NCBI RefSeq assembly: GCF_017094465.1
Contig: NZ_CP064791.1
Location: 992,001 to 1,056,000, forward strand
Direction: 5' to 3'
Length of the DNA stretch: 64,000 bases
Origin: Halapricum desulfuricans
Lineage (GTDB): Archaea > Halobacteriota > Halobacteria > Halobacteriales > Haloarculaceae
In this document: piece after piece, positions 1-64,000 of the stretch
Position numbering within the stretch: the first letter of the stretch is position 1
Layout: the number at the start of each line of letters is the position of its first letter
Notes under the pieces: generated by a model
Database searches by the model: none
What the model was told of the DNA's origin: nothing
What the model saw: only the letters and a program-made list of their open reading frames with translations
Position numbers and translations under genes: made by a program

Positions 1-808
1 CTTCGAAGCCGAGCAGTTCGTGGAGCACGTACCACTCGATTGAGGACCGTTCGCCGACTCGGCAGTAGGTGATGACCGACTGATCCTCCTCGATGCCGAC
101 CTCCTCGTACAGCGCACGGAGTTCGTCGGCGTCTTTGAACGTGCCGTCGTCGTTCAGGACTGACGTCGTCGGGACGTTCTGTGCGCCGGGAATGTGGCCG
201 CCACGCTGGGCGGTCTCCTGAAGGCCCTCGGGGGCGATGACCTCACCGGTGAACTCCGCAGGCGAGCGGACGTCGACTAGCGGGACACCGGAATCGATCG
301 CCTGCTCGACATCTGACTTGTACGCGCGGATGTTCTCGAACGGTCCCCGTGCGGTGTACTCCTGGGGCGTGAACTCCGGGACCTCCGTCGTCAGCGGGTA
401 GTCGTTTTCGACCCAGTAGGGCTTCCCGCCGTCGACGACCCGCACGTCCTCGTGGCCGAAGTATTTGTACTGCCAGTAGCCGAACAGTGCGAACCAGTTC
501 GGGACGCGTCCGCCACCGTAGAGGACGACCGTCGAGTCCTCGGTGATCCCCGCGTCCCCGTTCAGCTGTTCGAAGGACTCCTTGTCGAGGATGTCACGAG
601 AGACCGGGTCGCTGAGGTCTTCTTCCCAGTGGAAGAACGTCGCCCCCGGGATGTGGCCGTCCTCGTAGGGCGTGTACTCCGAGTCCGCAGTGACCGTCGG
701 GTTGTTGATCTCGACGAGTCGATACTCCGGATCGTCCGCCTGGAACTGTTCGAGGTGATCTTCGACCCAGTCCGCCGTCACGAGCGTGTCCGCACCGTGT
801 TTTGCCAT
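1..808 (-). CDS. Thiosulfate sulfurtransferase (rhodanese), 3' end cut by window edge
   Basis: Two-domain rhodanese that moves a sulfane sulfur from thiosulfate (or a related donor) to a thiophilic acceptor through a cysteine persulfide. About 269 residues are visible and the C-terminus lies beyond position 1. The N-terminal rhodanese domain (roughly residues 1-140) starts MAKHGADTLV and carries no active Cys, as usual in tandem rhodaneses. The second domain has the active loop CRVGERS with Cys near residue 249. The ATG at 808 fits a TATA-like TTTATGG centred about 29 nt upstream, so the mRNA is probably leaderless. The physiological acceptor cannot be read from sequence. A second sulfur-transfer protein is encoded at 42.7 kb. 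Confidence 0.9.
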   Translation of the reverse strand, partial: MAKHGADTLVTADWVEDHLEQFQADDPEYRLVEINNPTVTADSEYTPYEDGHIPGATFFHWEEDLSDPVSRDILDKESFEQLNGDAGITEDSTVVLYGGGRVPNWFALFGYWQYKYFGHEDVRVVDGGKPYWVENDYPLTTEVPEFTPQEYTARGPFENIRAYKSDVEQAIDSGVPLVDVRSPAEFTGEVIAPEGLQETAQRGGHIPGAQNVPTTSVLNDDGTFKDADELRALYEEVGIEEDQSVITYCRVGERSSIEWYVLHELLGFE

Positions 809-1113
809 ACACGACGTTGTATGTACCCCTCCTCCATAAACATATCAGTAGTGTGTAAATTTGCCGTCGTTCGTGACGGCAATATCCTGGAAATGCGGGC
901 CGTTCGGATCGAACAGGGGTGTTTTCCGATAGCTCGCTCGCTCACTCCTGTCTCCAGTTGTGGTAAAAAACGCCGAGACCGACAGCTATGAGCGTTCGAA
1001 GCGGCTGACGTAGCACCTCTCCTCGAAACGTCGATATCGCTAGTTCCCGCGATCACACGGGACGTGTGCGCTTTCGCTGTGCCACGATCGGGGGCGGCGG
1101 CAGCGGGCCCGTG
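809..1113. other. Intergenic region between sulfurtransferase and dnaK
   Basis: A stretch of about 305 bases between the start of the sulfurtransferase gene and the stop of dnaK. It holds the sulfurtransferase promoter near 834-840. I see no convincing gene, RNA or repeat in the remainder; the short open frames here lack haloarchaeal coding character. Confidence 0.5.
834..840 (-). promoter_or_regulatory. TATA-like box of the sulfurtransferase gene
   Basis: TTTATGG on the minus strand, centred about 29 nt before the ATG at 808. This spacing is expected for a leaderless haloarchaeal transcript. A purine-rich GGAGGAGG lies between box and start but is too far from the ATG to act as a normal Shine-Dalgarno site. 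Confidence 0.45.
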
Positions 1114-3036
1114 TTATTCGCTGTCTGGTTCGTCTTCGTCGACGTCTTCGAAGTCGGCGTCGACGTACTCCTCGCCCTGGCCGCCTGCACCAGCGCCAGG
1201 ACCGGCTGCGCCGCCCGGACCAGCGCCCGCGGCACCGCCGGGACCGGCACCCGCAGCACCGCCCGGACCCGCACCGCCGGCGGCCTGCTGGGCCTGCTCC
1301 TGGTACATCTGCTTGCCGATCTCCTGGAGTTCCTCGGTTAGCGCCTCGGTGACTTCCTCGTAGTCGTCTTTCTCGGCGTCCTCGTCTTCCAGCACTTCCT
1401 CGACGTCCTCGATCTTGGCCTCGATGGACTCCCGAAGGTCGTCGTCGACGTTCTCCTCGTTCTCCTCGAGCAGCGTCTCGGCGCGTCGGACCGCGGCCTC
1501 GGCCTCGTTGCGGGCCTCGATGCGCTGACGGCGCTGCTCGTCCTCTTCGGCGTGTTTCTCGGCTTCTTCCTGCATCTCTTCGATCTGCTCGTCGCTCAGG
1601 CCGGCACCGCCCTCGATGGTGATCTCCTCGGAGTTGCCCGAACCCTGATCCTCCGCGGAGACGTTGACGATCCCGTTCTCGTCGATGGAGAAAGTCACCT
1701 CGATCTGGGGCGTGCCTGCCGGGGCGGGCGGGATGCCCGTCAGCGCGAACTCCCCGAGCAGTTCGTTCTCCTCGGCGATCTCGCGCTCGCCCTGGAAGAC
1801 GCGGATCTGGACCTGCGTCTGGTTGGCCGCGGCGGTCGTGAAGATCTTCGACTCCTCGGTCGGAATCGTCGTGTTCTTCTCGATGAGTCGCTCGAACAGC
1901 CCACCCTTCACTTCGACACCGAGCGAGAGCGGCGTCACGTCGAGCAGGACGATGTCGTCGACGTCACCCGAGAGCACACCGCCCTGGATGGCCGCACCCA
2001 GTGCGACCGCTTCGTCGGGATTGACGTTCTTCTTGGGCTCCTGGCCGGTCAGGCCCTCGACTTTCTCCTGGACCTGTGGCATCCGCGTCGAGCCACCGAC
2101 TAGCAGGACCTCGTCGATGTCACCTTTGTCGTAGCCGGCGTCCTCCAGGGCCTGCTCGGTCGGCTCGACCGTCCGCTCGATCAGGTCCTCGGTCAGGCTC
2201 TCGAACTTCGCTCGCGTGATCGACTTCTCGAGGTGGACCGGCCCGTCGTCGGTCGCCGTAATAAAGGGCAGGTTGATCTCGGCTTCCTTTCGGGAAGAGA
2301 GCTCGATCTTGGCTTCCTCGGCGGCGTCTTTCAGCCGCTGAAGGGCCTGCCGATCGTCGGTCAGGTCGATGCCGTGTTCGTTCTCGAACTCCTCGGCGAG
2401 CCAGTCGATGATGGCCTGGTCCCAGTCGTCGCCACCGAGGTCGTTGTCGCCGTTGGTCGCGACGACCTCGTAGACGCCGCCACCCAGATCGAGAATCGAG
2501 ACGTCGAAGGTCCCGCCACCGAGGTCGTAGACGAGCACCGTCTGATCGGACTCGTCGTCTAGCCCGTAGGCCATCGACGCGGCGGTCGGCTCGTTGACGA
2601 TGCGCTCGACCTCGAAACCGGCGATCTCGCCGGCGTCTTTGGTCGCCTGGCGCTGGCGGTCGTTGAAGTACGCCGGGACCGTGATGACGGCCTTCTCGAT
2701 CTCGTCGCCGAGATACTCCTCGGCGTCGTGTTTGATCTTCTGGAGGATCATCGCCGAGACCTGCTCGGGCGTGTACTCCTCACCCTCGATATCGACGGTG
2801 TAGTCGTCCTCGCCCATGTGGCGCTTGATCGACTGGATCGTCTCTTCGGGATTCTTGACGGCCTGGTTCTTCGCGGGCTTGCCCACCAGCCGCTCGCCGT
2901 CGTCGAACGCGACGACCGACGGTGTCGTTCGCTCGCCTTCGCTGTTGACGATGATCTCCGGGTCGGCCCCTTCCATCACCGCGAACGCCGAGTTGGTCGT
3001 CCCCAGGTCGATGCCGAGGATCTTGTTGCTTGCCAT
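1114..3036 (-). CDS. dnaK: Molecular chaperone DnaK (Hsp70)
   Basis: ATP-dependent cytoplasmic Hsp70 chaperone that binds exposed hydrophobic segments and works with DnaJ and GrpE. At 640 residues it is full length. The nucleotide-binding domain opens with [16 protein letters not shown] and contains the phosphate loop [12 protein letters not shown] and the adenosine motif LVGGSTRMP. The substrate-binding beta domain follows the linker [11 protein letters not shown], and the helical lid is rich in Glu and Asp. The tail before the acidic end is made of three near-identical Gly/Ala/Pro repeats (AGPGGA units), where bacterial DnaK has a short disordered EEV-type tail. A TTTTAACC box at about 3063-3070 precedes the ATG. 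Neither grpE nor dnaJ is adjacent in this window. Confidence 0.97.
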
Positions 3037-3252
3037 GTTAGCGGTATGTATCCGTCAGACTCGGTTAAAAGTTGCTAGACGCGCCGAGACCGAGTTGCCC
3101 TCGACCGGCCGAGAACGGCAGTCTGAGCGGATCTCTGCCAGCCTTTCCGGAGCTTATAAACCAACCGCTTTCAGAGAGGTCATCGCGTGCCACGGATGCG
3201 TTGCGTCGCACTGACCGTCACTCTGAGGTGAACGGCCCCCGATTGTCGCGAC

Positions 3253-3975
3253 GTGACCTTCAGCATCTGTGTCCGCGAGCGCTACCGCGACGAGGACGGC
3301 GACGAACAGACTCGCTTCGGTGTGGCCGTCACGACCCGCCTCCCCGGCGTGGGAACGCTGTGTCCGTTCGCCAGCGAGAACGGCGCAGTCGCTACCCAGA
3401 GCCTGGTCAACGTCGAACTCGGGCGGAAGGGGATCGAGTATCTCGACGACGGACTGGCCGTCGAGGACGCCCTGGAGGCGCTGCTCAGCGCCGACGAGGG
3501 ACGCGACCAGCGACAGCTCCACGGTGTCGGCACCGGCGGGGAGTTCGCCTTCTCCGGTCCGGAGTGCAAACCCTGGTACGGCCAGCGGATCGGTGACAAC
3601 TACACCGTCGCGGGGAACCTCCTGACCGGCGAATCGGTCATCGAGGCCGTGGCCGAAACCTATGAAGCGAACGCCGCCGGCGACGAAAGCGACGCCGACA
3701 GACCGCTCGCGGCCCGCCTGATCGACGCGCTCGAAGCGGGCCACGCCGAAGGGGGTGACAAACGCGAGGAACTCCCCGTTCAGAGCGCCGCGTTGCTCGT
3801 CCGCTCGACCGAGGAGCGGGCGATCGAACCCTACTACGACGACCTGCGGGTCGACGCGACCGAGACGCCGATCGCGGATCTCCGGGAGACCTACGAGCAC
3901 GCAAAGCGCGGCTACGAGATGGCCCTGGAGCGATACGAGAGCGACTACGAGGAAGACGAACTCGATTCGGAGTAG
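3253..3975 (+). CDS. DUF1028 family protein (Ntn-hydrolase-like)
   Basis: A 240-residue protein of the DUF1028 family, whose members have an Ntn-hydrolase-like fold; the substrate is not established. The N-terminus (MTFSICVRER, then GVAVTTRLPGVGTLCPFA) and the central YTVAGNLLTG motif are typical for the family. The C-terminal third ends in an acidic helix. The start is GTG at 3253, chosen because it gives the family's conserved N-terminus and no ATG lies upstream in frame. The last 31 bases overlap the 3' end of the convergent histidine kinase gene. A TATA-like CTTATAAAC near 3153-3161 would give a leader of roughly 70 nt. Confidence 0.85.
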   Translation: MTFSICVRERYRDEDGDEQTRFGVAVTTRLPGVGTLCPFASENGAVATQSLVNVELGRKGIEYLDDGLAVEDALEALLSADEGRDQRQLHGVGTGGEFAFSGPECKPWYGQRIGDNYTVAGNLLTGESVIEAVAETYEANAAGDESDADRPLAARLIDALEAGHAEGGDKREELPVQSAALLVRSTEERAIEPYYDDLRVDATETPIADLRETYEHAKRGYEMALERYESDYEEDELDSE

Positions 3976-5981
3976 TCGCCGGGATCCAGGCGGCGGACGG
4001 CGACGTCCTCGAAGACGGCCGTACTCGTCCGGTTCGGGACCGTCGAACAGACCGCGAGCCCGACCGCGACCTGGCTGTCGAGGTCGATCCGTCGCTGGTC
4101 GATGGCGTACCACTGAGCGCCCGGTCCCGCTATCGAGCAGGTCAGTCGATCACCGACGCGATCGATCCGCATCCGGCGTGGCTCTTCCCCGGATAGGTGG
4201 CTGCCGCTGGTCAGCCCGTCGGCAGTCTCGCGCCAGAGCAACTCGACGTTCCGCTCGGCGTTCTGACCGACGTAGCCGTGGCTGGCGTCCGCCTGGATCG
4301 ATTCACGGAGCATGAGTCCGGCCTTGCTGAACGGTCCTGACGCGTCAATGTCTCCGATCGTCGCCTCGATCCGAACCGGGCCCTCGACTGTCGTGTGGAC
4401 GAACGTGAAGTCGTTCTGATCGTGCCAGATGTCCCGCCCGTCGCCGGTGACTGTCCAGGCGTCCGCACTCTCGTCGTAGCTCGCGGACCCGGGCTGCTCG
4501 ACGCTGCCGACATCTGTGATGTCAGTCAGCGACAGCGATTCGCCGGCTGCCGGCTCCCACTCCGGTTCGGGAATCGACGGACAGTCGTGGAACTCGAAGC
4601 GTGCGCCGCCGCTCTCGCCGTCAGTGACCGAGACCCACCACCCGTTCGAGTCGGCGATCTCCTCGACGATAGCCAGCCCGGTTCCGGTCCTGTCGTTGCC
4701 CGTGCTGTATCCGTCTTCGAAGACGCGGTCCCGTTCGTCCGGCGCGATGCCGGGACCGTTGTCGGCGACGTAGAACCCGTCGTTGGTCGTCCCGACGTGG
4801 ACCGTCAGCGGTTCGGACGGTGTTCGGCCGTGCACGAGCGCGTTCTTGAACAGGTTCTCCAGTAGCGGCCGGAGATCCGATTCGCGAGCGAGGACCAGGG
4901 CAGACTCCGGGGTATCGATCTCGAGAGAGACGTTCGGCTCATCGTGAGTGAGGCGGTCCCAGACGGACATCGCGACCGACGCGAGCTCGGTTCGATGGAC
5001 GGTCGTCTCGACGTCGCCGCCCTCGGCCACGTCCGAGAGGTCGTCGATGAGCTCGTCCATCCGTTCGAGCGCCTCTTCGACCCGCGATAACGCCGACTCG
5101 TCACCGGTCTCTTTCGCGAGTTCGAGGTGCCCGTTTGCGACCACGAGCGGGTTCTTCAGGTCGTGTGCGAGATACCGCGCGAGCTGTTCCGTGCGGGATC
5201 GCTCCGTCTGGGGCCCGCGTGTTTCCCGCTGCCCGACCGGCGTTCGATAACCGATCACTCCCAGTGGTCGCCCCTCACTGTCAGTCCACGGTATCTGTGC
5301 GTGTTCGAACCGTTCGCCGTCGGCTCCGAGTTCGAGGACCTCGTCGACGACCGGCTCGCCCGAGGAGAGTACCCGGCGGTCGATCCGGTCCCACTCGGTC
5401 CCGAACGCGTCTTTATCGTCCAGTTCCGTCTCGGTCTCTCCGAGTACGCGTGACGGTGTGGTATCCTCCGATCCCGGGTCGTATTTCAGGTACGTCCCCG
5501 CCGAATCCTTCAGAAACGTTGTCCGATCGAGTCCCGAAAGCAGCGAGTCCAGAGCGTCGTGTGCCAGCGAATCCGACAGCCGATCGAGATATCGATCGAC
5601 CGCCCGCTCGGTCGTGCCGGGGAGGTCGTCCGTCTCCAGGACCAGCGTCACGTAGCCGGATCGACTCGCCGCGATCACATCGGGGTCGAGTTCACCCAGG
5701 TGGACGAGCAGTTCCGGCCTCGTGCCCGGGGTGTCGGCCTCGGTCGCGAGTTCCCGCGGATCGATCTCCTCGTCGGGACCGACCCGCGGATCGTCAGCCG
5801 AGAGAACCACACAGGCGACGTGGCGCTTCCGGGCACGATCCGGTAGCTCCGCCGGAGCGACCGTCTCGACCCGGGAGTCTACTCCCGGAGCGATCGTCTC
5901 CCGCCGTCGCTCTGCCTGCTCACCCGACCCTGTGATCAACACGGTCAGCTCGCCCGCCAGGAACCGTCGAGCGAGATGCAC
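3945..5981 (-). CDS. Cytoplasmic PAS sensor histidine kinase with C-terminal DUF1349/LamG-like domain
   Basis: A 678-residue two-component sensor kinase with no membrane segment, so probably cytosolic. Residues 1-130 look like a degenerate receiver-like or unknown sensor domain. A PAS-like domain (about 145-250) follows. The HisKA helix has YLAHDLKNPL with the phospho-accepting His near 273. The HATPase_c domain has its N box (ENLFKNALVHG), DNGPGI and GTGLAI motifs. Unusually, about 165 residues follow the kinase core and resemble DUF1349/laminin-G-like beta sandwiches (WHDQNDFTFVH, FSKAGLMLRES, and VGLAVCS near the end), a domain usually found in secreted carbohydrate-active proteins. The open frame extends to an ATG at 6044, but a TTATATAT box lies inside that extension, so the GTG at 5981 is preferred. 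No response regulator is adjacent. Confidence 0.85.
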   Translation of the reverse strand: MHLARRFLAGELTVLITGSGEQAERRRETIAPGVDSRVETVAPAELPDRARKRHVACVVLSADDPRVGPDEEIDPRELATEADTPGTRPELLVHLGELDPDVIAASRSGYVTLVLETDDLPGTTERAVDRYLDRLSDSLAHDALDSLLSGLDRTTFLKDSAGTYLKYDPGSEDTTPSRVLGETETELDDKDAFGTEWDRIDRRVLSSGEPVVDEVLELGADGERFEHAQIPWTDSEGRPLGVIGYRTPVGQRETRGPQTERSRTEQLARYLAHDLKNPLVVANGHLELAKETGDESALSRVEEALERMDELIDDLSDVAEGGDVETTVHRTELASVAMSVWDRLTHDEPNVSLEIDTPESALVLARESDLRPLLENLFKNALVHGRTPSEPLTVHVGTTNDGFYVADNGPGIAPDERDRVFEDGYSTGNDRTGTGLAIVEEIADSNGWWVSVTDGESGGARFEFHDCPSIPEPEWEPAAGESLSLTDITDVGSVEQPGSASYDESADAWTVTGDGRDIWHDQNDFTFVHTTVEGPVRIEATIGDIDASGPFSKAGLMLRESIQADASHGYVGQNAERNVELLWRETADGLTSGSHLSGEEPRRMRIDRVGDRLTCSIAGPGAQWYAIDQRRIDLDSQVAVGLAVCSTVPNRTSTAVFEDVAVRRLDPGDYSESSSSSS

Positions 5982-5995
5982 GAGATAGCAATTAG

Positions 5996-6003
5996 ATATA
6001 TAA
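5996..6003 (-). promoter_or_regulatory. TATA box deciding the histidine kinase start
   Basis: TTATATAT on the minus strand, about 20 nt upstream of the GTG at 5981 and within an AT-rich stretch. It falls inside the longest open frame, so transcription from it would exclude the ATG at 6044 and support the internal GTG start. Confidence 0.55.
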
Positions 6004-6060
6004 GACAATAAAACATGTAGGTGTGTATTCGCCCACGCGACCATCGAAAAATCGCCCGGG

Positions 6061-6555
6061 TCAGATCGCGAACTCGTAGAGTTCGTCGCCGACGTGGTGG
6101 ATCGAGTCGACTACCTTGCCTTCCTCGCCGACCATCTCCGATCCCGCGACGCGGGCGCGTCCGATCGCGAGCACCTTGCCGTGGGTCTCCTCGGCGATAG
6201 CGACCAGGTCACCGGCCTCGATGCTGTCGTCGGCTTCGACGATCCCGGGCCGCATCACGTCCGCGCCGTCGGAGACAAAGGAGATCGCGCCGGCGTCGAC
6301 GGTCACGACGTTGCTCCGGGGTTCGTACTCGTTGGCGCCCTTGACCGTCAGGAACGGCTCGGGGTCCGAATCGTCCCCCTCGACGTACAGTACGGCCGGT
6401 TCACCGTCGACGAGGACGACGTCCCAGTCGCTGTCCTCGAACTCCACTTTCTCGAAGGTCTCGGCTTCGATCTCGACGCCGAGCGTCTCGGCGACGGCAT
6501 CGGTAATCTCGCTGATCGCGTCGGCCCTGAGATGATGTCGAGATTTGACATCCAT
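6061..6555 (-). CDS. PUA-domain RNA-binding protein (MCT-1-like)
   Basis: A 164-residue protein of the widely conserved archaeal PUA-domain family related to eukaryotic MCT-1 and the N-terminus of eIF2D. Such proteins bind RNA and are thought to act around translation or RNA modification. An N-terminal alpha/beta domain (residues 1-80, start MDVKSRHHL) is followed by a PUA domain containing VVTVDAGAISFVSDGADVM, the GIVEAD strand and a GDLVAIAEE strand. The ATG at 6555 sits about 26 nt below a TTTATA box, so a leaderless mRNA is likely. A divergent exonuclease gene shares this promoter region. The much longer antisense frame over 6061-7779 is not real beyond this gene. Confidence 0.88.
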   Translation of the reverse strand: MDVKSRHHLRADAISEITDAVAETLGVEIEAETFEKVEFEDSDWDVVLVDGEPAVLYVEGDDSDPEPFLTVKGANEYEPRSNVVTVDAGAISFVSDGADVMRPGIVEADDSIEAGDLVAIAEETHGKVLAIGRARVAGSEMVGEEGKVVDSIHHVGDELYEFAI

Positions 6556-6578
6556 ACGAAAGCGTTGCCGTCGGCAAA

Positions 6579-6584
6579 TATAAA
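6579..6584 (-). promoter_or_regulatory. TATA box of the PUA-domain gene (divergent region)
   Basis: TTTATA on the minus strand, about 26 nt before the ATG at 6555. The same AT-rich patch could serve the divergent exonuclease gene in the other direction, which would then have a leader of about 60 nt. Confidence 0.45.
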
Positions 6585-6669
6585 TCGAGCGCTCGCGCAG
6601 CCGACATATCCCGACTACGCGAGGACAGGTGTCGAAACGCCTACCTACCGGGTGGACGTATCGACTGGC

Positions 6670-7953
6670 ATGACCGACGAGGAGTCCGCCCAGGCCGAAG
6701 CCGGAACCGCGGAAGGCCAGGGTCCCGTGGAGATCGACGAGGAACTCGCCCGCCATCTGGAGAACAAGCGCGACGAACTGTTCGAAAAATTCGACATTCG
6801 CGACGCTTTCCCACCTGCGGTACTCGACGAGGCCGAGGAGCGCACGACTGACGTCCAGGAAGAGATACAGGACGAGATCGACGAGCGCCGTGACCTGCGT
6901 GATCTGACTGCCTTCACGGTGGATCCGATCGACGCCCAGGACTTCGACGACGCCGTCTCGATCGACGTTCGCGACGACGAGATTGTCCTGTGGGTCCACA
7001 TCGCCGACGTAACTCATTATGTCAATCCCGAGACGGCGATGTGGGACGAGGCCGTCGAGCGCGGGAACACGGTCTACCTGCCGGCCTACACGGTCCACAT
7101 GCTCCCGCCGATCCTCGCCGAGACCGTCTGTTCGCTGGTCCCCAACGAGGATCGGCTCGCCCACACCGTCGAGATGCACCTCGATCCCGAGAATCTCGGC
7201 TACGAGAACATCGAGATCTACAAGTCCGTCATTCGGAGCGACGAACGACTCACCTACACGCAGGCCGAGAACCGGCTCGACGACCCGGACGCGGACCTGC
7301 ACGACGAACTCTCGGCGGTCTGGGAACTGGCCGACGAGATGCACGAACAGCGCAAGGAGGATGGCTCGCTGGTACTCAACCCCGCCAGGGACCGCGCCCA
7401 CACGATCATCGAGGAGTGTATGCTCAAGGCCAACAAGGCCGTCACCCACGAACTCATGTGGGACCGCGGGGTCGAAGCGATGTACCGGGTCCACCCCCAG
7501 CCCGCCCCCGAAGAGTGGGACGAAGCCCTCCAGGAGATCCAGGACCTGGACGGTGTCTCTATCCCCGGGAGTGCCTGGGACGACCCCCGGAAGGCCGTCA
7601 ACGCGACGCTCGAACAGGCGCCGGGCCGCCAACTGGACAAGATCCAGTGGGCCGTGATGAAAGTGATGCCCCGGGCGAAGTACATGAACGACCCCTTCGG
7701 CGGCCACCACGCCCTGAACTTCGAGATCTACGGCCACTTCACCTCGCCGATCCGCCGACTCTCCGATCTGATCAACCACTGGATCGTCTACACTAACGAC
7801 GTACCCGAGGACCTGGTCGCGCTCTGTGACCGCGCTTCGGAGCGCCAGCAGAAAGCCGAGAAATGCGAGCGCGAGTACAAGAAATTCCTCGAGGAGGTCG
7901 GCCTCGACCCGTCGGCGGTCAACAACCGCGGTATCGAGGTCATCGAGGAGTAA
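6670..7953 (+). CDS. RNase R-type 3'-5' exoribonuclease (RNB domain)
   Basis: A 427-residue protein that is almost entirely an RNB catalytic domain, the hydrolytic 3'-5' exoribonuclease core of RNase II/R. Haloarchaea carry such short RNase R-like enzymes in place of an exosome-only strategy. The metal-binding Asp cluster is in DAQDFDDAVSI. The GNTVYLP segment and the HFTSPIRRLSDLINH signature near the C-terminus are family hallmarks. No cold-shock or S1 domains flank the core, unlike bacterial RNase R. The ATG at 6670 was chosen because the upstream frame is antisense to the PUA gene and lacks family similarity. Confidence 0.9.
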   Translation: MTDEESAQAEAGTAEGQGPVEIDEELARHLENKRDELFEKFDIRDAFPPAVLDEAEERTTDVQEEIQDEIDERRDLRDLTAFTVDPIDAQDFDDAVSIDVRDDEIVLWVHIADVTHYVNPETAMWDEAVERGNTVYLPAYTVHMLPPILAETVCSLVPNEDRLAHTVEMHLDPENLGYENIEIYKSVIRSDERLTYTQAENRLDDPDADLHDELSAVWELADEMHEQRKEDGSLVLNPARDRAHTIIEECMLKANKAVTHELMWDRGVEAMYRVHPQPAPEEWDEALQEIQDLDGVSIPGSAWDDPRKAVNATLEQAPGRQLDKIQWAVMKVMPRAKYMNDPFGGHHALNFEIYGHFTSPIRRLSDLINHWIVYTNDVPEDLVALCDRASERQQKAEKCEREYKKFLEEVGLDPSAVNNRGIEVIEE

Positions 7954-8069
7954 CCGGCCGCCTGCTTGCCGGGACGTCCCTCTTCCGTCGTACCGTTCTG
8001 GGTGGTTGTCACGGTGTCAACGAGCGGCCGGCGAACCTATAGAATATCTGTCTTAATATATTTAGAAAT

Positions 8070-8081
8070 TATCTGCAGATA
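8070..8081. repeat. 12-bp perfect palindrome TATCTGCAGATA
   Basis: A perfect palindrome in the AT-rich gap between the exonuclease gene and a small membrane protein gene. It is a possible operator or recombination-neutral sequence; position alone does not decide. Confidence 0.4.
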
Positions 8082-8102
8082 GTCGACTACGACAGCATGT
8101 TA

Positions 8103-8134
8103 GTTTGGAGAAACAGTTCCGTGTGTTTGGAGAA
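8103..8134 (+). repeat. Two direct repeats of GTTTGGAGAA upstream of a TATA box
   Basis: Identical 10-bp copies at 8103-8112 and 8125-8134, 22 bp apart (about two helical turns), lie just upstream of a TTTTAAAC box at 8151-8158. Same-face repeats ahead of a TATA box are a usual layout for an activator site. Confidence 0.5.
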
Positions 8135-8150
8135 CTATCTCGACACAAGA

Positions 8151-8158
8151 TTTTAAAC
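8151..8158 (+). promoter_or_regulatory. TATA box of the small membrane protein gene
   Basis: TTTTAAAC predicts a transcription start near 8180. This leaves a leader of about 15-20 nt that includes GGAGGTG at 8183-8189, a near-perfect Shine-Dalgarno site for the ATG at 8197. Confidence 0.55.
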
Positions 8159-8196
8159 GGGGGAAAACGAATTCTAAATTGGGAGGTGTGCCGAGC

Positions 8197-8448
8197 ATGG
8201 CTACGAGAGATAAGGCCGTCGAATCGGCTGATAGACGAGCGAGCGCGCCGACGACTGGACCTGATTTGAGTCGGTACGACGTCATCCTCGTAGCCATCCC
8301 GCTGGCCTTTCTGGCCGCACTATTGACCGGACAGATACTTTCGTTGCCGATGCAGGCCACGGTCGTTGTCGGTGCAGCTCTGGGTGCGCTCGCAGTCGTC
8401 GACGCGTTGTTCGTGAACCCCCCGAAACAGGGACGACGGACGCGCTGA
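8197..8448 (+). CDS. Small two-helix membrane protein, function unknown
   Basis: An 83-residue protein with about 30 hydrophilic N-terminal residues, then two closely spaced membrane segments (VILVAIPLAFLAALLTG and ATVVVGAALGALAVVDALF) and a basic tail (PPKQGRRTR). The topology suggests a helical hairpin in the cytoplasmic membrane. GGAGGTG ends 7 nt before the ATG at 8197, which decides the start over the upstream TTG at 8179. I do not recognise a family. The upstream direct repeats suggest regulated expression. Confidence 0.65.
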   Translation: MATRDKAVESADRRASAPTTGPDLSRYDVILVAIPLAFLAALLTGQILSLPMQATVVVGAALGALAVVDALFVNPPKQGRRTR

Positions 8449-8500
8449 CGGCCACCCAAACCATTGGGGCACGCACCTTATGCTGACACTCCGCTTAGGT

Positions 8501-8575
8501 ATGCGCAAGATTGCAACAAAACTGTCTCAAGATAGCGCCGTACTCTGTGCCGATTTCTGTCAGCCAAAGAGCTAA
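8501..8575 (+). CDS. Possible 24-residue microprotein upstream of phytoene synthase
   Basis: A short frame starting MRKIATKLSQDS and containing two Cys. Its ATG at 8501 lies about 22 nt after a CCTTATGC box, a spacing compatible with leaderless transcription. It ends 42 nt before the phytoene synthase ATG. It could be a leader peptide, an independent microprotein or chance. I do not recognise it. Confidence 0.2.
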   Translation: MRKIATKLSQDSAVLCADFCQPKS

Positions 8576-8617
8576 CTGTGTGTCGGCCTCAACTCAGGGT
8601 AACCCCATTCGATCTCG

Positions 8618-9583
8618 ATGTTAGACGACAATATCACTACCAGTAAGGAGATCCACAAGCGGACCGGGAAGACGTTCTACTACGCGACGAGACTGCTTCC
8701 CGAGCGGATCCGCAAGCCGACCTACGTCCTCTATGGCTTTTTCCGGATCGCCGACGAAGTCGTCGATCAGGCTGACGGGCTCCCCTCGGAGGAACAGTAC
8801 GAGCGCCTGGAGTCGCTCCGGGCGAAAGCGCTGGGGGAGCAGCGGGCGGAGGACGACGTGCTCGCGGCGTTTCAGTCGCTGCGCGAGCAGACGGAGATCC
8901 GAGACGCTGACGTGAACGCCTTCCTCGATGCGATGGAGCAGGACATCGAGACGGACCGCTACGAGACCTACGAGGACCTGGAGGCGTACATGCGCGGCTC
9001 AGCTGTCGCCGTCGGCAACATGATGCTGGACGTGATGGATCCCGACCAGAAGGAGACGGCACGACCGCACGCGGCCGCACTCGCCGAAGCGTTCCAGCTC
9101 TCGAATTTCCTCCGGGACGTGGGCGAGGACATCACCGACTACGGCCGGATCTACCTACCGCTTGAGACGCTTGAGCAGTTCGGCGCCAGTGAAGACGACA
9201 TCGTCCGGCGGCGAGCGAGCGAACCGTTCAAAGCCGCGATGCGGGCCGAGATGGCCCGCACCGAAGATCTGTACCGGGACGGCGTCGCCGGGATCCGGTA
9301 TCTACCGGACGACTGCCAGCTCGCGGTCCTGCTCTCGGCGGTCCTCTACGCCGAACATCACCGGCAGGTCCGCAGCGTGGACTTCGACACGATCCACCGG
9401 GACGCGAACCTGGGTCGCGCTCGCAAGCTCTATCTCATTGCCCGGACCTGGTGGCACTGGCGGAAACACCACGATCCGGAGACGACCTTTTACGCCGTCA
9501 GCGCCATCCCCGAGGACGCCCCGACACGGGAACACTATCCCGAATCGGTCGCCGACAACGTGATCTCGGCGAGCCACGACTGA
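8618..9583 (+). CDS. crtB: Phytoene synthase (squalene/phytoene synthase family)
   Basis: Joins two geranylgeranyl diphosphates head-to-head to form phytoene, the first committed step to C40 and C50 carotenoids such as bacterioruberin. It has 321 residues, the usual family length. The first Asp-rich diphosphate/Mg site is in RIADEVVDQAD near residue 47. The second is in LSNFLRDVGEDITDYGRIYLP, around residues 163-183. The ATG at 8618 precedes MLDDNITTSKEIHKRTGKTF, typical of haloarchaeal CrtB. No phytoene desaturase or lycopene elongase gene is beside it here, so the pathway is dispersed. Squalene synthase is a weaker alternative. Confidence 0.92.
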   Translation: MLDDNITTSKEIHKRTGKTFYYATRLLPERIRKPTYVLYGFFRIADEVVDQADGLPSEEQYERLESLRAKALGEQRAEDDVLAAFQSLREQTEIRDADVNAFLDAMEQDIETDRYETYEDLEAYMRGSAVAVGNMMLDVMDPDQKETARPHAAALAEAFQLSNFLRDVGEDITDYGRIYLPLETLEQFGASEDDIVRRRASEPFKAAMRAEMARTEDLYRDGVAGIRYLPDDCQLAVLLSAVLYAEHHRQVRSVDFDTIHRDANLGRARKLYLIARTWWHWRKHHDPETTFYAVSAIPEDAPTREHYPESVADNVISASHD

Positions 9584-9601
9584 CTGTATCGGTATCTCGC
9601 G

Positions 9602-10027
9602 CTACTCGGCGACGATCTCGTGACGGCGTTCGGCCATCTCCGATTCCTCGAAGACGAATACCCGACCGTCGACGGTCTCGAAGTCGGCGTCGATTTCGAG
9701 AGCGAACCCGTCTCGCGTGACTGTCACGCCGGGGAACACGCTCGCAGACTCGCCGTCGGCGAGCAGGACGCGGCCGACGCCGCTGTCTTCGAGGATCTCA
9801 TCGCCGGTCTTGCGGTCGTTGAGATAGACGAGGATCCCTTCGGTCCCGTCCCCATCAGTGATGAGGACATGAACGTCCATCTGGGGCGTCGTGCGATGGC
9901 TCTCGACTGTCTTCGAGGGCACACCGTGATAGAACACCTGCCGTCCGTCCAGGTATTCGACACCGATACCGCCCTCGGTGAGCTCGACCGGAAGCGTCGA
10001 CGGCGCGACCTCGCTGGCGCGATTCAT
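9602..10027 (-). CDS. DUF5796 family haloarchaeal protein
   Basis: A conserved haloarchaeal protein of 141 residues with no known function. It matches what I know of DUF5796: an N-terminal VELTEGGIGVEYLDGRQVFYHG-like beta stretch, a central DVHVLITD followed by a short ILVYLNDRKTGD strand, and a VFVFEESEMAERRHEIV end. It is predicted to be an all-beta cytosolic protein without a signal or membrane helix. The ATG at 10027 is chosen; the upstream GTG extension overlaps the promoter of the divergent shikimate kinase gene. Confidence 0.75.
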   Translation of the reverse strand: MNRASEVAPSTLPVELTEGGIGVEYLDGRQVFYHGVPSKTVESHRTTPQMDVHVLITDGDGTEGILVYLNDRKTGDEILEDSGVGRVLLADGESASVFPGVTVTRDGFALEIDADFETVDGRVFVFEESEMAERRHEIVAE

Positions 10028-10085
10028 ACGCCTGACTTTACCTTCGCCGGTCAAAAGCACCGCGCTCGGGGACGAACCAGCACCC

Positions 10086-10092
10086 ATTTATC
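10086..10092 (+). promoter_or_regulatory. TATA-like box of shikimate kinase
   Basis: TTTATCG centred about 26 nt before the ATG at 10115, consistent with a leaderless transcript covering shikimate kinase and chorismate mutase. Confidence 0.45.
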
Positions 10093-10114
10093 GGGTTCGA
10101 ACGCACCCACGACC

Positions 10115-10975
10115 ATGCACGGACAGGCACGGGCGCCGGCCGCCGGGACGGTGCTGAACGCCCTCGCGACCGGCAAGGGTTCGGCGTTCGCCATCGACGC
10201 CTACACGACTGCGACGGTCGAACTGCTCGAGGACACCGACGTGATCACCGGCGAGGTCGCCGAGGATCGCGATGCAGACACGCGACTGATCGAAACCTGC
10301 GTCGCGTACGTCCTCGACGCCCACGGCGAGGCGGCGATTTCGGGCGCACACGTCGAGACCGAGAGCGAGGTGCCGATGGCTTCCGGGCTGAAATCCTCTT
10401 CAGCGGCCGCTAACGCCACTGTCATGGCGACGCTGGATGCTCTCGACGCGACCGAGAAGATGACGCGTGAAGACGCCGCCCGACTGGGTGTCATGGCCGC
10501 GCGGGACGTCGGGGTCACAGTCACCGGCGCGTTCGACGACGCGTCGGCGTCGATGCTCGGCGGCGTCACAGTCACCGACAACGCGAGCGACGAACTGCTC
10601 GCTCGCGAGGAAGTCGACTGGGACGTGCTCGTCTGGACGCCCGACGAGCGGTCCTTCAGCGCCGACGCGGACGCCGAGCGCTGCGAACGGATCGCGCCGA
10701 TGGCCGATCTGGCGTTCGATCTCGCCAATGAGGGGGCGTACGGACGCGCGATGACCGTCAACGGACTGGCCTTTTCGGCGGCGCTTGGCTTTTCGACCGA
10801 TCCGATGGTCGAGGCGATGCCGCTGGTCGAGGGCGTCTCGCTGTCGGGGACCGGGCCGAGCGTCGTCGCGGTCGGCGACCGGGAGGCATTAGAGGACGTG
10901 CGAGAGATGTGGGACCGACGGGACGGATCAACATGGCTGACAACGACACAGACAGCAGGCACCCGGACGAGATGA
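10115..10975 (+). CDS. aroK: Archaeal shikimate kinase (GHMP kinase family)
   Basis: Phosphorylates shikimate to shikimate 3-phosphate in aromatic amino acid synthesis. Archaea use this GHMP-superfamily enzyme, unrelated to the bacterial P-loop AroK. The protein has 286 residues. It begins ARAPAAGTVLNALATGKGSAF, has the ATP-binding GHMP motif VPMASGLKSSSAAANA and the C-terminal motif LSGTGPSVVAVGD. The end TTTQTAGTRTR overlaps the chorismate mutase reading frame, and the stop codon TGA forms an ATGA overlap with an internal Met of that frame. This implies translational coupling of two enzymes of one pathway. Confidence 0.93.
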   Translation: MHGQARAPAAGTVLNALATGKGSAFAIDAYTTATVELLEDTDVITGEVAEDRDADTRLIETCVAYVLDAHGEAAISGAHVETESEVPMASGLKSSSAAANATVMATLDALDATEKMTREDAARLGVMAARDVGVTVTGAFDDASASMLGGVTVTDNASDELLAREEVDWDVLVWTPDERSFSADADAERCERIAPMADLAFDLANEGAYGRAMTVNGLAFSAALGFSTDPMVEAMPLVEGVSLSGTGPSVVAVGDREALEDVREMWDRRDGSTWLTTTQTAGTRTR

Positions 10976-11238
10976 ACCTCGCGGAGTTGCGCGAGGAGAT
11001 CGAGACGATCGATCGCGAGATCGTCGAGAAGATTGCCCAGCGCACCTACGTCGCGGACACGATCGCACAGGTCAAATCCGAGAAGGGGCTACCGACGACC
11101 GACGAACAGCAGGAGCAGGCCGTGATGGATCGCGCCGGCGACAACGCCGAGCAGTTCGACGTGGACGCGAACCTGGTGAAAGCCGTCTTCCGACTGCTGA
11201 TCGAGCTGAACAAGGTCGAGCAGCGCGAGAGTCGGTAG
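10933..11238 (+). CDS. Chorismate mutase (AroQ class)
   Basis: Converts chorismate to prephenate on the way to Phe and Tyr. It is a small all-helical AroQ protein of 101 residues from the ATG at 10933. The signature LREEIETIDREIVEKIAQR sits in helix 1, followed by YVADTIAQVKSEKGLP; the catalytic Arg and Lys positions of the family are present. The 5' end overlaps shikimate kinase by 43 nt. A second possible start is the ATG at 10972, which forms ATGA with the aroK stop. The upstream ATG adds a short acidic tail common in haloarchaeal homologues, so the choice between them is open. Confidence 0.88.
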   Translation: MADNDTDSRHPDEMNLAELREEIETIDREIVEKIAQRTYVADTIAQVKSEKGLPTTDEQQEQAVMDRAGDNAEQFDVDANLVKAVFRLLIELNKVEQRESR

Positions 11239-11254
11239 CACTGTACCCGGGGAT

Positions 11255-11647
11255 TTAGTACGACCGTACTTCGAGGCCGTCGATACGTCCGAAGTGCGTC
11301 GTGTTTCTTGTGATGACCGGCTCGTCGTTGAGAAGCGCAGTCGCAGCGATAATACAGTCTTCTCGCTCGACCCGTTCGCCGTCAGTGATTAGCTCTCCCG
11401 AAAGTGTTCCGGCTTTTCGCATCACGGTGTGGTCGGCACTCACGACGTGCTTCGTTTCCAGTATCTCGAGAATTCGCTCCCGCTTCGTCTCCGGCGTTTG
11501 CGATCGAGCGACGCCCTCGTAGAGTTCCAACACTGTCACGGAGGACAGTTTCTGTGGTCGCGCTTCTTTTTCGACGATGTTGAGCAGCCGTTTCGCGTTT
11601 TCGTCGCCCCGGAGTAAGTCGATGATGAACGATGTGTCCTGAATCAT
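11255..11647 (-). CDS. VapC-type PIN-domain toxin (ribonuclease)
   Basis: PIN-domain endoribonuclease of 130 residues, the toxin half of a type II toxin-antitoxin module; VapC toxins usually cleave tRNA or rRNA. The conserved acidic residues are visible: Asp in MIQDTSFIIDLL, Glu in TVLELYEGV, Asp in EREDCIIAATALL, and the final TRNTTHFGRI segment. The start ATG overlaps the stop of the upstream antitoxin gene as ATGA, so the toxin is translated only with the antitoxin. The RNA target cannot be predicted. Confidence 0.9.
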   Translation of the reverse strand: MIQDTSFIIDLLRGDENAKRLLNIVEKEARPQKLSSVTVLELYEGVARSQTPETKRERILEILETKHVVSADHTVMRKAGTLSGELITDGERVEREDCIIAATALLNDEPVITRNTTHFGRIDGLEVRSY

Positions 11648-11904
11648 TCCGACGCCTCGTCGTCTCCGGCTTCGTTTAACGCCGCTGTGAGGCGATCACT
11701 CCGTTCGTTGGACTTCCTTCGTCCGTCCTCGATAGCTGCCTCGAGGGCTGCCGCCTCGTCCTCGGAAAGAATGCCTGTGACCTCGTTCCACGACCGTTCC
11801 CCTGCAAGGCGCTTGACGGTTTCACTGAAGCTTTCTCCCTCCTTTTTTCGGGCTTTCAGCCGCTCGTAGGCTTCCTCGTCGAGTGAAATCGTTTTTGTCG
11901 CCAT
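11644..11904 (-). CDS. VapB-type antitoxin (ribbon-helix-helix)
   Basis: Antitoxin of 86 residues partnered with the PIN toxin that overlaps its 3' end. The N-terminus (MATKTISLDEEAYERLKARK) is a ribbon-helix-helix DNA-binding domain; the family normally represses its own operon. The acidic C-terminus is the likely toxin-binding region. The ATG at 11904 lies just below an AT-rich stretch containing TTTTTAAG near 11929-11936, a plausible TATA box. This is the only toxin-antitoxin pair identified in the window. Confidence 0.85.
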   Translation of the reverse strand: MATKTISLDEEAYERLKARKKEGESFSETVKRLAGERSWNEVTGILSEDEAAALEAAIEDGRRKSNERSDRLTAALNEAGDDEASE

Positions 11905-11985
11905 CGTAGTACACAGTACTGTATGCACACTTAAAAATCCAGTGCGGATGAGAGTTATGATCCCGTAGAACGAAACGGTTAGAAG

Positions 11986-13047
11986 ATGCTCAGTCGGTTC
12001 CAGCAACTCTCAGGCTCGGCAGTGAGTGTCGTGCTCGCCGTCCTCTTCGCGGGCGTGGTCGTCTCCGTCGTCGTCCTGGAGCCTGGGGTGATCGTCGGCG
12101 GTGACGATCCTGGCCCGTCTGTCGAGTCGGTCTCGGGGGAGACGACCGTCACTATCTCCTACACCGACGCGACCGGGGCCGCACAGACGGCCACAGTTTC
12201 GGGTGTCGATCCCACACGCACCAGCGCTGCGGACGACTGGGCGATCGTCGATCGGTCGTCGCTCCCGCCGGCACTACGGGCTGTCGACGACGGGCCTGCA
12301 CACGGCGTCGTCGGCTTCGGCGAGTGGGCCCTGGTCGGTGCCACGAAAACCGCGACTGTGCCGATCGACGGGACGACGCTGACAGTCGTCGTGCCGGCGG
12401 GACGAGATGTCGATCCGGACCGCAAAGTCGGGTTCATCGAAGCCTTTGCCGGGCCGTATTCGCTGTCGGGCGACACCGACAGCGTCGTGCTCGTCTCGGT
12501 GCCCGACACGTTCCCGAACAGGGGGCTGATGTACGCCGACGACAGGGGGTATGTCACGACTGAGTCATTTTGGGACGGCGACGCCCACAGCGTCTGGATC
12601 CACGAGTATATCCACGCACGGCAGGACTTTCGGACCGCCGACGGTATGACGTGGTTCCGTGAGGCCAGTGCCCGCTATCTGAGTCAGCGATTTATGCAGG
12701 AACAATACGAGGGTGTGACGACATCCGACGTTCACGCGGCCCTTGCCGGTCGCTCGGAGGATACGGCTGTCACGCTTGCGAATCGGACGACCTGGGACGG
12801 GACGAACGGCCACTACTACGTCGGGGCCCGACTGCTGGCGGCGGTCGACGCGGAGATCCGGGCCGCAAGCGAGGGGGATCACACGGTGGTCGACGTGTTC
12901 TGGGCGATGAACGCCGAGGACGACCCGGTTACTATCGAGCGGTTCGTCGAACTCGTCGAGCGGTGGACCGAACGCGACCAGCCGTGGATCAGGGACGCGA
13001 TTGAGGGCGACCGACCGATCCCGGAACGACACGAACGGTCTAACTGA
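11986..13047 (+). CDS. Membrane-anchored gluzincin-like zinc protease, unknown family
   Basis: A 353-residue protein with an N-terminal hydrophobic segment (VSVVLAVLFAGVVVSVVVLEP, residues 13-33) that should anchor it with the catalytic part outside the cell. A beta-rich region follows to about residue 190. The zinc motif HEYIH is at 206-210, and the third ligand is probably Glu226 in WFREASARYLS. HExxH with a Glu in a second helix beginning 'WF.E' is the arrangement of gluzincins such as M1 peptidases. The substrate is unknown. The context is solitary, between an antitoxin (divergent) and a dehydrogenase (convergent). Confidence 0.7.
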   Translation: MLSRFQQLSGSAVSVVLAVLFAGVVVSVVVLEPGVIVGGDDPGPSVESVSGETTVTISYTDATGAAQTATVSGVDPTRTSAADDWAIVDRSSLPPALRAVDDGPAHGVVGFGEWALVGATKTATVPIDGTTLTVVVPAGRDVDPDRKVGFIEAFAGPYSLSGDTDSVVLVSVPDTFPNRGLMYADDRGYVTTESFWDGDAHSVWIHEYIHARQDFRTADGMTWFREASARYLSQRFMQEQYEGVTTSDVHAALAGRSEDTAVTLANRTTWDGTNGHYYVGARLLAAVDAEIRAASEGDHTVVDVFWAMNAEDDPVTIERFVELVERWTERDQPWIRDAIEGDRPIPERHERSN

Positions 13048-13054
13048 GGGCGCG

Positions 13055-13942
13055 TTACCGCTCGACGGTCACGTCGGCGATCGATTCGAGGTACTTGAGG
13101 ACGGCCGTCATGTCCTCGTTTCCGTGTCCCATCGCGCTGGCGGCGCTGAACGATTCGCGCGCCGCGGCGGTCTGTGGGAGCTGGACGCCGACGTCGTTTG
13201 CGACCTCGTTGGCGTACCGCAGGTCCTTGAACTGCAGGTCGACCGGGAACCGCGGCTGGAAGTCACGCTCGGCGATCAGATCGCCCTTGATACGGAACAG
13301 CGGCGAGTCGACCGCGCCGGCCTCGACGACCTGTTGCATGGCTTCGAGATCCAGCCCCTGTGCGGCGCCGAACGTCAGTGCCTCCGCGTAGGCACTCATC
13401 ATATCCCCGAGCAGGAGATTGACGAACAGCTTCATCCTGGCGCCGTCACCCACGTCGCCACACCGGACGATCGGTTCGCCCATCGCGGCCAGAATCGCCT
13501 CGACGTCGTCGATAACGTCGTCGTCACCGCCGGCAAGCACCGTCAGTGTGCCCTCCTCGGCTGGACCGACCGTGCCCGAGACCGGCGCGTCGACGAACCG
13601 CGCGTTCTGTGCCTGGACAGTCTGGGCGGCCGCCTCGGTCGCTTCGGGCGTGACGGTGCTCATCTGGATGACGGTCGTCTCGGAGTCGAGGCCGATGAGC
13701 AGTCCATCCTCCCCGTCCAAGACGGCCGCCAGCGCCTCGTCGTCGGTGACCATTATCACGACGACGTCGGCTTGCTGGCCGACCGCCCGGGGCGAGTCCG
13801 CGACGTCGATCCCGGCGTCGGCGAACGGCTCTGTCGGCCCGTCGCTGCGGTTGTACACGAGCAAGTCGTGGCCGGCTTCTTCGAGGTTCCACGCCATCGG
13901 CGTCCCCATCGCGCCCAGTCCGATGAATCCGATCGTTTGCAT
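13055..13942 (-). CDS. NAD(P)-dependent beta-hydroxyacid dehydrogenase
   Basis: A 295-residue member of the 3-hydroxyisobutyrate/6-phosphogluconate dehydrogenase superfamily, which oxidises beta-hydroxyacids or reduces the matching semialdehydes. The Rossmann motif is GFIGLGAMGTPMAWNL. The substrate motif FVDAPVSGTVGPAEEGTL and the catalytic Lys in ARMKLFVNLLLGDMM are intact. NRSDG after beta 2 suggests NADP(H) may be used, since an Arg follows the strand. The precise substrate (3-hydroxyisobutyrate, glyoxylate or succinic semialdehyde) is not decidable. The ATG at 13942 is followed directly by QTIGFIG. Confidence 0.88.
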   Translation of the reverse strand: MQTIGFIGLGAMGTPMAWNLEEAGHDLLVYNRSDGPTEPFADAGIDVADSPRAVGQQADVVVIMVTDDEALAAVLDGEDGLLIGLDSETTVIQMSTVTPEATEAAAQTVQAQNARFVDAPVSGTVGPAEEGTLTVLAGGDDDVIDDVEAILAAMGEPIVRCGDVGDGARMKLFVNLLLGDMMSAYAEALTFGAAQGLDLEAMQQVVEAGAVDSPLFRIKGDLIAERDFQPRFPVDLQFKDLRYANEVANDVGVQLPQTAAARESFSAASAMGHGNEDMTAVLKYLESIADVTVER

Positions 13943-14039
13943 ATGCGCTCGTGTACTCGGCCGACACACTTGAGTGCGGTCGTTTGCTCGTGGCCCGACG
14001 CGGGAAACGTTCATCGGGGTCGGGGACGAACGGCGAGGT

Positions 14040-14498
14040 ATGAGCGACAACAGCTGGCGGGACGCACTCGCCGCCGAGCGGATGCGAGTCGATCGGGAGT
14101 TCGAAGAGCAGGTGCAGTCGTCGTCGTTCACGCGCCAGCAGTGGGGGCTGGTGATGACGGCTGTCGAATTCGACATCGACGGGCCGAGCGAGCCTGAGAC
14201 GGCCCAGTTGGTCGCCGATACGAGCAAGCTCCCGAGCGTCATGCCCCAGATCGAACAGATGGAACAGAGTGGGGGCGGTATGGGTGCACCCGCCGGTGGC
14301 GCGGGCGGTGGTGGCGGCAGCGGCGGTGGACTGCTGGGCAAGCTCGCGAGCATCCTGCCGGGCGGGGACAGTTCCGGCGGGGGGAAACGTCAGGACGAGG
14401 CGGCATCGCTCGCCCAAGAGTACGCCGAAGCGCTCCAGCAGCGTCTGGAAAAGCGCGATCGCTGGCAGGCGATCTGCGAGCAGGCTAGCGCGGAGTGA
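14040..14498 (+). CDS. DUF5799 family haloarchaeal protein
   Basis: A 152-residue haloarchaeal protein of unknown role, resembling the DUF5799 family. It opens MSDNSWRDALAAERMRVDREF and has FTRQQWGLVMTAVEFDI in the first half. A long glycine-rich linker (GGAGGGGGSGGG) separates this from a C-terminal helix (QEYAEALQQRLEKRDRW). It has no signal or membrane segment. It lies 53 nt upstream of purM in the same direction and may be cotranscribed, but a functional link to purine synthesis is not implied by sequence. Confidence 0.75.
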   Translation: MSDNSWRDALAAERMRVDREFEEQVQSSSFTRQQWGLVMTAVEFDIDGPSEPETAQLVADTSKLPSVMPQIEQMEQSGGGMGAPAGGAGGGGGSGGGLLGKLASILPGGDSSGGGKRQDEAASLAQEYAEALQQRLEKRDRWQAICEQASAE

Positions 14499-14551
14499 GC
14501 GGTCTCCGGCGAAGCGGTGTGCTTTTGCCCCGGCCGGGCGCTCACTCGGAC

Positions 14552-15535
14552 ATGAGCGACGACGACAGCGAGCAACTCACGTACGCGGCGGCCGGGGTGG
14601 ACATCGACGCCAGCGAGGCCGCAACCAAGGCACTCATCGGTGCGGCCGGGGAGTTCGAGGGGGATTACGCCGGGCTGGTAGACATCGGCGAACAATACCT
14701 GGCGCTGGCGACCGACGGCGTCGGGACGAAGCTGCTGGTCGCGGAGGCCGTCGACGATTACTCGACGGTCAGCATCGATTGCATCGCGATGAACGCCAAC
14801 GACCTGATCGCGACGGGGGTCGAGCCGGTCGCGTTCGTCGATTACCTGGCCGTCGAGACGCCCGACGAGGGGACAAGCGAGGAGATCGGTGCCGGGTTGC
14901 GTGAGGGGGCCGAACGTGCGGGGGTCGCGCTCGTCGGCGGCGAGACGGCCGTGATGCCGGACGTGATCAGGGGTCTGGACATCGCCGGGACCTGTGCCGG
15001 GCTCGCGCCGAAAGACGCCGTCTTCCCCGGCGAAGCCCAGCCGGGCGACGCGATCGTCGGGTGGCCGTCCTCGGGGATCCACTCCAACGGGCTGACGCTG
15101 GCCCGGGAGGCAGTCACGCGCGAGCACGAATACACGGATCCGTTCCCGCCGGCCCCCGAGCGGACAATCGCCGAGGAGCTGTTGACGCCGACGCGCATCT
15201 ACAGCGACGTGCTCGCTCCCCTGCGCCAGCACGACGCCCACGCCGCGGCGCACGTGACCGGCGGCGGTTGGACAAACCTCACTCGAATGGGCCCCTTCCA
15301 CTACGAGATCACGGATCCGTTCCAGCCCCAGCCGATCTTCGAGTTCGTCCAGCAGGAGGGCAACGTCGACAGCGAGGAGATGCACCGGACGTTCAATATG
15401 GGCACTGGATTTGTCGCTGCGCTGGCCGAAGCCGACGCCGAGACAGTCGTCGCCGACAGCGAGGACGCCCGGATCATCGGGCACGTCGAAGACGGTCCCG
15501 AGCGCGTTTCGATCCGGGGCCTGGATCTCGACTGA
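14552..15535 (+). CDS. purM: Phosphoribosylformylglycinamidine cyclo-ligase
   Basis: AIR synthetase, which closes the imidazole ring of FGAM with ATP to give aminoimidazole ribonucleotide in de novo purine synthesis. It has 327 residues. The N-terminal motif TYAAAGVDID is followed by ALATDGVGTKLLVA and IAMNANDLIATG, then LVGGETAVMPDV and PSSGIHSNGLTLARE, all PurM signatures. HVTGGGWTNLTRM near residue 245 corresponds to the GGG-type loop. The ATG at 14552 gives the usual N-terminus. PurF, an earlier enzyme of the pathway, is encoded at 48.2-49.7 kb. Confidence 0.97.
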   Translation: MSDDDSEQLTYAAAGVDIDASEAATKALIGAAGEFEGDYAGLVDIGEQYLALATDGVGTKLLVAEAVDDYSTVSIDCIAMNANDLIATGVEPVAFVDYLAVETPDEGTSEEIGAGLREGAERAGVALVGGETAVMPDVIRGLDIAGTCAGLAPKDAVFPGEAQPGDAIVGWPSSGIHSNGLTLAREAVTREHEYTDPFPPAPERTIAEELLTPTRIYSDVLAPLRQHDAHAAAHVTGGGWTNLTRMGPFHYEITDPFQPQPIFEFVQQEGNVDSEEMHRTFNMGTGFVAALAEADAETVVADSEDARIIGHVEDGPERVSIRGLDLD

Positions 15536-15671
15536 TAGTGACCGTTGTACGTCTGTGCCGCATCGGCTGTACCGCGGCGGTCGGACCTTACAGCGATCCG
15601 TACGAAATCAACGGAGCGAAGATATAAACGACGCTAGAGGTTTATGCGGCTGGCTCCCGTAGTGATCGAAT

Positions 15672-15720
15672 GGAGCCAACCGGCTCCGTAGTGTCACACG
15701 CGCGGGATCCCATCTCCCGC
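15672..15720 (+). repeat. Two inverted repeats upstream of hflX
   Basis: GGAGCC/GGCTCC arms at 15672-15677 and 15682-15687 with a 4-nt loop, and GCGGGA/TCCCGC arms at 15702-15707 and 15715-15720. They lie between the end of purM and the hflX TATA box. They could be a purM terminator or an hflX operator. The motif GGCTCC(C)GTAGTG also recurs as a direct repeat around 15651 and 15682. Confidence 0.4.
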
Positions 15721-15740
15721 CGTTTTCCTTTGCCTGAAAA

Positions 15741-15747
15741 TTATATA
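15741..15747 (+). promoter_or_regulatory. TATA box of hflX, supporting a GTG start
   Basis: TTATATA centred about 28 nt before the GTG at 15772. The open frame could begin at 15670, but that start precedes the promoter, so the leaderless GTG is favoured. Confidence 0.6.
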
Positions 15748-15771
15748 GCCGCGCCACCTACTTGGGGGCGA

Positions 15772-17091
15772 GTGACGGACAACACCCATCGAGAGTCAGC
15801 AGTCGTCGCCAAGCGAGTCGATTCCGGCAGTGCCGACACCGCCGAGATCACCGACCTCGCCCGTTCGGCAGGCTACGACGTCGCCGGCGAACTCACCCAG
15901 ACCCGGACAGAGGACCCGGCGTTTCACATCGGGGAGGGGAAAGCCGAACAGCTGGCCGAAGTCGTCGCCCGGACGGACGCTTCCGTGGTCGTCTTCGACA
16001 ACCAGCTTGGCCCGTATCAGACCTACAACCTCGGCAACAAGCTTCCCGAAGGCGTCCGGATCCTCGATCGGTTCCGGCTCATCCTGGAGATCTTCGGCCA
16101 GCGTGCCCAGACCCGCAAGGCCCAGCTGCAGGTCGAACTCGCCGAACTCCGGTACGAACTCCCGCGGGCGGAAGCCAAGGCCAGTCTCGCAAAGCGCGAC
16201 GAGCGCCCCGGGTTCATGGGGCTTGGCGAATACGACGAGAGTCGCGAGCAGGACATCAAAAACCAGATCGCCAACATCCGTGAAGAGCTCCAGTCGATCG
16301 AAGAGACCGAACAACATCGCCGCGAGCAGCGCCGCGAATCCGGATTCGACCTGGTGGCGCTTGCGGGCTACACCAACGCCGGCAAGTCCACACTGCTGCG
16401 CCGACTGGCAGCGGACATGGCGGTCGACGACAACGAGGACCTCCACCCCGACCTGGACCCGACCGCCGAAAGCGAGGACCGGCTGTTCACCACGCTCGGG
16501 ACGACGACCCGGCAGGCCGACCTGGATCGCCGTGACGTGCTGGTGACCGACACTGTCGGGTTCATCTCGGATCTCCCGCACTGGCTGGTCGAATCGTTCA
16601 AGTCGACGCTCGATTCGGTCTACCGCGCGGATCTCGTGCTGCTGGTCATCGATGTCAGCGAGCCCGTCGAGGAGATCCGCGAGAAACTCGTCACCAGCCA
16701 CGACACGCTCTACGAGCGCAACGAAGCTCCCATTCTCACCGTTCTGAACAAGATCGACGCCGTCGAGGACGGCGAACTCCGCGAGAAGCGCGAGGCGCTG
16801 TCGGCGCTGGCTCCGAATCCGGTGGCCGTCAGCGCCAGGGAGGGACAGAACATCGACCGGCTCCGCGAGCGGATCGACGAGGCGCTGCCGGACCTCCAGC
16901 GCGAACGGCTCGTGCTCCCGATGACCGACGACGCGATGAGTCTGGTCTCCTGGATCCACGACCACGCGAACGTCGAGGACGTCGAGTACGGCGAGCGGAT
17001 CGTCGTCGACTTCGAGGCGCGACTGTCGGTCGTCGAGCGAGCGCGTGCGAAGGCGAGCGACCTCGTCGAACCGTCGGCCGAACCGACGTGA
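15772..17091 (+). CDS. hflX: GTPase HflX
   Basis: Ribosome-associated TRAFAC GTPase; bacterial HflX splits stalled or hibernating ribosomes, and archaeal homologues bind the large subunit. It has 439 residues from the GTG at 15772. The N-terminal HflX domain has FHIGEGKAEQLAE and the GPYQTYNL motif. The linking coiled coil (QVELAELRYELPR to EETEQHRREQRR) follows. The G domain has G1 AGYTNAGKST, G3 DTVGFISDLPHWLVESF and G4 NKID. The GTG start agrees with the TATA box at 15741. The 34 extra upstream codons of the open frame lack HflX similarity. Confidence 0.93.
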   Translation: MTDNTHRESAVVAKRVDSGSADTAEITDLARSAGYDVAGELTQTRTEDPAFHIGEGKAEQLAEVVARTDASVVVFDNQLGPYQTYNLGNKLPEGVRILDRFRLILEIFGQRAQTRKAQLQVELAELRYELPRAEAKASLAKRDERPGFMGLGEYDESREQDIKNQIANIREELQSIEETEQHRREQRRESGFDLVALAGYTNAGKSTLLRRLAADMAVDDNEDLHPDLDPTAESEDRLFTTLGTTTRQADLDRRDVLVTDTVGFISDLPHWLVESFKSTLDSVYRADLVLLVIDVSEPVEEIREKLVTSHDTLYERNEAPILTVLNKIDAVEDGELREKREALSALAPNPVAVSAREGQNIDRLRERIDEALPDLQRERLVLPMTDDAMSLVSWIHDHANVEDVEYGERIVVDFEARLSVVERARAKASDLVEPSAEPT

Positions 17092-17093
17092 CG

Positions 17094-17627
17094 CTAGCCC
17101 AGGACGTACCGCAGCCACGGGTTGTTCTCGACGACGGCCGTCCGTTCGAGATACTCGTCGACGCCGAGGATCCGGCCGGCCCCGAAGGCCCCGATGCCGA
17201 ACAGCAGCGCGATGTACACGACGTGGCTGTCGATGAGCAGGCTGTTCTCGAGAGGGTACCCGGAGAGATAATAGAACAGCATGATGACCGAACCCCAGAA
17301 GGCGCTCCAGCGGACCGCGGCCCCGACTATTAGCGCCAGGCCGACCAGCGTCAGCCCCCACATGTTCAGCGGATCGATGAGGCCGACGTAGTTCTGCGCC
17401 ATCGTTTCCCACAGACCGGGGAAGAGACTCCCTTCTCGGCTGGCTGCGCCCATCAAATAACCCTGTGCGGACCAGTCGCCGGCCAGTAACTTGTCGATCC
17501 CGGCATAAAAGAAGACCCATCCCATCACCAGCCGCAGCGTCACTAGGGAGTAACCGACCCACCGCTCCGAGTACTCGAACGTCGTTTCGCGCCCGAAGAT
17601 GTCCGTCTCAATCGTTCGCCTTGACAT
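17094..17627 (-). CDS. DoxX family membrane protein
   Basis: A 177-residue integral membrane protein of the DoxX/DoxD group with four hydrophobic segments (around residues 27-47, 85-105, 107-125 and 135-152). VMGWVFFYAGIDKLLAGDW near the first helix is a family hallmark. Relatives include the small subunit of thiosulfate:quinone oxidoreductase in Acidianus, but many DoxX proteins have unrelated or unknown roles, and no large-subunit partner is adjacent. The gene ends 2 nt past the convergent hflX stop. The ATG at 17627 follows a TTTAAG box about 35 nt upstream. Confidence 0.8.
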   Translation of the reverse strand: MSRRTIETDIFGRETTFEYSERWVGYSLVTLRLVMGWVFFYAGIDKLLAGDWSAQGYLMGAASREGSLFPGLWETMAQNYVGLIDPLNMWGLTLVGLALIVGAAVRWSAFWGSVIMLFYYLSGYPLENSLLIDSHVVYIALLFGIGAFGAGRILGVDEYLERTAVVENNPWLRYVLG

Positions 17628-17734
17628 TGTGTGTCACTATCTATCTAGTCAGAGTCTATGCACTTAAACATACCCACATATAAGGGGTCTATAAATAGTC
17701 TACAAGATCTATCCGTAGTTCATTTCCGCAATCG

Positions 17735-18235
17735 TTACCGGGTCGATTTCTCCTTTTCGAGCACCCGCACGTCCGAGATCCTCGTCTCCGGGTACTGGCC
17801 GTCCGCGTCCTTTTCGGCGGCCTTGACCATGTCCCAGACGACGTTCAGTCCCGTCGTGACGCCCTCCAGGGCTTCCATTTCACAGCCCGTCTTGCCGGTG
17901 GTCTCGACGGCCACGGTCAGCGTCACCTCTGTATCGCCGACCTCGAAGTCGGTCTCGACGTTGGTGATCGGGATCTGATGGCACATCGGAATCGTCTCCC
18001 ATGTGTGTTTGACCGCCTGGATCGCCCCGATCCGCGCCGTCGCGAGGACGTCCCCCTTCTCGAGTTCACTCGCACGGATCGCCTCGACCGTCGAAGCCTC
18101 CAGGTGGATCGTTCCGCGAGCGACCGCCCGACGCTGGCTATCGGGCTTGTCGCCGACGTCGACCATCTGCGCGTCGCCGGACGCGTCGGTGTGGGTCAGT
18201 TCGTCGCCGCCACGCCCGTCCGCGTCGTCACGCAT
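17735..18235 (-). CDS. moaC: Cyclic pyranopterin monophosphate synthase
   Basis: Converts the MoaA product 3',8-cH2GTP into cyclic pyranopterin monophosphate, an early step of molybdopterin synthesis. It has 166 residues, the normal length. ATARIGAIQAVKHTWETIPMCHQIP contains the conserved core, with catalytic Lys and the CH pair, and TGCEMEALEGVTTG and DMVKAAEKD complete the active site. An acidic N-terminal extension of about 20 residues is typical of haloarchaea. The start overlaps the 3' end of the upstream repair-enzyme gene by 8 nt, so the two are probably one operon. Molybdenum enzymes are important in anaerobic respiration. Confidence 0.95.
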   Translation of the reverse strand: MRDDADGRGGDELTHTDASGDAQMVDVGDKPDSQRRAVARGTIHLEASTVEAIRASELEKGDVLATARIGAIQAVKHTWETIPMCHQIPITNVETDFEVGDTEVTLTVAVETTGKTGCEMEALEGVTTGLNVVWDMVKAAEKDADGQYPETRISDVRVLEKEKSTR

Positions 18236-19682
18236 CGTCGACCCCCCACATCACTGGCGGGATGGCGTCGAGCAGGTCCGTCGCCACGAGACCGTATCCC
18301 CGCCGGTCGACGATTCGATCGCCCGCCGCGCCGGTGACGTACGCGCCGATCGCCGCCGCAGCCATCGGGTCCCGAGTCGCTGCTAGCGCGCCGACTGTTC
18401 CCGCAAGCACGTCGCCAGTCCCCCCGACAGTCATCCCCGGGTTGCCGGTCCGGTTGACGCGCGTTCGCTCGCCGTCGGAAAGTACGTCGTACCGCCCCTT
18501 GACCAGCAGCGTGACGCCGAGGTCGGACGCGAACGATTCGACCAGATCGGCGCGCTCGCGCCAGCCATCAGCCGTCTCGCCGCCCATCGCCCGCAGTTCT
18601 CCCTGGTGGGGCGTCGCGATCAGCGACGCGTCGGTCTCGACGCCCGGGACCACTTCCAGCGCGTCGGCGTCGACCACTATGACGCCGTCGTAGCTACCGA
18701 GGAATTCCTGGACGGCCACGAGCGTGTTCTCCGCGGCTCCGAGACCGGGCCCCAGGACGACGCTGTCGTGATCGACTGCCAGTTCCCGCACCGTTGCGAC
18801 CGAGTTCGGGGTGAACCGATCGCCGTCGAACGGCCTCACGATCAGGTTCTCGCTGTAGCCCTGGACCTCGCTGGCCACCGACTGTGGGCAGGCGACCCGG
18901 ACGAGGTCGGCACCTGCTCGCAGTGCCGCCTGTGCCGCCAGCGCCGGCGCGCCGGTGTAGGGACCGCCGCCGATCACCAGCACCTCCCCGAACGCGCCCT
19001 TGTGGCTGTCGGCCGGCCGGGAGAGCCTGGATAGGTCGCCGCGCTCGACGAACCGCTCGGCGCCCTCGGGAATCCCGATGTCGGCCACCGTAACCGGCGC
19101 GGCAAGGGCGTCCAGTCCCGGTTTCGGCTTGTGGAAGGTGACGACGTGGTCGGCCTCGACGGCGTTGTCGGCCAGCGCGCCAGTCGTCCCGTCCATCCCC
19201 GAGGGGACGTCCACCGAGAGCACGGGCGTGTCGCTGTCGTTCAGCCGCGCGGCCGCCGTGGCCATCGGCTCCCGGAGCGCGCCGCTGACACCGGTTCCGA
19301 GCATCGCGTCGACGAACAGGTCGGGCTCCCCGAACTCGATCGCCGCCGAGTCCCGGACCTCGCGAGCGTCGAGTTCGCTCGCCTGCAGCGCTTCCCAGTT
19401 CTCGCGAGCGATCTCCGTCGTGATCGTCTCCGCGCGCCCGAGCAGTCGAACCCGGACGTCGTACTCTTCGAGGAACCGCGCCGCTGCGAAGGCGTCACCG
19501 CCGTTGTTCCCCCGTCCGGCGACGACGACTACTTCTCCCCCCGGGTCGACGGCCGACCGGACTGCGCGGGCGACGGCGTTGCCCGCCGATTCCATCAACT
19601 GCTTGGGTGGGACGCCGAGCGCGGCGCTGTTCCTGTCGATGACTGCCATCTGTTCGCTCGTGATGACGTCGCCGAGGCTCAT
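18228..19682 (-). CDS. nnr: Bifunctional NAD(P)HX epimerase/dehydratase
   Basis: Repairs damaged NADH and NADPH hydrates: the N-terminal YjeF-type domain epimerises NAD(P)HX, and the C-terminal carbohydrate-kinase-like domain dehydrates the S form using ADP. It has 484 residues, standard for the fusion. The epimerase part has ITSEQMAVIDRNS, AGRGNNGGDAFAAARFL and DAMLGTGVSG. The dehydratase part has GGGPYTGAPALAA, VVLGPGLG, TPHQGELRAM and GGTGDVLAGTVGA. The ATG at 19682 (MSLGDVITSEQ) is chosen over an upstream frame extension. It overlaps moaC. Confidence 0.95.
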   Translation of the reverse strand: MSLGDVITSEQMAVIDRNSAALGVPPKQLMESAGNAVARAVRSAVDPGGEVVVVAGRGNNGGDAFAAARFLEEYDVRVRLLGRAETITTEIARENWEALQASELDAREVRDSAAIEFGEPDLFVDAMLGTGVSGALREPMATAAARLNDSDTPVLSVDVPSGMDGTTGALADNAVEADHVVTFHKPKPGLDALAAPVTVADIGIPEGAERFVERGDLSRLSRPADSHKGAFGEVLVIGGGPYTGAPALAAQAALRAGADLVRVACPQSVASEVQGYSENLIVRPFDGDRFTPNSVATVRELAVDHDSVVLGPGLGAAENTLVAVQEFLGSYDGVIVVDADALEVVPGVETDASLIATPHQGELRAMGGETADGWRERADLVESFASDLGVTLLVKGRYDVLSDGERTRVNRTGNPGMTVGGTGDVLAGTVGALAATRDPMAAAAIGAYVTGAAGDRIVDRRGYGLVATDLLDAIPPVMWGVDDA

Positions 19683-19735
19683 ACGATAGCCTTCGGCGGG
19701 ACGGCGCAAAAACGGCGGGGGAAGACTGCCGGCTG

Positions 19736-20014
19736 TCAATACCGAATCTCGAAGCCGTCCAGCCCCGTCGGCTCCTCGTACTCGACGACGACGTCCTCGA
19801 CCCGAGCCTGCGGACTCCCCTCGTGACAGAACTCGACCATCGCTTCGACAGTGTCTTTCGGCCCTTCGAAGACGGCCTCGACGCGGCCGTCGTCCAGATT
19901 CTTCACCCAGCCGTCGACGCCCTGCTCGCGGGCGGTGTCACGGGTCGTCGCCCGGAAGAACACGCCCTGGACGCGCCCGGAGATGAACACGTGTGCGCGA
20001 GTTCGCTCGCTCAT
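19736..20014 (-). CDS. acyP: Acylphosphatase
   Basis: A 92-residue enzyme that hydrolyses acylphosphates such as acetyl or carbamoyl phosphate. The signature GRVQGVFFRATTRD has the catalytic Arg, and GWVKNLDDGRVEAVFEG supplies the catalytic Asn. Length and motif order are exactly those of the family. The same fold forms the N-terminal domain of HypF at 45.2 kb, but here it is free-standing. It lies between TFB and the NAD(P)HX repair gene, all on the minus strand. Confidence 0.97.
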   Translation of the reverse strand: MSERTRAHVFISGRVQGVFFRATTRDTAREQGVDGWVKNLDDGRVEAVFEGPKDTVEAMVEFCHEGSPQARVEDVVVEYEEPTGLDGFEIRY

Positions 20015-20087
20015 ATCTCAGGGTCGAACGGCCAGACACAAAACGTTCACCGAGCGAATCGCGCTCTACTGTCCGTCGGAGCCCGCC

Positions 20088-21050
20088 TCACAGCCCCATC
20101 GCTTCGATCTGTTCCTGATAGCGATTGCGGATCGTGACTTCGGTGACCTGTGCGACGTCGGCGACTTCCCGCTGGGTCTTCTTCTCGTTGCACAAAAGCG
20201 AGGCGGCGTAGATCGCTGCGGCGGCGTATCCTGTGGGGGATTTCCCCGAGAGCAGACCCTGCTCTGCGGTCACGTCGATGATTTCGTTGGCCTTGCTCTG
20301 GACTTCTTCGGTCAACTCCAGCGACGAGCAAAAGCGAGGGACGTATTTCTTGGGATCGACCGGTTCCATCTTCAGACCGAGTTCCTGGGAGATATACCGG
20401 TAGGTGCGGCCGATCTCTTTTTGCTCCACGCGGGACACGTCCGAGACTTCTTCCAGACTTCGCGGGATGTCCTCCTGTCGGCAGGCGGCGTACAGCGCTG
20501 AAGTGGCAACCCCTTCGATCGAGCGCCCGCGGATGAGGTCGTCGTCGAGTGCGCGCCGATAGATGACCGAGGCGACCTCCCGGACCGAGCGCGGGACGCC
20601 GAGCGCCGAGGCCATTCGATCGATCTCGCTCAGGGCGAACTGGAGGTTGCGCTCGCCGGCGTCTTTCGTCCGAATCCGCTCCTGCCAGCGGCGTAGCCGG
20701 TGCATCTGACTGCGCTTCTTCGAGGAGATAGAGCGACCGTAAGCGTCCTTGTCCTTCCAGTCGATGGTCGTCGTCAGGCCTTTGTCGTGCATCGTCTGGG
20801 TGGTCGGCGCGCCCACGCGGGATTTCTGCTGGCGCTCGCTGTGATCGAACGCCCGCCACTCGGGCCCCCGGTCGATCGTCCCCTCCTCGACGACGAGCCC
20901 GCAGTCGTCACATACCAGCTCACCCCCGTCCGCGCTCGCGACGAGCGACGTCGATCCACACTCCGGACATGTCTCACGCTCGTCTTCTTCCGCCTCCGTC
21001 GTGTCCTCGTCGGTGGCCACTCGCTCTCGCTGCCGACTGGAACGTTCCAT
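20088..21050 (-). CDS. tfb: Transcription initiation factor IIB (TFB)
   Basis: General transcription factor that binds TBP-DNA at the BRE and recruits RNA polymerase. Haloarchaea have several TFB paralogues. It has 320 residues. An acidic N-terminal stretch is followed by a zinc ribbon (CPECG and CDDCG), the B-reader/linker region around [19 protein letters not shown] and two cyclin folds, the first with [14 protein letters not shown] and the second with [18 protein letters not shown]. The C-terminal helix-turn-helix is [20 protein letters not shown]. The ATG at 21050 is about 30 nt below a CTTTATTA box. Upstream in-frame codons precede that promoter. Confidence 0.97.
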
Positions 21051-21075
21051 GTCTTCCACTAGGGATGTACAGCAG

Positions 21076-21083
21076 TAATAAAG
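21076..21083 (-). promoter_or_regulatory. TATA box of the TFB gene
   Basis: CTTTATTA on the minus strand, about 30 nt before the ATG at 21050, giving a leaderless or nearly leaderless mRNA. Confidence 0.5.
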
Positions 21084-21157
21084 TTTGCCTCGCGCCGGTC
21101 GATGAAAATTCCCGATCGAGGGAACGCTTAACGGGTCTCGCGCCGTCGCCCTCGGCA

Positions 21158-21226
21158 ATGAGCGCGACGCTGTACGCTTCGGGCCGACCGCCCACGACCG
21201 CACAGGCGGGTGTCGCCAATGCGTAG
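21158..21226 (+). CDS. Possible 22-codon leader ORF overlapping the DUF2391 gene start
   Basis: A short frame ([12 protein letters not shown]...) with ATG at 21158, about 27 nt after a CTTAACG box at 21127-21133. It stops at 21226, eight bases into the next gene, whose ATG is at 21219. The layout would allow termination-reinitiation coupling. It may instead mark untranslated leader; the peptide matches nothing I recognise. Confidence 0.25.
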
Positions 21227-21812
21227 GGGCAGGGACGACCCGGATGTGGGAACGCGCGGCGACGGGGACGAACCGGACGTGAGCGACATCTTCGATAGAC
21301 TCGAAGAACTGGCCGAGACGGTCGACTCGGCCGAAGAACGCCGGGAGGTCGAGGCGGTGATGGACCTCGCTTCGGAAGCGACACGTTCGGACGCCGCGTT
21401 CGGGCGCGTCATCTGGGGGTTCGATCGTGCGGACGCGTCGGAAGCGCTACTTGGGGCCCTGCTCTTCGGAATCCCGATGGCTGTGGAGGGTGGAACCCAG
21501 GAGATCGGCGCATTTCTGGCCGGTCATCCGCTGTTGCTCGCGGGGACGGGGCTGGCCGCCGTTTCGATCACCATCGGGGTGCTGTACGTCGCCGAGATCC
21601 AGGACGTCCGCGTCAAGAACCGCCTGTTCGGAATCGTTCCGTACCGACTCGTGGGTGTCCTCACCATTTCCTTCCTGCTGGCAGTCACTATGCTGACGGG
21701 ATGGGGGCGGGTCGACTGGAACGAGCCGGTCGTCGCGCTCGCGAACGTCGTCGTCGCGTTTGTTCCGATGTCCCTCGGCGCGGCCCTCGGGGACATCCTC
21801 CCGGGGAGTTAA
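21219..21812 (+). CDS. DUF2391 family membrane protein
   Basis: A 197-residue protein whose first 75 residues form an acidic cytosolic region with a short coiled-coil stretch ([27 protein letters not shown]). It then has four membrane segments starting around [16 protein letters not shown] and ending [22 protein letters not shown]. The hydrophobic half resembles the haloarchaeal DUF2391 family of putative integral membrane proteins. Function is unknown. Its stop abuts the stop of the convergent HerA-like ATPase gene without any spacer. The ATG at 21219 is preferred; a GTG three codons upstream is possible. Confidence 0.7.
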
Positions 21813-23789
21813 TCACGACCCTTCGGATCGTTCGAAGGAGGTGGCCAGCAACGCTCGGAACGCGTCGAGTTCACGGTCTTCGAGGCGGCCGTTCGTCGCT
21901 TCGTCGAGACGCTGGCGGAGACAGATGTCGTAGTTCCCTCGTCCGACGTGCTCGATCAGTCCCGCGGTTCGAAGCGTTCGATTGTAGGCGTAGGCGTCGG
22001 TCCGATCGCCGGTGCCGCCGGCGACGAAGTGTGCGTCAAGCGGTGTCGCCGGCCCCTGGTCGTCGTAGTACGCGAGCATCCGGCGCGCCTTGGCGTCGAG
22101 GTTCCGGATCTCCGACCGGAGCGACGATACCGCCGGCGGGGTCGGGCTATCCACAGTCGGCGCTTCGGCCTCGTCGACGGCCCCGACCGCCTCGGCGATC
22201 GCATCGTCGTCGCTGCCCTGTGGCTGGTTTGCTCGGCCGTCCTCACTCCCGTCCGTGGCGGTCGCGACACCGTCGGCTGCCGTCCCGTCAGTCTCGGCCG
22301 CCGCTCCGTCTCCGTTTGTGTCCGCCAACTCCGGCGTCTCGAACCCGAACGCCGGCATATCAGCGTCTGAAAAGTCAAATGCCGATAGATCCCCGTCGCC
22401 GTTCGATCCCGGCTGTTCGACCCCGTCGGTGGCGTCTGTGTCGGCCGTCTCCGCGCCAGCAGTTTCCACGTCACCGGGGTCGGTGTCCGCAGCGTCTCCG
22501 TCTTCACCCATTACGGCCGCGAACGCCTCCGCGGCCTCTTCGGCCTCCGCCGACGAGGTCTCCTCCCCGACACCCGTCTCTGAGTCGTCGGTCGTCGGCT
22601 CGGCGTCTGCCGGGTCTGTCTCGTCGCCAGGATCTGACGCCACTCTCTCGCCGTCTTGCTCGGACGCCGGCGGAGCCTGCCCTTCGCGTCGTTGCCGTCG
22701 GGCGCGCATCCGTTCGGCCTCCGTTCGACCGGGGCTGGCACCCTCCACCTGGTCCAGCAGCGCGTCGACGAACTGGTCGGCCATCCGGCTCAGGTCGCGG
22801 GCGTCCTGCAGCTCCGTTTCGAGTTCGGCGATCCGGGAGTTCTTCTTCTCGATCTCCTCGCGCAGTTCGGCGATCGCGTTCTCGCGCTGTCGTTCCTGCT
22901 CGCTGATCGCCTGCAACTCGGAGACGAGGTCGTCGCTGACGGATTTCAGCTCCGGGCGCTCGAAGTCGTCCAGTCCGGGCGTCGCCCCGGCGTCGAAGGT
23001 CTGCTTGCGGTGGAACTGGACCCGCCGGATCGATTCCGACCAGTCGGTCATCAGGAAGGCCTCACCGTCGCCCAGGTCCTCGACGGCGTCGGCGTACTCG
23101 CCGTCCAGGACTCGCCGGACTACCTTCGTATCGTTGTTCCAGGTCAGGCGGTGCCAGACGAGCCAGTCACACTGGGTGATGTAGTCCTTCTTGACGTCGG
23201 CGGGCCGCTGGCTGATCCCGACCATCCCGAGGCCGTGCTTGCGGCCGCGCTTGCCGATCTTGATCAGCATCTTTCCCACTTCGCCGACGCTGCCGTTCTC
23301 GGGGATCCACTCGTGGACTTCCTCGACGAGCAGCAGGAAGGGCTGTTTGAGCTTCTTGGCCTTCGCGAAGAGATGCTTCGAAACCTCCGTCAGCAGCGCC
23401 TCGGCTTCCTCGTCGTCCAGAAATGAGGAGATATCGAGGATGATCGGGACGTTCTGCTCGAGAGCGAGGTTGGCGATCTTCTCGGCGTGCTCGGTGGTGA
23501 CCTGGATGTCACACTCCTCGTCGGCGCCGACGTGGAGGATCTCGTATTCCTCCTTGAGGCCGTAATACTCCCCGTCGATATCGACGATGAGGAGCCCGAA
23601 ACCCGCGTCTAATAGGTTCTCAGCGACGACAGAGGCGGTGTTACTCTTACCGCTACCGCTCTTCCCAGTGACGAATCCGCGACCAGTCAGCAGTTCCACA
23701 ACGGGCAACGAAACGTCGGTTCCGGGGTCGCCGGTCCCGCCGGGGCCGTCGCTCACTTCCGCGACCGTGATCGTCCGCTCGTCACTCAT
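21813..23789 (-). CDS. HerA/DUF87-type ATPase with coiled coil, acidic linker and C-terminal winged helix
   Basis: A 658-residue P-loop ATPase of the HerA/FtsK-like (DUF87) class, which usually pump or remodel DNA. Walker A is TGKSGSGKSNTA near residue 42; Walker B is LLLVEEVHEW near 155; KKDYITQCDWLVWHRL and the sensor region follow. Residues about 285-345 form a coiled coil (REEIEKKNSRIAELETELQD). A very acidic, low-complexity linker of about 170 residues follows, rich in Asp, Glu, Thr and Ala. The last 100 residues contain a helical region that resembles a winged helix (DAYAYNRTLRTAGLIEHVG). No NurA nuclease gene is adjacent, so a role different from HerA-NurA end resection is likely. Confidence 0.8.
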   Translation of the reverse strand: MSDERTITVAEVSDGPGGTGDPGTDVSLPVVELLTGRGFVTGKSGSGKSNTASVVAENLLDAGFGLLIVDIDGEYYGLKEEYEILHVGADEECDIQVTTEHAEKIANLALEQNVPIILDISSFLDDEEAEALLTEVSKHLFAKAKKLKQPFLLLVEEVHEWIPENGSVGEVGKMLIKIGKRGRKHGLGMVGISQRPADVKKDYITQCDWLVWHRLTWNNDTKVVRRVLDGEYADAVEDLGDGEAFLMTDWSESIRRVQFHRKQTFDAGATPGLDDFERPELKSVSDDLVSELQAISEQERQRENAIAELREEIEKKNSRIAELETELQDARDLSRMADQFVDALLDQVEGASPGRTEAERMRARRQRREGQAPPASEQDGERVASDPGDETDPADAEPTTDDSETGVGEETSSAEAEEAAEAFAAVMGEDGDAADTDPGDVETAGAETADTDATDGVEQPGSNGDGDLSAFDFSDADMPAFGFETPELADTNGDGAAAETDGTAADGVATATDGSEDGRANQPQGSDDDAIAEAVGAVDEAEAPTVDSPTPPAVSSLRSEIRNLDAKARRMLAYYDDQGPATPLDAHFVAGGTGDRTDAYAYNRTLRTAGLIEHVGRGNYDICLRQRLDEATNGRLEDRELDAFRALLATSFERSEGS

Positions 23790-23867
23790 AGTGGTCGTAT
23801 GACGGTCCTCCCCGGTGATAACTCTCAGTCAGACACCTCTCGGACATTCGACAGCCGACTGTCGGTC

Positions 23868-24353
23868 TCAGGGGTCGACGCTGAACGGACTCTCCGTCGC
23901 TTGCCACTCCCAGCCGGGGAGACGAGTCTGGACCCCCGCGGCGAGCGCGGCGTCAAGGTCGTCGAGACCTGCAGGATCGTCAACGCTGCCGTGGGTGTGG
24001 ACGTCCGCGTAGTGAAAGGTCGCTTCCGCGAGCAGGCGACGGGGCTGTTCCCCCGCGATGGCCGCCGCCAGCTCGCGCGCGAGCAGTTCATCGACAATGA
24101 AACCCGGATAATCGCCGGTCACGTCGAGATCGCGCAGCAGACCCACGAGCGCGGCGACGTTGACTGCCCGATCGCCGTCTGCGAAGACCGCATCGATGGC
24201 GTCGTGATACGCCTCGATAGTTATCGACTCGACCGTCGTGTCGAAGGCGTCACCGAGGTCGGCACGCACCGCATTGACGATCGGAACGATCTCGGACCCG
24301 CGATCACGGGTCCACTCGTATTCGATCCGGACTGTCTCGCTGGTTAGCTCCAT
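23868..24353 (-). CDS. Conserved-looking haloarchaeal protein, function unknown
   Basis: A 161-residue acidic protein without signal or membrane segment. The first half (MELTSETVRIEYEWTRDRG) looks alpha/beta. The second half has a helical region ending in ATFHYADVHTHGSVDDPAG, followed by a short basic stretch near TRLPGWEWQATESPF. I do not recognise a family. The ATG at 24353 lies about 29 nt below ATTATAAAAG, a strong TATA box, which supports a leaderless start. The gene is divergent from the FttA ribonuclease gene; nothing else in context hints at a role. Confidence 0.65.
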   Translation of the reverse strand: MELTSETVRIEYEWTRDRGSEIVPIVNAVRADLGDAFDTTVESITIEAYHDAIDAVFADGDRAVNVAALVGLLRDLDVTGDYPGFIVDELLARELAAAIAGEQPRRLLAEATFHYADVHTHGSVDDPAGLDDLDAALAAGVQTRLPGWEWQATESPFSVDP

Positions 24354-24376
24354 CGATGGGGAGGTCTTTGCGAAGG

Positions 24377-24386
24377 CTTTTATAAT
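24377..24386 (-). promoter_or_regulatory. Strong TATA box of the unknown gene at 23.9 kb
   Basis: ATTATAAAAG on the minus strand, centred about 29 nt before the ATG at 24353. Confidence 0.55.
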
Positions 24387-24566
24387 CCGAGGGGAATACG
24401 AACAGGTATAGATCGGTTTTCCGAACACTCACAGTGAGTCGTTCGGAGTGGTACACCGACAGGCAGTCCAACCGTCAGATATGACAGTCTTATCCAGCAG
24501 TGGTCACGACACGAACACTGCGGCGACCAGCCGCGGCGTGTGCGTGATCGGCCGTCTCATTCAGCC

Positions 24567-26486
24567 ATGAGCAGAGTAGATCAGAAACTCGAAGAGATAG
24601 AGGAAACGATTCACAACGAGGTTCCGGCCGGGATTTCGATTTCGGATGTCACATTCGAGGGTCCGGAACTGGTAATCTATACCCGTGATCCAAAGCAGTT
24701 CGCCCAGGATGGGGACCTGGTGCGGCGTCTCGCATCCAAGCTCCGCAAGCGGATCACGGTCCGCCCCGACCCGGACGTACTTACGCGGCCGGAGGACGCC
24801 CGCGACCGGATCCGATCGGTCATCCCCGACGAGGCAGGCGTCACCGACCTGGACTTTCACGCCGACACTGGCGAGGTCGTCATTGAGGCCGAGAAGCCCG
24901 GCCTCGTCATCGGTCGCCACGGCACGACGATGCGCGAGATTACCCAGGAGGTCGGCTGGACGCCCGAGGTCGTTCGGACGCCGCCAATCGAGTCCTCGAC
25001 AGTCGAGAACGTGCGGAACTTCCTCAAACAGGAGCGCGACGAGCGCCGGGACATCCTCGAACGGATCGGCCGCCAGATCCACCGCGAGGAGATGTCCGAC
25101 GACCAGTGGGTCCGGATCACGACGCTGGGTTGTTGCCGGGAAGTCGGTCGGGCCGCGTTCATCGTCTCGACGCCCGAGACGCGGGTGCTCGTCGACTGCG
25201 GCGACAAACCGGGGGCCGAGGGGGAAGTGCCGTACCTCCAGGTGCCGGAAGCGCTGGGTGCCGGCGCGAGTTCGCTGGACGCGGTCGTGTTGACTCACGC
25301 CCACCTGGACCACTCGGCACTCATTCCACTACTGTTCAAGTACGGCTACGACGGTCCGATCTACACGACCGAGCCGACCCGCGATCTGATGGGACTGCTC
25401 ACGCTGGACTACCTCGACGTTGCGGCCAAGGAGGGCCGGACACCGCCGTATGACTCGGAGATGGTTCGGGAAGCGATCAAACACACCGTCCCGATCGAGT
25501 ACGGCGACGTGACCGACATCTCCCCGGACATCAAGCTCACGCTCCACAACGCCGGACACATTCTCGGCTCCTCGATCGCACACTTCCACATCGGCGACGG
25601 GCTGTACAACATCGCTTTCTCGGGAGACATCCACTACGAGGACACGCGCCTGTTCAACGGCGCGGTCAACGAGTTCCCCCGCGTCGAGACGCTCGTGCTC
25701 GAATCGACCTACGGTGGTCGAAACGACTACCAGACCGACCAGGAGGACTCCGAAGAGAAGTTGAAAGAGGTCATCAACGACACCTACGAGAAGGGCGGCA
25801 AGGTCCTGATTCCCGCCTTCGCGGTCGGTCGCTCCCAGGAGTTGATGCTCGTGCTCGAGGAAGCGATGCGGAGCGGTGATATTCCGGAGATGCCGGTCCA
25901 CCTCGACGGGATGATCTGGGAGGCGACGGCGATTCACACGACCTATCCCGAGTACCTGCGGGACGACCTTCGCGACCGCATCTTTCACGACGACGAGAAC
26001 CCCTTCCTGGCCGAGCAGTTCAACCACATCGACGGCGGCGAGGAAGAGCGCCAGGAGGTCACAGACGACGATCCGTCGATCATCCTCTCGACGTCCGGGA
26101 TGGTCACCGGCGGTCCGATCATGTCCTGGCTCGAACACCTCGGTAGCGATCCGGATTCGAAACTCGTGTTCGTCGGCTACCAGGCACAGGGGACGCTCGG
26201 CCGGCGGATCCAGAACGGCTGGGACGAGATCCCCGTCGGCAACGACGCAGGTCGGTCGGACACGATGAAGATGCGGATGGACGTCGAGACCGTCGACGGG
26301 TTCTCCGGCCACGCCGACCGCCAGGGCCTGGAGAATTTCGTGAAGACGATGAGTCCCCGACCCGAGAAGGTCCTCTGTGTTCACGGTGACGAATCGTCGG
26401 TACAGGACCTCTCCTCGGCGCTGTACCACGAGTACAACATGCGGACGTTCGCGCCGAAGAACCTCGAAACGTTCCGATTCTTGTAA
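24567..26486 (+). CDS. Beta-CASP ribonuclease FttA (aCPSF1)
   Basis: Archaeal homologue of the CPSF73 cleavage factor, the general factor for 3'-end formation and transcription termination. It has 639 residues. Two N-terminal KH-type domains (residues 1-145) include KPGLVIGRHGTTMREI. The metallo-beta-lactamase core follows with THAHLDHSALIP and FSGDIHYED. The beta-CASP insertion runs from about residue 390, with STSGMVTGGPIMSWL and the final FSGHADRQGL histidine motif. The C-terminal dimerisation stretch ends NLETFRFL. The ATG at 24567 gives the canonical MSRVDQKLEEI start. Confidence 0.96.
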   Translation: MSRVDQKLEEIEETIHNEVPAGISISDVTFEGPELVIYTRDPKQFAQDGDLVRRLASKLRKRITVRPDPDVLTRPEDARDRIRSVIPDEAGVTDLDFHADTGEVVIEAEKPGLVIGRHGTTMREITQEVGWTPEVVRTPPIESSTVENVRNFLKQERDERRDILERIGRQIHREEMSDDQWVRITTLGCCREVGRAAFIVSTPETRVLVDCGDKPGAEGEVPYLQVPEALGAGASSLDAVVLTHAHLDHSALIPLLFKYGYDGPIYTTEPTRDLMGLLTLDYLDVAAKEGRTPPYDSEMVREAIKHTVPIEYGDVTDISPDIKLTLHNAGHILGSSIAHFHIGDGLYNIAFSGDIHYEDTRLFNGAVNEFPRVETLVLESTYGGRNDYQTDQEDSEEKLKEVINDTYEKGGKVLIPAFAVGRSQELMLVLEEAMRSGDIPEMPVHLDGMIWEATAIHTTYPEYLRDDLRDRIFHDDENPFLAEQFNHIDGGEEERQEVTDDDPSIILSTSGMVTGGPIMSWLEHLGSDPDSKLVFVGYQAQGTLGRRIQNGWDEIPVGNDAGRSDTMKMRMDVETVDGFSGHADRQGLENFVKTMSPRPEKVLCVHGDESSVQDLSSALYHEYNMRTFAPKNLETFRFL

Positions 26487-26659
26487 CTACGCCGGTTTCG
26501 TCACGCTTCGGAGTCCGCCATCCGTCACCAACAGTTAGCGGAACCGACTTTCTTCGATCTCCAGACGAAACGATATACACCGTCCGGATTCGTTTCAGAC
26601 CGCTGTACAGCGACGAACACAATATTTAATCACGTGCGACGTCAAGCCCACAGTGAGCT

Positions 26660-27289
26660 ATGCAGGATCGGCTCCGGACCGGGATCGATGTCCTCGACCG
26701 GAAGTTGGACGGTGGCATCCCGGCCGGAAGTATCGTCGTGTTGAATGCCAATCCGGCGAGTCAGGCGGAGCTGTTTCTCTACGAGTTGACCGCGACCCGC
26801 GGGACGCTGTATCTGTCGCTGGATCGCTCGAAGCAGGCGATCCGGGACAGCCTCGAACACTCGCCGACCAACACCGGTGAGCCAACTGTCCGGCACGTCT
26901 CCGGCGAAGCACCGCTCGACAACGCCAGCAAACTCGTCAGTGCGCTCCCGGAGACCTCGAACCTCATCATCGACCCGCTGGACGTTCTGGAGGAACAGGA
27001 GCCCCCCTCGCGGTTCCGGAGTTTCATGAACGACCTCCAGAATCACATCTTCAACACCGGCAGTCTCGCTGTGTTGCACTGTCTGGACGGGCGGTCGGTC
27101 CCGCCGCTTCGGGACACGACCGAGCACTTCGCGGACGTCATCTTCCAGATGGACACGACGATCGAGGGCGACGAGGTCGAAAACCAGCTGTCGATCCCCA
27201 AGTTCCGCGGCGGGCGCGCGCCGACGAACGTCATCAAACTCAACCTCGTCGAAGAGGTCAGCATCGACACCAGCCGGGACATCGCCTAG
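26660..27289 (+). CDS. RAD55/KaiC-like RecA-fold protein with degenerate Walker A
   Basis: A 209-residue protein with the RecA/KaiC fold. It begins MQDRLRTGIDVLDRKLDGGIP as KaiC-like ATPases do, but the following P-loop is VVLNANPASQAELF, without the GKT/S that binds phosphate. A Walker B-like hydrophobic strand (NLIIDPLDVLEEQ) is present but its acidic position is changed. The protein is therefore probably not an active ATPase and may be a regulatory scaffold. Haloarchaea have many such single-domain RecA-like proteins, some near sensory genes; none is adjacent here. An ATATTTAATC box about 30-40 nt upstream fits the ATG at 26660. Confidence 0.72.
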   Translation: MQDRLRTGIDVLDRKLDGGIPAGSIVVLNANPASQAELFLYELTATRGTLYLSLDRSKQAIRDSLEHSPTNTGEPTVRHVSGEAPLDNASKLVSALPETSNLIIDPLDVLEEQEPPSRFRSFMNDLQNHIFNTGSLAVLHCLDGRSVPPLRDTTEHFADVIFQMDTTIEGDEVENQLSIPKFRGGRAPTNVIKLNLVEEVSIDTSRDIA

Positions 27290-27290
27290 C

Positions 27291-27366
27291 CACTTTTTAC
27301 TTCGTCGGGTCTCGCACTCGCGCCATTCGGCGCGAGGCGGACCACTCCTCGTAAAAACTTGGGGAA
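27291..27366 (+). repeat. GC-rich palindromic element with T-run and A-run flanks (copy A)
   Basis: Begins two bases after the RAD55-like stop codon. CACTTTTTAC at 27291-27300 and GTAAAAACTTG at about 27351-27361 flank a perfect hairpin TCGCGCC/GGCGCGA (27318-27324 and 27329-27335). It could fold into a terminator-like stem in RNA. Similar elements lie at 27626-27690 and 36121-36180. Confidence 0.5.
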
Positions 27367-27416
27367 AAAGGCCGCTCGCGCTCGGTCGAGCGCTCGCGGT
27401 GAAACGCGCCGAAGAC

Positions 27417-27560
27417 GCGTATGCTACTTCCCAACCGCCCCAACCGCACAGCAGTCCTGATCCATCTGAGTGAGTATCTCTCAGGGCTTTCGACCGCTGA
27501 GATGCGCGACGCCGCTGAGAAGTTGCGATTCGAACTGTAGCTGTCGACCGTAGCATACGC
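27417..27560 (+). repeat. 11-bp inverted repeats enclosing a 39-codon ORF
   Basis: GCGTATGCTAC at 27417-27427 and its exact reverse complement GTAGCATACGC at 27550-27560 bracket 122 bp. The left arm contains the start codon of a small ORF, and the right arm follows its stop by 9 nt. The arrangement resembles a tiny insertion or a structured RNA; no target duplication is evident. Confidence 0.5.
27421..27540 (+). CDS. Possible 39-residue protein inside an inverted repeat
   Basis: An ATG-to-TAG frame encoding MLLPNRPNRTAVLIHLSEYL followed by a predicted helix with the charge pattern of a real protein (ending AAEKLRFEL). It lies within the gap between two palindromic elements. It may be a small protein or the remnant of a transposase or other mobile-element gene. 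I do not recognise it, and no clear promoter is seen immediately upstream. Confidence 0.3.
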   Translation: MLLPNRPNRTAVLIHLSEYLSGLSTAEMRDAAEKLRFEL

Positions 27561-27690
27561 CGAACGAAATGAGGCGTTTCACCGGACGCGACCAACGGGA
27601 GCGTCCGGCCTTTTTGGATCGCTAAAGTTTTTGCACGAGCGGTTCGAGCGCGCCGGAGGCGCGACTCGAACCCGAGTGGAAAAAGTTTAG
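27561..27690 (-). repeat. GC-rich palindromic element with A-run and T-run flanks (copy B)
   Basis: TTCGAG (27645-27650) and CTCGAA (27665-27670) form an imperfect hairpin with an inner GCC/GGC pair. The flanks AAAGTTTTTGCACGAG and CGAGTGGAAAAAGTTT are roughly inverted. The right end reaches the stop codon of the FKBP gene, so it may serve as its 3' end signal. The portion 27561-27625 shows no other recognisable feature. Confidence 0.45.
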
Positions 27691-28640
27691 TCTTCGAGCT
27701 CGTCGACGATCTCGTCGGCGTCGACGTCGGCGTCTTCGAGATCCATGTCTTCGACGGCTTCTTCGAGGTCAACATCGACGTCACCGCCGGCGCCGCCCAT
27801 CATGCCGCCCATGCCGCCCATCATGCCGCCACCGCCGATCTCCTCCTGGACGATGATCCGATCGACGCCGAGCTGCTGGGTGAGTTCCTGGGCGATCTGC
27901 TGTTTGCCCATCATCCACTGCTGGTTCATCGTCAGCTGGGGCGTCGCTTCGATGTACAGCGTCTCCTCCTCGACTTCGACGGTCTCGGTCTCGGGCTCGG
28001 CCTCTTCGTCCGCTTCCTCGTCGGGCTCGACGAGCTGCTCTTCCTCGACGGTCTCGGTCTCGAACCAGACCTCCAGTTCCATATCGAGGAACATCTGGAT
28101 GAGACCCTGGGCCTTCTCCTCGCGGTCGTCGATCTCTCGGAGGACCTCGTAGTTGTACTCGATATCCTCACCCGCAAGGGGGTGGTTGAAATCGACGCGC
28201 GCGCGACCGCCGATGATCGTCTCGACGTGACCGTGCTCGCCGTCGATATCGATGTGTGCGCCGGGGTAGCGGTCGTCTTCGGGGATCTTGTTGGCGCTGA
28301 CGGTTCGAACCTCGTCTTCGTCGTACTCGCCGAAGGCCTCGGACGCGGGGACTGTGACAGAGCCGCTATCGCCGACCTCCTTGCCGAGGATGTCGTCTTC
28401 GACAGTCTCGAAGATGTGGCCCTGGCCGAGGACGATCGTCCGCGGACCGAACTCCTGCTCTTCGCCGACGCCCTCTTCTTCGGCGACTTCCGGGTCGGTC
28501 GTGTCGACGAGCTGGTCGCCCTCGACCGTCCAGGCAGTGTAGTCCAGCTCGATGAAGTCGCCGTTCTGGAGTCCCTCAGTTTCTTCGTCGGCCGTCTCTT
28601 CTTCGGTGTCGGCCTCCTCGGCCTCGGAATCGTTACTCAT
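27687..28640 (-). CDS. FKBP-type peptidyl-prolyl isomerase (SlyD-like) with Gly-Met-rich region
   Basis: Cytosolic prolyl cis-trans isomerase and probable chaperone of the archaeal long FKBP class. It has 317 residues. An acidic N-terminal tail leads to the FKBP part (GDFIELDYTAWTVEGDQLVDTT) with the inserted-flap IF domain (residues about 105-160, including GARVDFNHPLAG). After the FKBP core there is an acidic hinge and a C-terminal domain (IEATPQLTMNQQWMMGKQQIAQELTQQ) followed by GGGGMMGGMGGMMGG. That Gly-Met stretch looks like the tail of thermosome or GroEL subunits. The ATG at 28640 was chosen because the upstream frame crosses the divergent promoter region. Confidence 0.9.
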   Translation of the reverse strand: MSNDSEAEEADTEEETADEETEGLQNGDFIELDYTAWTVEGDQLVDTTDPEVAEEEGVGEEQEFGPRTIVLGQGHIFETVEDDILGKEVGDSGSVTVPASEAFGEYDEDEVRTVSANKIPEDDRYPGAHIDIDGEHGHVETIIGGRARVDFNHPLAGEDIEYNYEVLREIDDREEKAQGLIQMFLDMELEVWFETETVEEEQLVEPDEEADEEAEPETETVEVEEETLYIEATPQLTMNQQWMMGKQQIAQELTQQLGVDRIIVQEEIGGGGMMGGMGGMMGGAGGDVDVDLEEAVEDMDLEDADVDADEIVDELED

Positions 28641-28727
28641 AGTATCTCTGTCCGTCGTTGCACTCTTAAGGACAACGTTTCCGTTCGGAGCGGACGACTT
28701 TAGTCCGATGGCAGCGATTTCGCGGAT

Positions 28728-29291
28728 ATGTACGAGGTTGAGTTGAAGCTCCGCGCCGATCACGATCGGGTGCGCGAACGTCTCGAAGCGCTAGCTGCCG
28801 AGCGCGTCCAGAGTCTCACACAGGCGGATACCTACTACGACGCGCCGCATCGGGACTTCGCGGCGACCGACGAGGCCGTCCGGGTTCGCGAGGAGACCCG
28901 GGACGGCGACAGGGTGACCCGGATCACGTACAAAGGCCCCAAGATCGAGGCCGAGTCGAAGACCCGCGAGGAACTGGAGACGACGGTCGGCGACGGCGAG
29001 ACGGTCAGGGAACTTTTCGAGTCACTCGGGTTCGAACCGGTCGCGACCGTCCGCAAGGACCGCGAGTACTTCACCGTCTCCGGGCTCACTGTCACGCTCG
29101 ATACCGTCGAGGACGTCGGCGAGTTCGTCGAGGTCGAAACCGACGTCGAGACCGCGGACGGGGTCGAGCCCGCTCGCGAGGCGGCCGTCGAGCTGCTCGT
29201 CGATCTCGGGCTGGATCTCGACAACCAGCTGCGGACCTCGTATCTCGAACTCCTGCTCGCGGACGACACGCCGGAGGATACCCAGGAGTAA
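28728..29291 (+). CDS. CYTH-domain protein (class IV adenylate cyclase/ThTPase-like)
   Basis: A 187-residue CYTH domain protein. The family folds into a tunnel that binds triphosphates and acts as adenylate cyclase class IV, thiamine triphosphatase or inorganic triphosphatase. The N-terminal MYEVELKLR is the ExExK signature, and DTYYDAP, the basic strand RVTRITYKGPKIE and the acidic strands (VTLDTVEDVGEFVEVE) follow in proper order. Archaeal relatives are often annotated cyaB, but cyclase activity should not be assumed. The ATG at 28728 shares a divergent promoter region with the FKBP gene. Confidence 0.88.
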   Translation: MYEVELKLRADHDRVRERLEALAAERVQSLTQADTYYDAPHRDFAATDEAVRVREETRDGDRVTRITYKGPKIEAESKTREELETTVGDGETVRELFESLGFEPVATVRKDREYFTVSGLTVTLDTVEDVGEFVEVETDVETADGVEPAREAAVELLVDLGLDLDNQLRTSYLELLLADDTPEDTQE

Positions 29292-29350
29292 TCACACTCT
29301 CTCGAAAAGTTTCCGTAAGTTATAGAGCCACGGGTGGCCAAACCCGGGTA

Positions 29351-30553
29351 ATGAGTCAGCGGAACATCCGGGTCCAGCCGACCGAAGACAGAGCAGTCGA
29401 AGAGCAGGACGTAGAGATCGTCGAGCGAAAGGGGATCGGTCACCCCGACTCGATCTGTGACGGCGTCGCCGAGAGCGTCTCACGCGCGCTCGCCCAAGAG
29501 TATCTCGACCGCTACGGGACGGTGCTGCACTACAATACTGACGAGACGCAACTAGTCGCGGGGACGGCCGCGCCGGCTTTCGGCGGCGGCGAAGTGCTCG
29601 ATCCCATCTATCTGCTCGTCGTCGGGCGCGCGACGAAGACCTACGACGGACAGCGCTTCCCCGCCGAGTCGATCGCGCTGGAAGCCGCTCGGGACTACCT
29701 CGATGAGACGTTCCCGGACCTGGACGTCGGAACGGACGTGATCGTCGACGTCAAACTCGGGGAAGGTAGCGGGGATCTCCAGGAAGTCTTCGGTGAGGAC
29801 GGCACGGTTCCGATGGCCAACGACACCTCCTATGGCGTCGGTCACGCACCACTGACCGAGACCGAGCAAATCGTCCTGAATACTGAACGGCAGCTCAACG
29901 GCCCCTACAGCGACGACAACCCGGCGGTCGGACAGGATGTCAAGGTGATGGGCAAACGCGAGGGCGATCACATCGATGTCACTGTCGCTGTCGCGGTCAT
30001 TGATGACTACGTCGAAAATATGAGCGAGTACCGCGAGACGATCGAGGGCGTTCGCGAGTACGTCTCCGATCTCGCGGGTGAGTACACTGACCGGTCGGTC
30101 GAGGTTCACGTCAACACCGCCGACAACTACGACGAGGGTGCGATCTACCTCACGACCACCGGGACGAGCGCCGAGCAGGGCGACGACGGGTCGGTCGGTC
30201 GTGGCAACCGTGCGAACGGCCTCATCACGCCGAACCGCCCGATGAGCATGGAGGCGACTTCCGGAAAGAACCCGGTCAACCACATCGGAAAGATCTACAA
30301 CCTCCTCTCGACGAAGATTGCCCAGTCGGTCGCCGAACAGGTCGAAGGAATTCAAGAGGTCCAGATCCGCCTGCTCAGCCAGATCGGCCAGCCGATCGAC
30401 AAACCCCACGTCGCCGACGCGCAACTGGTCACTGACGACGGCGTCTCCGTGGCTGACGTCGAGTCCGAGGTCCAGGCGACGATCGACGACGAACTCGCCA
30501 ACATCACTGATGTCACCGAAGCCGTCATCGAGGGCGACATCTCGACGTTCTGA
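29351..30553 (+). CDS. mat: Methionine adenosyltransferase (archaeal type)
   Basis: Makes S-adenosylmethionine from methionine and ATP. It is the archaeal MAT family, diverged from bacterial MetK. It has 400 residues. The motif [20 protein letters not shown] near residue 28 is the archaeal equivalent of the GHPDK region. The middle carries [12 protein letters not shown] and [13 protein letters not shown], and the C-terminal part has [21 protein letters not shown] and [12 protein letters not shown]. The 3' end, including the stop, is the first unit of a degenerate 31-bp tandem repeat. Confidence 0.97.
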
Positions 30554-30630
30554 TCGTCCGTATTCCTACCGCTCGACGTTCCGACGTCCGTACTCTTCCT
30601 AGTCGACGTTCTGACGTTCGCATCTGACCG
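30541..30630 (+). repeat. Degenerate 31-bp tandem repeat at the mat 3' end
   Basis: Three imperfect units starting at 30541, 30572 and 30603, each beginning (C)TCGACGTTCTGA or a one-base variant and continuing with a CGTCCGTA-type stretch. The first unit contains the mat stop codon; the rest fill the gap before thiI. It looks like local slippage or duplication of the gene end. Confidence 0.5.
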
Positions 30631-30653
30631 TTCGTGTCGTCCCGAGGTCGAAG

Positions 30654-30662
30654 GCTGTTTAT
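30654..30662 (+). promoter_or_regulatory. TATA-like box of thiI
   Basis: CTGTTTATT-type sequence centred about 28 nt before the ATG at 30686, consistent with a leaderless mRNA separate from mat. Confidence 0.45.
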
Positions 30663-30685
30663 TCGCCAGTGGAGTACCCGCGGGT

Positions 30686-31870
30686 ATGCACCCGCCGGCT
30701 GCCGGGACCGTCCTCGTCCGCCACGGCGAACTCGGCGTCAAGAGCGACCAGGTCCGCATCAAGATGGAGCGCCAGCTCCAGGGCCACATCGACGCCCTGC
30801 TTGCGGATCGCTCGATCTCCGGGACGGTCCGAACCGAGCGCAACCGGCTCTACGTCCGGACCGATCCCAAGCATATCGAGGACGCCACCGAGGCGGCGAC
30901 CGATGCCTTCGGCGTCGTCTCGGCGAGCCCGGCGGTCCGCGTCGAACCTGAACTAGACGCGATCCTGGCGGCGATGAAACGGGCGACAGAACGGGAATAC
31001 GACGGCGGCGCGTTCGCGGTTCGGGCTCGCCGAGCCGGTTCGTCGGACGCCCACCCCTTCTCCAGTACTGACCTCGAACAGGAGGGGGGTGCGGCCGTCG
31101 GCGAGACGATCGAGTCGCTGGGCGCGGAGCCGACCGTCGACCTCGACGATCCCGACTTCACTGTCTTCGTCGAGTGTCGCCCCGAGAAGGCGTTCGTCTT
31201 TCTGGAGAAGCGCGAGGGCCCGGGCGGGCTCCCGCTGGGAAGTCAGCGCCCGCTCGTCGCCCTGCTCAGTGGGGGTCACGATTCGCCTGTCGCGGCCTGG
31301 GAGGCGATGCGCCGCGGGAGTCCGATTGTCCCCCTGTACGTCGACCTCGGCGAGTTCGGCGGCACGGACCACCGGGCGCGTGCCGTCGCGACTGCCGATC
31401 GGCTCGCCGAGCTGGCTCCCCAGTACGACATGCGCCTTCGCGTGGCTCCCGCAGGCAATCTCGTCGCCGATCTGCTGGCGGCGGTCGATGCGACGCGGAT
31501 GCTCTCGCTCCGCCGGGCGATGCTCGCGATGGCCGACGCAGTCGCCGACGACCACGACGCTGTCGGGGTCGTCACCGGCGAGTCGATCGGACAGAAATCC
31601 AGCCAGACGACTGCGAACCTCGCTGTCACTGACCGCGCGACGGACCTGCCGGTGCATCGACCGCTGGTGACGACCGACAAGACCGACATCTTGGAGCGGG
31701 CGCGAGACCTGGGCACCTACGAGGACACCTCGATCCCGGCCGGTTGCAACCGGGTCGCACCCGAGTACCCCGAGACGAACGCGACCCTCGAGGCTGTCGA
31801 GGCCGCCGAACCAGCGGATCTGTTCGAGCGGGTGAGGGCGATCGCCGACGATCGGACAATCGTGGAATGA
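30686..31870 (+). CDS. thiI: tRNA sulfurtransferase ThiI
   Basis: Adenylates and thiolates U8 of tRNA to 4-thiouridine; in some organisms it also aids thiazole synthesis. It has 394 residues. The N-terminal ferredoxin-like part is followed by a THUMP domain (about 65-165). The PP-loop pyrophosphatase domain then has LVALLSGGHDSPVAAWEAMR as its ATP site. GESIGQKSSQT and the Cys in IPAGCNRVAPEYP are the expected archaeal positions. There is no C-terminal rhodanese domain, as in most archaea, so the sulfur donor must come from another protein or from sulfide. Confidence 0.95.
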   Translation: MHPPAAGTVLVRHGELGVKSDQVRIKMERQLQGHIDALLADRSISGTVRTERNRLYVRTDPKHIEDATEAATDAFGVVSASPAVRVEPELDAILAAMKRATEREYDGGAFAVRARRAGSSDAHPFSSTDLEQEGGAAVGETIESLGAEPTVDLDDPDFTVFVECRPEKAFVFLEKREGPGGLPLGSQRPLVALLSGGHDSPVAAWEAMRRGSPIVPLYVDLGEFGGTDHRARAVATADRLAELAPQYDMRLRVAPAGNLVADLLAAVDATRMLSLRRAMLAMADAVADDHDAVGVVTGESIGQKSSQTTANLAVTDRATDLPVHRPLVTTDKTDILERARDLGTYEDTSIPAGCNRVAPEYPETNATLEAVEAAEPADLFERVRAIADDRTIVE

Positions 31871-31949
31871 TCACAATCTGAAGTGACGCGTGCGGTTCGC
31901 GAGACGGCGAGCGAAATCGCTTTCCCGAAGGGCGGCCTGAATCGAGACG

Positions 31950-32468
31950 ATGACGCGGGTCTGCCTGCTCGGCGAGGAGGACGTCAACCTCGAATACGAA
32001 CTACTCAGCCGCGAGACCTCCCGCAACGCGCTGGCGACCTACGACCTCCGGGAACCGTACGACAACGCCGTCGCGGTCGAAACAGTGAGCCTCGGGGCGG
32101 CAGTCGCGCTGTTGAACGACCTCAACTGGTATCTCGTTCGGTTCGTCGAAGACGTACTCGTGCTGGAACCGAGCGTGTCCGAATCCGAGTGGCTCTCCCG
32201 CGAGGCGGCGACTGCCGTTCGCGACGACGAACTCGCACCCGGGGAGACCGATCGCTTCCTGAAGATCTACGGCGTCGTCGAACCCGGCAGCGGTCCGGCC
32301 GACGATCAGTCGGATCCGGCCGATATGGAGACCGAGCGGGATCGCCCGCCCCGGCTGGTCGAACCGATGTTCGTCACGCGAACCGGGCCCGATCTGCCCG
32401 AGTACGACCTGCGAGACGTCGAGGAGACGGTTGTCGTTCGCGTCACCGAGACCGAGTTCGGCGCGTGA
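31950..32468 (+). CDS. DUF5804-like haloarchaeal protein
   Basis: A 172-residue protein conserved among haloarchaea (best recalled as DUF5804), without known function. It opens MTRVCLLGEEDVNLEYELLS and contains AVAVETVSLGAAVALLNDLNWYLV-like sequence in the middle, then an acidic, Pro-rich linker and a C-terminal strand set (LVEPMFVTRTGPDLPEYDL). No membrane segment or signal is present. It follows thiI by 79 nt in the same direction. Confidence 0.75.
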   Translation: MTRVCLLGEEDVNLEYELLSRETSRNALATYDLREPYDNAVAVETVSLGAAVALLNDLNWYLVRFVEDVLVLEPSVSESEWLSREAATAVRDDELAPGETDRFLKIYGVVEPGSGPADDQSDPADMETERDRPPRLVEPMFVTRTGPDLPEYDLRDVEETVVVRVTETEFGA

Positions 32469-32506
32469 TCGCCGTCGAATCGAGCCCCCGGGTGCTTCGT
32501 TGCCGA

Positions 32507-33565
32507 TCATCGGTGCCACTCGTCGATCCGTTCGACGCCTTCGATCGAGAGGATCAGCTCCGGTCCGAAGGCACTCGCCGGCGTCTGGTGTCCGGCCGGC
32601 GCGTCGCCCGCGAGCACGCGTTCGACTACCTCGAGGGCCGCGAGCTTCGTCGTCCGGTAGACGTTCGGCGTCCGCAACCGCGACACCCGCGTTGCGTCCC
32701 CATTGCTGACTTCCCCCCACAGCGTCGCCGTCGTCTCGGCCCGCGTCTCGGCGTCGGGTCCCTCGATCAGTCGATCGACAAGTTTCGCGAGCAACGTCTG
32801 CACCGGGCCGAGCGCGAGGATGGGATCGAGATAGCGCTGGTAGCGCAGCCAGCGCGTCGCGCCCGGCGGGACCGCGAGGTAGCACTCGATGTTCGGGACA
32901 CCGGTCGTGTGATACGCTGTCGAGACGTCCCCGAGCGGGACCGTCATCGCCGGCACCGGCCCGTCGCCGAAGTCGATCTCGCGAGTCGTCTGGCCGACCG
33001 TGGCGGGTTCGAGGCCACCGTCCCGACGGACGAGGGCGTCCTCGCCGAGCCCCGCGATAGCGGTTTTCAGTGTTCCGGGCGAGAACCCACCCGCGGGCTG
33101 GTACCCGATCGCGAGCGATTCGGCCTCGGGTAGTCGTTCGACCAGGTGTGCAGCCAGACAGTCCGAGGGGACGACGTCGAACCCGACGCCGGGGAGCAGT
33201 GTCAGATCCGCCCGTCGGGCACGGTCGTCGTTTTCCCGGATCGACTCGAACACCTCGATCTCGCCGGTGACGTCGAGATAGTGGGTGTCGCTGTCGAGAC
33301 AGGCCGCCACGAGTGGCTCGTGGGTGTCGACGAACGGCCCGGCGCAGTTGAGCACGAGATTGACATCGTCGAGGTGCCCCTCGAGTCCCGGATCAGCCAG
33401 CGAGAACACCCGCGACTCGCAATCGAGATCGGCGGCAAGCCTGTCGACCTTCTCCCGGTTCCGCCCGGCGAGGATCGGATCGAGGCCCCGGTCGACGGCT
33501 TCGCGAGCGATCAGTTCGCCGGTGTACCCGTACGCTCCATAGAGGAGCCAGCGATCGGATGTCAC
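32507..33565 (-). CDS. Saccharopine dehydrogenase-like NAD(P)-binding oxidoreductase
   Basis: A 352-residue Rossmann-fold protein of the family that includes saccharopine dehydrogenase and mycobacterial trans-acting enoyl reductase. The nucleotide motif is LLYGAYGYTGELIAREA at the N-terminus; VLNCAGPFVDTHEPLVAAC and YLDVTGEIEVFE are the family's second and third motifs, and GVGFDVVPSDCLAAHL follows. True lysine-pathway activity is unlikely, and the haloarchaeal substrate is unknown. It may act in lipid metabolism by analogy to enoyl reductases. The start is GTG at 33565, which yields the motif close to the N-terminus. Confidence 0.82.
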   Translation of the reverse strand: MTSDRWLLYGAYGYTGELIAREAVDRGLDPILAGRNREKVDRLAADLDCESRVFSLADPGLEGHLDDVNLVLNCAGPFVDTHEPLVAACLDSDTHYLDVTGEIEVFESIRENDDRARRADLTLLPGVGFDVVPSDCLAAHLVERLPEAESLAIGYQPAGGFSPGTLKTAIAGLGEDALVRRDGGLEPATVGQTTREIDFGDGPVPAMTVPLGDVSTAYHTTGVPNIECYLAVPPGATRWLRYQRYLDPILALGPVQTLLAKLVDRLIEGPDAETRAETTATLWGEVSNGDATRVSRLRTPNVYRTTKLAALEVVERVLAGDAPAGHQTPASAFGPELILSIEGVERIDEWHR

Positions 33566-33623
33566 AGCTGTTTGCTGTCAGTGCTGGCAAATAAGTGTAC
33601 GCACGGCAGACCGCCAGTATCGG

Positions 33624-33914
33624 TCACTCGATCGTGAACGCCGGTTCGCTGATCGACTCGCTCTTGCACTCGGGGCACCTGCTCGGCCGGTTGATCAGGT
33701 CGTCGAATTCCTCGAAGCCACAGTCCTGGCAGGTCGGTGGCGAAACCAGCAACTGCTCGTCGGCCGACTCCAGCGACTGGGCGACGTGATCGACGTGATC
33801 GAGCGCGACGCTCGTTCGAATATCGAACTCGTTTGCCAGCGCACCCGCCTCCATCGGCGTCTCGCGCAATCGATCGGCGATCCGCTCTCGTGTCGTCCGG
33901 CTCGCCTCGCGCAT
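33624..33914 (-). CDS. Small HTH plus zinc-ribbon transcriptional regulator
   Basis: A 96-residue predicted regulator with an N-terminal winged-helix/HTH (TTRERIADRLRETPMEAGALANEF and an ALDHVDHVAQSL recognition region) and a C-terminal zinc ribbon (CQDCGFEEF and CPECKSES). This arrangement matches the COG3357 class of archaeal HTH/Zn-ribbon proteins. Targets are unknown. It is divergent from the sugar nucleotidyltransferase gene (93-bp gap between starts), which could be a target, although nothing in the gap is clearly an operator. Confidence 0.8.
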   Translation of the reverse strand: MREASRTTRERIADRLRETPMEAGALANEFDIRTSVALDHVDHVAQSLESADEQLLVSPPTCQDCGFEEFDDLINRPSRCPECKSESISEPAFTIE

Positions 33915-34004
33915 ACCTTGTGTTCACAATGGACGAACATATGCGTTGTCCACCGGCCCTGCGAGACCAAAACGACTTACATCCGGCCGGAAGAGAGAAC
34001 GGGT

Positions 34005-34973
34005 ATGCACGCTGTCGTACTCGCTGGTGGCTATGCGACGCGACTGTGGCCGGTGACGAAGAACCGACCGAAAATGTTTCTCCCGGTCGGTGAGACGACG
34101 GTCATCGATCGCGTTCTCGCGGACCTCGAATCCGACGACCGGGTCGAGGACGTCTACGTCTCGACGAACGAACGGTTCGCCGACGATTTCGAGACACACT
34201 TGCGCGAGTCCGACTTCGAGAAGCCACAGCTCTCGGTCGAGGAGACGACCGCCGAAGACGAAAAGTTCGGCGTCGTCGGCGCGCTCGCGCAACTGGTCGA
34301 GCGGGAAGGTCTCGAAGACACGGACCTCCTGGTCGTCGCCGGAGACAACCTCATCAGCTTCGGGATCGACGAGTTCATCGACGCCTTCGAGGACCACGGC
34401 GCGACGACGATCGCCGCCTACGACGTCGGGAGCCTCGAAAAGGCAACTGAATACGGGGTCGTCGAACTCGACGACGACCGCGTCGTCGACTTCCAGGAGA
34501 AGCCCGACGACCCGACGAGTACGCTTGTTTCGATCGCCTGCTACGCGTTCCCCGCCGAAGACATCCGCTTCGAGGAGTACCTCGCAGCGGGTAACAACCC
34601 GGACGAACCCGGCTGGTTCGTCCAGTGGCTCGTCGACAACGACGAGGTCTGGGCCTATTCCTTCGAGGAGGCCTGGTTCGACATCGGGACGCCGGAGAGC
34701 TACCTCGAGGCCGTCGCCTGGGAACTCGACGGCGAGAGCCGGGTCGCCGACAGCGCGACGATCGAGAACGCCGAGATCGGCGCGAACGTCCACGTCGGCG
34801 AGGGTGCCCAGATCGCCGATTCGACGCTTGAGCGCTCGGTCGTGTTCCCCGAGACGACGATCCGAGACTGTGAACTCCGCGATTCGATCATCGATCGGGA
34901 CACGCACCTCGAAAATCTCGACCTCAGCGGTGCGCTCATCGGTGCTCACACCACGATCGCCAACGGCGAGTGA
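34005..34973 (+). CDS. Sugar-1-phosphate nucleotidyltransferase with left-handed beta-helix tail
   Basis: A 322-residue NDP-sugar pyrophosphorylase, activating a sugar phosphate for glycan synthesis such as S-layer or pilin glycosylation. The NTP site is VVLAGGYATRLWPVTKNRPK, and the metal-binding Asp is in LLVVAGDNLISF. EKPDDPTSTLVSIACYAF and FDIGTPESYLEA complete the catalytic domain. The last 80 residues contain hexapeptide-like repeats (IENAEIGANVHVGEGAQIAD) that form a beta-helix. It could use glucose-, galactose- or mannose-1-phosphate; sequence alone does not decide. The ATG at 34005 gives the MHAVVLAGG start. Confidence 0.9.
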   Translation: MHAVVLAGGYATRLWPVTKNRPKMFLPVGETTVIDRVLADLESDDRVEDVYVSTNERFADDFETHLRESDFEKPQLSVEETTAEDEKFGVVGALAQLVEREGLEDTDLLVVAGDNLISFGIDEFIDAFEDHGATTIAAYDVGSLEKATEYGVVELDDDRVVDFQEKPDDPTSTLVSIACYAFPAEDIRFEEYLAAGNNPDEPGWFVQWLVDNDEVWAYSFEEAWFDIGTPESYLEAVAWELDGESRVADSATIENAEIGANVHVGEGAQIADSTLERSVVFPETTIRDCELRDSIIDRDTHLENLDLSGALIGAHTTIANGE

Positions 34974-35062
34974 ACTCGGCTGTAGACCGCCGCCTGCCCG
35001 CACTTTCACTTTCACTCCGGGGATGGCTCGCTTTCAGTACCCCTCGGCACCTAGCTGTAGGT

Positions 35063-35209
35063 ATGCTGAACGAACTCACCAGCACGTGCGAACACTGCGA
35101 TCGGGTACTCGACGACGATCACTGTATGCTGGTCTTCGAGACCGACGAGGGTCAACGCCGGGCCTACGAGTGTGACTGTGGCGCGGTGACGATCACGGTC
35201 CACCGATAA
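35063..35209 (+). CDS. Small zinc-finger-like protein, unknown function
   Basis: A 48-residue protein with four Cys placed as two pairs (CEHC near the N-terminus and CDC near the C-terminus) plus a His, typical of the many small zinc-ribbon proteins of haloarchaea. The core reads CDRVLDDDHCMLVFETDEG, an antiparallel beta pattern. The ATG at 35063 is preferred; the frame extends upstream but without similarity to a zinc ribbon. Haloarchaeal zinc microproteins have been linked to stress and biofilm phenotypes, but no role can be assigned here. Confidence 0.65.
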   Translation: MLNELTSTCEHCDRVLDDDHCMLVFETDEGQRRAYECDCGAVTITVHR

Positions 35210-35312
35210 CGTCGGTGTCGATTGCGGTCTCGTCCTCTATTTTTGCGATTGCCCACGAGGAAACTGTCGCTCGACCGAGCAAGGTTTAGGCCGGGGACCA
35301 CCTACACGGAGT

Positions 35313-36032
35313 ATGTCCGACGGAGCGTGGGTGAGCCTCTTCTCGGGCGGCAAAGACTCCTCGTGGGCCCTCTACCGGGCCCTGGAAGCCGGCCATCCGA
35401 TCGAGCGACTGGTGACGGTCCATCCGGACGGCGATTCGTACATGTATCACGTCCCGGCGACGGAACTGGCCGGACTGGCCGCCGAGAGCATCGGTGTCGA
35501 GTTGGTAACCATCGAACCGGCTGATTTCGAGACCGAGGACGTCGTCGACGCCGGCGACCAGGGCGACGCCGAACTCCGACCCCTGGAGGCGGAACTGAAC
35601 GCACTGGACGAGCGCCTCGATGGTGGCATCACCGGCGTCACCGCAGGTGCCGTCCAGAGCGAGTATCAAACCAGCCGGATCCAGGCGATGTGCGACCGAC
35701 TTGGGGCCGAACTGTTCGCCCCGCTCTGGCAGGAAGACCCGCAAGCGCTGGCCGAATCGATGCTGGATGCGGGGTTCGAGATCCGGATCATCAAGGTCGC
35801 CGCATACGGGCTGGACGAATCGTGGCTCGGCCGTCGGCTTGACAGCGACGCATTGGCCGACCTCCAGGCTCTCAACGAGGAGTACGGTGTACACATCCTC
35901 GGCGAAGGCGGGGAGTTCGAGACGATCGTGACCGACGGCCCGCACATGGATCGGCGGATCGAACTCGAATACGATACCGAGTGGGACGGGACGCGCGGGT
36001 CCGTCCGGATCACGGACGCCTGGCTGGAGTGA
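35313..36032 (+). CDS. dph6: Diphthine-ammonia ligase
   Basis: Performs the last step of diphthamide synthesis, amidating diphthine on elongation factor 2 with ATP and ammonia. It has 239 residues. The N-terminal PP-loop is WVSLFSGGKDSSWALYRA. The family motifs GAVQSEYQTSRIQAMCDRLG and LWQEDPQ-LAESML follow, then FHILGEGGEFET-like HILGEGGEFETIVTDGP near the C-terminus. The final 56 bp, including the stop codon, occur a second time at 36190-36245 beyond a palindromic element, in the same codon phase, so the gene end has been duplicated. Confidence 0.93.
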   Translation: MSDGAWVSLFSGGKDSSWALYRALEAGHPIERLVTVHPDGDSYMYHVPATELAGLAAESIGVELVTIEPADFETEDVVDAGDQGDAELRPLEAELNALDERLDGGITGVTAGAVQSEYQTSRIQAMCDRLGAELFAPLWQEDPQALAESMLDAGFEIRIIKVAAYGLDESWLGRRLDSDALADLQALNEEYGVHILGEGGEFETIVTDGPHMDRRIELEYDTEWDGTRGSVRITDAWLE

Positions 36033-36245
36033 CTCTGTCTCCGAAGACAGTGATGCGAGATGGCTATTGACAGCTAGGCAACTCGACCGAGCACCGCGAG
36101 GTCGAGGCTTTTTGGCCCAGCTTTTTCGAGGAGTGGTTCCCGGAGGGCCGCAGGCCCGAGGAAACCCGACGAGAAAAAGGTGGACGACGCCGAGTGGGAC
36201 GGGACGCGCGGGACTGTCCGGATCACGGACGCCTGGCTGGAGTGA
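35977..36245 (+). repeat. 56-bp direct repeats of the dph6 3' end flanking a palindromic element
   Basis: Copy 1 (35977-36032) is the end of dph6; copy 2 (36190-36245) differs at two positions and again ends in TGA. The 213-bp offset is a multiple of three. Between them lie the palindromic element at 36121-36180 and about 88 bp without other features. Confidence 0.75.
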
Positions 36246-36338
36246 TTCCGATCAACGGATTGATTCAAATAATAACTCTGAAGATAGGTCGCCAGTGGTC
36301 GTCGTCTTAGACTCCTTCAACGACGTTTAGAAACTTAA
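36033..36338. other. Gap between dph6 and tRNA-Val
   Basis: About 306 bases. Contents: unassigned sequence to 36120, a GC-rich palindromic element (36121-36180), the second copy of the dph6 3' end (36190-36245) and an AT-rich stretch before the tRNA 3' end. No gene is supported here. Confidence 0.6.
36121..36180 (+). repeat. GC-rich palindromic element with T-run and A-run flanks (copy C)
   Basis: CTTTTTCGAGGAGTGG (36121-36136) and CCGACGAGAAAAAGG (36166-36180) are rough inverted copies around a hairpin GGGCC/GGCCC (36145-36149 and 36153-36157). It has the same architecture as the elements at 27291 and 27626, suggesting a repeat family associated with gene 3' ends. Confidence 0.5.
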
Positions 36339-36413
36339 TGGGTCGGGGCGGATTTGAACCGCCGACTTCCTCCGTGTGAAGGAGGTATCATAACCGAACT
36401 AGATCACCGACCC
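36339..36413 (-). tRNA. tRNA-Val (anticodon CAC)
   Basis: The minus strand folds as a complete tRNA. The acceptor stem GGGTCGG pairs with CCGACCC, followed by discriminator A. The anticodon arm is CCTCC-TTCACAC-GGAGG with anticodon CAC, and the T arm GGCGG-TTCAAAT-CCGCC is standard. It has 75 nt without an encoded CCA and no intron. An ATTCTTAAGT box about 32 nt upstream (36441-36450) is a likely promoter. Confidence 0.95.
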
Positions 36414-36577
36414 GCGCACTACGTGCTACCGGAGTGGCTGACTTAAGAATTGCTTTTCGTTATACGGCCGGATACCGAGCCCCACTTCCCCAGCTGATCC
36501 CGGTAGTAGCTGCCTGACGTCCGGAGGCTGCATCACAGTCCGAATTGGCTGCGACCATCTCAACAGGACCGGATCGA

Positions 36578-37114
36578 TCAGTACGTGGGATGCTCCTCGC
36601 GGTTCCCCTCACGCTTGTTGATGACACGCGCGAGCGTAAACAGGAGGTCAGACAGCCGGTTGAGATAGACGACTGCGTCCTCGTTGACCTCGGACTGTGA
36701 CCCAGCGAGGTCGACTGTCCGACGTTCCGCGCGTCGACAGACCGCTCGTGCGTGATGCAGCTTCGAACCGGGATCGGATCCGCTTGGCAGCACGAACTGC
36801 TCCAGTGGCTCCAGTTCCGCGTCGAACTCGTCGATCCACGCCTCGACCTGGTCGACGTGCGCCCCGGTGACGACGGGGTCGTCGTCGGACGGTTCCGGCG
36901 TCGCGAGGTCGGCCTGCAGCACGTGCAGCTGGTTCTGGATTTCGCGCAAACAGTTCTCGAGATCGTCGTAGTGGACCGGCCTGACCACACCGACCAGAGC
37001 ATTCACCTCGTCGACAGTACCGTAGGCTTCGATCCGAGGGCTTGCCTTCGACACCTGGGACATGTCGCGCAGGTCCGTGAGTCCGTCGTCGCCGCGTCCG
37101 GTGTATATCTTCAT
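36578..37114 (-). CDS. Cob(I)alamin adenosyltransferase (PduO type)
   Basis: Transfers adenosyl from ATP to cob(I)alamin to make the B12 coenzyme. It has 178 residues, all helical. MKIYTGRGDDGLTDL is the ATP-binding N-terminus, EAYGTVDEVNALVG follows, and the signature SKLHHARAVCRRAER and LNRLSDLLFTLAR near the C-terminus are intact. The ATG at 37114 gives the canonical start. Coenzyme B12 is used in haloarchaea by class II ribonucleotide reductase and methylmalonyl-CoA mutase; no cobalamin gene is adjacent. Confidence 0.93.
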   Translation of the reverse strand: MKIYTGRGDDGLTDLRDMSQVSKASPRIEAYGTVDEVNALVGVVRPVHYDDLENCLREIQNQLHVLQADLATPEPSDDDPVVTGAHVDQVEAWIDEFDAELEPLEQFVLPSGSDPGSKLHHARAVCRRAERRTVDLAGSQSEVNEDAVVYLNRLSDLLFTLARVINKREGNREEHPTY

Positions 37115-37289
37115 GCACAGCCGTTCGAGCGGGACGGGTATAAAAGGCCAGCCTGTCGGCTGACGCTGGATGTCTCCGCCAGTTGCACTCCCGGGTTCGC
37201 TGTCGGTTGGCGCCAATCGGCAAGAACGCTCTTTTTCGCTGATCGAGCGAGCGTTTAAGCCGCTCAAGATAATATTTGGAAATGCATAT

Positions 37290-37451
37290 ATGGCACAGAA
37301 CCGATCATGTCCGTCGTGTGGCGAAAACGAGTCGTTCACACAGGTCGCGACGACGACCCTCAACCTGGGCGAGAAGACGAAGTGGCGGTGTGACGCCTGT
37401 GGCTATCGGTCCATCCGGATCGGATCTGCCATCGACACGGCTGAGGCGTGA
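37290..37451 (+). CDS. Small zinc beta-ribbon protein (DUF7838-like)
   Basis: A 53-residue protein with two CxxC knuckles, CPSCGENESFTQ and CDACGYRSIRIG, separated by a TTTLNLGEKTKWR hairpin: a complete zinc beta-ribbon. It matches what I recall of DUF7838 proteins of haloarchaea. Function is unknown. The ATG at 37290 is preferred since the upstream part of the frame lies across the promoter of the divergent adenosyltransferase gene. Confidence 0.7.
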   Translation: MAQNRSCPSCGENESFTQVATTTLNLGEKTKWRCDACGYRSIRIGSAIDTAEA

Positions 37452-37498
37452 CCGGCGATAGTCAAAGTACAAGTTCGTGACTCCCGTAGCTGTCAGTA

Positions 37499-37885
37499 AT
37501 GGCCGGAACGATCACTGTCTTACTTGTCGACGAGGATTCGGATGTCCTCGAACTGACTAAGACCTTCCTTGAGCGCGAAGACGATGCGATCGAAGTTACG
37601 ACTGAAACGAGCGCACCCGATGCACTCGATCGACTCGAATCCGATTCGTTCGACTGTGTCGTCAGCGACTACTCGATGCCATCGATGTCCGGCATCGAGT
37701 TTCTCCGAACGGTCCGTGAACGCGAGCCGGGGCTTCCCTTTTTCTTTTTCACTGGCAAGAACCGGGCGGAGATCCAAACCGAGGCCGGCGACGTCGAAGT
37801 CACTGGCTACGTCCAGAAGGGAACGGGGACGGATCGATACGCCGATCTCGCCGAAGGGATCCGCGTCGCAGTCGGGCCCGCATAG
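37499..37885 (+). CDS. Stand-alone response regulator receiver protein
   Basis: A 128-residue CheY-like receiver without an output domain. The acidic pocket is in LLVDEDSDVLEL, the phospho-acceptor Asp is in CVVSDYSMPSMSG near residue 57, and the Thr (FFFFTGKNR) and Lys (GYVQKGTGTD) of the active site are present. Single-domain receivers in haloarchaea relay phosphate or act by protein contact. The kinase partner is unknown; one orphan kinase is at 3.9-6.0 kb. The gene lies upstream of the hyp operon but has a separate promoter region after it. Confidence 0.9.
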   Translation: MAGTITVLLVDEDSDVLELTKTFLEREDDAIEVTTETSAPDALDRLESDSFDCVVSDYSMPSMSGIEFLRTVREREPGLPFFFFTGKNRAEIQTEAGDVEVTGYVQKGTGTDRYADLAEGIRVAVGPA

Positions 37886-37968
37886 AACCGCTGTTGTTTC
37901 GACACACCCACTGGCGCGTCCAACAGAGACGACCGTGATGATTTCCAGGCCGTGATAATCGGGGCGAG

Positions 37969-37976
37969 TATAAAAG
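37969..37976 (+). promoter_or_regulatory. TATA box of the hyp operon
   Basis: TATAAAAG, a near-consensus box. It predicts transcription start near 37998 and so a 5' leader of about 70 nt before hypC, unusual in an organism where most transcripts appear leaderless. Confidence 0.6.
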
Positions 37977-38009
37977 ACCGGTCGGGACCTAGCTGCCTGT
38001 AGGGACTCT

Positions 38010-38045
38010 CACGATCCGCGATAGCGGGAGGACATCGCGATCGTG
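38010..38045 (+). promoter_or_regulatory. Leader hairpin of the hyp operon with purine-rich loop
   Basis: CACGATCCGCGAT (38010-38022) pairs with ATCGCGATCGTG (38034-38045), leaving one bulged C. The 11-nt loop AGCGGGAGGAC presents GGGAGGA. The hairpin lies in the predicted untranslated leader, 24 nt before the hypC ATG, and may control translation or RNA stability. Confidence 0.5.
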
Positions 38046-38069
38046 GGCCAGCCAACAGAGGCGATATCA

Positions 38070-38354
38070 ATGTGTCTAGGTATACCGGGTCAGATCACGG
38101 AGATCGACGGCGCAGAAGCCACCGCGGAGTTCTGGGACGTCGAGAAGACAGTGCGGATAGACATCGTCGACGAGGACGTCGAGGTGGGGGATTACATCCT
38201 CAACCACGCGGGATTCGCGATCCGGAAGATCCCCGAAGACGAGGTGGAGGAGACCATGGAAATCTACGAGTCGTTCCTCGAGGGCGACGAGGACGAAGCG
38301 CTGGAGGAGATCGGCGGCGAGCCGGACGAGCAGTTGGGAATCGGTGGTGATTAG
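38070..38354 (+). CDS. hypC: Hydrogenase maturation chaperone HypC
   Basis: Small OB-fold chaperone of 94 residues that, with HypD, carries the Fe(CN)2CO unit to the large subunit of NiFe hydrogenase. The essential N-terminal Cys is at position 2 (MCLGIPGQITEIDG); the starting frame upstream is ignored because this Cys must follow the initiator Met. The acidic C-terminal helix after KIPEDEVEETM is longer than in E. coli HypC, as usual for halophiles. Its TAG stop is followed immediately by the hypD ATG. It is the first gene of hypCDEAB. Confidence 0.95.
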   Translation: MCLGIPGQITEIDGAEATAEFWDVEKTVRIDIVDEDVEVGDYILNHAGFAIRKIPEDEVEETMEIYESFLEGDEDEALEEIGGEPDEQLGIGGD

Positions 38355-39467
38355 ATGGCCGTCGATACGGGCGACCAGGACCTGCAGTTCCGGGATCCCG
38401 AGAAGGCCGAGCAGTTGACCGACAAACTGGAGTCGCTGATGGACGACATCGGCGAACCGGTGACGATCATGCACGTCTGCGGGAGCCACGAGCAGGCCAT
38501 CGCCAAGTACGGCCTGCGAAGCCTCCTACCGGACGGGCTCACCATCCGGATGGGACCGGGCTGTCCGGTCTGCGTGACCGACATGCCCGAGGTCGACGAG
38601 GCCGTCACGCTCGCCGAGGACGGCAAGATCGTCGCGACCTACGGGGATATGCTCCGTGTGCCCGGCACCGAGCAGAGCCTCGACGACGCCAAGGCAGACG
38701 GGGCGGACGTTCGCGTCGTCTACTCGGCCAGCGAGGCCGCCGAGATCGCCGAAGAGGAGGACAGAGAGGTCGTCTTCTTCGCGACGGGCTTCGAGACGAC
38801 CGCGGCCCCGACCGCGGCGGTACTGGTCGACGACCCGCCCGAGAACTTCTCGGTGCTGTCGGCCCACAAGTACGTCCCGCCGGCGATGGAGATCGTCGCG
38901 GAACTGCCGGACACGGACGTCGACGGGTTCCTGGCGGCGGGCCACGCCGCGACGATCACCGGCTACGGGCTGTTCGAGGAGTTCGTCGAGGAGTACGAGA
39001 CGCCGGCCGTCGTCGGCGGGTTCGAGCCGATCGACATCCTGTTCGGGCTGGCGCGTCTGCTGGAGTTCATCCGCGACGACGAGCCGGGACTGGCGAACGC
39101 CTACCAGCGGTGTGTCACCGAGGAGGGCAACGTCCCGGCGAAGGAGTTGATGTGGGACGTCTTCGAGACGACCACCGGCGAGTGGCGCGGGATCGCCGAG
39201 GTCCCCGACGCGGATCTGATCCTCAGCGAGGAGTACAGCGAATACGACGCCCGCGAGCGCTTCGAGATCGAGCCGGACGTCGGTGGGGCGGATCCGCTGA
39301 CCGAGGACTGCATCTGCGGGGACATCATGGCTGGCACAGCCGATCCCGACGAGTGTCCCCTGTTCGGCGAGGAGTGCACACCCCAGAACCCGGTCGGGGC
39401 GTGTATGGTCTCAAGCGAGGGGCCCTGCAAGATCTGGCTCGAATACGGCGGCCAACCGGACATCTAA
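38355..39467 (+). CDS. hypD: Hydrogenase maturation scaffold HypD
   Basis: Iron-sulfur scaffold on which Fe(CN)2CO is assembled together with HypC. It has 370 residues. The key motifs are HVCGSHEQAIAKYG with the conserved Cys and His, RMGPGCPVCVTDMPEVD, and FATGFETTAAPTA. The C-terminal [4Fe-4S] ligands lie among CICGDIMAG, CPLFGEECTPQNPVGACMVS and GPCKIW. All cysteines expected for function are present. It starts directly after hypC and 3 nt before hypE. Confidence 0.97.
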   Translation: MAVDTGDQDLQFRDPEKAEQLTDKLESLMDDIGEPVTIMHVCGSHEQAIAKYGLRSLLPDGLTIRMGPGCPVCVTDMPEVDEAVTLAEDGKIVATYGDMLRVPGTEQSLDDAKADGADVRVVYSASEAAEIAEEEDREVVFFATGFETTAAPTAAVLVDDPPENFSVLSAHKYVPPAMEIVAELPDTDVDGFLAAGHAATITGYGLFEEFVEEYETPAVVGGFEPIDILFGLARLLEFIRDDEPGLANAYQRCVTEEGNVPAKELMWDVFETTTGEWRGIAEVPDADLILSEEYSEYDARERFEIEPDVGGADPLTEDCICGDIMAGTADPDECPLFGEECTPQNPVGACMVSSEGPCKIWLEYGGQPDI

Positions 39468-39470
39468 ATC

Positions 39471-40505
39471 ATGAGCGACACAGACGAGGAAGTCATCACC
39501 GAAGCCCACGGCGCTGGTGGTGGGCAGATGCGCGAACTGATCGAGGAACTGGCTGTCTCACGGTTCGAGGACGGGGCCGCTGACGTCCCGCTGGCAGCGC
39601 TGGACGACGGGTCGGTCCAGCGGCTGGCGAACGGCGGCGGCTCGCTGGTCGTGACGACCGACAGCCACGTCGTCAAGCCGCAGTTCTTCCGCGGGGGCGA
39701 CATCGGTCGGCTGGCCGTCTCCGGGACAGTCAACGATCTGGCGATGATGGGTGCGACGGAACCGATCGCGCTGACCTGCTCGCTGATCGTCGAGGCCGGG
39801 ACGCCGGTCGAGACCGTCGAGCGAGTCATGGAGTCGATGGGCGAGACCAGCGAGGAGGCAGGCGCGCCGATCACGACTGGCGACACGAAGGTGATGGGCA
39901 GCGGCGACATCGACACGATCGCGATCAACACGACCGGCGTCGGAGTCGTCCCGCAGGGCAGTCACGTGCCGGACGCCGGCCTCTCGACGGGCGACAAACT
40001 GATCGTGACCGGCACGATCGGCGACCACGGCATCTCGCTGCTCTCCGAGCGCGAGGGCTTCGACTTCGAAGGCGATCTGGAGAGCGACGTCGCGCCCGTC
40101 AACGACCTCGTGGCGACCGCCATGGATGCAGGCGAGGTGACGGCGATGAAAGATCCCACGCGCGGAGGGCTGGCAACCTCGCTCAACGAGATGGCCAGCA
40201 AGGCCGAGGTCGGTATCGAGATCGACGAGACGGCGATCCCGATCTCGGGCGCGGTCGCCTCAGCGGGCGAGGTGCTGGGGATCGAGCCGCTGAACGTCGC
40301 CAACGAGGGGAAAGTCGTCATGGGTGTCGAGAGCGACGACGCCGACGCGGTGCTGGCGGCCATCCAGGCTCACCCGCAGGGCGAAGACGCCGCCATCGTC
40401 GGCGAAGTCGTCGCGGATCACGCCGGCCGAGTTATCCTCGACACCGGCTTCGGGAACCGGTATCTGAGCGAACCCGAGGGCGAACAACTCCCGCGGATCT
40501 GTTGA
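39471..40505 (+). CDS. hypE: Hydrogenase maturation dehydratase HypE
   Basis: PurM-like ATPase that dehydrates the carbamoyl group loaded on its C-terminal Cys by HypF, giving thiocyanate, the source of the cyanide ligands. It has 344 residues. The N-terminal EAHGAGGGQMRELIEELA, the central MKDPTRGGLATSLNEMA and the ligand site GDTKVMGSG are visible. The protein ends in PRIC, the universally required terminal Cys. It is homologous in fold to PurM at 14.5 kb. A single base separates its stop from the hypA start. Confidence 0.97.
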   Translation: MSDTDEEVITEAHGAGGGQMRELIEELAVSRFEDGAADVPLAALDDGSVQRLANGGGSLVVTTDSHVVKPQFFRGGDIGRLAVSGTVNDLAMMGATEPIALTCSLIVEAGTPVETVERVMESMGETSEEAGAPITTGDTKVMGSGDIDTIAINTTGVGVVPQGSHVPDAGLSTGDKLIVTGTIGDHGISLLSEREGFDFEGDLESDVAPVNDLVATAMDAGEVTAMKDPTRGGLATSLNEMASKAEVGIEIDETAIPISGAVASAGEVLGIEPLNVANEGKVVMGVESDDADAVLAAIQAHPQGEDAAIVGEVVADHAGRVILDTGFGNRYLSEPEGEQLPRIC

Positions 40506-40506
40506 C

Positions 40507-40908
40507 ATGCACGAGTTCTCCATCGCCTCGCAAATACTCGATACCGCCCGCGAACACGCGGCGGAAAACGACGCCGTTCGCGTGACCCACCTCGAGATCG
40601 AAGTCGGGGAGGCCAGCCACGTCAATCCGGATCAACTGGAGACGTGTATGGACGCGGCCAAGACCGACACGATCGCTGCGGACGCGACGGTCGTTGTCGA
40701 GACGGCCACACCGCACGCCGAGTGTGCGTGCGGGTGGAGCGGCGAGCCCGACGTCGCGGAGAACGCGCTGGTGTACGCGCCGGATCTGACCTGTCCCGAG
40801 TGTGGCGAGCGGATCGAACTCGCCGGCGGCGACAGCTGCCGGCTGATGAGTCTGACCGTCTCCGACGAGGAACCGACTGCGGACAGTACACCCACTGAGA
40901 CAGCATGA
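40507..40908 (+). CDS. hypA: Hydrogenase nickel metallochaperone HypA
   Basis: Inserts nickel into NiFe hydrogenase together with HypB. It has 133 residues. The nickel site is the N-terminal MHEFSIA with His2. The zinc ribbon has CACGWSG and CPECGERIELAGGDSC. An acidic tail follows. The stop overlaps the hypB start by ATGA (40905-40908), so the two nickel proteins are translationally coupled. Confidence 0.96.
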   Translation: MHEFSIASQILDTAREHAAENDAVRVTHLEIEVGEASHVNPDQLETCMDAAKTDTIAADATVVVETATPHAECACGWSGEPDVAENALVYAPDLTCPECGERIELAGGDSCRLMSLTVSDEEPTADSTPTETA

Positions 40909-41792
40909 CGTACTATATCCACGGCAATCCACTACAGGACGGAATCGAGCGTGTCGTCGACAGACTGGTCGGGTCCGGTCCGAGCGTGCCGATCGGGCCG
41001 CTGCGGGCCCATCGGTTCGGACACGACGACCACGACCACGACGGCGACGACGCCGAGGCGGACATCCTCGCACAGTTCGCCGAGCAGGCTGAGGACCTCC
41101 ACGAGCGGGTCGTCCACGAGCACGGACTGTTCGTCGCGGAATTCCTCGGTGCGACTGGTGCGGGCAAGACTCGCCTGATCGAGCGTCTGATCGAACGGGC
41201 ACCCGAAGACGAGACGATCGGCGTCATCGTCGGCGACGTGGCCGGCGAGGACGATGCGACTCGCTTCCGCGAGCGCGGGGCACAGGTCGCAAACGTCAAC
41301 ACTGGTAAGGAGTGCCATCTCGATCCGGAGTTCGTCGAACGCGGGCTCTCGGAACTGAACCTCGAGGCGCTCGATACGCTGTACATCGAGAACGTCGGCA
41401 ATATGGTCTGTCCGGCGGACTTCCCGCTGGGCGCGCAGGCCCGCGTGCTGGTTGTCTCGACGACGGAAGGGGACGACGTCGTGCGCAAGCATCCACTGCT
41501 CTTCCAGGCCTGTGACGCGACAGTGATCAACAAGACCGACATCGCCGATGCGGTCGGCTCGGACCTGGATCTGATGGAATCGGATGTCGGCGATATCGCC
41601 CCCGAGATGCCGGTGTTCCGGACCGACGCCGAACACGGCGACGGCGTCAGTGACCTGCTCGCATTCCTAGACGAGCGTGGGCACGCACACGCTCACGATC
41701 ACGACACCTACGTCTCGAAGACGGGCAGTCAGGAACACGCCAGTGACGGCGGTCACGCTCACGAGCACGGAGAGCACACCACTCACGATTGA
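40905..41792 (+). CDS. hypB: Hydrogenase nickel-incorporation GTPase HypB
   Basis: GTPase that delivers nickel with HypA. It has 295 residues. An N-terminal His/Asp-rich stretch (GHDDHDHDGDD) and a C-terminal His-rich tail (HAHAHDHD and GGHAHEHGEHTTHD) should bind and store nickel; most HypB proteins have such a region only at the N-terminus. The G domain has the P-loop GATGAGKTRLIERL, the metal/switch region NTGKECHLDP, ENVGNMVCPADFPLG and NKTD. It overlaps hypA. A long gap then precedes the convergent regulator gene. Confidence 0.96.
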   Translation: MTYYIHGNPLQDGIERVVDRLVGSGPSVPIGPLRAHRFGHDDHDHDGDDAEADILAQFAEQAEDLHERVVHEHGLFVAEFLGATGAGKTRLIERLIERAPEDETIGVIVGDVAGEDDATRFRERGAQVANVNTGKECHLDPEFVERGLSELNLEALDTLYIENVGNMVCPADFPLGAQARVLVVSTTEGDDVVRKHPLLFQACDATVINKTDIADAVGSDLDLMESDVGDIAPEMPVFRTDAEHGDGVSDLLAFLDERGHAHAHDHDTYVSKTGSQEHASDGGHAHEHGEHTTHD

Positions 41793-41896
41793 AGGCCGTC
41801 ATCTCCCGGGCTACGAGACTCAGCGCAGACGTACGATAACTCATATCATCGGCATATCGATGATTGCCTCGATTCGCGGAATATCCAGCCGGCTGC

Positions 41897-42631
41897 TCAA
41901 TCCGCCAGTTGCTCGGTCCGGCGGGATCTGTCGACGTCAAGCGGGTTCGTCGTGGACGTTGCGGTAACGAGTCGCAGGAACTGTCCGGTGTTCGTGAGGA
42001 TCTTGTTCTCCGCTTTCCGGAGGTGTTCCTCGTAAGTCGATCGGGCGACGGACGTCCGCTTGGCCAACTCGCGCAGGGACGTCTTCCGGGGTTGCTCGTA
42101 GTACCCGCTTTCCAGTGCGAGCCGAAGCGCTGCCATCTGTCGCTCGGTTACGTCCTCGAACAGCTGATCGACCGGGGCCAGCATACTGTGGGGGATCTGC
42201 TGTGTCGTCATCGCGGTCTTCGAGAGGACTTCGACGTCCCGATCGGCTTCCAGATCCTGCAGGAGCGCCTGGAGATCGCGCTCGTCGAACCCGATCGCCG
42301 TGTAGTGTTCCCAACCCTGGCGATGGACCGTCGGCGGCTGGTACAGACAGTTGTACTCCTCGAAGCGCTCGACGATGGAGTCTTCCAGCGAACAGAGACA
42401 GGCCTGGGTGACGACGTGCAGGCCGGACTCGTCGACCGATTCGTGGAGCACCGTCCCAAGGCTGTCGATCCGATCGAGCAACTCCTCGGCCGGCGCGTGC
42501 GGCGACGTGAGTTCGATCACCTGGCAGTCGTTCAGGTACCACTCACGGATCGTAAGGTCAGGGAATTCCTCCGAGAGTTCTCGATACGGACATTCGTGTC
42601 TGACCCGGAACGACGCCTCGTACAGGCTCAT
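41897..42631 (-). CDS. HTH_10-type (bacterio-opsin activator-like) transcriptional regulator
   Basis: A 244-residue regulator of the large haloarchaeal Bat/DmsR-like family. The N-terminal 170 residues form a sensor-like domain with several Cys (for example RHECPYREL and QACLCSLEDS) that could sense redox or metals. The C-terminal HTH_10 is TERQMAALRLALESGYYEQP, followed by TSLRELAKRTSVARSTYEEHL. It is divergent from the rhodanese/metallo-beta-lactamase gene (88-bp gap) and is the obvious candidate for its control. A perfect palindrome ATATAGCTATAT covers its own start codon, which fits autoregulation. The start is the ATG at 42631. Confidence 0.88.
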   Translation of the reverse strand: MSLYEASFRVRHECPYRELSEEFPDLTIREWYLNDCQVIELTSPHAPAEELLDRIDSLGTVLHESVDESGLHVVTQACLCSLEDSIVERFEEYNCLYQPPTVHRQGWEHYTAIGFDERDLQALLQDLEADRDVEVLSKTAMTTQQIPHSMLAPVDQLFEDVTERQMAALRLALESGYYEQPRKTSLRELAKRTSVARSTYEEHLRKAENKILTNTGQFLRLVTATSTTNPLDVDRSRRTEQLAD

Positions 42632-42641
42632 ATAGCTATAT
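42630..42641. promoter_or_regulatory. Palindrome at the regulator start, candidate operator
   Basis: ATATAGCTATAT, a perfect 12-bp palindrome, overlaps the ATG of the HTH_10 regulator, near the expected leaderless transcription start. A second inverted repeat, TGCCGG/CCGGCA at 42663-42668 and 42675-42680, lies nearer the divergent gene. Confidence 0.45.
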
Positions 42642-42719
42642 TCGAGTGGGCAGAATTAATGGTGCCGGTCATAGCCGGCAGCATACATATCCATATTCTG
42701 CTCATACGGGTACACACCG

Positions 42720-43832
42720 ATGTCGGAGATACGTCCCGAAGCACTCAGTGAACGCCTACAGACCGACGCGGACGACCTCCTCGTGGTCGATGTCCGCCAC
42801 GAGGAAAACTACGACGACTGGCATATCCCCGGTAGCGTCAACGTGGACGTGTACGACGAACTGACCGAGGATCCCGACGGGGCCAGAGACGCGTTCGCCG
42901 ACCTCCCCGACCACACAGAGATCGTAACAGTTTGCGCTGCGGGCGTCGTGGCAGAGACTGCGACCGATGTTTTCCTGGAGATGGGGCGCGACGCGAAGAC
43001 GCTCGCGGACGGCATGAACGGCTGGAGCCGGGTTCACCGGCACGCCCCGGTTCCGGTCGACCTCGATGGCACGCTCGTGCAGGTGGCACGACCGGGGAAA
43101 GGATGCCTCTCGCACGTCCTCGTCTCGGACGGCGAAGCCGCCGTCTTCGATCCGTCGCACTATCTCGGAGAGTACGAGGCGATCCTCACCGACCACGACG
43201 CCGACCTCGTCGGCGTCTTCGACACGCACGCCCACGCCGATCACGTCTCGGGCGCCGCCGACCTCGCCGACCGTCACGGCGTCCCCTATTATCTCCACCC
43301 CGAGGACGCAATCGCGATCGACGCGACACCCATCCAAGACGAACAGACCGTGACGGTTGGGCAGGTGGGCGTCGAAGTCGTCCACACGCCGGGCCATAGC
43401 GAGGGCAGCGTCTCGTTCGATCTCGACGGGCAGGCGCTACTCACCGGTGACACGCTCTTCCACGACAGCGTCGGCCGCGTCGAACTGGGTGTCGAAGCCG
43501 GCATCGAGGAATCCGACGTCGAGGAAAACGCCGCGACGCTCTACGAGAGCCTCCGGCGGTTGCTGGATCGCTCGTCCGATGCGCTGGTGTTGCCGGCACA
43601 CGATCCCGGATCGCCCGAGCCGCCGGTGACCGCGACCCTCACCGAGGTCAGAGAACGGAACGCGGATCTCGATCGCGACCGCGAAGCGTTCGTCCGCGAT
43701 CTCGCTACGGACATTCCCGATCATCCCCCGAACTTCGAGCGCGTCAAACGGACGAACGTGGGCCGGGAGTCCGTGCCGGCCGAGGACCTGGCCGAACTGG
43801 AGCTGGGGCCGAACAACTGCGCAGCGGAGTGA
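42720..43832 (+). CDS. Rhodanese/metallo-beta-lactamase fusion (persulfide dioxygenase-like)
   Basis: A 370-residue fusion: a rhodanese domain (about 1-105; active Cys near 72 in VTVCAAGVVAETA) followed by a metallo-beta-lactamase domain (about 115-320) with THAHADHVSGAADL, VHTPGHSEGSVSF and LLTGDTLFHDSVGR. The MBL part resembles ETHE1-type persulfide dioxygenases, which oxidise glutathione or coenzyme A persulfide to sulfite. Such fusions (CstB-like) remove excess sulfane sulfur. The last ~50 residues are an extra acidic helical tail. It is divergent from an HTH regulator and 4 nt upstream of an MFS gene that probably exports a product. Confidence 0.88.
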   Translation: MSEIRPEALSERLQTDADDLLVVDVRHEENYDDWHIPGSVNVDVYDELTEDPDGARDAFADLPDHTEIVTVCAAGVVAETATDVFLEMGRDAKTLADGMNGWSRVHRHAPVPVDLDGTLVQVARPGKGCLSHVLVSDGEAAVFDPSHYLGEYEAILTDHDADLVGVFDTHAHADHVSGAADLADRHGVPYYLHPEDAIAIDATPIQDEQTVTVGQVGVEVVHTPGHSEGSVSFDLDGQALLTGDTLFHDSVGRVELGVEAGIEESDVEENAATLYESLRRLLDRSSDALVLPAHDPGSPEPPVTATLTEVRERNADLDRDREAFVRDLATDIPDHPPNFERVKRTNVGRESVPAEDLAELELGPNNCAAE

Positions 43833-43836
43833 CCCT

Positions 43837-45129
43837 ATGAGCATGACAACCGAACTCAAACAGGGAATCCGCGAGCACAAGGGGCAGTTTTCGCTGCACG
43901 TGCTGTTGGTGTTCGCCACCGGCCTGACTATCGGATCCGAGCGCGCCGTCGTACCGGTGCTGGGACGGGACGTTCTCGGCGTCGAGTCGCTGTTCGTCAT
44001 CGGCTCGTTTGTCGTCTCGTTCGGCTTCGTGAAGGCGCTCCTGAACCTCTATGCCGGCAAGTGGGGCGGCGAGTACGGCCGGAAGCCGGTGCTCGTTCTC
44101 GGCTGGGCGACCGCGCTCCCGCTCCCGATCATCCTCATTTTCGCACCGAGTTGGGGATGGATCTCGATCGGAAACGTCCTGTTGGGCATCAACCAGGCGC
44201 TGACCTGGAGCATGGCGATCAACGCGAAGATCGACCTCGCGGGCCCCGACCAGCGCGGACTCGCAGTCGGCATCGACGAGGCCTTCGGATACGCCGGCGT
44301 CGCCGCCGGTGCCTGGATCACTGGTCTCATCGCCGGCCAGTTCAGCCTCCGGCCCGAACCCTTCTACTTCCTCGCCGTCGTGGTCCTGCTGGCGTTTCTC
44401 ATCTCCATCTTCCTGATCGAGGAGACGGTCCAGTACGCGCGGGCGGAGATCGACGACGAGAGTCACCACGACGCGAACCTCCCGTTCGTCGAGGTGCTGC
44501 AGCGCGCGACGTACGGCGACCGGACGCTGTTCGCCGCGGCACAGGCAGGCCACATCGAGAAGTTCGTCGACACGCTGTTTTGGCTCGCCGTCCCGCTGTA
44601 CCTCACGAGCGAAGGGGTCGCCATCGGGGCCGTCGGACTCGTCGTCGGTATCCACAGCGCGATGTATTTCCTCCAGATCGCGACCGGCGGGCTCGCCGAT
44701 CGGATCGGGCGCCGACCGCCCGTCATCGCCGGGATGTTCCTCGCGGGCGGCGGCGTCCTCGGTATGGTGCTGGTTGAGGGCTACTTCATGTGGGCTATCC
44801 TCTCGGCGGCCTCGGGCCTCGGGATGGCGTTGCTCTACCCGAATCTGATGACGGTCCCGAGCGACGCTGCCCATCCGACGTGGCGTGCGACCGGGATGGG
44901 CGTCTACCGGATGTGGCGCGATTCGGGATACGGCGTCGGTGCGATCCTTATCGGTCTGTCGATGGAGTTCGTGACCGTCGAAGCAGCCTTCTACATGACT
45001 GCGATCCTGATGTTCCTCTCCGGGGCGGTCGTGTACGTCTGGATGGAGGAGACCCACCCGGACTTCGGGACGCACGAACCGCCGGCGCCCGCGACTGGCT
45101 CGGCGCCGGGCACTGCCTCTGGCGACTGA
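43837..45129 (+). CDS. MFS transporter
   Basis: A 430-residue major facilitator protein with about twelve membrane segments. The first helix starts near LHVLLVFATGLTIG, and the loop motif after helix 2 reads KWGGEYGRKPV, close to the MFS signature. A second such loop after helix 8 is GGLADRIGRRPPV. The substrate is unknown. Because the gene starts 4 nt after a rhodanese/MBL gene, sulfite, sulfur or thiosulfate export is a reasonable guess, not more. An Asp/Pro-rich tail (APATGSAPG) closes the protein. Confidence 0.88.
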   Translation: MSMTTELKQGIREHKGQFSLHVLLVFATGLTIGSERAVVPVLGRDVLGVESLFVIGSFVVSFGFVKALLNLYAGKWGGEYGRKPVLVLGWATALPLPIILIFAPSWGWISIGNVLLGINQALTWSMAINAKIDLAGPDQRGLAVGIDEAFGYAGVAAGAWITGLIAGQFSLRPEPFYFLAVVVLLAFLISIFLIEETVQYARAEIDDESHHDANLPFVEVLQRATYGDRTLFAAAQAGHIEKFVDTLFWLAVPLYLTSEGVAIGAVGLVVGIHSAMYFLQIATGGLADRIGRRPPVIAGMFLAGGGVLGMVLVEGYFMWAILSAASGLGMALLYPNLMTVPSDAAHPTWRATGMGVYRMWRDSGYGVGAILIGLSMEFVTVEAAFYMTAILMFLSGAVVYVWMEETHPDFGTHEPPAPATGSAPGTASGD

Positions 45130-45197
45130 TGGAGGCACTCTGTGTAGCGGATTTCGGGTCAGCAATTTCATAGGGCCAGCCCCCGGTAGTAGAAGTG

Positions 45198-47507
45198 ATG
45201 CACGACGAGCAGGGCGCGGCAGTGACCGTCACCGGCGTCGTCCAGGGCGTCGGATTCCGGCCGTTCGTCTACCGGACGGCTGTCGACAACGACCTGGGCG
45301 GCTGGGTCAAAAACACCGGCGACGCCGGCGTCGAGATCCGCCTGGAAGGCCGGCGAGCAGCGATCGACTCGTTCCTGGAGACGCTTCGAACCGACCCGCC
45401 GCCGCTGTCCCGCGTCGAGAGCGTCGACGTGGCCTGGACCGACCCCGAAGGCGAGCAGTCCTTCGGGATCGTCCCTTCGAGCGATGCCGACGGCGGATCG
45501 GGGACGATCCCGCCGGACACCGCGATGTGTGACGCCTGCCTGGCGGATATGCGTGACCCCGACTCCCGATATCACGGCTACTGGGCGACCTCGTGTGTGG
45601 ACTGCGGAGCTCGCTATACTGTCATTCGATCGCTCCCATACGACCGACCGACGACGTCGATGGACGAATTCCCCATGTGTGCGGACTGCCGGGCGGAATA
45701 CGAGGATCCCGCCGACCGGCGCTATCACGCCCAGACGATCGCCTGCCCGGAGTGTGGCCCGTCGCTTCGACTCCTCGATAGCGAGGGGCAAACGCTGAGC
45801 GAGGGCGACGAGACGGCGATCGAGGCGGCCTGCGAGCGGATCGCCGACGGCGACCTCGTGGCGATCAAGGGGATCGGTGGCGCGCATTTGGCGTGTGACG
45901 CGACCGACCCGGAGGTCGTCGCGGACCTGCGCGAGCGCACCGGTCGGCCGGAGAAACCCTTCGCCGTCATGGCACCGGATGTCGAATCGGTCGAGTCGTT
46001 CGCCAGCGTTTCGACGACCGAACGCGAGACGCTCGAAGACACGCGTCGGCCGATCGCATTGCTTGAGGCGGACGGCGACCAGCCGTGGCTCGCGGTGGTC
46101 TCGCCCGGTCTGCACACTGTCGGCGTGATGTTACCGTACGCAGGACTTCATCACCTGTTGTTCGATCACCTGATGGGGCCGCTGGTGATGACCAGTGCGA
46201 ACCTACCCGGCGTCCCGATGGCGACGACGACCGAGGACATCCTGTCCGATCTCGACGGCGTCGTCGACGCGGCGCTGGTCCACGATCGCGAGATCGTCCA
46301 GCGGTGCGACGACAGCGTCGTCCGGGTCGTCGACGGCCAGCGGCAGTTCATCAGGCGCTCTAGAGGGTGGGTGCCACAGTCGATCCCGCGGTGGCCCGCC
46401 CCCAGCGATACCGGCGGTGCAGACGCTCTACCGGACGTACTCGCGCTCGGAGCTGAGTTCGACGCAACGGTGGCGCTCACCCAGGGTGGGGATGTCTTTC
46501 CCTCGCAGTACATCGGGGACGTAGACAGTCCCGCGACCGTGGACTATCTCACTGACACGGTCGCTCACCTTCGGGATCTGCTGGGGATCGAACCGGGAGT
46601 CGTCGTCTGCGATCTCCATCCGAACTTCCTGACGACCGAGCAGGCCCACGAGTACGCGGACGGCGGGATGGACGGGCCGGTGGCGGTCCAGCACCACCAC
46701 GCACACGCCGCCTCGCTGCTCGCCGAACACAGGCAGGAACGGGCGGTCGTGATCGCTGCTGATGGCACCGGCTACGGCCCCGACGGGACGATCTGGGGCG
46801 GGGAAGTGCTGGACGTGACGCCCGGCGACTACGAGCGCGTCGGCGGTCTGGCCCCGTTTCGATTGCCCGGTGGTGACGCGGCCATCGAGTCGCCGACCCG
46901 GATCCTGGCGAGCCTGCTCGCCGACGACGAGCGGATCGACGACCTCCTCCTCGATCGGGGCGTCGTCGAGCGACCCAGCGACGCCGTGACGATCCGCCAG
47001 CAAGCCGAGCGGGGCGTCAACAGTCCTGTCACGACCAGTACTGGGCGCGCACTCGACGCCGCGAGCGCTCTGCTGGGCGTCTGCTCGGAGCGCAACTACG
47101 AGGGTGAGCCGGCGATGAAGCTGGAAGCCGCGGCCGCCGACGGGGATCCGCTCGATATCGCAGTGCCGCGGACGACGACCGAGGGGCGTCCGACGGTCGA
47201 CGTGGCAACGCTCGTTCGGCGTCTCGACGATCGCCAGTCAGACCACCCGACTGCGGACCTCGCAGCCACGGCACAGGACGGGCTGGCGCGTGGGCTGGCC
47301 GGGATCGCGGTCGAGACGGCAACCGACCGCGGTGTCGACGCGGTCGGATTCACTGGCGGCGTTGCGTACAACGATGCGATTACTCGGACGATACGCGAGC
47401 GAGTAACGGACGCGGGACTGGACCTTCTGCGCCACAATCGACTGCCGCCGGGCGACGGGGGGATTGCGGTCGGGCAGGTCAGCGTTGCGACGGCCCGCCG
47501 CCGGTAG
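45198..47507 (+). CDS. hypF: Carbamoyltransferase HypF
   Basis: Forms carbamoyl-adenylate from carbamoyl phosphate and ATP and transfers the carbamoyl group to the HypE C-terminal Cys. It has 769 residues from the ATG at 45198 (a GTG three bases earlier is also possible). Domain order: acylphosphatase (1-90, with VVQGVGFRPFVYR); zinc-finger pair (CDACLADM, CVDCGARY, CADCRAEY and CPECG); YrdC-like domain (about 195-380); and a Kae1-like domain with QHHHAHAASLLAEH. It lies 3.4 kb downstream of hypB, separated by the regulator and sulfur genes, but in the same direction as hypCDEAB. Confidence 0.97.
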   Translation: MHDEQGAAVTVTGVVQGVGFRPFVYRTAVDNDLGGWVKNTGDAGVEIRLEGRRAAIDSFLETLRTDPPPLSRVESVDVAWTDPEGEQSFGIVPSSDADGGSGTIPPDTAMCDACLADMRDPDSRYHGYWATSCVDCGARYTVIRSLPYDRPTTSMDEFPMCADCRAEYEDPADRRYHAQTIACPECGPSLRLLDSEGQTLSEGDETAIEAACERIADGDLVAIKGIGGAHLACDATDPEVVADLRERTGRPEKPFAVMAPDVESVESFASVSTTERETLEDTRRPIALLEADGDQPWLAVVSPGLHTVGVMLPYAGLHHLLFDHLMGPLVMTSANLPGVPMATTTEDILSDLDGVVDAALVHDREIVQRCDDSVVRVVDGQRQFIRRSRGWVPQSIPRWPAPSDTGGADALPDVLALGAEFDATVALTQGGDVFPSQYIGDVDSPATVDYLTDTVAHLRDLLGIEPGVVVCDLHPNFLTTEQAHEYADGGMDGPVAVQHHHAHAASLLAEHRQERAVVIAADGTGYGPDGTIWGGEVLDVTPGDYERVGGLAPFRLPGGDAAIESPTRILASLLADDERIDDLLLDRGVVERPSDAVTIRQQAERGVNSPVTTSTGRALDAASALLGVCSERNYEGEPAMKLEAAAADGDPLDIAVPRTTTEGRPTVDVATLVRRLDDRQSDHPTADLAATAQDGLARGLAGIAVETATDRGVDAVGFTGGVAYNDAITRTIRERVTDAGLDLLRHNRLPPGDGGIAVGQVSVATARRR

Positions 47508-47531
47508 TGTTTTCAGATTTGCTAATTGGAT

Positions 47532-47553
47532 ACCACCTTTTATATTCGGTGGT
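47532..47553 (+). promoter_or_regulatory. TATA box framed by an inverted repeat upstream of the pilin gene
   Basis: ACCACC at 47532-47537 and GGTGGT at 47548-47553 enclose TTTTATATT (47538-47546). The inverted repeat could be a repressor site that blocks TATA recognition. The predicted start near 47570 leaves a leader of about 85-90 nt. As an alternative, the hairpin could end the hypF transcript. Confidence 0.5.
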
Positions 47554-47656
47554 CGCTATAATCCGACAGAGCACGCGAAAGAAAGGCACGACGGCAACGG
47601 AATCGGCCCACCTGCTGGGTGTTCCGTGCCATCACGTCCCGCGTGAACTTGAAACC

Positions 47657-48139
47657 ATGAAACTGAAACAACTCTTCACAGACGACGACGCAGTCAGTCC
47701 GGTCATCGGCGTGATCCTGATGGTCGCGATTACCGTGATCCTCGCGGCCGTCATCGCGACGTTCGTGCTCGGACTCGGTGAGTCGGTCAGTAGTACCGCC
47801 CCGCAGGCACAGTTCCAGGAGGATTACAGTCCGACGGACACAAACGAAACAGATGACTTCGGGGAAACCGCAACCAATGCTAGTGACACGGGCATCCTGA
47901 CTGTCTCCCATTCCGGTGGGGATTCGATTTCGGCAAACAACCTCTATATGGTTGGTAGCAGTGAGGGCAACCACACAGACGAACGCAAAGCTTGGTCTGA
48001 TGCTGGTGTCGGAGATAAAGTCAGCGCTGGCACGTCGATCGACTATGCCGTCAGTGACAGTGACACTGTCCGCGTCATCTGGAACAATGGCGAGGGCAAC
48101 TCCGCCGAGCTGAGCAAGTGGCCCGGCGCAAATAACTAA
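47657..48139 (+). CDS. Type IV pilin (archaeal, class III signal)
   Basis: A 160-residue secreted pilin subunit. The prepilin segment is MKLKQLFTDDDAVSPVIGVI, with the conserved cleavage region just before the hydrophobic stretch VILMVAITVILAAVIATFVLGL, which also serves as the filament core. The mature part is acidic, with Asn-X-Ser/Thr sites (for example NETDD) for N-glycosylation. The family (haloarchaeal PilA-like, DUF1628-related) makes adhesion or conjugation-like pili. No PilB or PilC gene is adjacent, so it is a stand-alone pilin gene dependent on other loci. Confidence 0.9.
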   Translation: MKLKQLFTDDDAVSPVIGVILMVAITVILAAVIATFVLGLGESVSSTAPQAQFQEDYSPTDTNETDDFGETATNASDTGILTVSHSGGDSISANNLYMVGSSEGNHTDERKAWSDAGVGDKVSAGTSIDYAVSDSDTVRVIWNNGEGNSAELSKWPGANN

Positions 48140-48219
48140 ACGACGCTTACCTTCTCGCTATTTTACATCCGAGTAAGTCGCTGGAACCAGTCCAGTCTTT
48201 TTGGAAATGACGGCCCCAG

Positions 48220-49656
48220 TCAGTCGTCCGCTGTGGACGACTCGATCACCGGTCGCTCGATGTCCCGGTCGGTTGCCTCGCCTTCGATGTCGTAGGGGTA
48301 CTCGCCGGTGACACAGCCGAGACAGAGGTCGTCGCGCTGCTGTCCGAGCGTCTCAGCGACCGCATCGACCGAGAGATACGAGAGACTGTCCGCGGAGATC
48401 GTCTCGCGGATCTCCTCGATGGACATGTCCGAGGCGATGAGTTCCTCGCGCGTGGCCATGTCGATCCCCATGTAACACGGGGCGACGATCGGCGGCGCGC
48501 CGATCCGGACGTGCACTTCCTCGGCCCCGGCGTCGCGCATCAACTCGACCAACTGCGTGGAGGTCGTCCCGCGGACGATCGAATCGTCGATCAGCGTGAC
48601 GCGCTTGCCCTCGACGGTGTTTTTGATCGGGTTGAGCTTCAGCCGGACGGCCCGCTCGCGCTCGTCCTGGGTCGGCATGATGAACGTCCGCCCGACGTAG
48701 CGGTTCTTCATCAGTCCCTCTGCGAAGTCGACGTCCCCGCCCGCGTCCTGTGCGGCCTCGGCATATCCCGAGGCGAACGCCCGACCGGAGTCGGGGACCG
48801 GCATGACGACGTCGGTTTCGATACCGCTCTCCTCGTAGAGTCTGCGTCCGAGTTCGCGCCGCGCGTCGTAGACGAGGGTGCCGTCGATGTTCGAGTCCGG
48901 GCGCGCGAAATACACGTGCTCGAAGAAACAGTGCGCCGTCGATTCGTTGTCGACTAGCTGGTAGGTGTCGTAGCCCGTCCCGTCGGGGTGGAGAACGACC
49001 AACTCGCCCGGCTCGACGTCGCGGATCAACTCGCCGTCGAGCGTGTCGATCGCGGCCGACTCCGAGGCCAGCACGTACCCGTCCTCGAGCTCGCCGATGA
49101 CCAGCGGACGGTTGCCCTGGGGGTCCCGAACTCCCAACACGGTGTCGTCGTGCATGATCGTCAGCGAGTACGATCCGTGGATCCGGCCCATCGTCCGCTT
49201 GACCGCACGGACGAGGTCCTCCTCGAGGAGGTTGCGAGCCAGGTCGTGGGCGATGACTTCGGTGTCGCCCTGTGACGTGAACGCGTGTCCGAGCGAAGCC
49301 AACTCGTCACGTACCTCGTCGGCGTTGACGAGGTTGCCGTTGTGACTCAGGCCGAGCGAACCGGACTTGAACGAAACGGAGAACGGCTGGGCACAGCAGG
49401 CGCCGAGCCCGCCGGAGGTCGGATACCGGACGTGGCCGATCCCGTTCGCGCCGTTCAACTGATCGAGGTCCCCCTCGTCGAAGACGTCACCGACCAGCCC
49501 GGTCTCGACGTGGGAGTGTTGCTGGAAGCCGTCGTGGGTGACGATCCCGGCGGACTCCTGGCCGCGGTGCTGGAGCGCGTACAGCGAGTAATATAACGGA
49601 CGGGCGGCGTCACGATCCTGCAAGGAGATGCCGACAACGCCGCACTTCTCGTGCAT
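48220..49656 (-). CDS. purF: Amidophosphoribosyltransferase
   Basis: Catalyses the first committed step of purine synthesis, forming phosphoribosylamine from PRPP and glutamine. It has 478 residues. The nucleophile Cys lies at the cut N-terminus MHEKCGVVGIS, where some enzymes remove a short propeptide (here MHEK). The glutaminase core includes LQHRGQESAGI and GHVRYPTSG. The PRPP site is VTLIDDSIVRGTTSTQLVE. No iron-sulfur cysteine set like that of the Bacillus enzyme is obvious, although CLGCVTGEYPYDIEG at the end has two Cys. It lies immediately downstream of lsm-rpl37e. Confidence 0.96.
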   Translation of the reverse strand: MHEKCGVVGISLQDRDAARPLYYSLYALQHRGQESAGIVTHDGFQQHSHVETGLVGDVFDEGDLDQLNGANGIGHVRYPTSGGLGACCAQPFSVSFKSGSLGLSHNGNLVNADEVRDELASLGHAFTSQGDTEVIAHDLARNLLEEDLVRAVKRTMGRIHGSYSLTIMHDDTVLGVRDPQGNRPLVIGELEDGYVLASESAAIDTLDGELIRDVEPGELVVLHPDGTGYDTYQLVDNESTAHCFFEHVYFARPDSNIDGTLVYDARRELGRRLYEESGIETDVVMPVPDSGRAFASGYAEAAQDAGGDVDFAEGLMKNRYVGRTFIMPTQDERERAVRLKLNPIKNTVEGKRVTLIDDSIVRGTTSTQLVELMRDAGAEEVHVRIGAPPIVAPCYMGIDMATREELIASDMSIEEIRETISADSLSYLSVDAVAETLGQQRDDLCLGCVTGEYPYDIEGEATDRDIERPVIESSTADD

Positions 49657-49664
49657 CGTCGATC

Positions 49665-49838
49665 CTATTCGCCGGTTTTACTCTGCCACTCGTAGCCCCG
49701 TCGCTTCGCCGACTTGCCGAAGCCACAGGACGCACAGACGCCTTTCTTGACGTGATAGGACTTGTTTCCACACCGTCGGCACTTGACGTGTGTGGTCTTG
49801 TTCTTTTTGCCCTGGCTTGGAGTTCCTTTGCCAGTCAT
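49665..49838 (-). CDS. rpl37e: 50S ribosomal protein L37e
   Basis: Zinc-binding large-subunit protein of 57 residues: [20 protein letters not shown] begins it, followed by CRRCG and [14 protein letters not shown] as the two zinc pairs. The length is normal for archaeal L37e. The start codon overlaps the stop of the upstream Lsm gene as ATGA. The purF gene follows 8 nt later, so lsm-rpl37e-purF is a likely operon. Confidence 0.95.
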
Positions 49839-50020
49839 GGACTAATTGTGACGACGTTGTCGCCGCGTATAATCGTTGTGTCTTCGCCCTCCTCGATGAC
49901 GAGGTTCATGTGCTGGTCGTAGCCAGCTAGCTCGCCGGTGTACATCTCGCCGTCCTTCAACTGGACGGTAACTGTCTCTTCGAGCGCTGCTTCGAGTACG
50001 TCAAGCGGTCGTCCACTCAT
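49835..50020 (-). CDS. lsm: Lsm/Sm-like RNA-binding protein
   Basis: A 61-residue single Sm fold, short because haloarchaeal Lsm lacks the C-terminal extension. Sm1 is [23 protein letters not shown] and Sm2 is [14 protein letters not shown]. Such proteins form hexa- or heptameric rings that bind U-rich RNA and small RNAs. The stop overlaps the L37e start, a gene order conserved widely in archaea. The ATG at 50020 is used. Confidence 0.94.
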
Positions 50021-50143
50021 AGTCGTATGCCCAGACCTTGCAATCTTAAACGTGTCGGGTCGGAGCGACTCTCACGGGGCGAAACGCGCGATACGAGCGA
50101 TTGCTGGGTAACGGTTTTATCGCTGGTCCGTGAAATGACTGGT

Positions 50144-50386
50144 ATGGCCGAGTTTACGCTCCTCGAAATCCACCTCGACGACGCTTCGATCGACAGCTAC
50201 GCGGACGGCGTCGCCGCGCTCCCGTTCAGTTCAATCTCGCTCGACGATGAGTACGACCGTGGCGACGACGAACTGGACGCGCTGGAGACCGACGGATCAT
50301 CCGGATTTCCGTGGAAAGCGATCGCGCTGGTGGCTGTACTGACGCTCACGGCTGTGCTCGCGTACAAGCGTCTCGCTGGCGGGTAG
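50144..50386 (+). CDS. Small haloarchaeal membrane protein, unknown function
   Basis: An 80-residue protein with an acidic N-terminal half (MAEFTLLEIHLDDASIDSYA) and one C-terminal membrane helix (AIALVAVLTLTAVLAYKRLAGG), so the bulk is probably on the cytosolic side. A TTTTAT box centred about 27 nt upstream agrees with the ATG at 50144 rather than the one three codons earlier. It precedes the DUF2342 zincin gene by 72 nt. I do not recognise a family. Confidence 0.6.
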   Translation: MAEFTLLEIHLDDASIDSYADGVAALPFSSISLDDEYDRGDDELDALETDGSSGFPWKAIALVAVLTLTAVLAYKRLAGG

Positions 50387-50458
50387 TCCGACCCGGCTGG
50401 TACCCCCGCTCCGGTGGCCGAGCCGAAGTCCTTTACTCACCCATCACGTACGGCCTCC

Positions 50459-51418
50459 ATGGGACTGTATCGCAGTGTTCGCGCCGTGTCCGAGGCGTCC
50501 GGCTCCGGTCCGATCGACTGGGAGGCCGTCGCCGAGGCCTCGAAGGCCGGGACCGACTCCGGTACCCTCGATATCTCGACTGCCGAACGCGAGGGGTACG
50601 CGACCGACGTTCGTGACGCACGTGACCGCGTTCGATCCGTCTCCGGTATCGATTTCGACCTGCCCGACCGGGTCCAGATCATCAACCGTCACCACTGGAT
50701 CGACAACAACATCGAGACTTTTCGGCGCGTCATGACGCCGCTCGAAGATCAGGTCGGGATGTTCCCGTCGGCCGCACGCGTGATCAACAGCGGCTCGATG
50801 ACGGTCGCGCTCTCGTTTCTCGCGCGCAACGTCCTCGGCCAGTATGACCCACTACTGCTCGCGGACGGCGACGGCGCGGACGACCACGCCCTGTACTTCG
50901 TCTACCCCAATATCGCGCACGTCGCCGATTCTCTCGCTGCCGACGACGACCGCTTCCGCCGCTGGATCGCGTTCCACGAGGTGACCCACGCCGCGGAGTT
51001 CGGAGCGGCACCGTGGCTGTCCGACCATCTCGAATCGCGGATGGAAGACGCCGTTGAGAAACTTGCAGCTGGCGATATCGACCGCGAGATGCTGGGCGAA
51101 CTCGATACGACGATGACGGCCGTCGAGGGCTACGCCGAACTGTTGATGGATCGGGCCTTCGACGAGGAGTACCAGGACCTCCGCGAGGAGATCGAGCGCC
51201 GCCGCCAGGGCCGCGGCCCGGTGCAGACGCTGATCCGACGCGTCCTCGGACTGAACATGAAGCGGCGCCAGTACGAGCGCGGCAAGGACTTCTTCGACGC
51301 GGTCGCGGACGCTCGCGATATCGAATTCGCCGGCAAGGTGTGGGAGCGACCCGAGAATCTACCGACAGATGCGGAGATCGACGCGCCGGAGCAGTGGATC
51401 CGCCGGATGGCCGAGTGA
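50459..51418 (+). CDS. Zincin metalloprotease-like protein (DUF2342 family)
   Basis: A 319-residue protein of the DUF2342 zincin-like family seen in haloarchaea and actinobacteria, where it is often called coenzyme F420 biosynthesis-associated. The zinc motif is HEVTHAAEF (about residues 173-181), and EGYAELLMDRAF probably supplies the distal Glu. No signal peptide is present, so it is cytosolic. Its substrate is unknown. The ATG at 50459 (MGLYRSVRAVSEAS) lies about 26 nt below a TTTAC box; the GTG at 50414 precedes that box. Confidence 0.82.
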   Translation: MGLYRSVRAVSEASGSGPIDWEAVAEASKAGTDSGTLDISTAEREGYATDVRDARDRVRSVSGIDFDLPDRVQIINRHHWIDNNIETFRRVMTPLEDQVGMFPSAARVINSGSMTVALSFLARNVLGQYDPLLLADGDGADDHALYFVYPNIAHVADSLAADDDRFRRWIAFHEVTHAAEFGAAPWLSDHLESRMEDAVEKLAAGDIDREMLGELDTTMTAVEGYAELLMDRAFDEEYQDLREEIERRRQGRGPVQTLIRRVLGLNMKRRQYERGKDFFDAVADARDIEFAGKVWERPENLPTDAEIDAPEQWIRRMAE

Positions 51419-51606
51419 CTGTAGCTGCGGTCGAAATGTAGTAATCCGACTATTGTGTCCGGCAGAATGCAACTCTCTTCGAGAGAATTGGCTTTATCAC
51501 CCCATATATTTTTGATTGGTATATAGGAATACCGCCACTCATGAACTATATAATATAGAAGAATTTAATACAAAAAAGAGCATCAAGCGAAACGGAGGGA
51601 GAAAAA

Positions 51607-52086
51607 ATGGCAAAAATGAATCGAAGATCGATACTAAAAAGTATAGGTATATCAGCAACTAGCGTTCCAATAATATCGAGAGACGCAAATGCAAAGAGGA
51701 GAGGACCCCGACCAAAGATTCTAAAAGGCAATCCGTCGAATCCCGTTCGAAAAAATCAGGTATCGAGAGTTCGAGAAGCGGTGCTCGAAGAACTTGCCAA
51801 GAGCGAAGAGGCTCCTTCAGAGGTTGCAGTGACAGGCAATCCAGAACCAACAAACGGGCAACTCGTTGGATACGGAATCGCTATTCAAAATGGTGCACCG
51901 ATCGAGAGAATAAAAACTATTGATCAGCCATCCGATGACGAAAATCCCCACGGGCAAGGAAATAGACGGTCTGCACGGAGGGCCAACTTGTCGAATCAGG
52001 CAGCAGCGACGAGTATTCAGGACCGAGTTGAAGCTGCTCACGGGGATCTCGATCGCTTCCGCCAGCGATTTAAGGGGGATGAGTGA
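51607..52086 (+). CDS. Tat-signal-bearing protein of AT-rich cassette, unknown function
   Basis: A 159-residue protein with a twin-arginine type signal: NRRSILK near the N-terminus, then a short hydrophobic run (SIGISATSVPII) and a possible cleavage site after DANA. The mature part is basic at first (KRRGPRPKILKG), then mostly helical and acidic, with no Cys. GGAGGGAG ends about 7 nt before the ATG at 51607, a strong Shine-Dalgarno site in an organism with mostly leaderless mRNAs. It is the first of three tightly packed genes in a visibly AT-rich stretch. Some haloarchaeal Tat substrates carry similar short tails; I cannot name the family. The Met at 51616 is an alternative start. Confidence 0.65.
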   Translation: MAKMNRRSILKSIGISATSVPIISRDANAKRRGPRPKILKGNPSNPVRKNQVSRVREAVLEELAKSEEAPSEVAVTGNPEPTNGQLVGYGIAIQNGAPIERIKTIDQPSDDENPHGQGNRRSARRANLSNQAAATSIQDRVEAAHGDLDRFRQRFKGDE

Positions 52087-52088
52087 CA

Positions 52089-52811
52089 ATGCCTGAACCG
52101 GAGTGGACCCGTATAGGAGCCACCAGTACTGACAAAGATGCATTCAGTACTGTCAACGGGCCAGATGGCACAACTACGCACTTGCTTGGGAAGACTGATC
52201 TATACGTAGAGGTATATAAAGTTACAAATGATAGTCTTGCTGCGCAAACGAACTACCTATGTGTCCCCCATGTGAAACAATGGCCTGGGCGTAAATTGGG
52301 TGGGGGAGCTCCCGCTTACAACGAATACACGATGCTCAAACAAGACTGGTCGAATAACACTTTTGAGGGTCTGGAGATTACGGATTGGGGGCCAACAAGA
52401 CCCAAAACAGGAAGTATCGATTGGTCAGCTACCGTCTCGGCAGGCTCTGGTGCGGGCCTGAGTGTCTCCTATGATACTCCATATATATCGAGAAAAATAA
52501 TCTCCAAGTATAATAAAACTGTTGGTCAAGAATATACATATCCGGGATCTTTACACAAGCCGTTTGATGTGGAAGCACGGAAGCAAATTGTAGACTTGAG
52601 GAATTTTGGAGAGGCCTTGGTCGGTGACCCTCAGTGCCCTGGCCGGTGGTATCATCCATGTCCCCAGGAGTTGCTTTCCGTCAATATATCGTCAAAATTC
52701 ACAGCAAAAGTTGACAATCCATATTCTTCCCCATATAGACGCCCCTATCTAGAGATCACTAGTTCGATTGATATTGATAAATTTATAAGTCTCAGAACGA
52801 TTGGATTCTGA
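52089..52811 (+). CDS. Unknown 240-residue protein of AT-rich cassette
   Basis: A protein of 240 residues from the ATG at 52089 (242 from a GTG at 52083). No signal peptide or membrane helix is evident. The sequence is rich in Tyr, Ser, Thr and Asn and appears mostly beta: KTDLYVEVYKVTNDS, GSIDWSATVSAGSGAGLSVS and LSVNISSKFTAKVDN alternate hydrophobic and polar residues. Three Cys occur (NYLCVPH, DPQCPGRW and HPCPQ). Such alternation is seen in pore-forming and adhesive beta proteins, but that is only a pattern. It starts 3 nt after the previous stop and ends 10 nt before the next start. Confidence 0.6.
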   Translation: MPEPEWTRIGATSTDKDAFSTVNGPDGTTTHLLGKTDLYVEVYKVTNDSLAAQTNYLCVPHVKQWPGRKLGGGAPAYNEYTMLKQDWSNNTFEGLEITDWGPTRPKTGSIDWSATVSAGSGAGLSVSYDTPYISRKIISKYNKTVGQEYTYPGSLHKPFDVEARKQIVDLRNFGEALVGDPQCPGRWYHPCPQELLSVNISSKFTAKVDNPYSSPYRRPYLEITSSIDIDKFISLRTIGF

Positions 52812-52821
52812 GGTGTAATAT

Positions 52822-53007
52822 ATGTCCTGGACCCAACAATTCCACACGATCGCTATTGTCGTGAGTTTTTATCTCTTACATCTTTCAATAGCCACTATAA
52901 CCTTTGGCTGGCCTGGTAATGTAGTCGCATTACTATTCTATCCTAGTATTCTTATTTTCATAATAGGTGTGGCGAGCTGGCTCAAGACGTGGCGCTCCGG
53001 CGAGTGA
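52822..53007 (+). CDS. Small two-helix membrane protein of AT-rich cassette
   Basis: A 61-residue protein with two hydrophobic helices, TIAIVVSFYLLHLSIATITF and VVALLFYPSILIFIIGVA, joined by a short GWPGN turn, and a basic/acidic tail ending KTWRSGE. It is the last gene of the tight cassette. In toxin-immunity or secretion cassettes a small two-helix membrane protein is often the protective or export component, but here the role is not shown. It ends 40 nt before the convergent valS stop. Confidence 0.6.
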   Translation: MSWTQQFHTIAIVVSFYLLHLSIATITFGWPGNVVALLFYPSILIFIIGVASWLKTWRSGE

Positions 53008-53047
53008 TCTCGCCCGATTAGGAGTTAGTGAACTTCCTGGCTAGCGA

Positions 53048-55717
53048 TCACTCGTAGATCAGGATCGTCGCCGTCTCGGATTCGATGACTTCGACTTCCT
53101 CGCCGGAGGCCGCGCGGTGTTCCTCGATGATTTCGACGGCGCTATCGGGGAGTGTCACGACGTCGCTGCCGATGTCGACCTCGACCTCGGCGTGGCGGTC
53201 GAGTTGGCTGGCGACCGTTTCGGGATCCATCGATTCGAGCGCGGAGACGACCTGCCCGGCCTCATCGCGGAACTCCGGGCCGATGACGGAGTGGTCGGGA
53301 TCGACCTCGACGGGGACGAGCTCGACGTTGGGCACGCCCTCGCGCATCAACACGGGTCCGTTGACGGCTTCGCTGAGGTCGTAGGTGTCGATCGCTCGCT
53401 CCTCGGGCGCATCGTCGGGATAGACCTCGACTTTCTCCAGTTCGGTGTTCAGGGCCATTCCCTCGTCGGACTTCCAGCCGCGGATCGTCGAGGCCACGTC
53501 GACGATGATCTCGCCGGCCTGCTCGACGGCGGCCAGATTTTCGACTTCCTCGGGGTGGAGGTCGATATCGGGCCACTCGGTCGCGTGGACGCTGTCGTCG
53601 GTACTCGGAAGCGCATCGTAGGCTTCCTCGGCGATGAACGGGGCGAAAGGTGCGAGCATCTGCAGCGAGGCCGTCAGCGAGAGGAACAGTCCCTGACGGG
53701 CGGCGTCGCGCTCGCCGGGCCGGCCTTCGTACAGGCGGCCCTTGGTGAGTTCGAGGTAGTCGTCGGCCAGGTCGTGCCAGACGAACTCGCGGACCTCGCG
53801 CAGCGCCGCGTCGAAGCGGTACTCGTCCATGTACGCCGCGACGGTCTCGGCGGTCTCGGCGGCCCGCGAGAGGATCCACCGGTCGATGTCTCGATATGCG
53901 GGATTGGAGAGGGGCTCGCGGTCCTCTTCGAGGTGCTCGGCCGCGAACTTCGTGATGTTCCAGATCTTGGTGTTGAACCGCGAGGCTGAGGTGACTTCTT
54001 TCCACTGGAACTGCACGTCCTCGCCGCGCTTGCCCGCGAGCGCCATCGCCTGCCGGAAGGCGTCGGCGGAGTGTTCCTCGACGACCTCCTCGGGCTGGAC
54101 GAAGTTGCCGCGGGACTTGGACATCTTGTTGCCGTCGTCGCCGAAGACCATCCCGTTGATGAGGATCTCCTCCCACGGGATCTCGTCTTCGAGCGCTCCC
54201 GTGCGCAGGAGCGTGTAGAACGCCCACGTCCGGATGATGTCGTGGCCCTGCGGCCGGAGCGTCGTCGGGTGGAACTGTTCGTCGGGCCAGCCACGGACGA
54301 AAAGCGGCGTTATCGAGGAATCCATCCAGGTGTCCATCACGTCGGTCTCACCCACCCATTCGGTACCGCCACATTCGGGACATTCATCGATTGTAGGGTC
54401 TTCCTCGGTGGGTTTGGCCGGGAGTTCCGCGGGGTCGGCGACGTGGATGTGATCACACTCGTCGTTGGCACAGAACCACGCCGGGATCGGCGTCGCGAAC
54501 ACGCGCTGGCGGGAGATGACCCAGTCCCACTCCATGCCTTCTGTCCACTCCTCCAGCCGATCGTACATGTGCTCGGGGATCCATTCGACCGCCTGGGCAC
54601 GCTCGAGGATTTCGTCCTGATCGACCTCGACGAACCACTGCTCTTTGCTGAGAATTTCGATCGGCGTGTCACAGCGCCAGCACTGCCCGACGTTCTGGGT
54701 CGTCGGTTCGGTGTCGTTGAGATATCCATCTTCCGCAAGGTCCTCGGCGATGACGTCTTTGGCCTCGTCGATGGGTAGCCCTTCGTACTCGCCGGCCTTC
54801 TCGTTGAGGTGACCGTCCTCGGTAAAACTCATACGCAGGTCCAGATCGTGTTCGGCCCACCAGTCAACGTCCTGTTTGTCCCCGAACGTACAGATCATCA
54901 CCGCGCCAGTCCCGAATTCGGGGTCGGCCTCTTCGTCGGCGATGATCTCGACTTCCTGGCCGAACAGCGGGACCTCGAAGGTGTCGCCGACGCGGTCTGC
55001 ATAGCGGTCGTCGTCCGGATGGACCGCCATCGCGACACACGAGGACAGCAGTTCGGGGCGGGTCGTGGCGATCTCCACGTCCTCGCTCTCCTCGTCGGTG
55101 CTGGGGAAGGTAATGTAGTGCAGCGTCCCCTCGACGCCCTCTTCCGTCTCGACCTCGGCGTCGGCGATGGCGGTCTCACAGCGCGGACACCAGTTGACCG
55201 GGTGTTCGTCACGGTAGACGCGGTCGTCGTCGGACATCTCGACGAACGACTCCTGGGTCGTCCCCCAGTACTCGGGATCCATCGTCCGGAACTCCTGATC
55301 CCAGTCCTGGGAGAACCCCAGCATATCCATCGTCTCTTTCATCGCGTCGATCTGTTCGTTGGTGTGATCGATGCACATCTGGCGGAACTCCTCGCGCGGG
55401 ACGTCGGTCCGGTGGATGTCGTTGTTCTCCTCGACTTTGACCTCGGTCGGGAGCCCGTGGCAGTCCCAGCCCTGCGGGAAGAGCACGTCCTCGCCCTGGA
55501 GTCGGTGATAGCGGGCGGCGAAGTCCATGTAACACCAGCCGAGGGCGTTGCCGATGTGGAGATTGCCGGTCGGGTACGGCGGCGGCGTGTCGATCACGTA
55601 GTCGGTGTCGGGGTCGGCCGCCTCGGCGTCGTAACTGTAGAGATCCATCTCCTGCCACTGCTGGCGCCAGTGCTGCTCGCGGTCGTCAGGGTCGTAGGTG
55701 TCTGGAAGGTCACTCAT
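53048..55717 (-). CDS. valS: Valyl-tRNA synthetase
   Basis: Charges tRNA-Val, whose CAC isoacceptor is encoded at 36.3 kb. It is a class I synthetase of 889 residues. The HIGH motif is [14 protein letters not shown] near residue 52, the KMSKS motif is [11 protein letters not shown] near 545, and the editing domain lies between about 180 and 400. Paired CxxC-type zinc sites include [16 protein letters not shown] and CDHIHVADP with CPECGGTEW. The anticodon-binding helices and a C-terminal acidic extension follow. A 272-bp gap lies upstream with a TTTATACA box near 55829-55836, implying a leader of about 85 nt. Confidence 0.97.
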
Positions 55718-55989
55718 GGGTACGAGAGGTGTCGTGGCTGGTCGCCGGATCGGGGTGAAAACGTGCGTGCGTCGCTATCGTACTACCGACGACATCAGAG
55801 CCATGTGTGAACGATTACGATGTCGATTGTATAAACTTTCGCTTCCGGCCCGCGAGGAGCGTGTCGTTGTGTGGCCGTCGATGGTCGATGGCCGTCCCCG
55901 AGCGCGTTCGACGGCGCCGACGGTATTTTCTGCCGGCTCGACGGCTCGAACCGTCCGGCTTTTCACGTCGAACACGATAGTAGAGGTAC

Positions 55990-56712
55990 ATGGAGTGTCG
56001 GCAGTGTGCCTCGCCGCTCGAGCGTCCCGGCGATTACTGTCTGGTCTGTCGGACGCGTAATGCGGAGGCCGTGGTCCTCGATCTCGACCGGGAGCGAGCG
56101 CGGATCGTCTCGCTGTTCGATGGGTCGACCCTCGGCGAGCACACGATCACGACCACGCCCGAAGACGACGGAGACGCCCAAGTAGTCGAACTCCGGAACT
56201 TCGCCGGGCTCGTGGCCGACGAAGTCCGGCGCAAGCGCCCCGAAGAGGTCTACGTCACTGGCGATCGGGACGTGATCGAGCGCCTGCGCGGGCAGTTGCA
56301 CTACCCGTTCTACCGGGTTCGAGCGGACGATCCTGTCGAGCACGTGCTCGAACGGCGCGGCGAGCCAGCACTGGAGGTCGTCGATGCCGCGCCCGCGGAG
56401 AAACTCGGCGGCAGCCACTCGACGCTGATCGGCGGTCGGGACGGCCAGCGGGCCATCCAGACGGTAGCGGGCCACCCCCACGTAAAGAAGGTCATTCCGG
56501 GCCCGATCGACGCCGGCGGCAGCGGCTCACGAACGGGGGTCCGCGCGAAGGCGACCCGCGCTAGCGAGGACGGAAACGTCCGGTTGCTCATCCGGGACGG
56601 CTCCAGCGTCCAGGAGAACCGCGTCGTGACGACTGCGGGCGATCGCCAGCTCGGCGAGCACGTCCGCGCCGACCTGAACGAAGCGCTCGCTGAGGCTGAT
56701 TTGCAGGACTGA
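55990..56712 (+). CDS. DUF2103 family predicted metal-binding protein
   Basis: A 240-residue archaeal protein of the DUF2103 class. An N-terminal zinc knuckle (MECRQCASPLERPGDYCLVC) leads into an alpha/beta domain with VVELRNFAGLVADEVRRKRP. The region from KLGGSHSTLIGGRDGQRAIQ through HPHVKKVIPGPID is the family core with conserved His and Asp residues. The final strand RLLIRDGSSVQENRVVT resembles an RNA- or nucleotide-binding element. Function is undetermined. It precedes the L37Ae/RpoP/Pcc1 cluster. Confidence 0.8.
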   Translation: MECRQCASPLERPGDYCLVCRTRNAEAVVLDLDRERARIVSLFDGSTLGEHTITTTPEDDGDAQVVELRNFAGLVADEVRRKRPEEVYVTGDRDVIERLRGQLHYPFYRVRADDPVEHVLERRGEPALEVVDAAPAEKLGGSHSTLIGGRDGQRAIQTVAGHPHVKKVIPGPIDAGGSGSRTGVRAKATRASEDGNVRLLIRDGSSVQENRVVTTAGDRQLGEHVRADLNEALAEADLQD

Positions 56713-56925
56713 GGTTGTCTTCGGTCTCGAGCCACAGGGGCGTCGAAACGGGTCGTGTGCAGCGAGGTGGTATCGATCGACGGCCGCAGTCGTGATAAGA
56801 TGTCTTATCCGAGCCTGTACGGCCCAAACGCACCAGGGATATCCAATCTCCGGAAGCGAAGACCGGCGACCTCGGAGTCGCGACTCGCAGGACTTAAGAA
56901 TACGCTGGCGCGAGAGTACGGTACT

Positions 56926-57198
56926 ATGGCCGAGAAACGTACCGGAAGCGCGGGTCGGTTTGGTGCCCGCTACGGGCGCGTCGCCCGGCGTCGCGTCGCG
57001 GAGATTGAGGCGGAAATGCACGACGACCACACCTGTCCCAGTTGCGGCGAGGACCGAGTTGACCGCCAGGGGACCGGCATCTGGGAGTGCCAGGCCTGCG
57101 GTCACACCTTCACCGGTGGGGCCTACCAGCCCGAGACACCTGCCGGCCAGACGGTCCAGCGCTCGATCCGCGCGGCACTGTCCGAGGACGAAAACTAA
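56926..57198 (+). CDS. rpl37ae: 50S ribosomal protein L37Ae
   Basis: Large-subunit zinc ribbon protein of 90 residues. [20 protein letters not shown] is the basic N-terminus; the zinc pairs are CPSCGEDRV and [13 protein letters not shown]. The ATG at 56926 follows a CTTAAG box about 30 nt upstream. It is followed by rpoP and pcc1, a conserved archaeal cluster. Confidence 0.96.
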
Positions 57199-57223
57199 CT
57201 GTCTCCAGCTATAGCATACAGAT

Positions 57224-57358
57224 ATGAGCTACAAGTGTTCTCGCTGCAAGCGCGACGTCGAACTGGATTCCTACGGCGGCGTCCGCTGTCCGTACTGCGG
57301 CCACCGCGTCCTGCTCAAGGAGCGCGCCCCGGACGTCAAGGAAGTCACCGTCGAGTAG
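57224..57358 (+). CDS. rpoP: DNA-directed RNA polymerase subunit P
   Basis: Rpo12-type subunit of the archaeal RNA polymerase, 44 residues. The zinc ribbon is [18 protein letters not shown] with [15 protein letters not shown] closing the second pair; the ending VTVE is complete. It lies 25 nt after rpl37ae and its TAG stop is followed directly by the pcc1 ATG. Length and Cys spacing match archaeal RpoP. Confidence 0.95.
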
Positions 57359-57616
57359 ATGGATCACGAGGCCGTTTTCACCGCCGTCTACGAATCTGCC
57401 CGGCACGCCCGCCGCGTCGGACGCAGCGTCGAACTGGAAGCCGGCGCCATCGAGGGCGATCGGACAGTCGCGACCGTCGATCGTGACAGCGACCGTCTGA
57501 CTGTCGCGATCGAAGCGGCGGATCTGGTCGCGTTGCGCGCCGGGATCAACACCTGGCTGTCGCTGGTCGATGTCGCCGAGCGCTGCAGCGGCGTCGAAGC
57601 GGTCGCTGTCGAGTAG
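57359..57616 (+). CDS. pcc1: KEOPS complex subunit Pcc1
   Basis: Small dimerising subunit of KEOPS, which makes N6-threonylcarbamoyladenosine at tRNA position 37. It has 85 residues. The compact alpha/beta fold is suggested by RVGRSVELEAGAIEGDRTVATV and the C-terminal helix LRAGINTWLSLVDVAERCSGV. It starts immediately after rpoP. The HypF YrdC and Kae1-like domains at 45.2 kb are distant relatives of other members of this modification pathway, but act on a different substrate. Confidence 0.9.
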   Translation: MDHEAVFTAVYESARHARRVGRSVELEAGAIEGDRTVATVDRDSDRLTVAIEAADLVALRAGINTWLSLVDVAERCSGVEAVAVE

Positions 57617-57645
57617 TCGCGCAGATCGACAGTCTCGCTTGCCGA

Positions 57646-58788
57646 TCACTCCGGCACGTGGAACTCGATCGCGGCCCCTTGTCCAAAGCCGACACATTCA
57701 GTCGCCAGCCCCAGTTCCGCATCACGCCTGTGCATCTCGTGGATCAACGTGACGGGCAACCGAGCGCCTGACGCGCCGAGCGGATGGCCGATGGCGATCG
57801 CCCCACCGCTGACGTTGAATATCTCGTCGTCGAAACCCAGCTCCCGTTGGCAGTACAGCGTCTGAGCGGCGAACGCCTCGTTCAGCTCGACGAGATCGTA
57901 GTCGTCGGGATCGCGGCCGATTCGTTCGCCGAGCTGGCGGACTGCCGGCACGGGACCGATCCCCATCTCGGTCGGGTCGACGCCTGCGACCTCGTGAGCC
58001 CCCACCTCCGCCAGGACCGACAGATCGTGCTCGTCGGCGAACGACTTTGAGGTCAGTAGCACGCCGGCGGCACCGTCGCTGACCTGCGAGGCGTTGCCCG
58101 GCGTGACCGTCCCGTCGGATTTGAACACCGTCGGCAAGCCGGCGAGCGTCTCCAGGTCCGTGTCCCGCCGGATCCCCTCGTCCGCCTCGATGGTGCCGTC
58201 GTCGGTCTCGATCGGGACGATTTCCGCGTCGAAGCGGCCTGAGTCGGTCGCGTCGGCGGCGCGCTGGTGGCTCCGGAGGGCGTACTCGTCCTGGGCTTGC
58301 CTGCTCACGTCGTGCTTCTCGGCGACTTTCTCGGCTGTCATTCCCATCTGCAGCTCGCCGATGTTGTACAGTTGCGCGAGCCGCGGGTGGACGTTGTGCG
58401 TGTTCTCGCCCATCTTCACCCGGGACATCGACTCCATCCCGCCGGCGATCACACACTCACGCTGACCGGCAGCGATGGCGTCGGCCCCACGCATGACCGT
58501 TTCCGCCGAGGAGGCACACCACCGATTGATCGTCGTCGCCGGCACCGACTCGCCGAGCTCCGAGAGCAGGGCTATCACCCGCGCGACGTTGTTGCCCTGC
58601 TCGTCGCGCTGCTGAGCACAGCCCCACAGCAGGTCGTCCACGTCGTCTCCGTCAAGCCCCGTTGCCGCGAGCATCTCGTCGATCAACGGGACCGACAGGT
58701 CCTCGCTCCGCACGTCGGCGTAGACGCCGTCTTCTTTCCCCTGTGGGGTTCGCACTGCCTCCACGACCACTGGTGTACTATTTGCCAT
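57646..58788 (-). CDS. Acetyl-CoA C-acyltransferase (thiolase)
   Basis: Thiolase of 380 residues that cleaves 3-ketoacyl-CoA in beta-oxidation or joins acetyl-CoA units, depending on context. The nucleophilic Cys is in TTINRWCASSAETVMRGADA near residue 86. The other active-site parts are GGMESMSRVKMG, NVSGGAIAIGHPLGASGAR with the catalytic His, and the final Cys in ATECVGFGQGAAIEF. All are intact. No hydroxyacyl-CoA dehydrogenase gene lies adjacent. The ATG at 58788 gives MANSTPVVVEAVRTP, the family N-terminus. Confidence 0.94.
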   Translation of the reverse strand: MANSTPVVVEAVRTPQGKEDGVYADVRSEDLSVPLIDEMLAATGLDGDDVDDLLWGCAQQRDEQGNNVARVIALLSELGESVPATTINRWCASSAETVMRGADAIAAGQRECVIAGGMESMSRVKMGENTHNVHPRLAQLYNIGELQMGMTAEKVAEKHDVSRQAQDEYALRSHQRAADATDSGRFDAEIVPIETDDGTIEADEGIRRDTDLETLAGLPTVFKSDGTVTPGNASQVSDGAAGVLLTSKSFADEHDLSVLAEVGAHEVAGVDPTEMGIGPVPAVRQLGERIGRDPDDYDLVELNEAFAAQTLYCQRELGFDDEIFNVSGGAIAIGHPLGASGARLPVTLIHEMHRRDAELGLATECVGFGQGAAIEFHVPE

Positions 58789-58892
58789 TATCTATTCGTC
58801 GGGTACGGTCTTGTTAACGATTGTCCAACCGGAAACGAATTGGTCGGCCTCGTAGACGTGACCCTCTTGACGGTACCGCCCTCACTGGTCGT

Positions 58893-59963
58893 ATGGACGA
58901 CCACCAGCGGGAATTCCTCGAATCGCTCCTCGAGACCGCGTCCCCGTCCGGCTTCGAGACGGCGGGCCAGCGCGTCTGGATCGACTACGTATCGGCGTTC
59001 GCAGACGACGTGCGCGTCGACGAGTACGGGAACGCTGTCGCCGTGCACGAGGGCGGTGACACAGAGATCGCCATCGCGGGCCACGGCGACGAGATCGGAC
59101 TGATGGTCCGGGACATCACCGACGACGGCTATCTCGAACTGTCCCGTATCGGAGGTTCGGACCGAACAGTCACGCGCGGCCAGCACGTCACCGTTCACAC
59201 CGACGACGGCCCCGTTCCCGGTGTGGTCGGCCAGACGGCGATCCACCTGCGCGACCGCAACGACGAAAGCCTCACCGACGTGGCCGAACAGCACGTCGAT
59301 ATCGGCGTCGCGGACGGCGACGCCGCCCGCGAGCGCGTCGAGATCGGCGACCCCATCACCGTCGCGTCTGGGCTCCAGTCGCTGGCGGGCACTCGCCTCG
59401 CCGCGCGAGGGATGGACAACCGCGTCGGGGTCTGGACGGCCGCGGAGACGCTCCGTCGAGCCAGCGAGCGCGACGCCGAGGCGACGGTGTACGCCGTCAG
59501 CACCGTTCAGGAAGAGGTCGGGCTCAAGGGCGCCCGGATGGTCGGATTCGACCTCGATCCCGATGCCGTCATCGCCGTCGACGTGACGCACGCGACCGAC
59601 ACACCGGGCGTGCCCGGCAAGCGATCGAACGGTATCGAGCTCGGTGACGGGCCGGTGGTCACTCGCGGGAGCGCGAGCCACCCGCGGCTCGTCGAGGCGC
59701 TTCGGGCGACGGCCGCAGACGATGACATCCCGCTGCAGCTTGAAGCGACGGGAATCCGAACGGGGACCGACGCCGACGCGTTCTACACTCAGCGCGGGGG
59801 CATCCCGTCGCTCAACCTGGGGCTGCCGAACCGATACATGCATACCCCTGTCGAAATCATCGACACGGACGACCTGGACGCGGCTGCCGATCTGCTCAGT
59901 TCGTTTGCCGTCTCCGCGAGCGGTCATGCGCCGTTCGCTGTCGATCTGCCGGGCCAGGACTGA
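58893..59963 (+). CDS. M42 family metallopeptidase (TET aminopeptidase/endoglucanase-like)
   Basis: Dizinc aminopeptidase of 356 residues, family M42; archaeal members form dodecameric TET particles that trim peptides. Metal and catalytic residues appear in order: IAGHGDEIGLMV (His), ARGMDNRVGVWTA (bridging Asp), STVQEEVGLKGARM (catalytic Glu pair), AVDVTHATDTPG (Asp) and NRYMHTPVEIID (His). The beta-barrel dimerisation domain lies between about 70 and 165. The ATG at 58893 is chosen since upstream codons lack similarity. It lies between the thiolase gene and tRNA-Arg. Confidence 0.93.
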   Translation: MDDHQREFLESLLETASPSGFETAGQRVWIDYVSAFADDVRVDEYGNAVAVHEGGDTEIAIAGHGDEIGLMVRDITDDGYLELSRIGGSDRTVTRGQHVTVHTDDGPVPGVVGQTAIHLRDRNDESLTDVAEQHVDIGVADGDAARERVEIGDPITVASGLQSLAGTRLAARGMDNRVGVWTAAETLRRASERDAEATVYAVSTVQEEVGLKGARMVGFDLDPDAVIAVDVTHATDTPGVPGKRSNGIELGDGPVVTRGSASHPRLVEALRATAADDDIPLQLEATGIRTGTDADAFYTQRGGIPSLNLGLPNRYMHTPVEIIDTDDLDAAADLLSSFAVSASGHAPFAVDLPGQD

Positions 59964-60025
59964 CGGACCGGTGTTCGGCCAGTTCCCGATGTTCCCGGCG
60001 ATAATCCCTCTAGAACGTTTTGAAG

Positions 60026-60100
60026 CGGGCACGGTGGGATTTGAACCCACGGCCGTCGGATTAGAAGTCCGACGCTCTTTCCGGACTGAGCTACGTGCCC
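60026..60100 (-). tRNA. tRNA-Arg (anticodon UCU)
   Basis: The minus strand forms a full tRNA. The acceptor stem GGGCACG pairs with CGTGCCC and discriminator G. The anticodon arm TCGGA-CTTCTAA-TCCGA gives anticodon TCT, and the T arm GTGGG-TTCAAAT-CCCAC is standard. There is no encoded CCA and no intron. A TTTTAAAA box at 60123-60130 sits about 27 nt upstream of the 5' end. Confidence 0.95.
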
Positions 60101-60176
60101 TCGCTCTTCGGTTACGGCCTGATTTTAAAAACAGTAGTGATTGCCGATTGGCCATGGTGGTGTGCCTATAACGTCC

Positions 60177-61274
60177 TCACGCAGGGTCGGTTCGCTCGCC
60201 GAACCGCGATTCAGCGACCGCGAACGCGAGCGTGCTCGTCAATCCGAGTAAGGTCCCGGCAGTGAGCATCAGCGCCAGATACGACAGATCGGCGTACTCG
60301 TACTCCAGGAAGTACACCGCGACGGCGTGCAGGATTACCGTGATGGAGACGATATAGAACGGCGCGTTGAGATGGCGCCACTCGAAGGTCCCGGAGAGGT
60401 ACTCGTCGGTGACGCGGCCGAGACTGCTAGTGATGCCCGCCGCGGCGAACCACTGGATCGCACCTGCGATGACCGCGGCCATCACCTCGATGACGCCGAG
60501 CGGGTCGCCGTCGGCCTGGACAGTCTGAAGCGTCTGATACCCGCTGGCGCTACCGACTAACAGGAGCACACCCGCGACGAGATACGTCAACAGTGTCACA
60601 CGGCCCGCGTACAGCCCAGAGAGAAATCGATCGACAGCATCATCGAGACGGTCGCCGAGTCCGAACCCGCGAGAGAGCAGATACAGGCCGAGCAAGCCGG
60701 AGACGAGTCCGAAGACGTCGCCCTGCATCCCGAGCAGATCAGCCACCACTGCGAGCGGATAGATCAACAGCACGATCCCCAGTGGTACCAGGATCGTCCC
60801 GCGAGTCTCGGGGTCGTCCAGCACCTGTTTTATAGTGTAGTACATCGACTCCAGATCCTGGGCCTGCCTGACGACGACCCGACGGACGCCGTCGATCTTG
60901 ACCCGCGATCGGATCACCGGCACGACGCTTTCGTCCTGTGCGCCGTCGGTGACCAGCAGCGCGCGAACGTCCTCGCCCGGAGTAAGTCGCGCTAGCACTT
61001 CGTCGAGCTCCTCGCCGACCGCGCGGTTGGCCGCGACATCGCTGCCTTCGAGCCCGGTGACAGCCGCGATTTCGACGCTCTCCGCTTGTTCATCGACGAG
61101 ATCATCGTAGATGTGCAACCCCTCGAAGAGGACGTTGAGATCGCTGTCTTCGGGATCGGCAGTGGCGAACTCGACGGCGGCGTCCTCGACGGCGTCGCGG
61201 CCGACGACCGGCGTCTCGATCCCGGTCTTGCGGCCCACGTCGTCGTCCAGGTCGATGCACAACACCAGCAGCAT
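60177..61274 (-). CDS. DUF373 family membrane protein
   Basis: A 365-residue archaeal protein of the DUF373 family, function unknown. The N-terminal half is a soluble Rossmann-like domain (LLVLCIDLDDDVGRKTGIETP and DSDLNVLFEGLHIYDDL). From about residue 160 it has roughly five to six membrane segments (GTILVPLGIVLLIYPLAVVADLL, VFGLVSGLLGLYLL, VTLLTYLVAGVLLLV and others). The conserved acidic cluster near the N-terminus might bind metal or nucleotide. The ATG at 61274 is preferred over a GTG one codon upstream. Confidence 0.85.
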   Translation of the reverse strand: MLLVLCIDLDDDVGRKTGIETPVVGRDAVEDAAVEFATADPEDSDLNVLFEGLHIYDDLVDEQAESVEIAAVTGLEGSDVAANRAVGEELDEVLARLTPGEDVRALLVTDGAQDESVVPVIRSRVKIDGVRRVVVRQAQDLESMYYTIKQVLDDPETRGTILVPLGIVLLIYPLAVVADLLGMQGDVFGLVSGLLGLYLLSRGFGLGDRLDDAVDRFLSGLYAGRVTLLTYLVAGVLLLVGSASGYQTLQTVQADGDPLGVIEVMAAVIAGAIQWFAAAGITSSLGRVTDEYLSGTFEWRHLNAPFYIVSITVILHAVAVYFLEYEYADLSYLALMLTAGTLLGLTSTLAFAVAESRFGERTDPA

Positions 61275-61393
61275 CACGCGTCTGTTGGCGAGCCCACCAT
61301 ATGGGTTTTCGGCATCGTTTCCTGGCCGCGCTGATCAGACAGGGTGCCGACCACAGAACCGATCGCACGATGCGAGATCGACAGGCGAGCGTC

Positions 61394-61840
61394 TTAGCCC
61401 TGGAACAGCCGATACGCACCCGTTCCGACCGCGACCGGTTCGACGGTGCCCGTCGGCGTCTCCGATTCGACGTAGATCTCGGAGACGCCGACGCTGTTGC
61501 CGGCGCGGACGACCTCGGCACGCGCGGTCAGGTCGCCCGAGGCCCGACGCAGGTAGTTGACGTTGAGGTTGATCGTCGCGACGCCGCCGCCCACCGGATC
61601 GGACAGCGACGGTCGCAGCGCGACGCCACCCGCCGTGTCCGACAGCGTCGCGGCGATCCCGCCGTGGATCGTCGGCGGGTCGGTCGTATTCGTGAGCTTC
61701 TCGTCGTAGGGGACCGTCATCGTGATCGTGTCGGCGGTGAATTCCTCGACCGAAACGTCCAGCCACGAGAGATATCCGTGCTCCTCTTCGATGTGATGGC
61801 AGATCAGTTCCTTCGTCTCCGTCGTGAAATCGCCCGTCAT
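61394..61840 (-). CDS. PaaI family hotdog thioesterase
   Basis: A 148-residue hotdog-fold thioesterase that hydrolyses acyl-CoA, probably an aromatic or medium-chain one. The family motif is PTIHGGIAATLSDTAGGVAL, with the His/Gly turn and the Asp/Glu position on the long helix; the following strand set (VATINLNVNYLRRASGDL and EVVRAGNSVGVSEIYVE) is normal. The N-terminal part EEEHGYLSWLDV fits substrate-side variation. It is convergent with nothing and lies 39 nt from a methyltransferase gene in the same direction. Confidence 0.88.
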   Translation of the reverse strand: MTGDFTTETKELICHHIEEEHGYLSWLDVSVEEFTADTITMTVPYDEKLTNTTDPPTIHGGIAATLSDTAGGVALRPSLSDPVGGGVATINLNVNYLRRASGDLTARAEVVRAGNSVGVSEIYVESETPTGTVEPVAVGTGAYRLFQG

Positions 61841-61879
61841 AGGTGCTGATGTGTTCCGGACGGATTTGTAGGCTCGGGT

Positions 61880-62809
61880 CTACGCCGGCTTCCGTCCGAC
61901 CAGCAGTTGAAACCGGGTGTCGGGGACGTCACGGATCTCCGCGTCGGCGAACCCCGCCGATTCGAGTGCCGACAGATATTCCGATTCGGTGTAGGTGTTG
62001 CCGACCTCGGACATACTCAACATGTGCATACCGAACCGCTCGGCGACTTCGGCGCGACCCAGGACCCATTCGGCGGCGACGAACGTCCCTCCGGGTTCGA
62101 GCGCCTCGAAGACGTTGCCGAAGTACTCGTTGATCCCCGACAGCGACAGCGAGACCGTCATGCGGGCGCTGAAGACGAGATCAAATCCGTCGGGAAGCGA
62201 CTCGCGGGCGTCGCCCTCGACGACATCGAGATCCAGTTCCTCGTGGTGGTCGGCCAGCAACTCCAGCACCGATCGCTGGTCGAGCAGCGTCACGTCCGCA
62301 CCGCGGCGGGCGAACTCGGCACCGAACCGACCCGGACCGCCGCCCACGTCGAGCACCTGGCCGGGGCGCGGATGGACGTGCTCGGCCGCCGTGACGATGG
62401 CTCGGAGAGTGCCTTCCGGCACCGACGCCATCGCGCCCATGTAATTTTTAAACTCCTCTTCGCTCGGCTCCGGGGCCGAGCCGGTTCGCATCGTCTCCGG
62501 GAGGTGGATGTAGTTCTCCAGCGAATCGACCCGGTGTGGCAGGATGCCACGCGCTGTGGGCGGCGTCTCGGGATCGAACCCGCGCAGTTCCTCGGTCGGG
62601 ATGTACCCCTCGTCGGATTCCTGGGTGTAGCCCGCATCGGCCAGCGCTTCGAGGACGATCTCGGCGGCCCGGTCGGTGATACCCGCGTGCTCGGCGACAG
62701 CGTCGGGTCGGCGCCGGCCCGCGAACAGTGCCTCGAACACGCCGGTCTCGCGGCAGGCCCACAGGAGAAACACCTCGTGGTGTCTGTCGTAGATCGCGTC
62801 TGAACCCAT
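61880..62809 (-). CDS. SAM-dependent O-methyltransferase-like protein
   Basis: A 309-residue methyltransferase of the O-methyltransferase domain 2 group, related to plant and animal acetylserotonin/caffeate O-methyltransferases. The N-terminal ~90 residues form the winged-helix dimerisation part (ETGVFEALFAGRRRPDAVAEH). The SAM motif is VLDVGGGPGRFGAEFARRG near residue 172, followed by acidic loop residues at LDQRSVLELL. The acceptor is unknown. Cytosolic, no signal. It may share a transcript with the thioesterase gene downstream. Confidence 0.86.
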   Translation of the reverse strand: MGSDAIYDRHHEVFLLWACRETGVFEALFAGRRRPDAVAEHAGITDRAAEIVLEALADAGYTQESDEGYIPTEELRGFDPETPPTARGILPHRVDSLENYIHLPETMRTGSAPEPSEEEFKNYMGAMASVPEGTLRAIVTAAEHVHPRPGQVLDVGGGPGRFGAEFARRGADVTLLDQRSVLELLADHHEELDLDVVEGDARESLPDGFDLVFSARMTVSLSLSGINEYFGNVFEALEPGGTFVAAEWVLGRAEVAERFGMHMLSMSEVGNTYTESEYLSALESAGFADAEIRDVPDTRFQLLVGRKPA

Positions 62810-62901
62810 GGTGGGCGTTCAAACTGACTGTCAAAAAGTATTCGGGGGAATCCCACGTCGGCAGCGTATCGACGCCCGGTCACGGCGTTCGTTACGGCGG
62901 C

Positions 62902-64000
62902 TCACTCCTGGGTCACCTCGAAGGACATATGGCAGGCCGGGAGCCGACGCACGGGATGGTTGTCCAGGTACGACAGATGCGGTCGGATCTCGAACTCGGG
63001 TTCGTCGTCCTCCATCTCGAAGAGAGAGGGATACACGTCGATGAAGTGGTATCCTGGCTCGCCGGTGGCTTGTAGGACAGTTCGGACTGTCGGACTACGG
63101 AGGTCCTCGCTGGCGCCACAGGCGTACCCCAGCGGCGCGTTGTCGTAGACGAAAAACGGCGCGCTCTCGTAGGCGGTCCAGCCGATGCCCGAAAGCTCGA
63201 TCTCGATCTCGGTTCCGACGGGGCCGCTCGTCGGCTCGAACGTCTCGATCGAGGGCTGCATCATGAACCCGGTCGCCGCGACTGACTGGCCGTCAACTTC
63301 TGCGAGGATTGGGCGCGTCGACCCCTCCGCGGGCGGGACCTCGAACTCGACCTGGAATCGGCCGTCGGCGTCTGTCGTCACCGCCGGCAGGATTCCGGGC
63401 CGGGCCGTCGGCGTCACTTCGAGCCCGCGGATACCCTCGCCGACGTGCTGGTACCACTTGAGATCGACCTCCGTCCGCGCCGGGAACTGCCGACCCGTGA
63501 TGATCGCCTGCGTGCCGGCCTGGCCGTACTGCGGCGTCACGTCCAGTTCGGCGTCAGTGTCTGCGTCGAGTTCGGGGTAATGGGCCTCGATGGGACTCTC
63601 TTCGAAGAGCGTGTCGACCCACGCTGTCGGCGGCGTCTCGGCCGGCTCGGTCACTTCGACCGTCCAGGCGTTCGCGCGGTCGCCGCCGACCGATCCGAGC
63701 GGCGACTGGGTGTTGTTCGCGACGAACGGCACGCCGCGGTAGTTGCGCCAGACCTGAATGACGTGTTTGCCTGGTGGGCCGACCGCCCGAACCTGTGCGG
63801 TCGCCGTGCCCCGGTTGCGAACGCCCGTGACGAACCCGACGAACTGGTTGTCCCAGGCGATCTGGAAGTTGTTCGACTCGACGGACGGGCCGATCCCGTA
63901 CCCTCGGACCACGAACGCATCGCCCATCGGCGCCTCCGTCCGATCGATCTCGAACCATGGCCGAACTTCGAACTCCGCCCGCGCGAGGACGCTATCGCCG
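62902..64000 (-). CDS. Extracellular-type beta-sandwich (IPT/TIG-like) protein, 5' end beyond window
   Basis: The visible 365 or so residues run off the upper edge without a start; the ATG at 63927 is internal, since coding character continues upstream (ending near RPWFEIDRTEAPM). At least three tandem beta-sandwich modules can be seen, with repeated phrases such as VRGYGIGP, IITGRQFPARTEVDLKWYQ and IELSGIGWTAYESAPFFVYD, each resembling IPT/TIG or CARDB-like folds. Such proteins are usually secreted. Cys occurs rarely. Function is unknown; a surface structural or adhesive role is an inference. Confidence 0.65.
   Translation of the reverse strand, partial: GDSVLARAEFEVRPWFEIDRTEAPMGDAFVVRGYGIGPSVESNNFQIAWDNQFVGFVTGVRNRGTATAQVRAVGPPGKHVIQVWRNYRGVPFVANNTQSPLGSVGGDRANAWTVEVTEPAETPPTAWVDTLFEESPIEAHYPELDADTDAELDVTPQYGQAGTQAIITGRQFPARTEVDLKWYQHVGEGIRGLEVTPTARPGILPAVTTDADGRFQVEFEVPPAEGSTRPILAEVDGQSVAATGFMMQPSIETFEPTSGPVGTEIEIELSGIGWTAYESAPFFVYDNAPLGYACGASEDLRSPTVRTVLQATGEPGYHFIDVYPSLFEMEDDEPEFEIRPHLSYLDNHPVRRLPACHMSFEVTQE

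Follow-up and report, generated by a model that had tools for sequence, protein, structure and literature searches.

A trio of genes encoding an HTH_10 regulator (REG), a rhodanese/metallo-beta-lactamase fusion (RHOMBL) and an MFS transporter was located between hypB and hypF of Halapricum desulfuricans, in a window of 64 000 nucleotides that represents the whole stretch of DNA analysed. We consider it reasonably probable that the trio is a horizontally acquired, REG-controlled cassette for sulfane-sulfur oxidation/export that landed among the hyp genes. This reading is based on gene content, conservation of the cassette and of an 18-bp palindrome, linkage of the palindrome to REG, a cassette-free site in a sister species, a phylogeny that mixes families, and residues and a predicted fold like those of persulfide dioxygenases.

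Three genes between hypB and hypF

The trio was preceded in the window by hypC (38070–38354), hypD (38355–39467), hypE (39471–40505), hypA (40507–40908) and hypB (40905–41792, + strand), and followed by hypF (45195–47507, + strand, with an ATG at 45198); hypB and hypF, whose products scored over the TIGR00073 and TIGR00143 cut-offs, respectively, are the left and right neighbours of the putative insertion. The identities of the Hyp proteins were confirmed with Pfam and NCBIfam models, HypA scoring above the Pfam cut-off but below that of NCBIfam. REG (41897–42631, − strand) combines an HVO_A0563_N sensor-like domain with an HTH_10 domain and is divergent from RHOMBL (42720–43832, + strand; Rhodanese and Lactamase_B), and the transporter gene (43837–45129, + strand; MFS_1, PF07690), co-directional with RHOMBL, starts 4 nt past the RHOMBL stop codon. 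A check of the window found coordinates and order to be exact, which together with strands and Pfam domains bears out the earlier note in its description of a divergent regulator, a fusion and a transporter beginning 4 nt later that separate hypF from the other hyp genes.

Of 58 named haloarchaeal loci, 56 had all three genes, as did all 20 unnamed loci, which partly overlap the named ones; since the same order recurs across haloarchaea, the three-gene arrangement is not due to chance. Hosts include the culturable Halobacterium salinarum and Haloferax mediterranei. The transporter was 81–89% identical to its counterparts in most orthologous cassettes and 60–66% identical in the most distant ones; the identity of the Halobellus rarus protein (89%) is on a par with that between HypD proteins of the genus (87–89%). 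No relatives of the transporter were found in the PDB using phmmer (E 0.001). Among the papers listed in literature searches (titles and abstract openings), none was on the REG-RHOMBL-MFS cassette itself, and the main text of a paper on H. mediterranei denitrification contained no mention of rhodanese, the MBL fold or two guessed locus-tag stems.

In a sister species (G257), hypB is followed after 78 bp by hypF, then by a pilin-like gene and purF, with no cassette between. A RHOMBL orthologue was absent from all five other genomes of the genus, one of which (G391) is 78% complete, and a RHOMBL tree, from which L170, L176 and L189 were left out, mixed families. The direction of the event was judged by parsimony from six genomes of the genus, a basis that would also allow hypB-cassette-hypF to be the ancestral order, with loss of the cassette in the sister species; given that neither those five genomes nor any of the 39 hyp loci fetched from elsewhere has the cassette, such a loss is extremely unlikely. 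Genomes of the same family outside the genus do carry the cassette, which weakens any claim on how far it moved. No clear target-site duplication was seen at the putative insertion, only 6-bp repeats, and the flanks aligned weakly with the empty site, 8 and 18 out of 500 shuffles scoring at least as high, so that exact breakpoints are not claimed.

A palindrome linked to the regulator gene

The region separating the divergently oriented REG and RHOMBL holds an 18-bp palindrome, the candidate operator TGCCGGTCATAGCCGGCA (42663–42680; consensus TGCCGGTYATRNCCGGCA). An alignment of intergenic regions, from which L163 was left out, placed it 36–40 nt ahead of the RHOMBL ATG, and it was present in 57 of the 58 named loci, L163 being both the sole named locus without the palindrome and the sole one without REG. 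A second copy precedes REG in L175 and L177, and 25 additional, partly overlapping cassette loci had one site each. In its own genome the palindrome occurs as a single exact copy, and a search allowing 2 mismatches found none in the hyp or the hydrogenase regions. This palindrome, tied to REG across haloarchaeal cassettes, is a new finding of the present analysis. ATTAAT (42655–42660, − strand; ~24–29 nt before the REG ATG, columns 0.74–0.97 conserved) and CATATC (42686–42691, + strand; just downstream of the operator, TAT columns 0.91–0.95 conserved) may be the TATA-like elements of REG and RHOMBL, respectively.

The HTH_10 domain of REG (PF04967) scored 72.4 bits against a cut-off of 23.1. 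The regulator had been noted for several cysteines in its sensor part; this held, with five in the N-terminal part, of which C14, C36, C78 and C80, though not C95, were invariant in 16 of 16 orthologues. The predicted structure of REG was of low confidence (pLDDT 65.6, pTM 0.51), too poor for clustering of the cysteines to be judged; with weak matches only from Foldseek and a single one, at E 0.41, when PDB sequences were searched by profile, no fold is claimed.

NarO reportedly has a Cys-rich motif in its N-terminal part and is said to recognise an operator of the CGAA/TTCG-repeat type. NarO and DmsR are haloarchaeal regulators of the bacterioopsin-activator class, described in one study as lacking PAS/GAF domains, with NarO called an oxygen sensor (PMC11218638). 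REG resembles them in class, a membership inferred from description, and in having no PAS/GAF domain, and its four invariant cysteines could hold a metal or cluster. REG may thus be an oxygen or redox sensor rather than a sensor of sulfane sulfur, with the cassette answering to O2, a serious if doubtful possibility. REG differs from NarO and DmsR in its target, a sulfur cassette with the operator TGCCGGTYATRNCCGGCA, and this REG-linked operator is tied to the sulfur cassette only, at one site per locus except in L175 and L177. Were REG to respond to sulfane sulfur, it would represent a type of archaeal reactive-sulfur sensor that did not appear among the papers listed in literature searches (titles and abstract openings).

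Hyp genes and the sulfur context

The genome contains four [NiFe]-hydrogenase large-subunit genes, one nearest to sulfhydrogenase models, and the hyp genes thus have clients. The earlier note had taken the gene order to suggest coordination between H2 metabolism and sulfane-sulfur detoxification, and the cassette might indeed have been selected here for co-regulation of the latter with hydrogenase maturation: hypF lies 68 nt downstream of the transporter gene on the same strand, no terminator-like site of the bacterial type was found in the gap, and in the sister species G257 a YeeE/TusA/DsrE cluster is situated ~3.8 kb upstream of hypC. Comparison across genomes argued against this. Hyp genes were found in the fetched flanks (up to ~10 kb) of none of the 58 named cassette loci. 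Among 39 hyp loci fetched from other genomes, with G299 left out, none held the cassette, and hydrogenase subunit genes were found near none of 63 cassette loci. RHOMBL, counted at ≥60% identity, was present in 6 of 41 hypD-positive and 79 of 350 hypD-negative genomes of the class (Fisher p = 0.32), and the five other sampled genomes with both hyp genes and cassette keep them apart. Among sampled genomes, the cassette was located at hyp genes only in the present one, and it is common where hyp genes are lacking; this is essentially the outcome under which the earlier note itself would have the link be accidental.

The region upstream of hypF points the same way. The element GGTCAGCAATTTCATAGGG (45157–45175, + strand) is likely to be hypF's own promoter region. 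From GTCAGC on, 14 of 18 letters are identical in the sister genome G069, and a similar element is present in G272, where hypF does not adjoin hypB. With this upstream element retained and the REG-linked operator confined to the cassette, selection for co-regulation is very improbable, and H2-sulfur coupling was rejected in view of synteny, co-occurrence and where the operator lies. A bolder proposal, in which REG founds an archaeal family of HTH_10/HVO_A0563_N reactive-sulfur sensors (persulfides read by the four invariant cysteines, dedicated palindrome) and, through the insertion in this lineage, read-through from RHOMBL-MFS into hypF makes hydrogenase maturation sulfane-sulfur-responsive, was likewise regarded as quite improbable. 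Since the trio travels among haloarchaea with its own DNA switch, and its position among the hyp genes is probably chance, the neighbourhood is no evidence of H2-sulfur coupling, which corrects an over-reading of gene order seen in one sampled genome only.

On pNRC100 of Halobacterium salinarum (VNG_RS12465–12475) the same trio occurs in the same order (REG 71%, RHOMBL 78% identity), flanked there by TauE, YeeE, TusA, DsrE, trxA and cyd genes, a sulfur island, whereas the present trio is flanked by hyp genes. Relatives of TauE/YeeE/TusA/DsrE were found near 11 of 58 trio loci and, among the 39 hyp loci, near 1 (p = 0.024), a result favoured by the queries having been drawn from a trio neighbourhood, and none lay within ~10 kb of the other 47 trio loci. 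Together with the resemblance of RHOMBL to persulfide dioxygenases (below), these neighbourhoods support the earlier description of the trio as a sulfur-handling module. Terms for rhodanese and hydrogenase appear in two papers on sulfur-respiring haloarchaea (PMC6176080, PMC5437934).

RHOMBL and known persulfide dioxygenases

Pfam assigned to RHOMBL a single, N-terminal rhodanese domain (residues 7–103; PF00581 over cut-off) and a Lactamase_B domain (128–294). Rhodanese Cys72, in the active-site loop, was invariant (25/25). So were T169, H170, H172, A173, D174, H175 and S177 of the motif T169-H-A-H-A-D-H-V-S177, which follows the persulfide-dioxygenase pattern T-H-hydrophobic-H-A-D-H-hydrophobic-T/S, and the 2-His-1-carboxylate iron-ligand positions H170, H226 and D244 (25/25), a putative metal site. 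Also invariant was R253 (D244+9), which aligns with the Arg of 4ysb at the R139/R163 position; its acidic partner two residues on is Glu255, not Asp. At H294+2, where 4ysb has its Tyr, RHOMBL has Pro296 in place of Tyr173/Tyr197, which counts against a persulfide dioxygenase: one study describes the motif and the Arg with its Asp partner for these enzymes, and the GSH-binding Tyr as kept in all three types (PMC6060420).

Profile searches gave E 2.9e-55 to 2.6e-29 for 3tp9, 3r2u, PRF, ETHE1 and kin, against 8.9e-25 and 3.1e-20 for the GloB enzymes of S. aureus and E. coli; BLEG-1 7ev5, 7l0b and 2xf4 outscored 4ysk and 9g8t, which are Type II enzymes. The predicted fold of the MBL half gave VIA Z 26.0–30.5 with persulfide dioxygenases vs ≤21.1 with glyoxalase II, and in Foldseek the P. 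aeruginosa enzyme 9g8t tied with S. aureus GloB. By key residues and predicted fold, and mostly by profile, this half resembles persulfide dioxygenases, with the ETHE1/CstB-like group first in profile and fold, which strengthens what the earlier note had seen in the fusion. RHOMBL could instead be a hydrolase or pure sulfurtransferase with a thioesterase/glyoxalase II-like MBL domain and no dioxygenase activity: it is without the GSH-binding Tyr, all metal-ligand positions are retained so that a dinuclear site is possible, and its best NCBIfam model was GloB, below cut-off as was the Blh model NF040641 (38.4 bits vs 625). When the MBL domain alone was used in a single-sequence search, the families remained mixed, with BLEG-1 (7ev5) first and GloB-type 7l0b and 2xf4 above ETHE1. 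Against these points stand the profile E-values, the fold scores and the invariant Arg253, by which we hold a hydrolase or sulfurtransferase to be unlikely; glyoxalase II as closest relative of the MBL domain is disfavoured by profile and fold.

Under the preferred reading of a horizontally spread, self-contained REG-RHOMBL-MFS cassette that this lineage gained between hypB and hypF, RHOMBL would receive sulfane sulfur on Cys72 of the rhodanese domain, as a low-molecular-weight thiol persulfide, or in both ways, and a mononuclear iron of the MBL domain would be the site of its oxidation to sulfite, in persulfide-dioxygenase fashion. The transporter would export sulfite or thiosulfate as product, or related sulfur species. 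REG would bind the palindrome between the divergent promoters, controlling itself and RHOMBL-MFS, and change state via the conserved cysteines of its N-terminal part; the position among hyp genes would be incidental. Widespread and present in culturable hosts, the cassette, whose fusion has an N-terminal rhodanese and is persulfide-dioxygenase-like and whose regulator is linked to an operator of 18 bp, offers a testable unit.

As a whole, RHOMBL was matched best, in sequence, profile and fold, by the CstB-type fusions of S. aureus (3r2u, which we take to be CstB) and Alicyclobacillus (3tp9), which are also rhodanese-fused. In these Type III enzymes the MBL domain comes first and the rhodanese is C-terminal, whereas the rhodanese of RHOMBL is N-terminal and single; RHOMBL also has an extra C-terminal motif, LELGPNNCA, holding Cys367. 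The third His of the metal motif is kept in RHOMBL but is Phe/Tyr in Type III, according to one study (PMC6060420). PRF of Burkholderia (5ve3–5ve5) and ETHE1 (4chl) are like RHOMBL in fold (Z 28.8–29.9), iron-ligand positions and Arg253, and differ from it in domain order and in the GSH-binding Tyr, which in RHOMBL is Pro296.

The cassette and the hyp genes

The cassette consists of an HTH_10 regulator (REG, 41897-42631, minus strand), a rhodanese/metallo-beta-lactamase fusion (RHOMBL, 42720-43832, plus strand) and an MFS transporter (MFS, 43837-45129, plus strand), at exactly the positions reported in the earlier note. Family searches identified REG as HVO_A0563_N plus HTH_10, RHOMBL as Rhodanese plus Lactamase_B and the transporter as MFS_1, and bore out the identities of hypC-D-E-A-B and hypF of the window (C1:992001-1056000 in the 2.88-Mb genome). 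Only 4 nt separate the RHOMBL stop from the MFS start, and 68 nt the MFS stop from the hypF start (ATG 45198). An ORF 3' of hypF (47507-48139) was named pilin-like from its hydrophobic N-terminus and has tandem relatives in locus L074 (15706-16968).

The position of the cassette between hypB and hypF had been read as coordination of sulfur and H2 metabolism. Of 391 class genomes, 41 have HypD and at least 85 have RHOMBL (≥60% identity, fragments counted); among the matches listed, RHOMBL was present in 6/41 genomes with hypD vs 79/350 without it (odds ratio 0.59, p = 0.32). Hyp loci were fetched from all other hyp genomes (40) except G299, which had no close orthologue among the matches listed, and none of the 39 stretches (mostly ~20 kb) contained the trio. 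All three genes were present at 20/20 loci of a first cassette set, picked among the best-scoring matches, with hyp genes near none of them. In a second set (L132-L189, including two loci on one plasmid and some genomes common to the first set) the trio was complete in 56 of 58 loci, REG being missing from L163 and no MFS being visible on the 4.9-kb contig of L176; again hyp genes were near none of the 58. In the five remaining genomes that have hypD as well as RHOMBL, the cassette sits away from hyp, ~41 kb from hypD in G280 and farther or on a separate contig in the other four, and queries with hydrogenase subunits gave matches at 0/63 cassette loci. The absence of the cassette from all other hyp loci fetched and the lack of significant co-occurrence thus leave coordination with H2 metabolism unsupported.

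The genome itself encodes four [NiFe]-hydrogenase large subunits, whose best NCBIfam models, all scoring below the model cut-offs, were NiFe(Se) large subunit for two, a sulfhydrogenase-like model for one and a Vhu-like model for one, the last adjoining a NuoG/HoxU-like gene; the latter two are at L131:8261-9583 and L130:8762-10180.

The other part of the earlier reading, that of a sulfur module, was supported. On plasmid pNRC100 of Halobacterium salinarum NRC-1 the trio is flanked by genes for thioredoxin, TauE, two YeeE, TusA, DsrE and a second metallo-beta-lactamase protein, and by cyd genes; the surroundings are the same in strain R1. Close to the trio in Halorussus limi are genes for TauE, a thioredoxin-domain protein and one more metallo-beta-lactamase protein, and on pHME132 of Haloferax mediterranei no sulfur neighbours were among the 12 features shown. 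Relatives of TauE/YeeE/TusA/DsrE occurred near 11/58 cassette loci vs 1/39 hyp loci (p = 0.024), an enrichment that is supporting and not independent, since the queries were drawn from a cassette neighbourhood and 2 of the 11 positive loci are on one plasmid. The sole hyp-locus match was a YeeE-YeeE/TusA/DsrE cluster in sister genome G257 (L074:3621-5752, ~3.8 kb 5' of hypC), which has an empty site; the same YeeE/TusA/DsrE queries found no such match in the window.

A probable insertion between hypB and hypF

Sister G257 shares the context of the window on the left (pduO, response regulator, hypC-B) and on the right (hypF, pilin-like gene, purF), and there the hypB stop is followed by the hypF ATG after 78 bp. 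Orthologues are missing from the genus's five other genomes (G391 being only 78% complete), the best matches there being paralogues of ~40% identity. In a tree of RHOMBL from the window and 55 loci, haloarchaeal families were intermixed, and the window fell in a supported 13-row set (97/86) with Haloferacaceae, Natrialbaceae, Natronomonadaceae and Haladaptataceae; the tree does not demonstrate transfer from outside the family, since one Natronomonas row of this set (L141) is apparently G251, of the window's own family. Absence from the other members of the genus and the mixed tree nevertheless favour horizontal acquisition of the cassette.

In sisters G069 and G272, hypF lies ~170 kb and ~310 kb from hypD, respectively. 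Immediately 5' of hypF in the window is GTCAGCAATTTCATAGGG, of which 14/18 letters are common to G069, and which has a counterpart of similar appearance in G272; from this likeness hypF has probably kept its own promoter. A phage-integrase-family gene lies 3' of hypB in G069 (L077:13556-14584), on the basis of which the 3' side of hypB may have taken up foreign DNA repeatedly. Two genomes of a neighbouring genus carry other MFS genes between hypB and hypF (L079:4610-7071 and L075:13073-14218), which the window MFS did not match at 1e-8; either this is a loosely kept junction or it is a place where MFS genes turn up repeatedly.

The predicted function of RHOMBL

An alignment of 25 proteins including that of the window (14 belonging to the cassette type and 11 remoter) showed as invariant Cys72 of the rhodanese, H170, H172, D174, H175, H226, D244 and H294 of the metallo-beta-lactamase part, and Arg253. 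So was Cys367, within a C-terminal LELGPNNCA-type motif (43797-43829) that is possibly a second persulfide carrier. The motif and its cysteine are also kept in relatives from Armatimonadota, Verrucomicrobia and Chloroflexi.

Of the persulfide dioxygenase features described in PMC6060420, RHOMBL has the motif, the iron ligands and the Arg; it has Glu255 in place of the Asp partner of the Arg, and Pro296 where alignment with 4ysb puts the GSH-binding Tyr. Judged by its residues, RHOMBL is outside strict membership on account of the Tyr. As far as is known, haloarchaea use gamma-glutamylcysteine in place of GSH, which would suit the missing Tyr.

In a profile search 3tp9 (2.9e-55), 3r2u, 4ysb, PRF and ETHE1 (1e-29) outranked BLEG-1 (1.9e-27), S. 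aureus GloB (8.9e-25) and E. coli GloB (3.1e-20). BLEG-1 and S. aureus GloB in turn stood above two Type II enzymes, 4ysk and 9g8t. With only the metallo-beta-lactamase domain as a single-sequence query, the enzyme families were not separated from one another. The predicted model was confident (pLDDT 91.4, pTM 0.90), and its 12 leading rows in VIA-align 2 (Z 26.0-30.5) were 3tp9, 3r2u, ETHE1 proteins, PRF, the Beggiatoa, P. putida and P. aeruginosa enzymes and the hypothetical protein 4efz, followed by glyoxalase II (Z ≤21.1). Foldseek put the same group on top, with 9g8t level with S. aureus GloB. Confidence in the overall reading, an acquired cassette with a persulfide-dioxygenase-like enzyme, is carried by this fold comparison and by the lack of the cassette elsewhere in the genus; the searches that did not separate the enzymes do not alter it. 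With moderate confidence, RHOMBL is predicted to act like a persulfide dioxygenase.

A putative operator and the regulator REG

Alignment of the spacer between the divergent REG and RHOMBL genes (58 rows: the window and 57 loci, omitting L163) revealed a single strongly conserved palindrome of 18 bp (42663-42680 in the window), with a mean majority frequency of 0.93 over its columns vs 0.61 over the 66 other intergenic columns. It was present in 57/58 loci of L132-L189 (≤2 mismatches), 36-40 nt 5' of the RHOMBL ATG, and absent from L163, the sole locus without REG; in six remoter relatives lacking REG no copy lay within 400 bases (3 mismatches), and 25 further loci, with species partly overlapping, each had one between REG and RHOMBL. 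Elsewhere in 1.15 Mb of loci only two sites were found, both immediately 5' of REG in loci with a longer spacer (L175:9678-9695 and L177:9511-9528), which suggests autoregulation by REG. The window holds a single site (≤3 mismatches), and the whole genome one exact site and five at 2 mismatches (backward control pattern, 1 per strand), none at hyp genes or the four hydrogenase loci. The best inference from these patterns is that REG would bind the palindrome, a putative operator, and control both divergent promoters; the conserved cassette with this operator is the part worth following.

Cys14, 36, 78 and 80 of REG were invariant in 16/16 orthologues, and a distant relative (32% identity) kept only C36 and C78 of these; the predicted model of REG was too weak for placing the cysteines. 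REG may respond to persulfide, to oxygen or to a metal. By class, the nearest described regulators are NarO, an oxygen sensor, and DmsR (PMC11218638).
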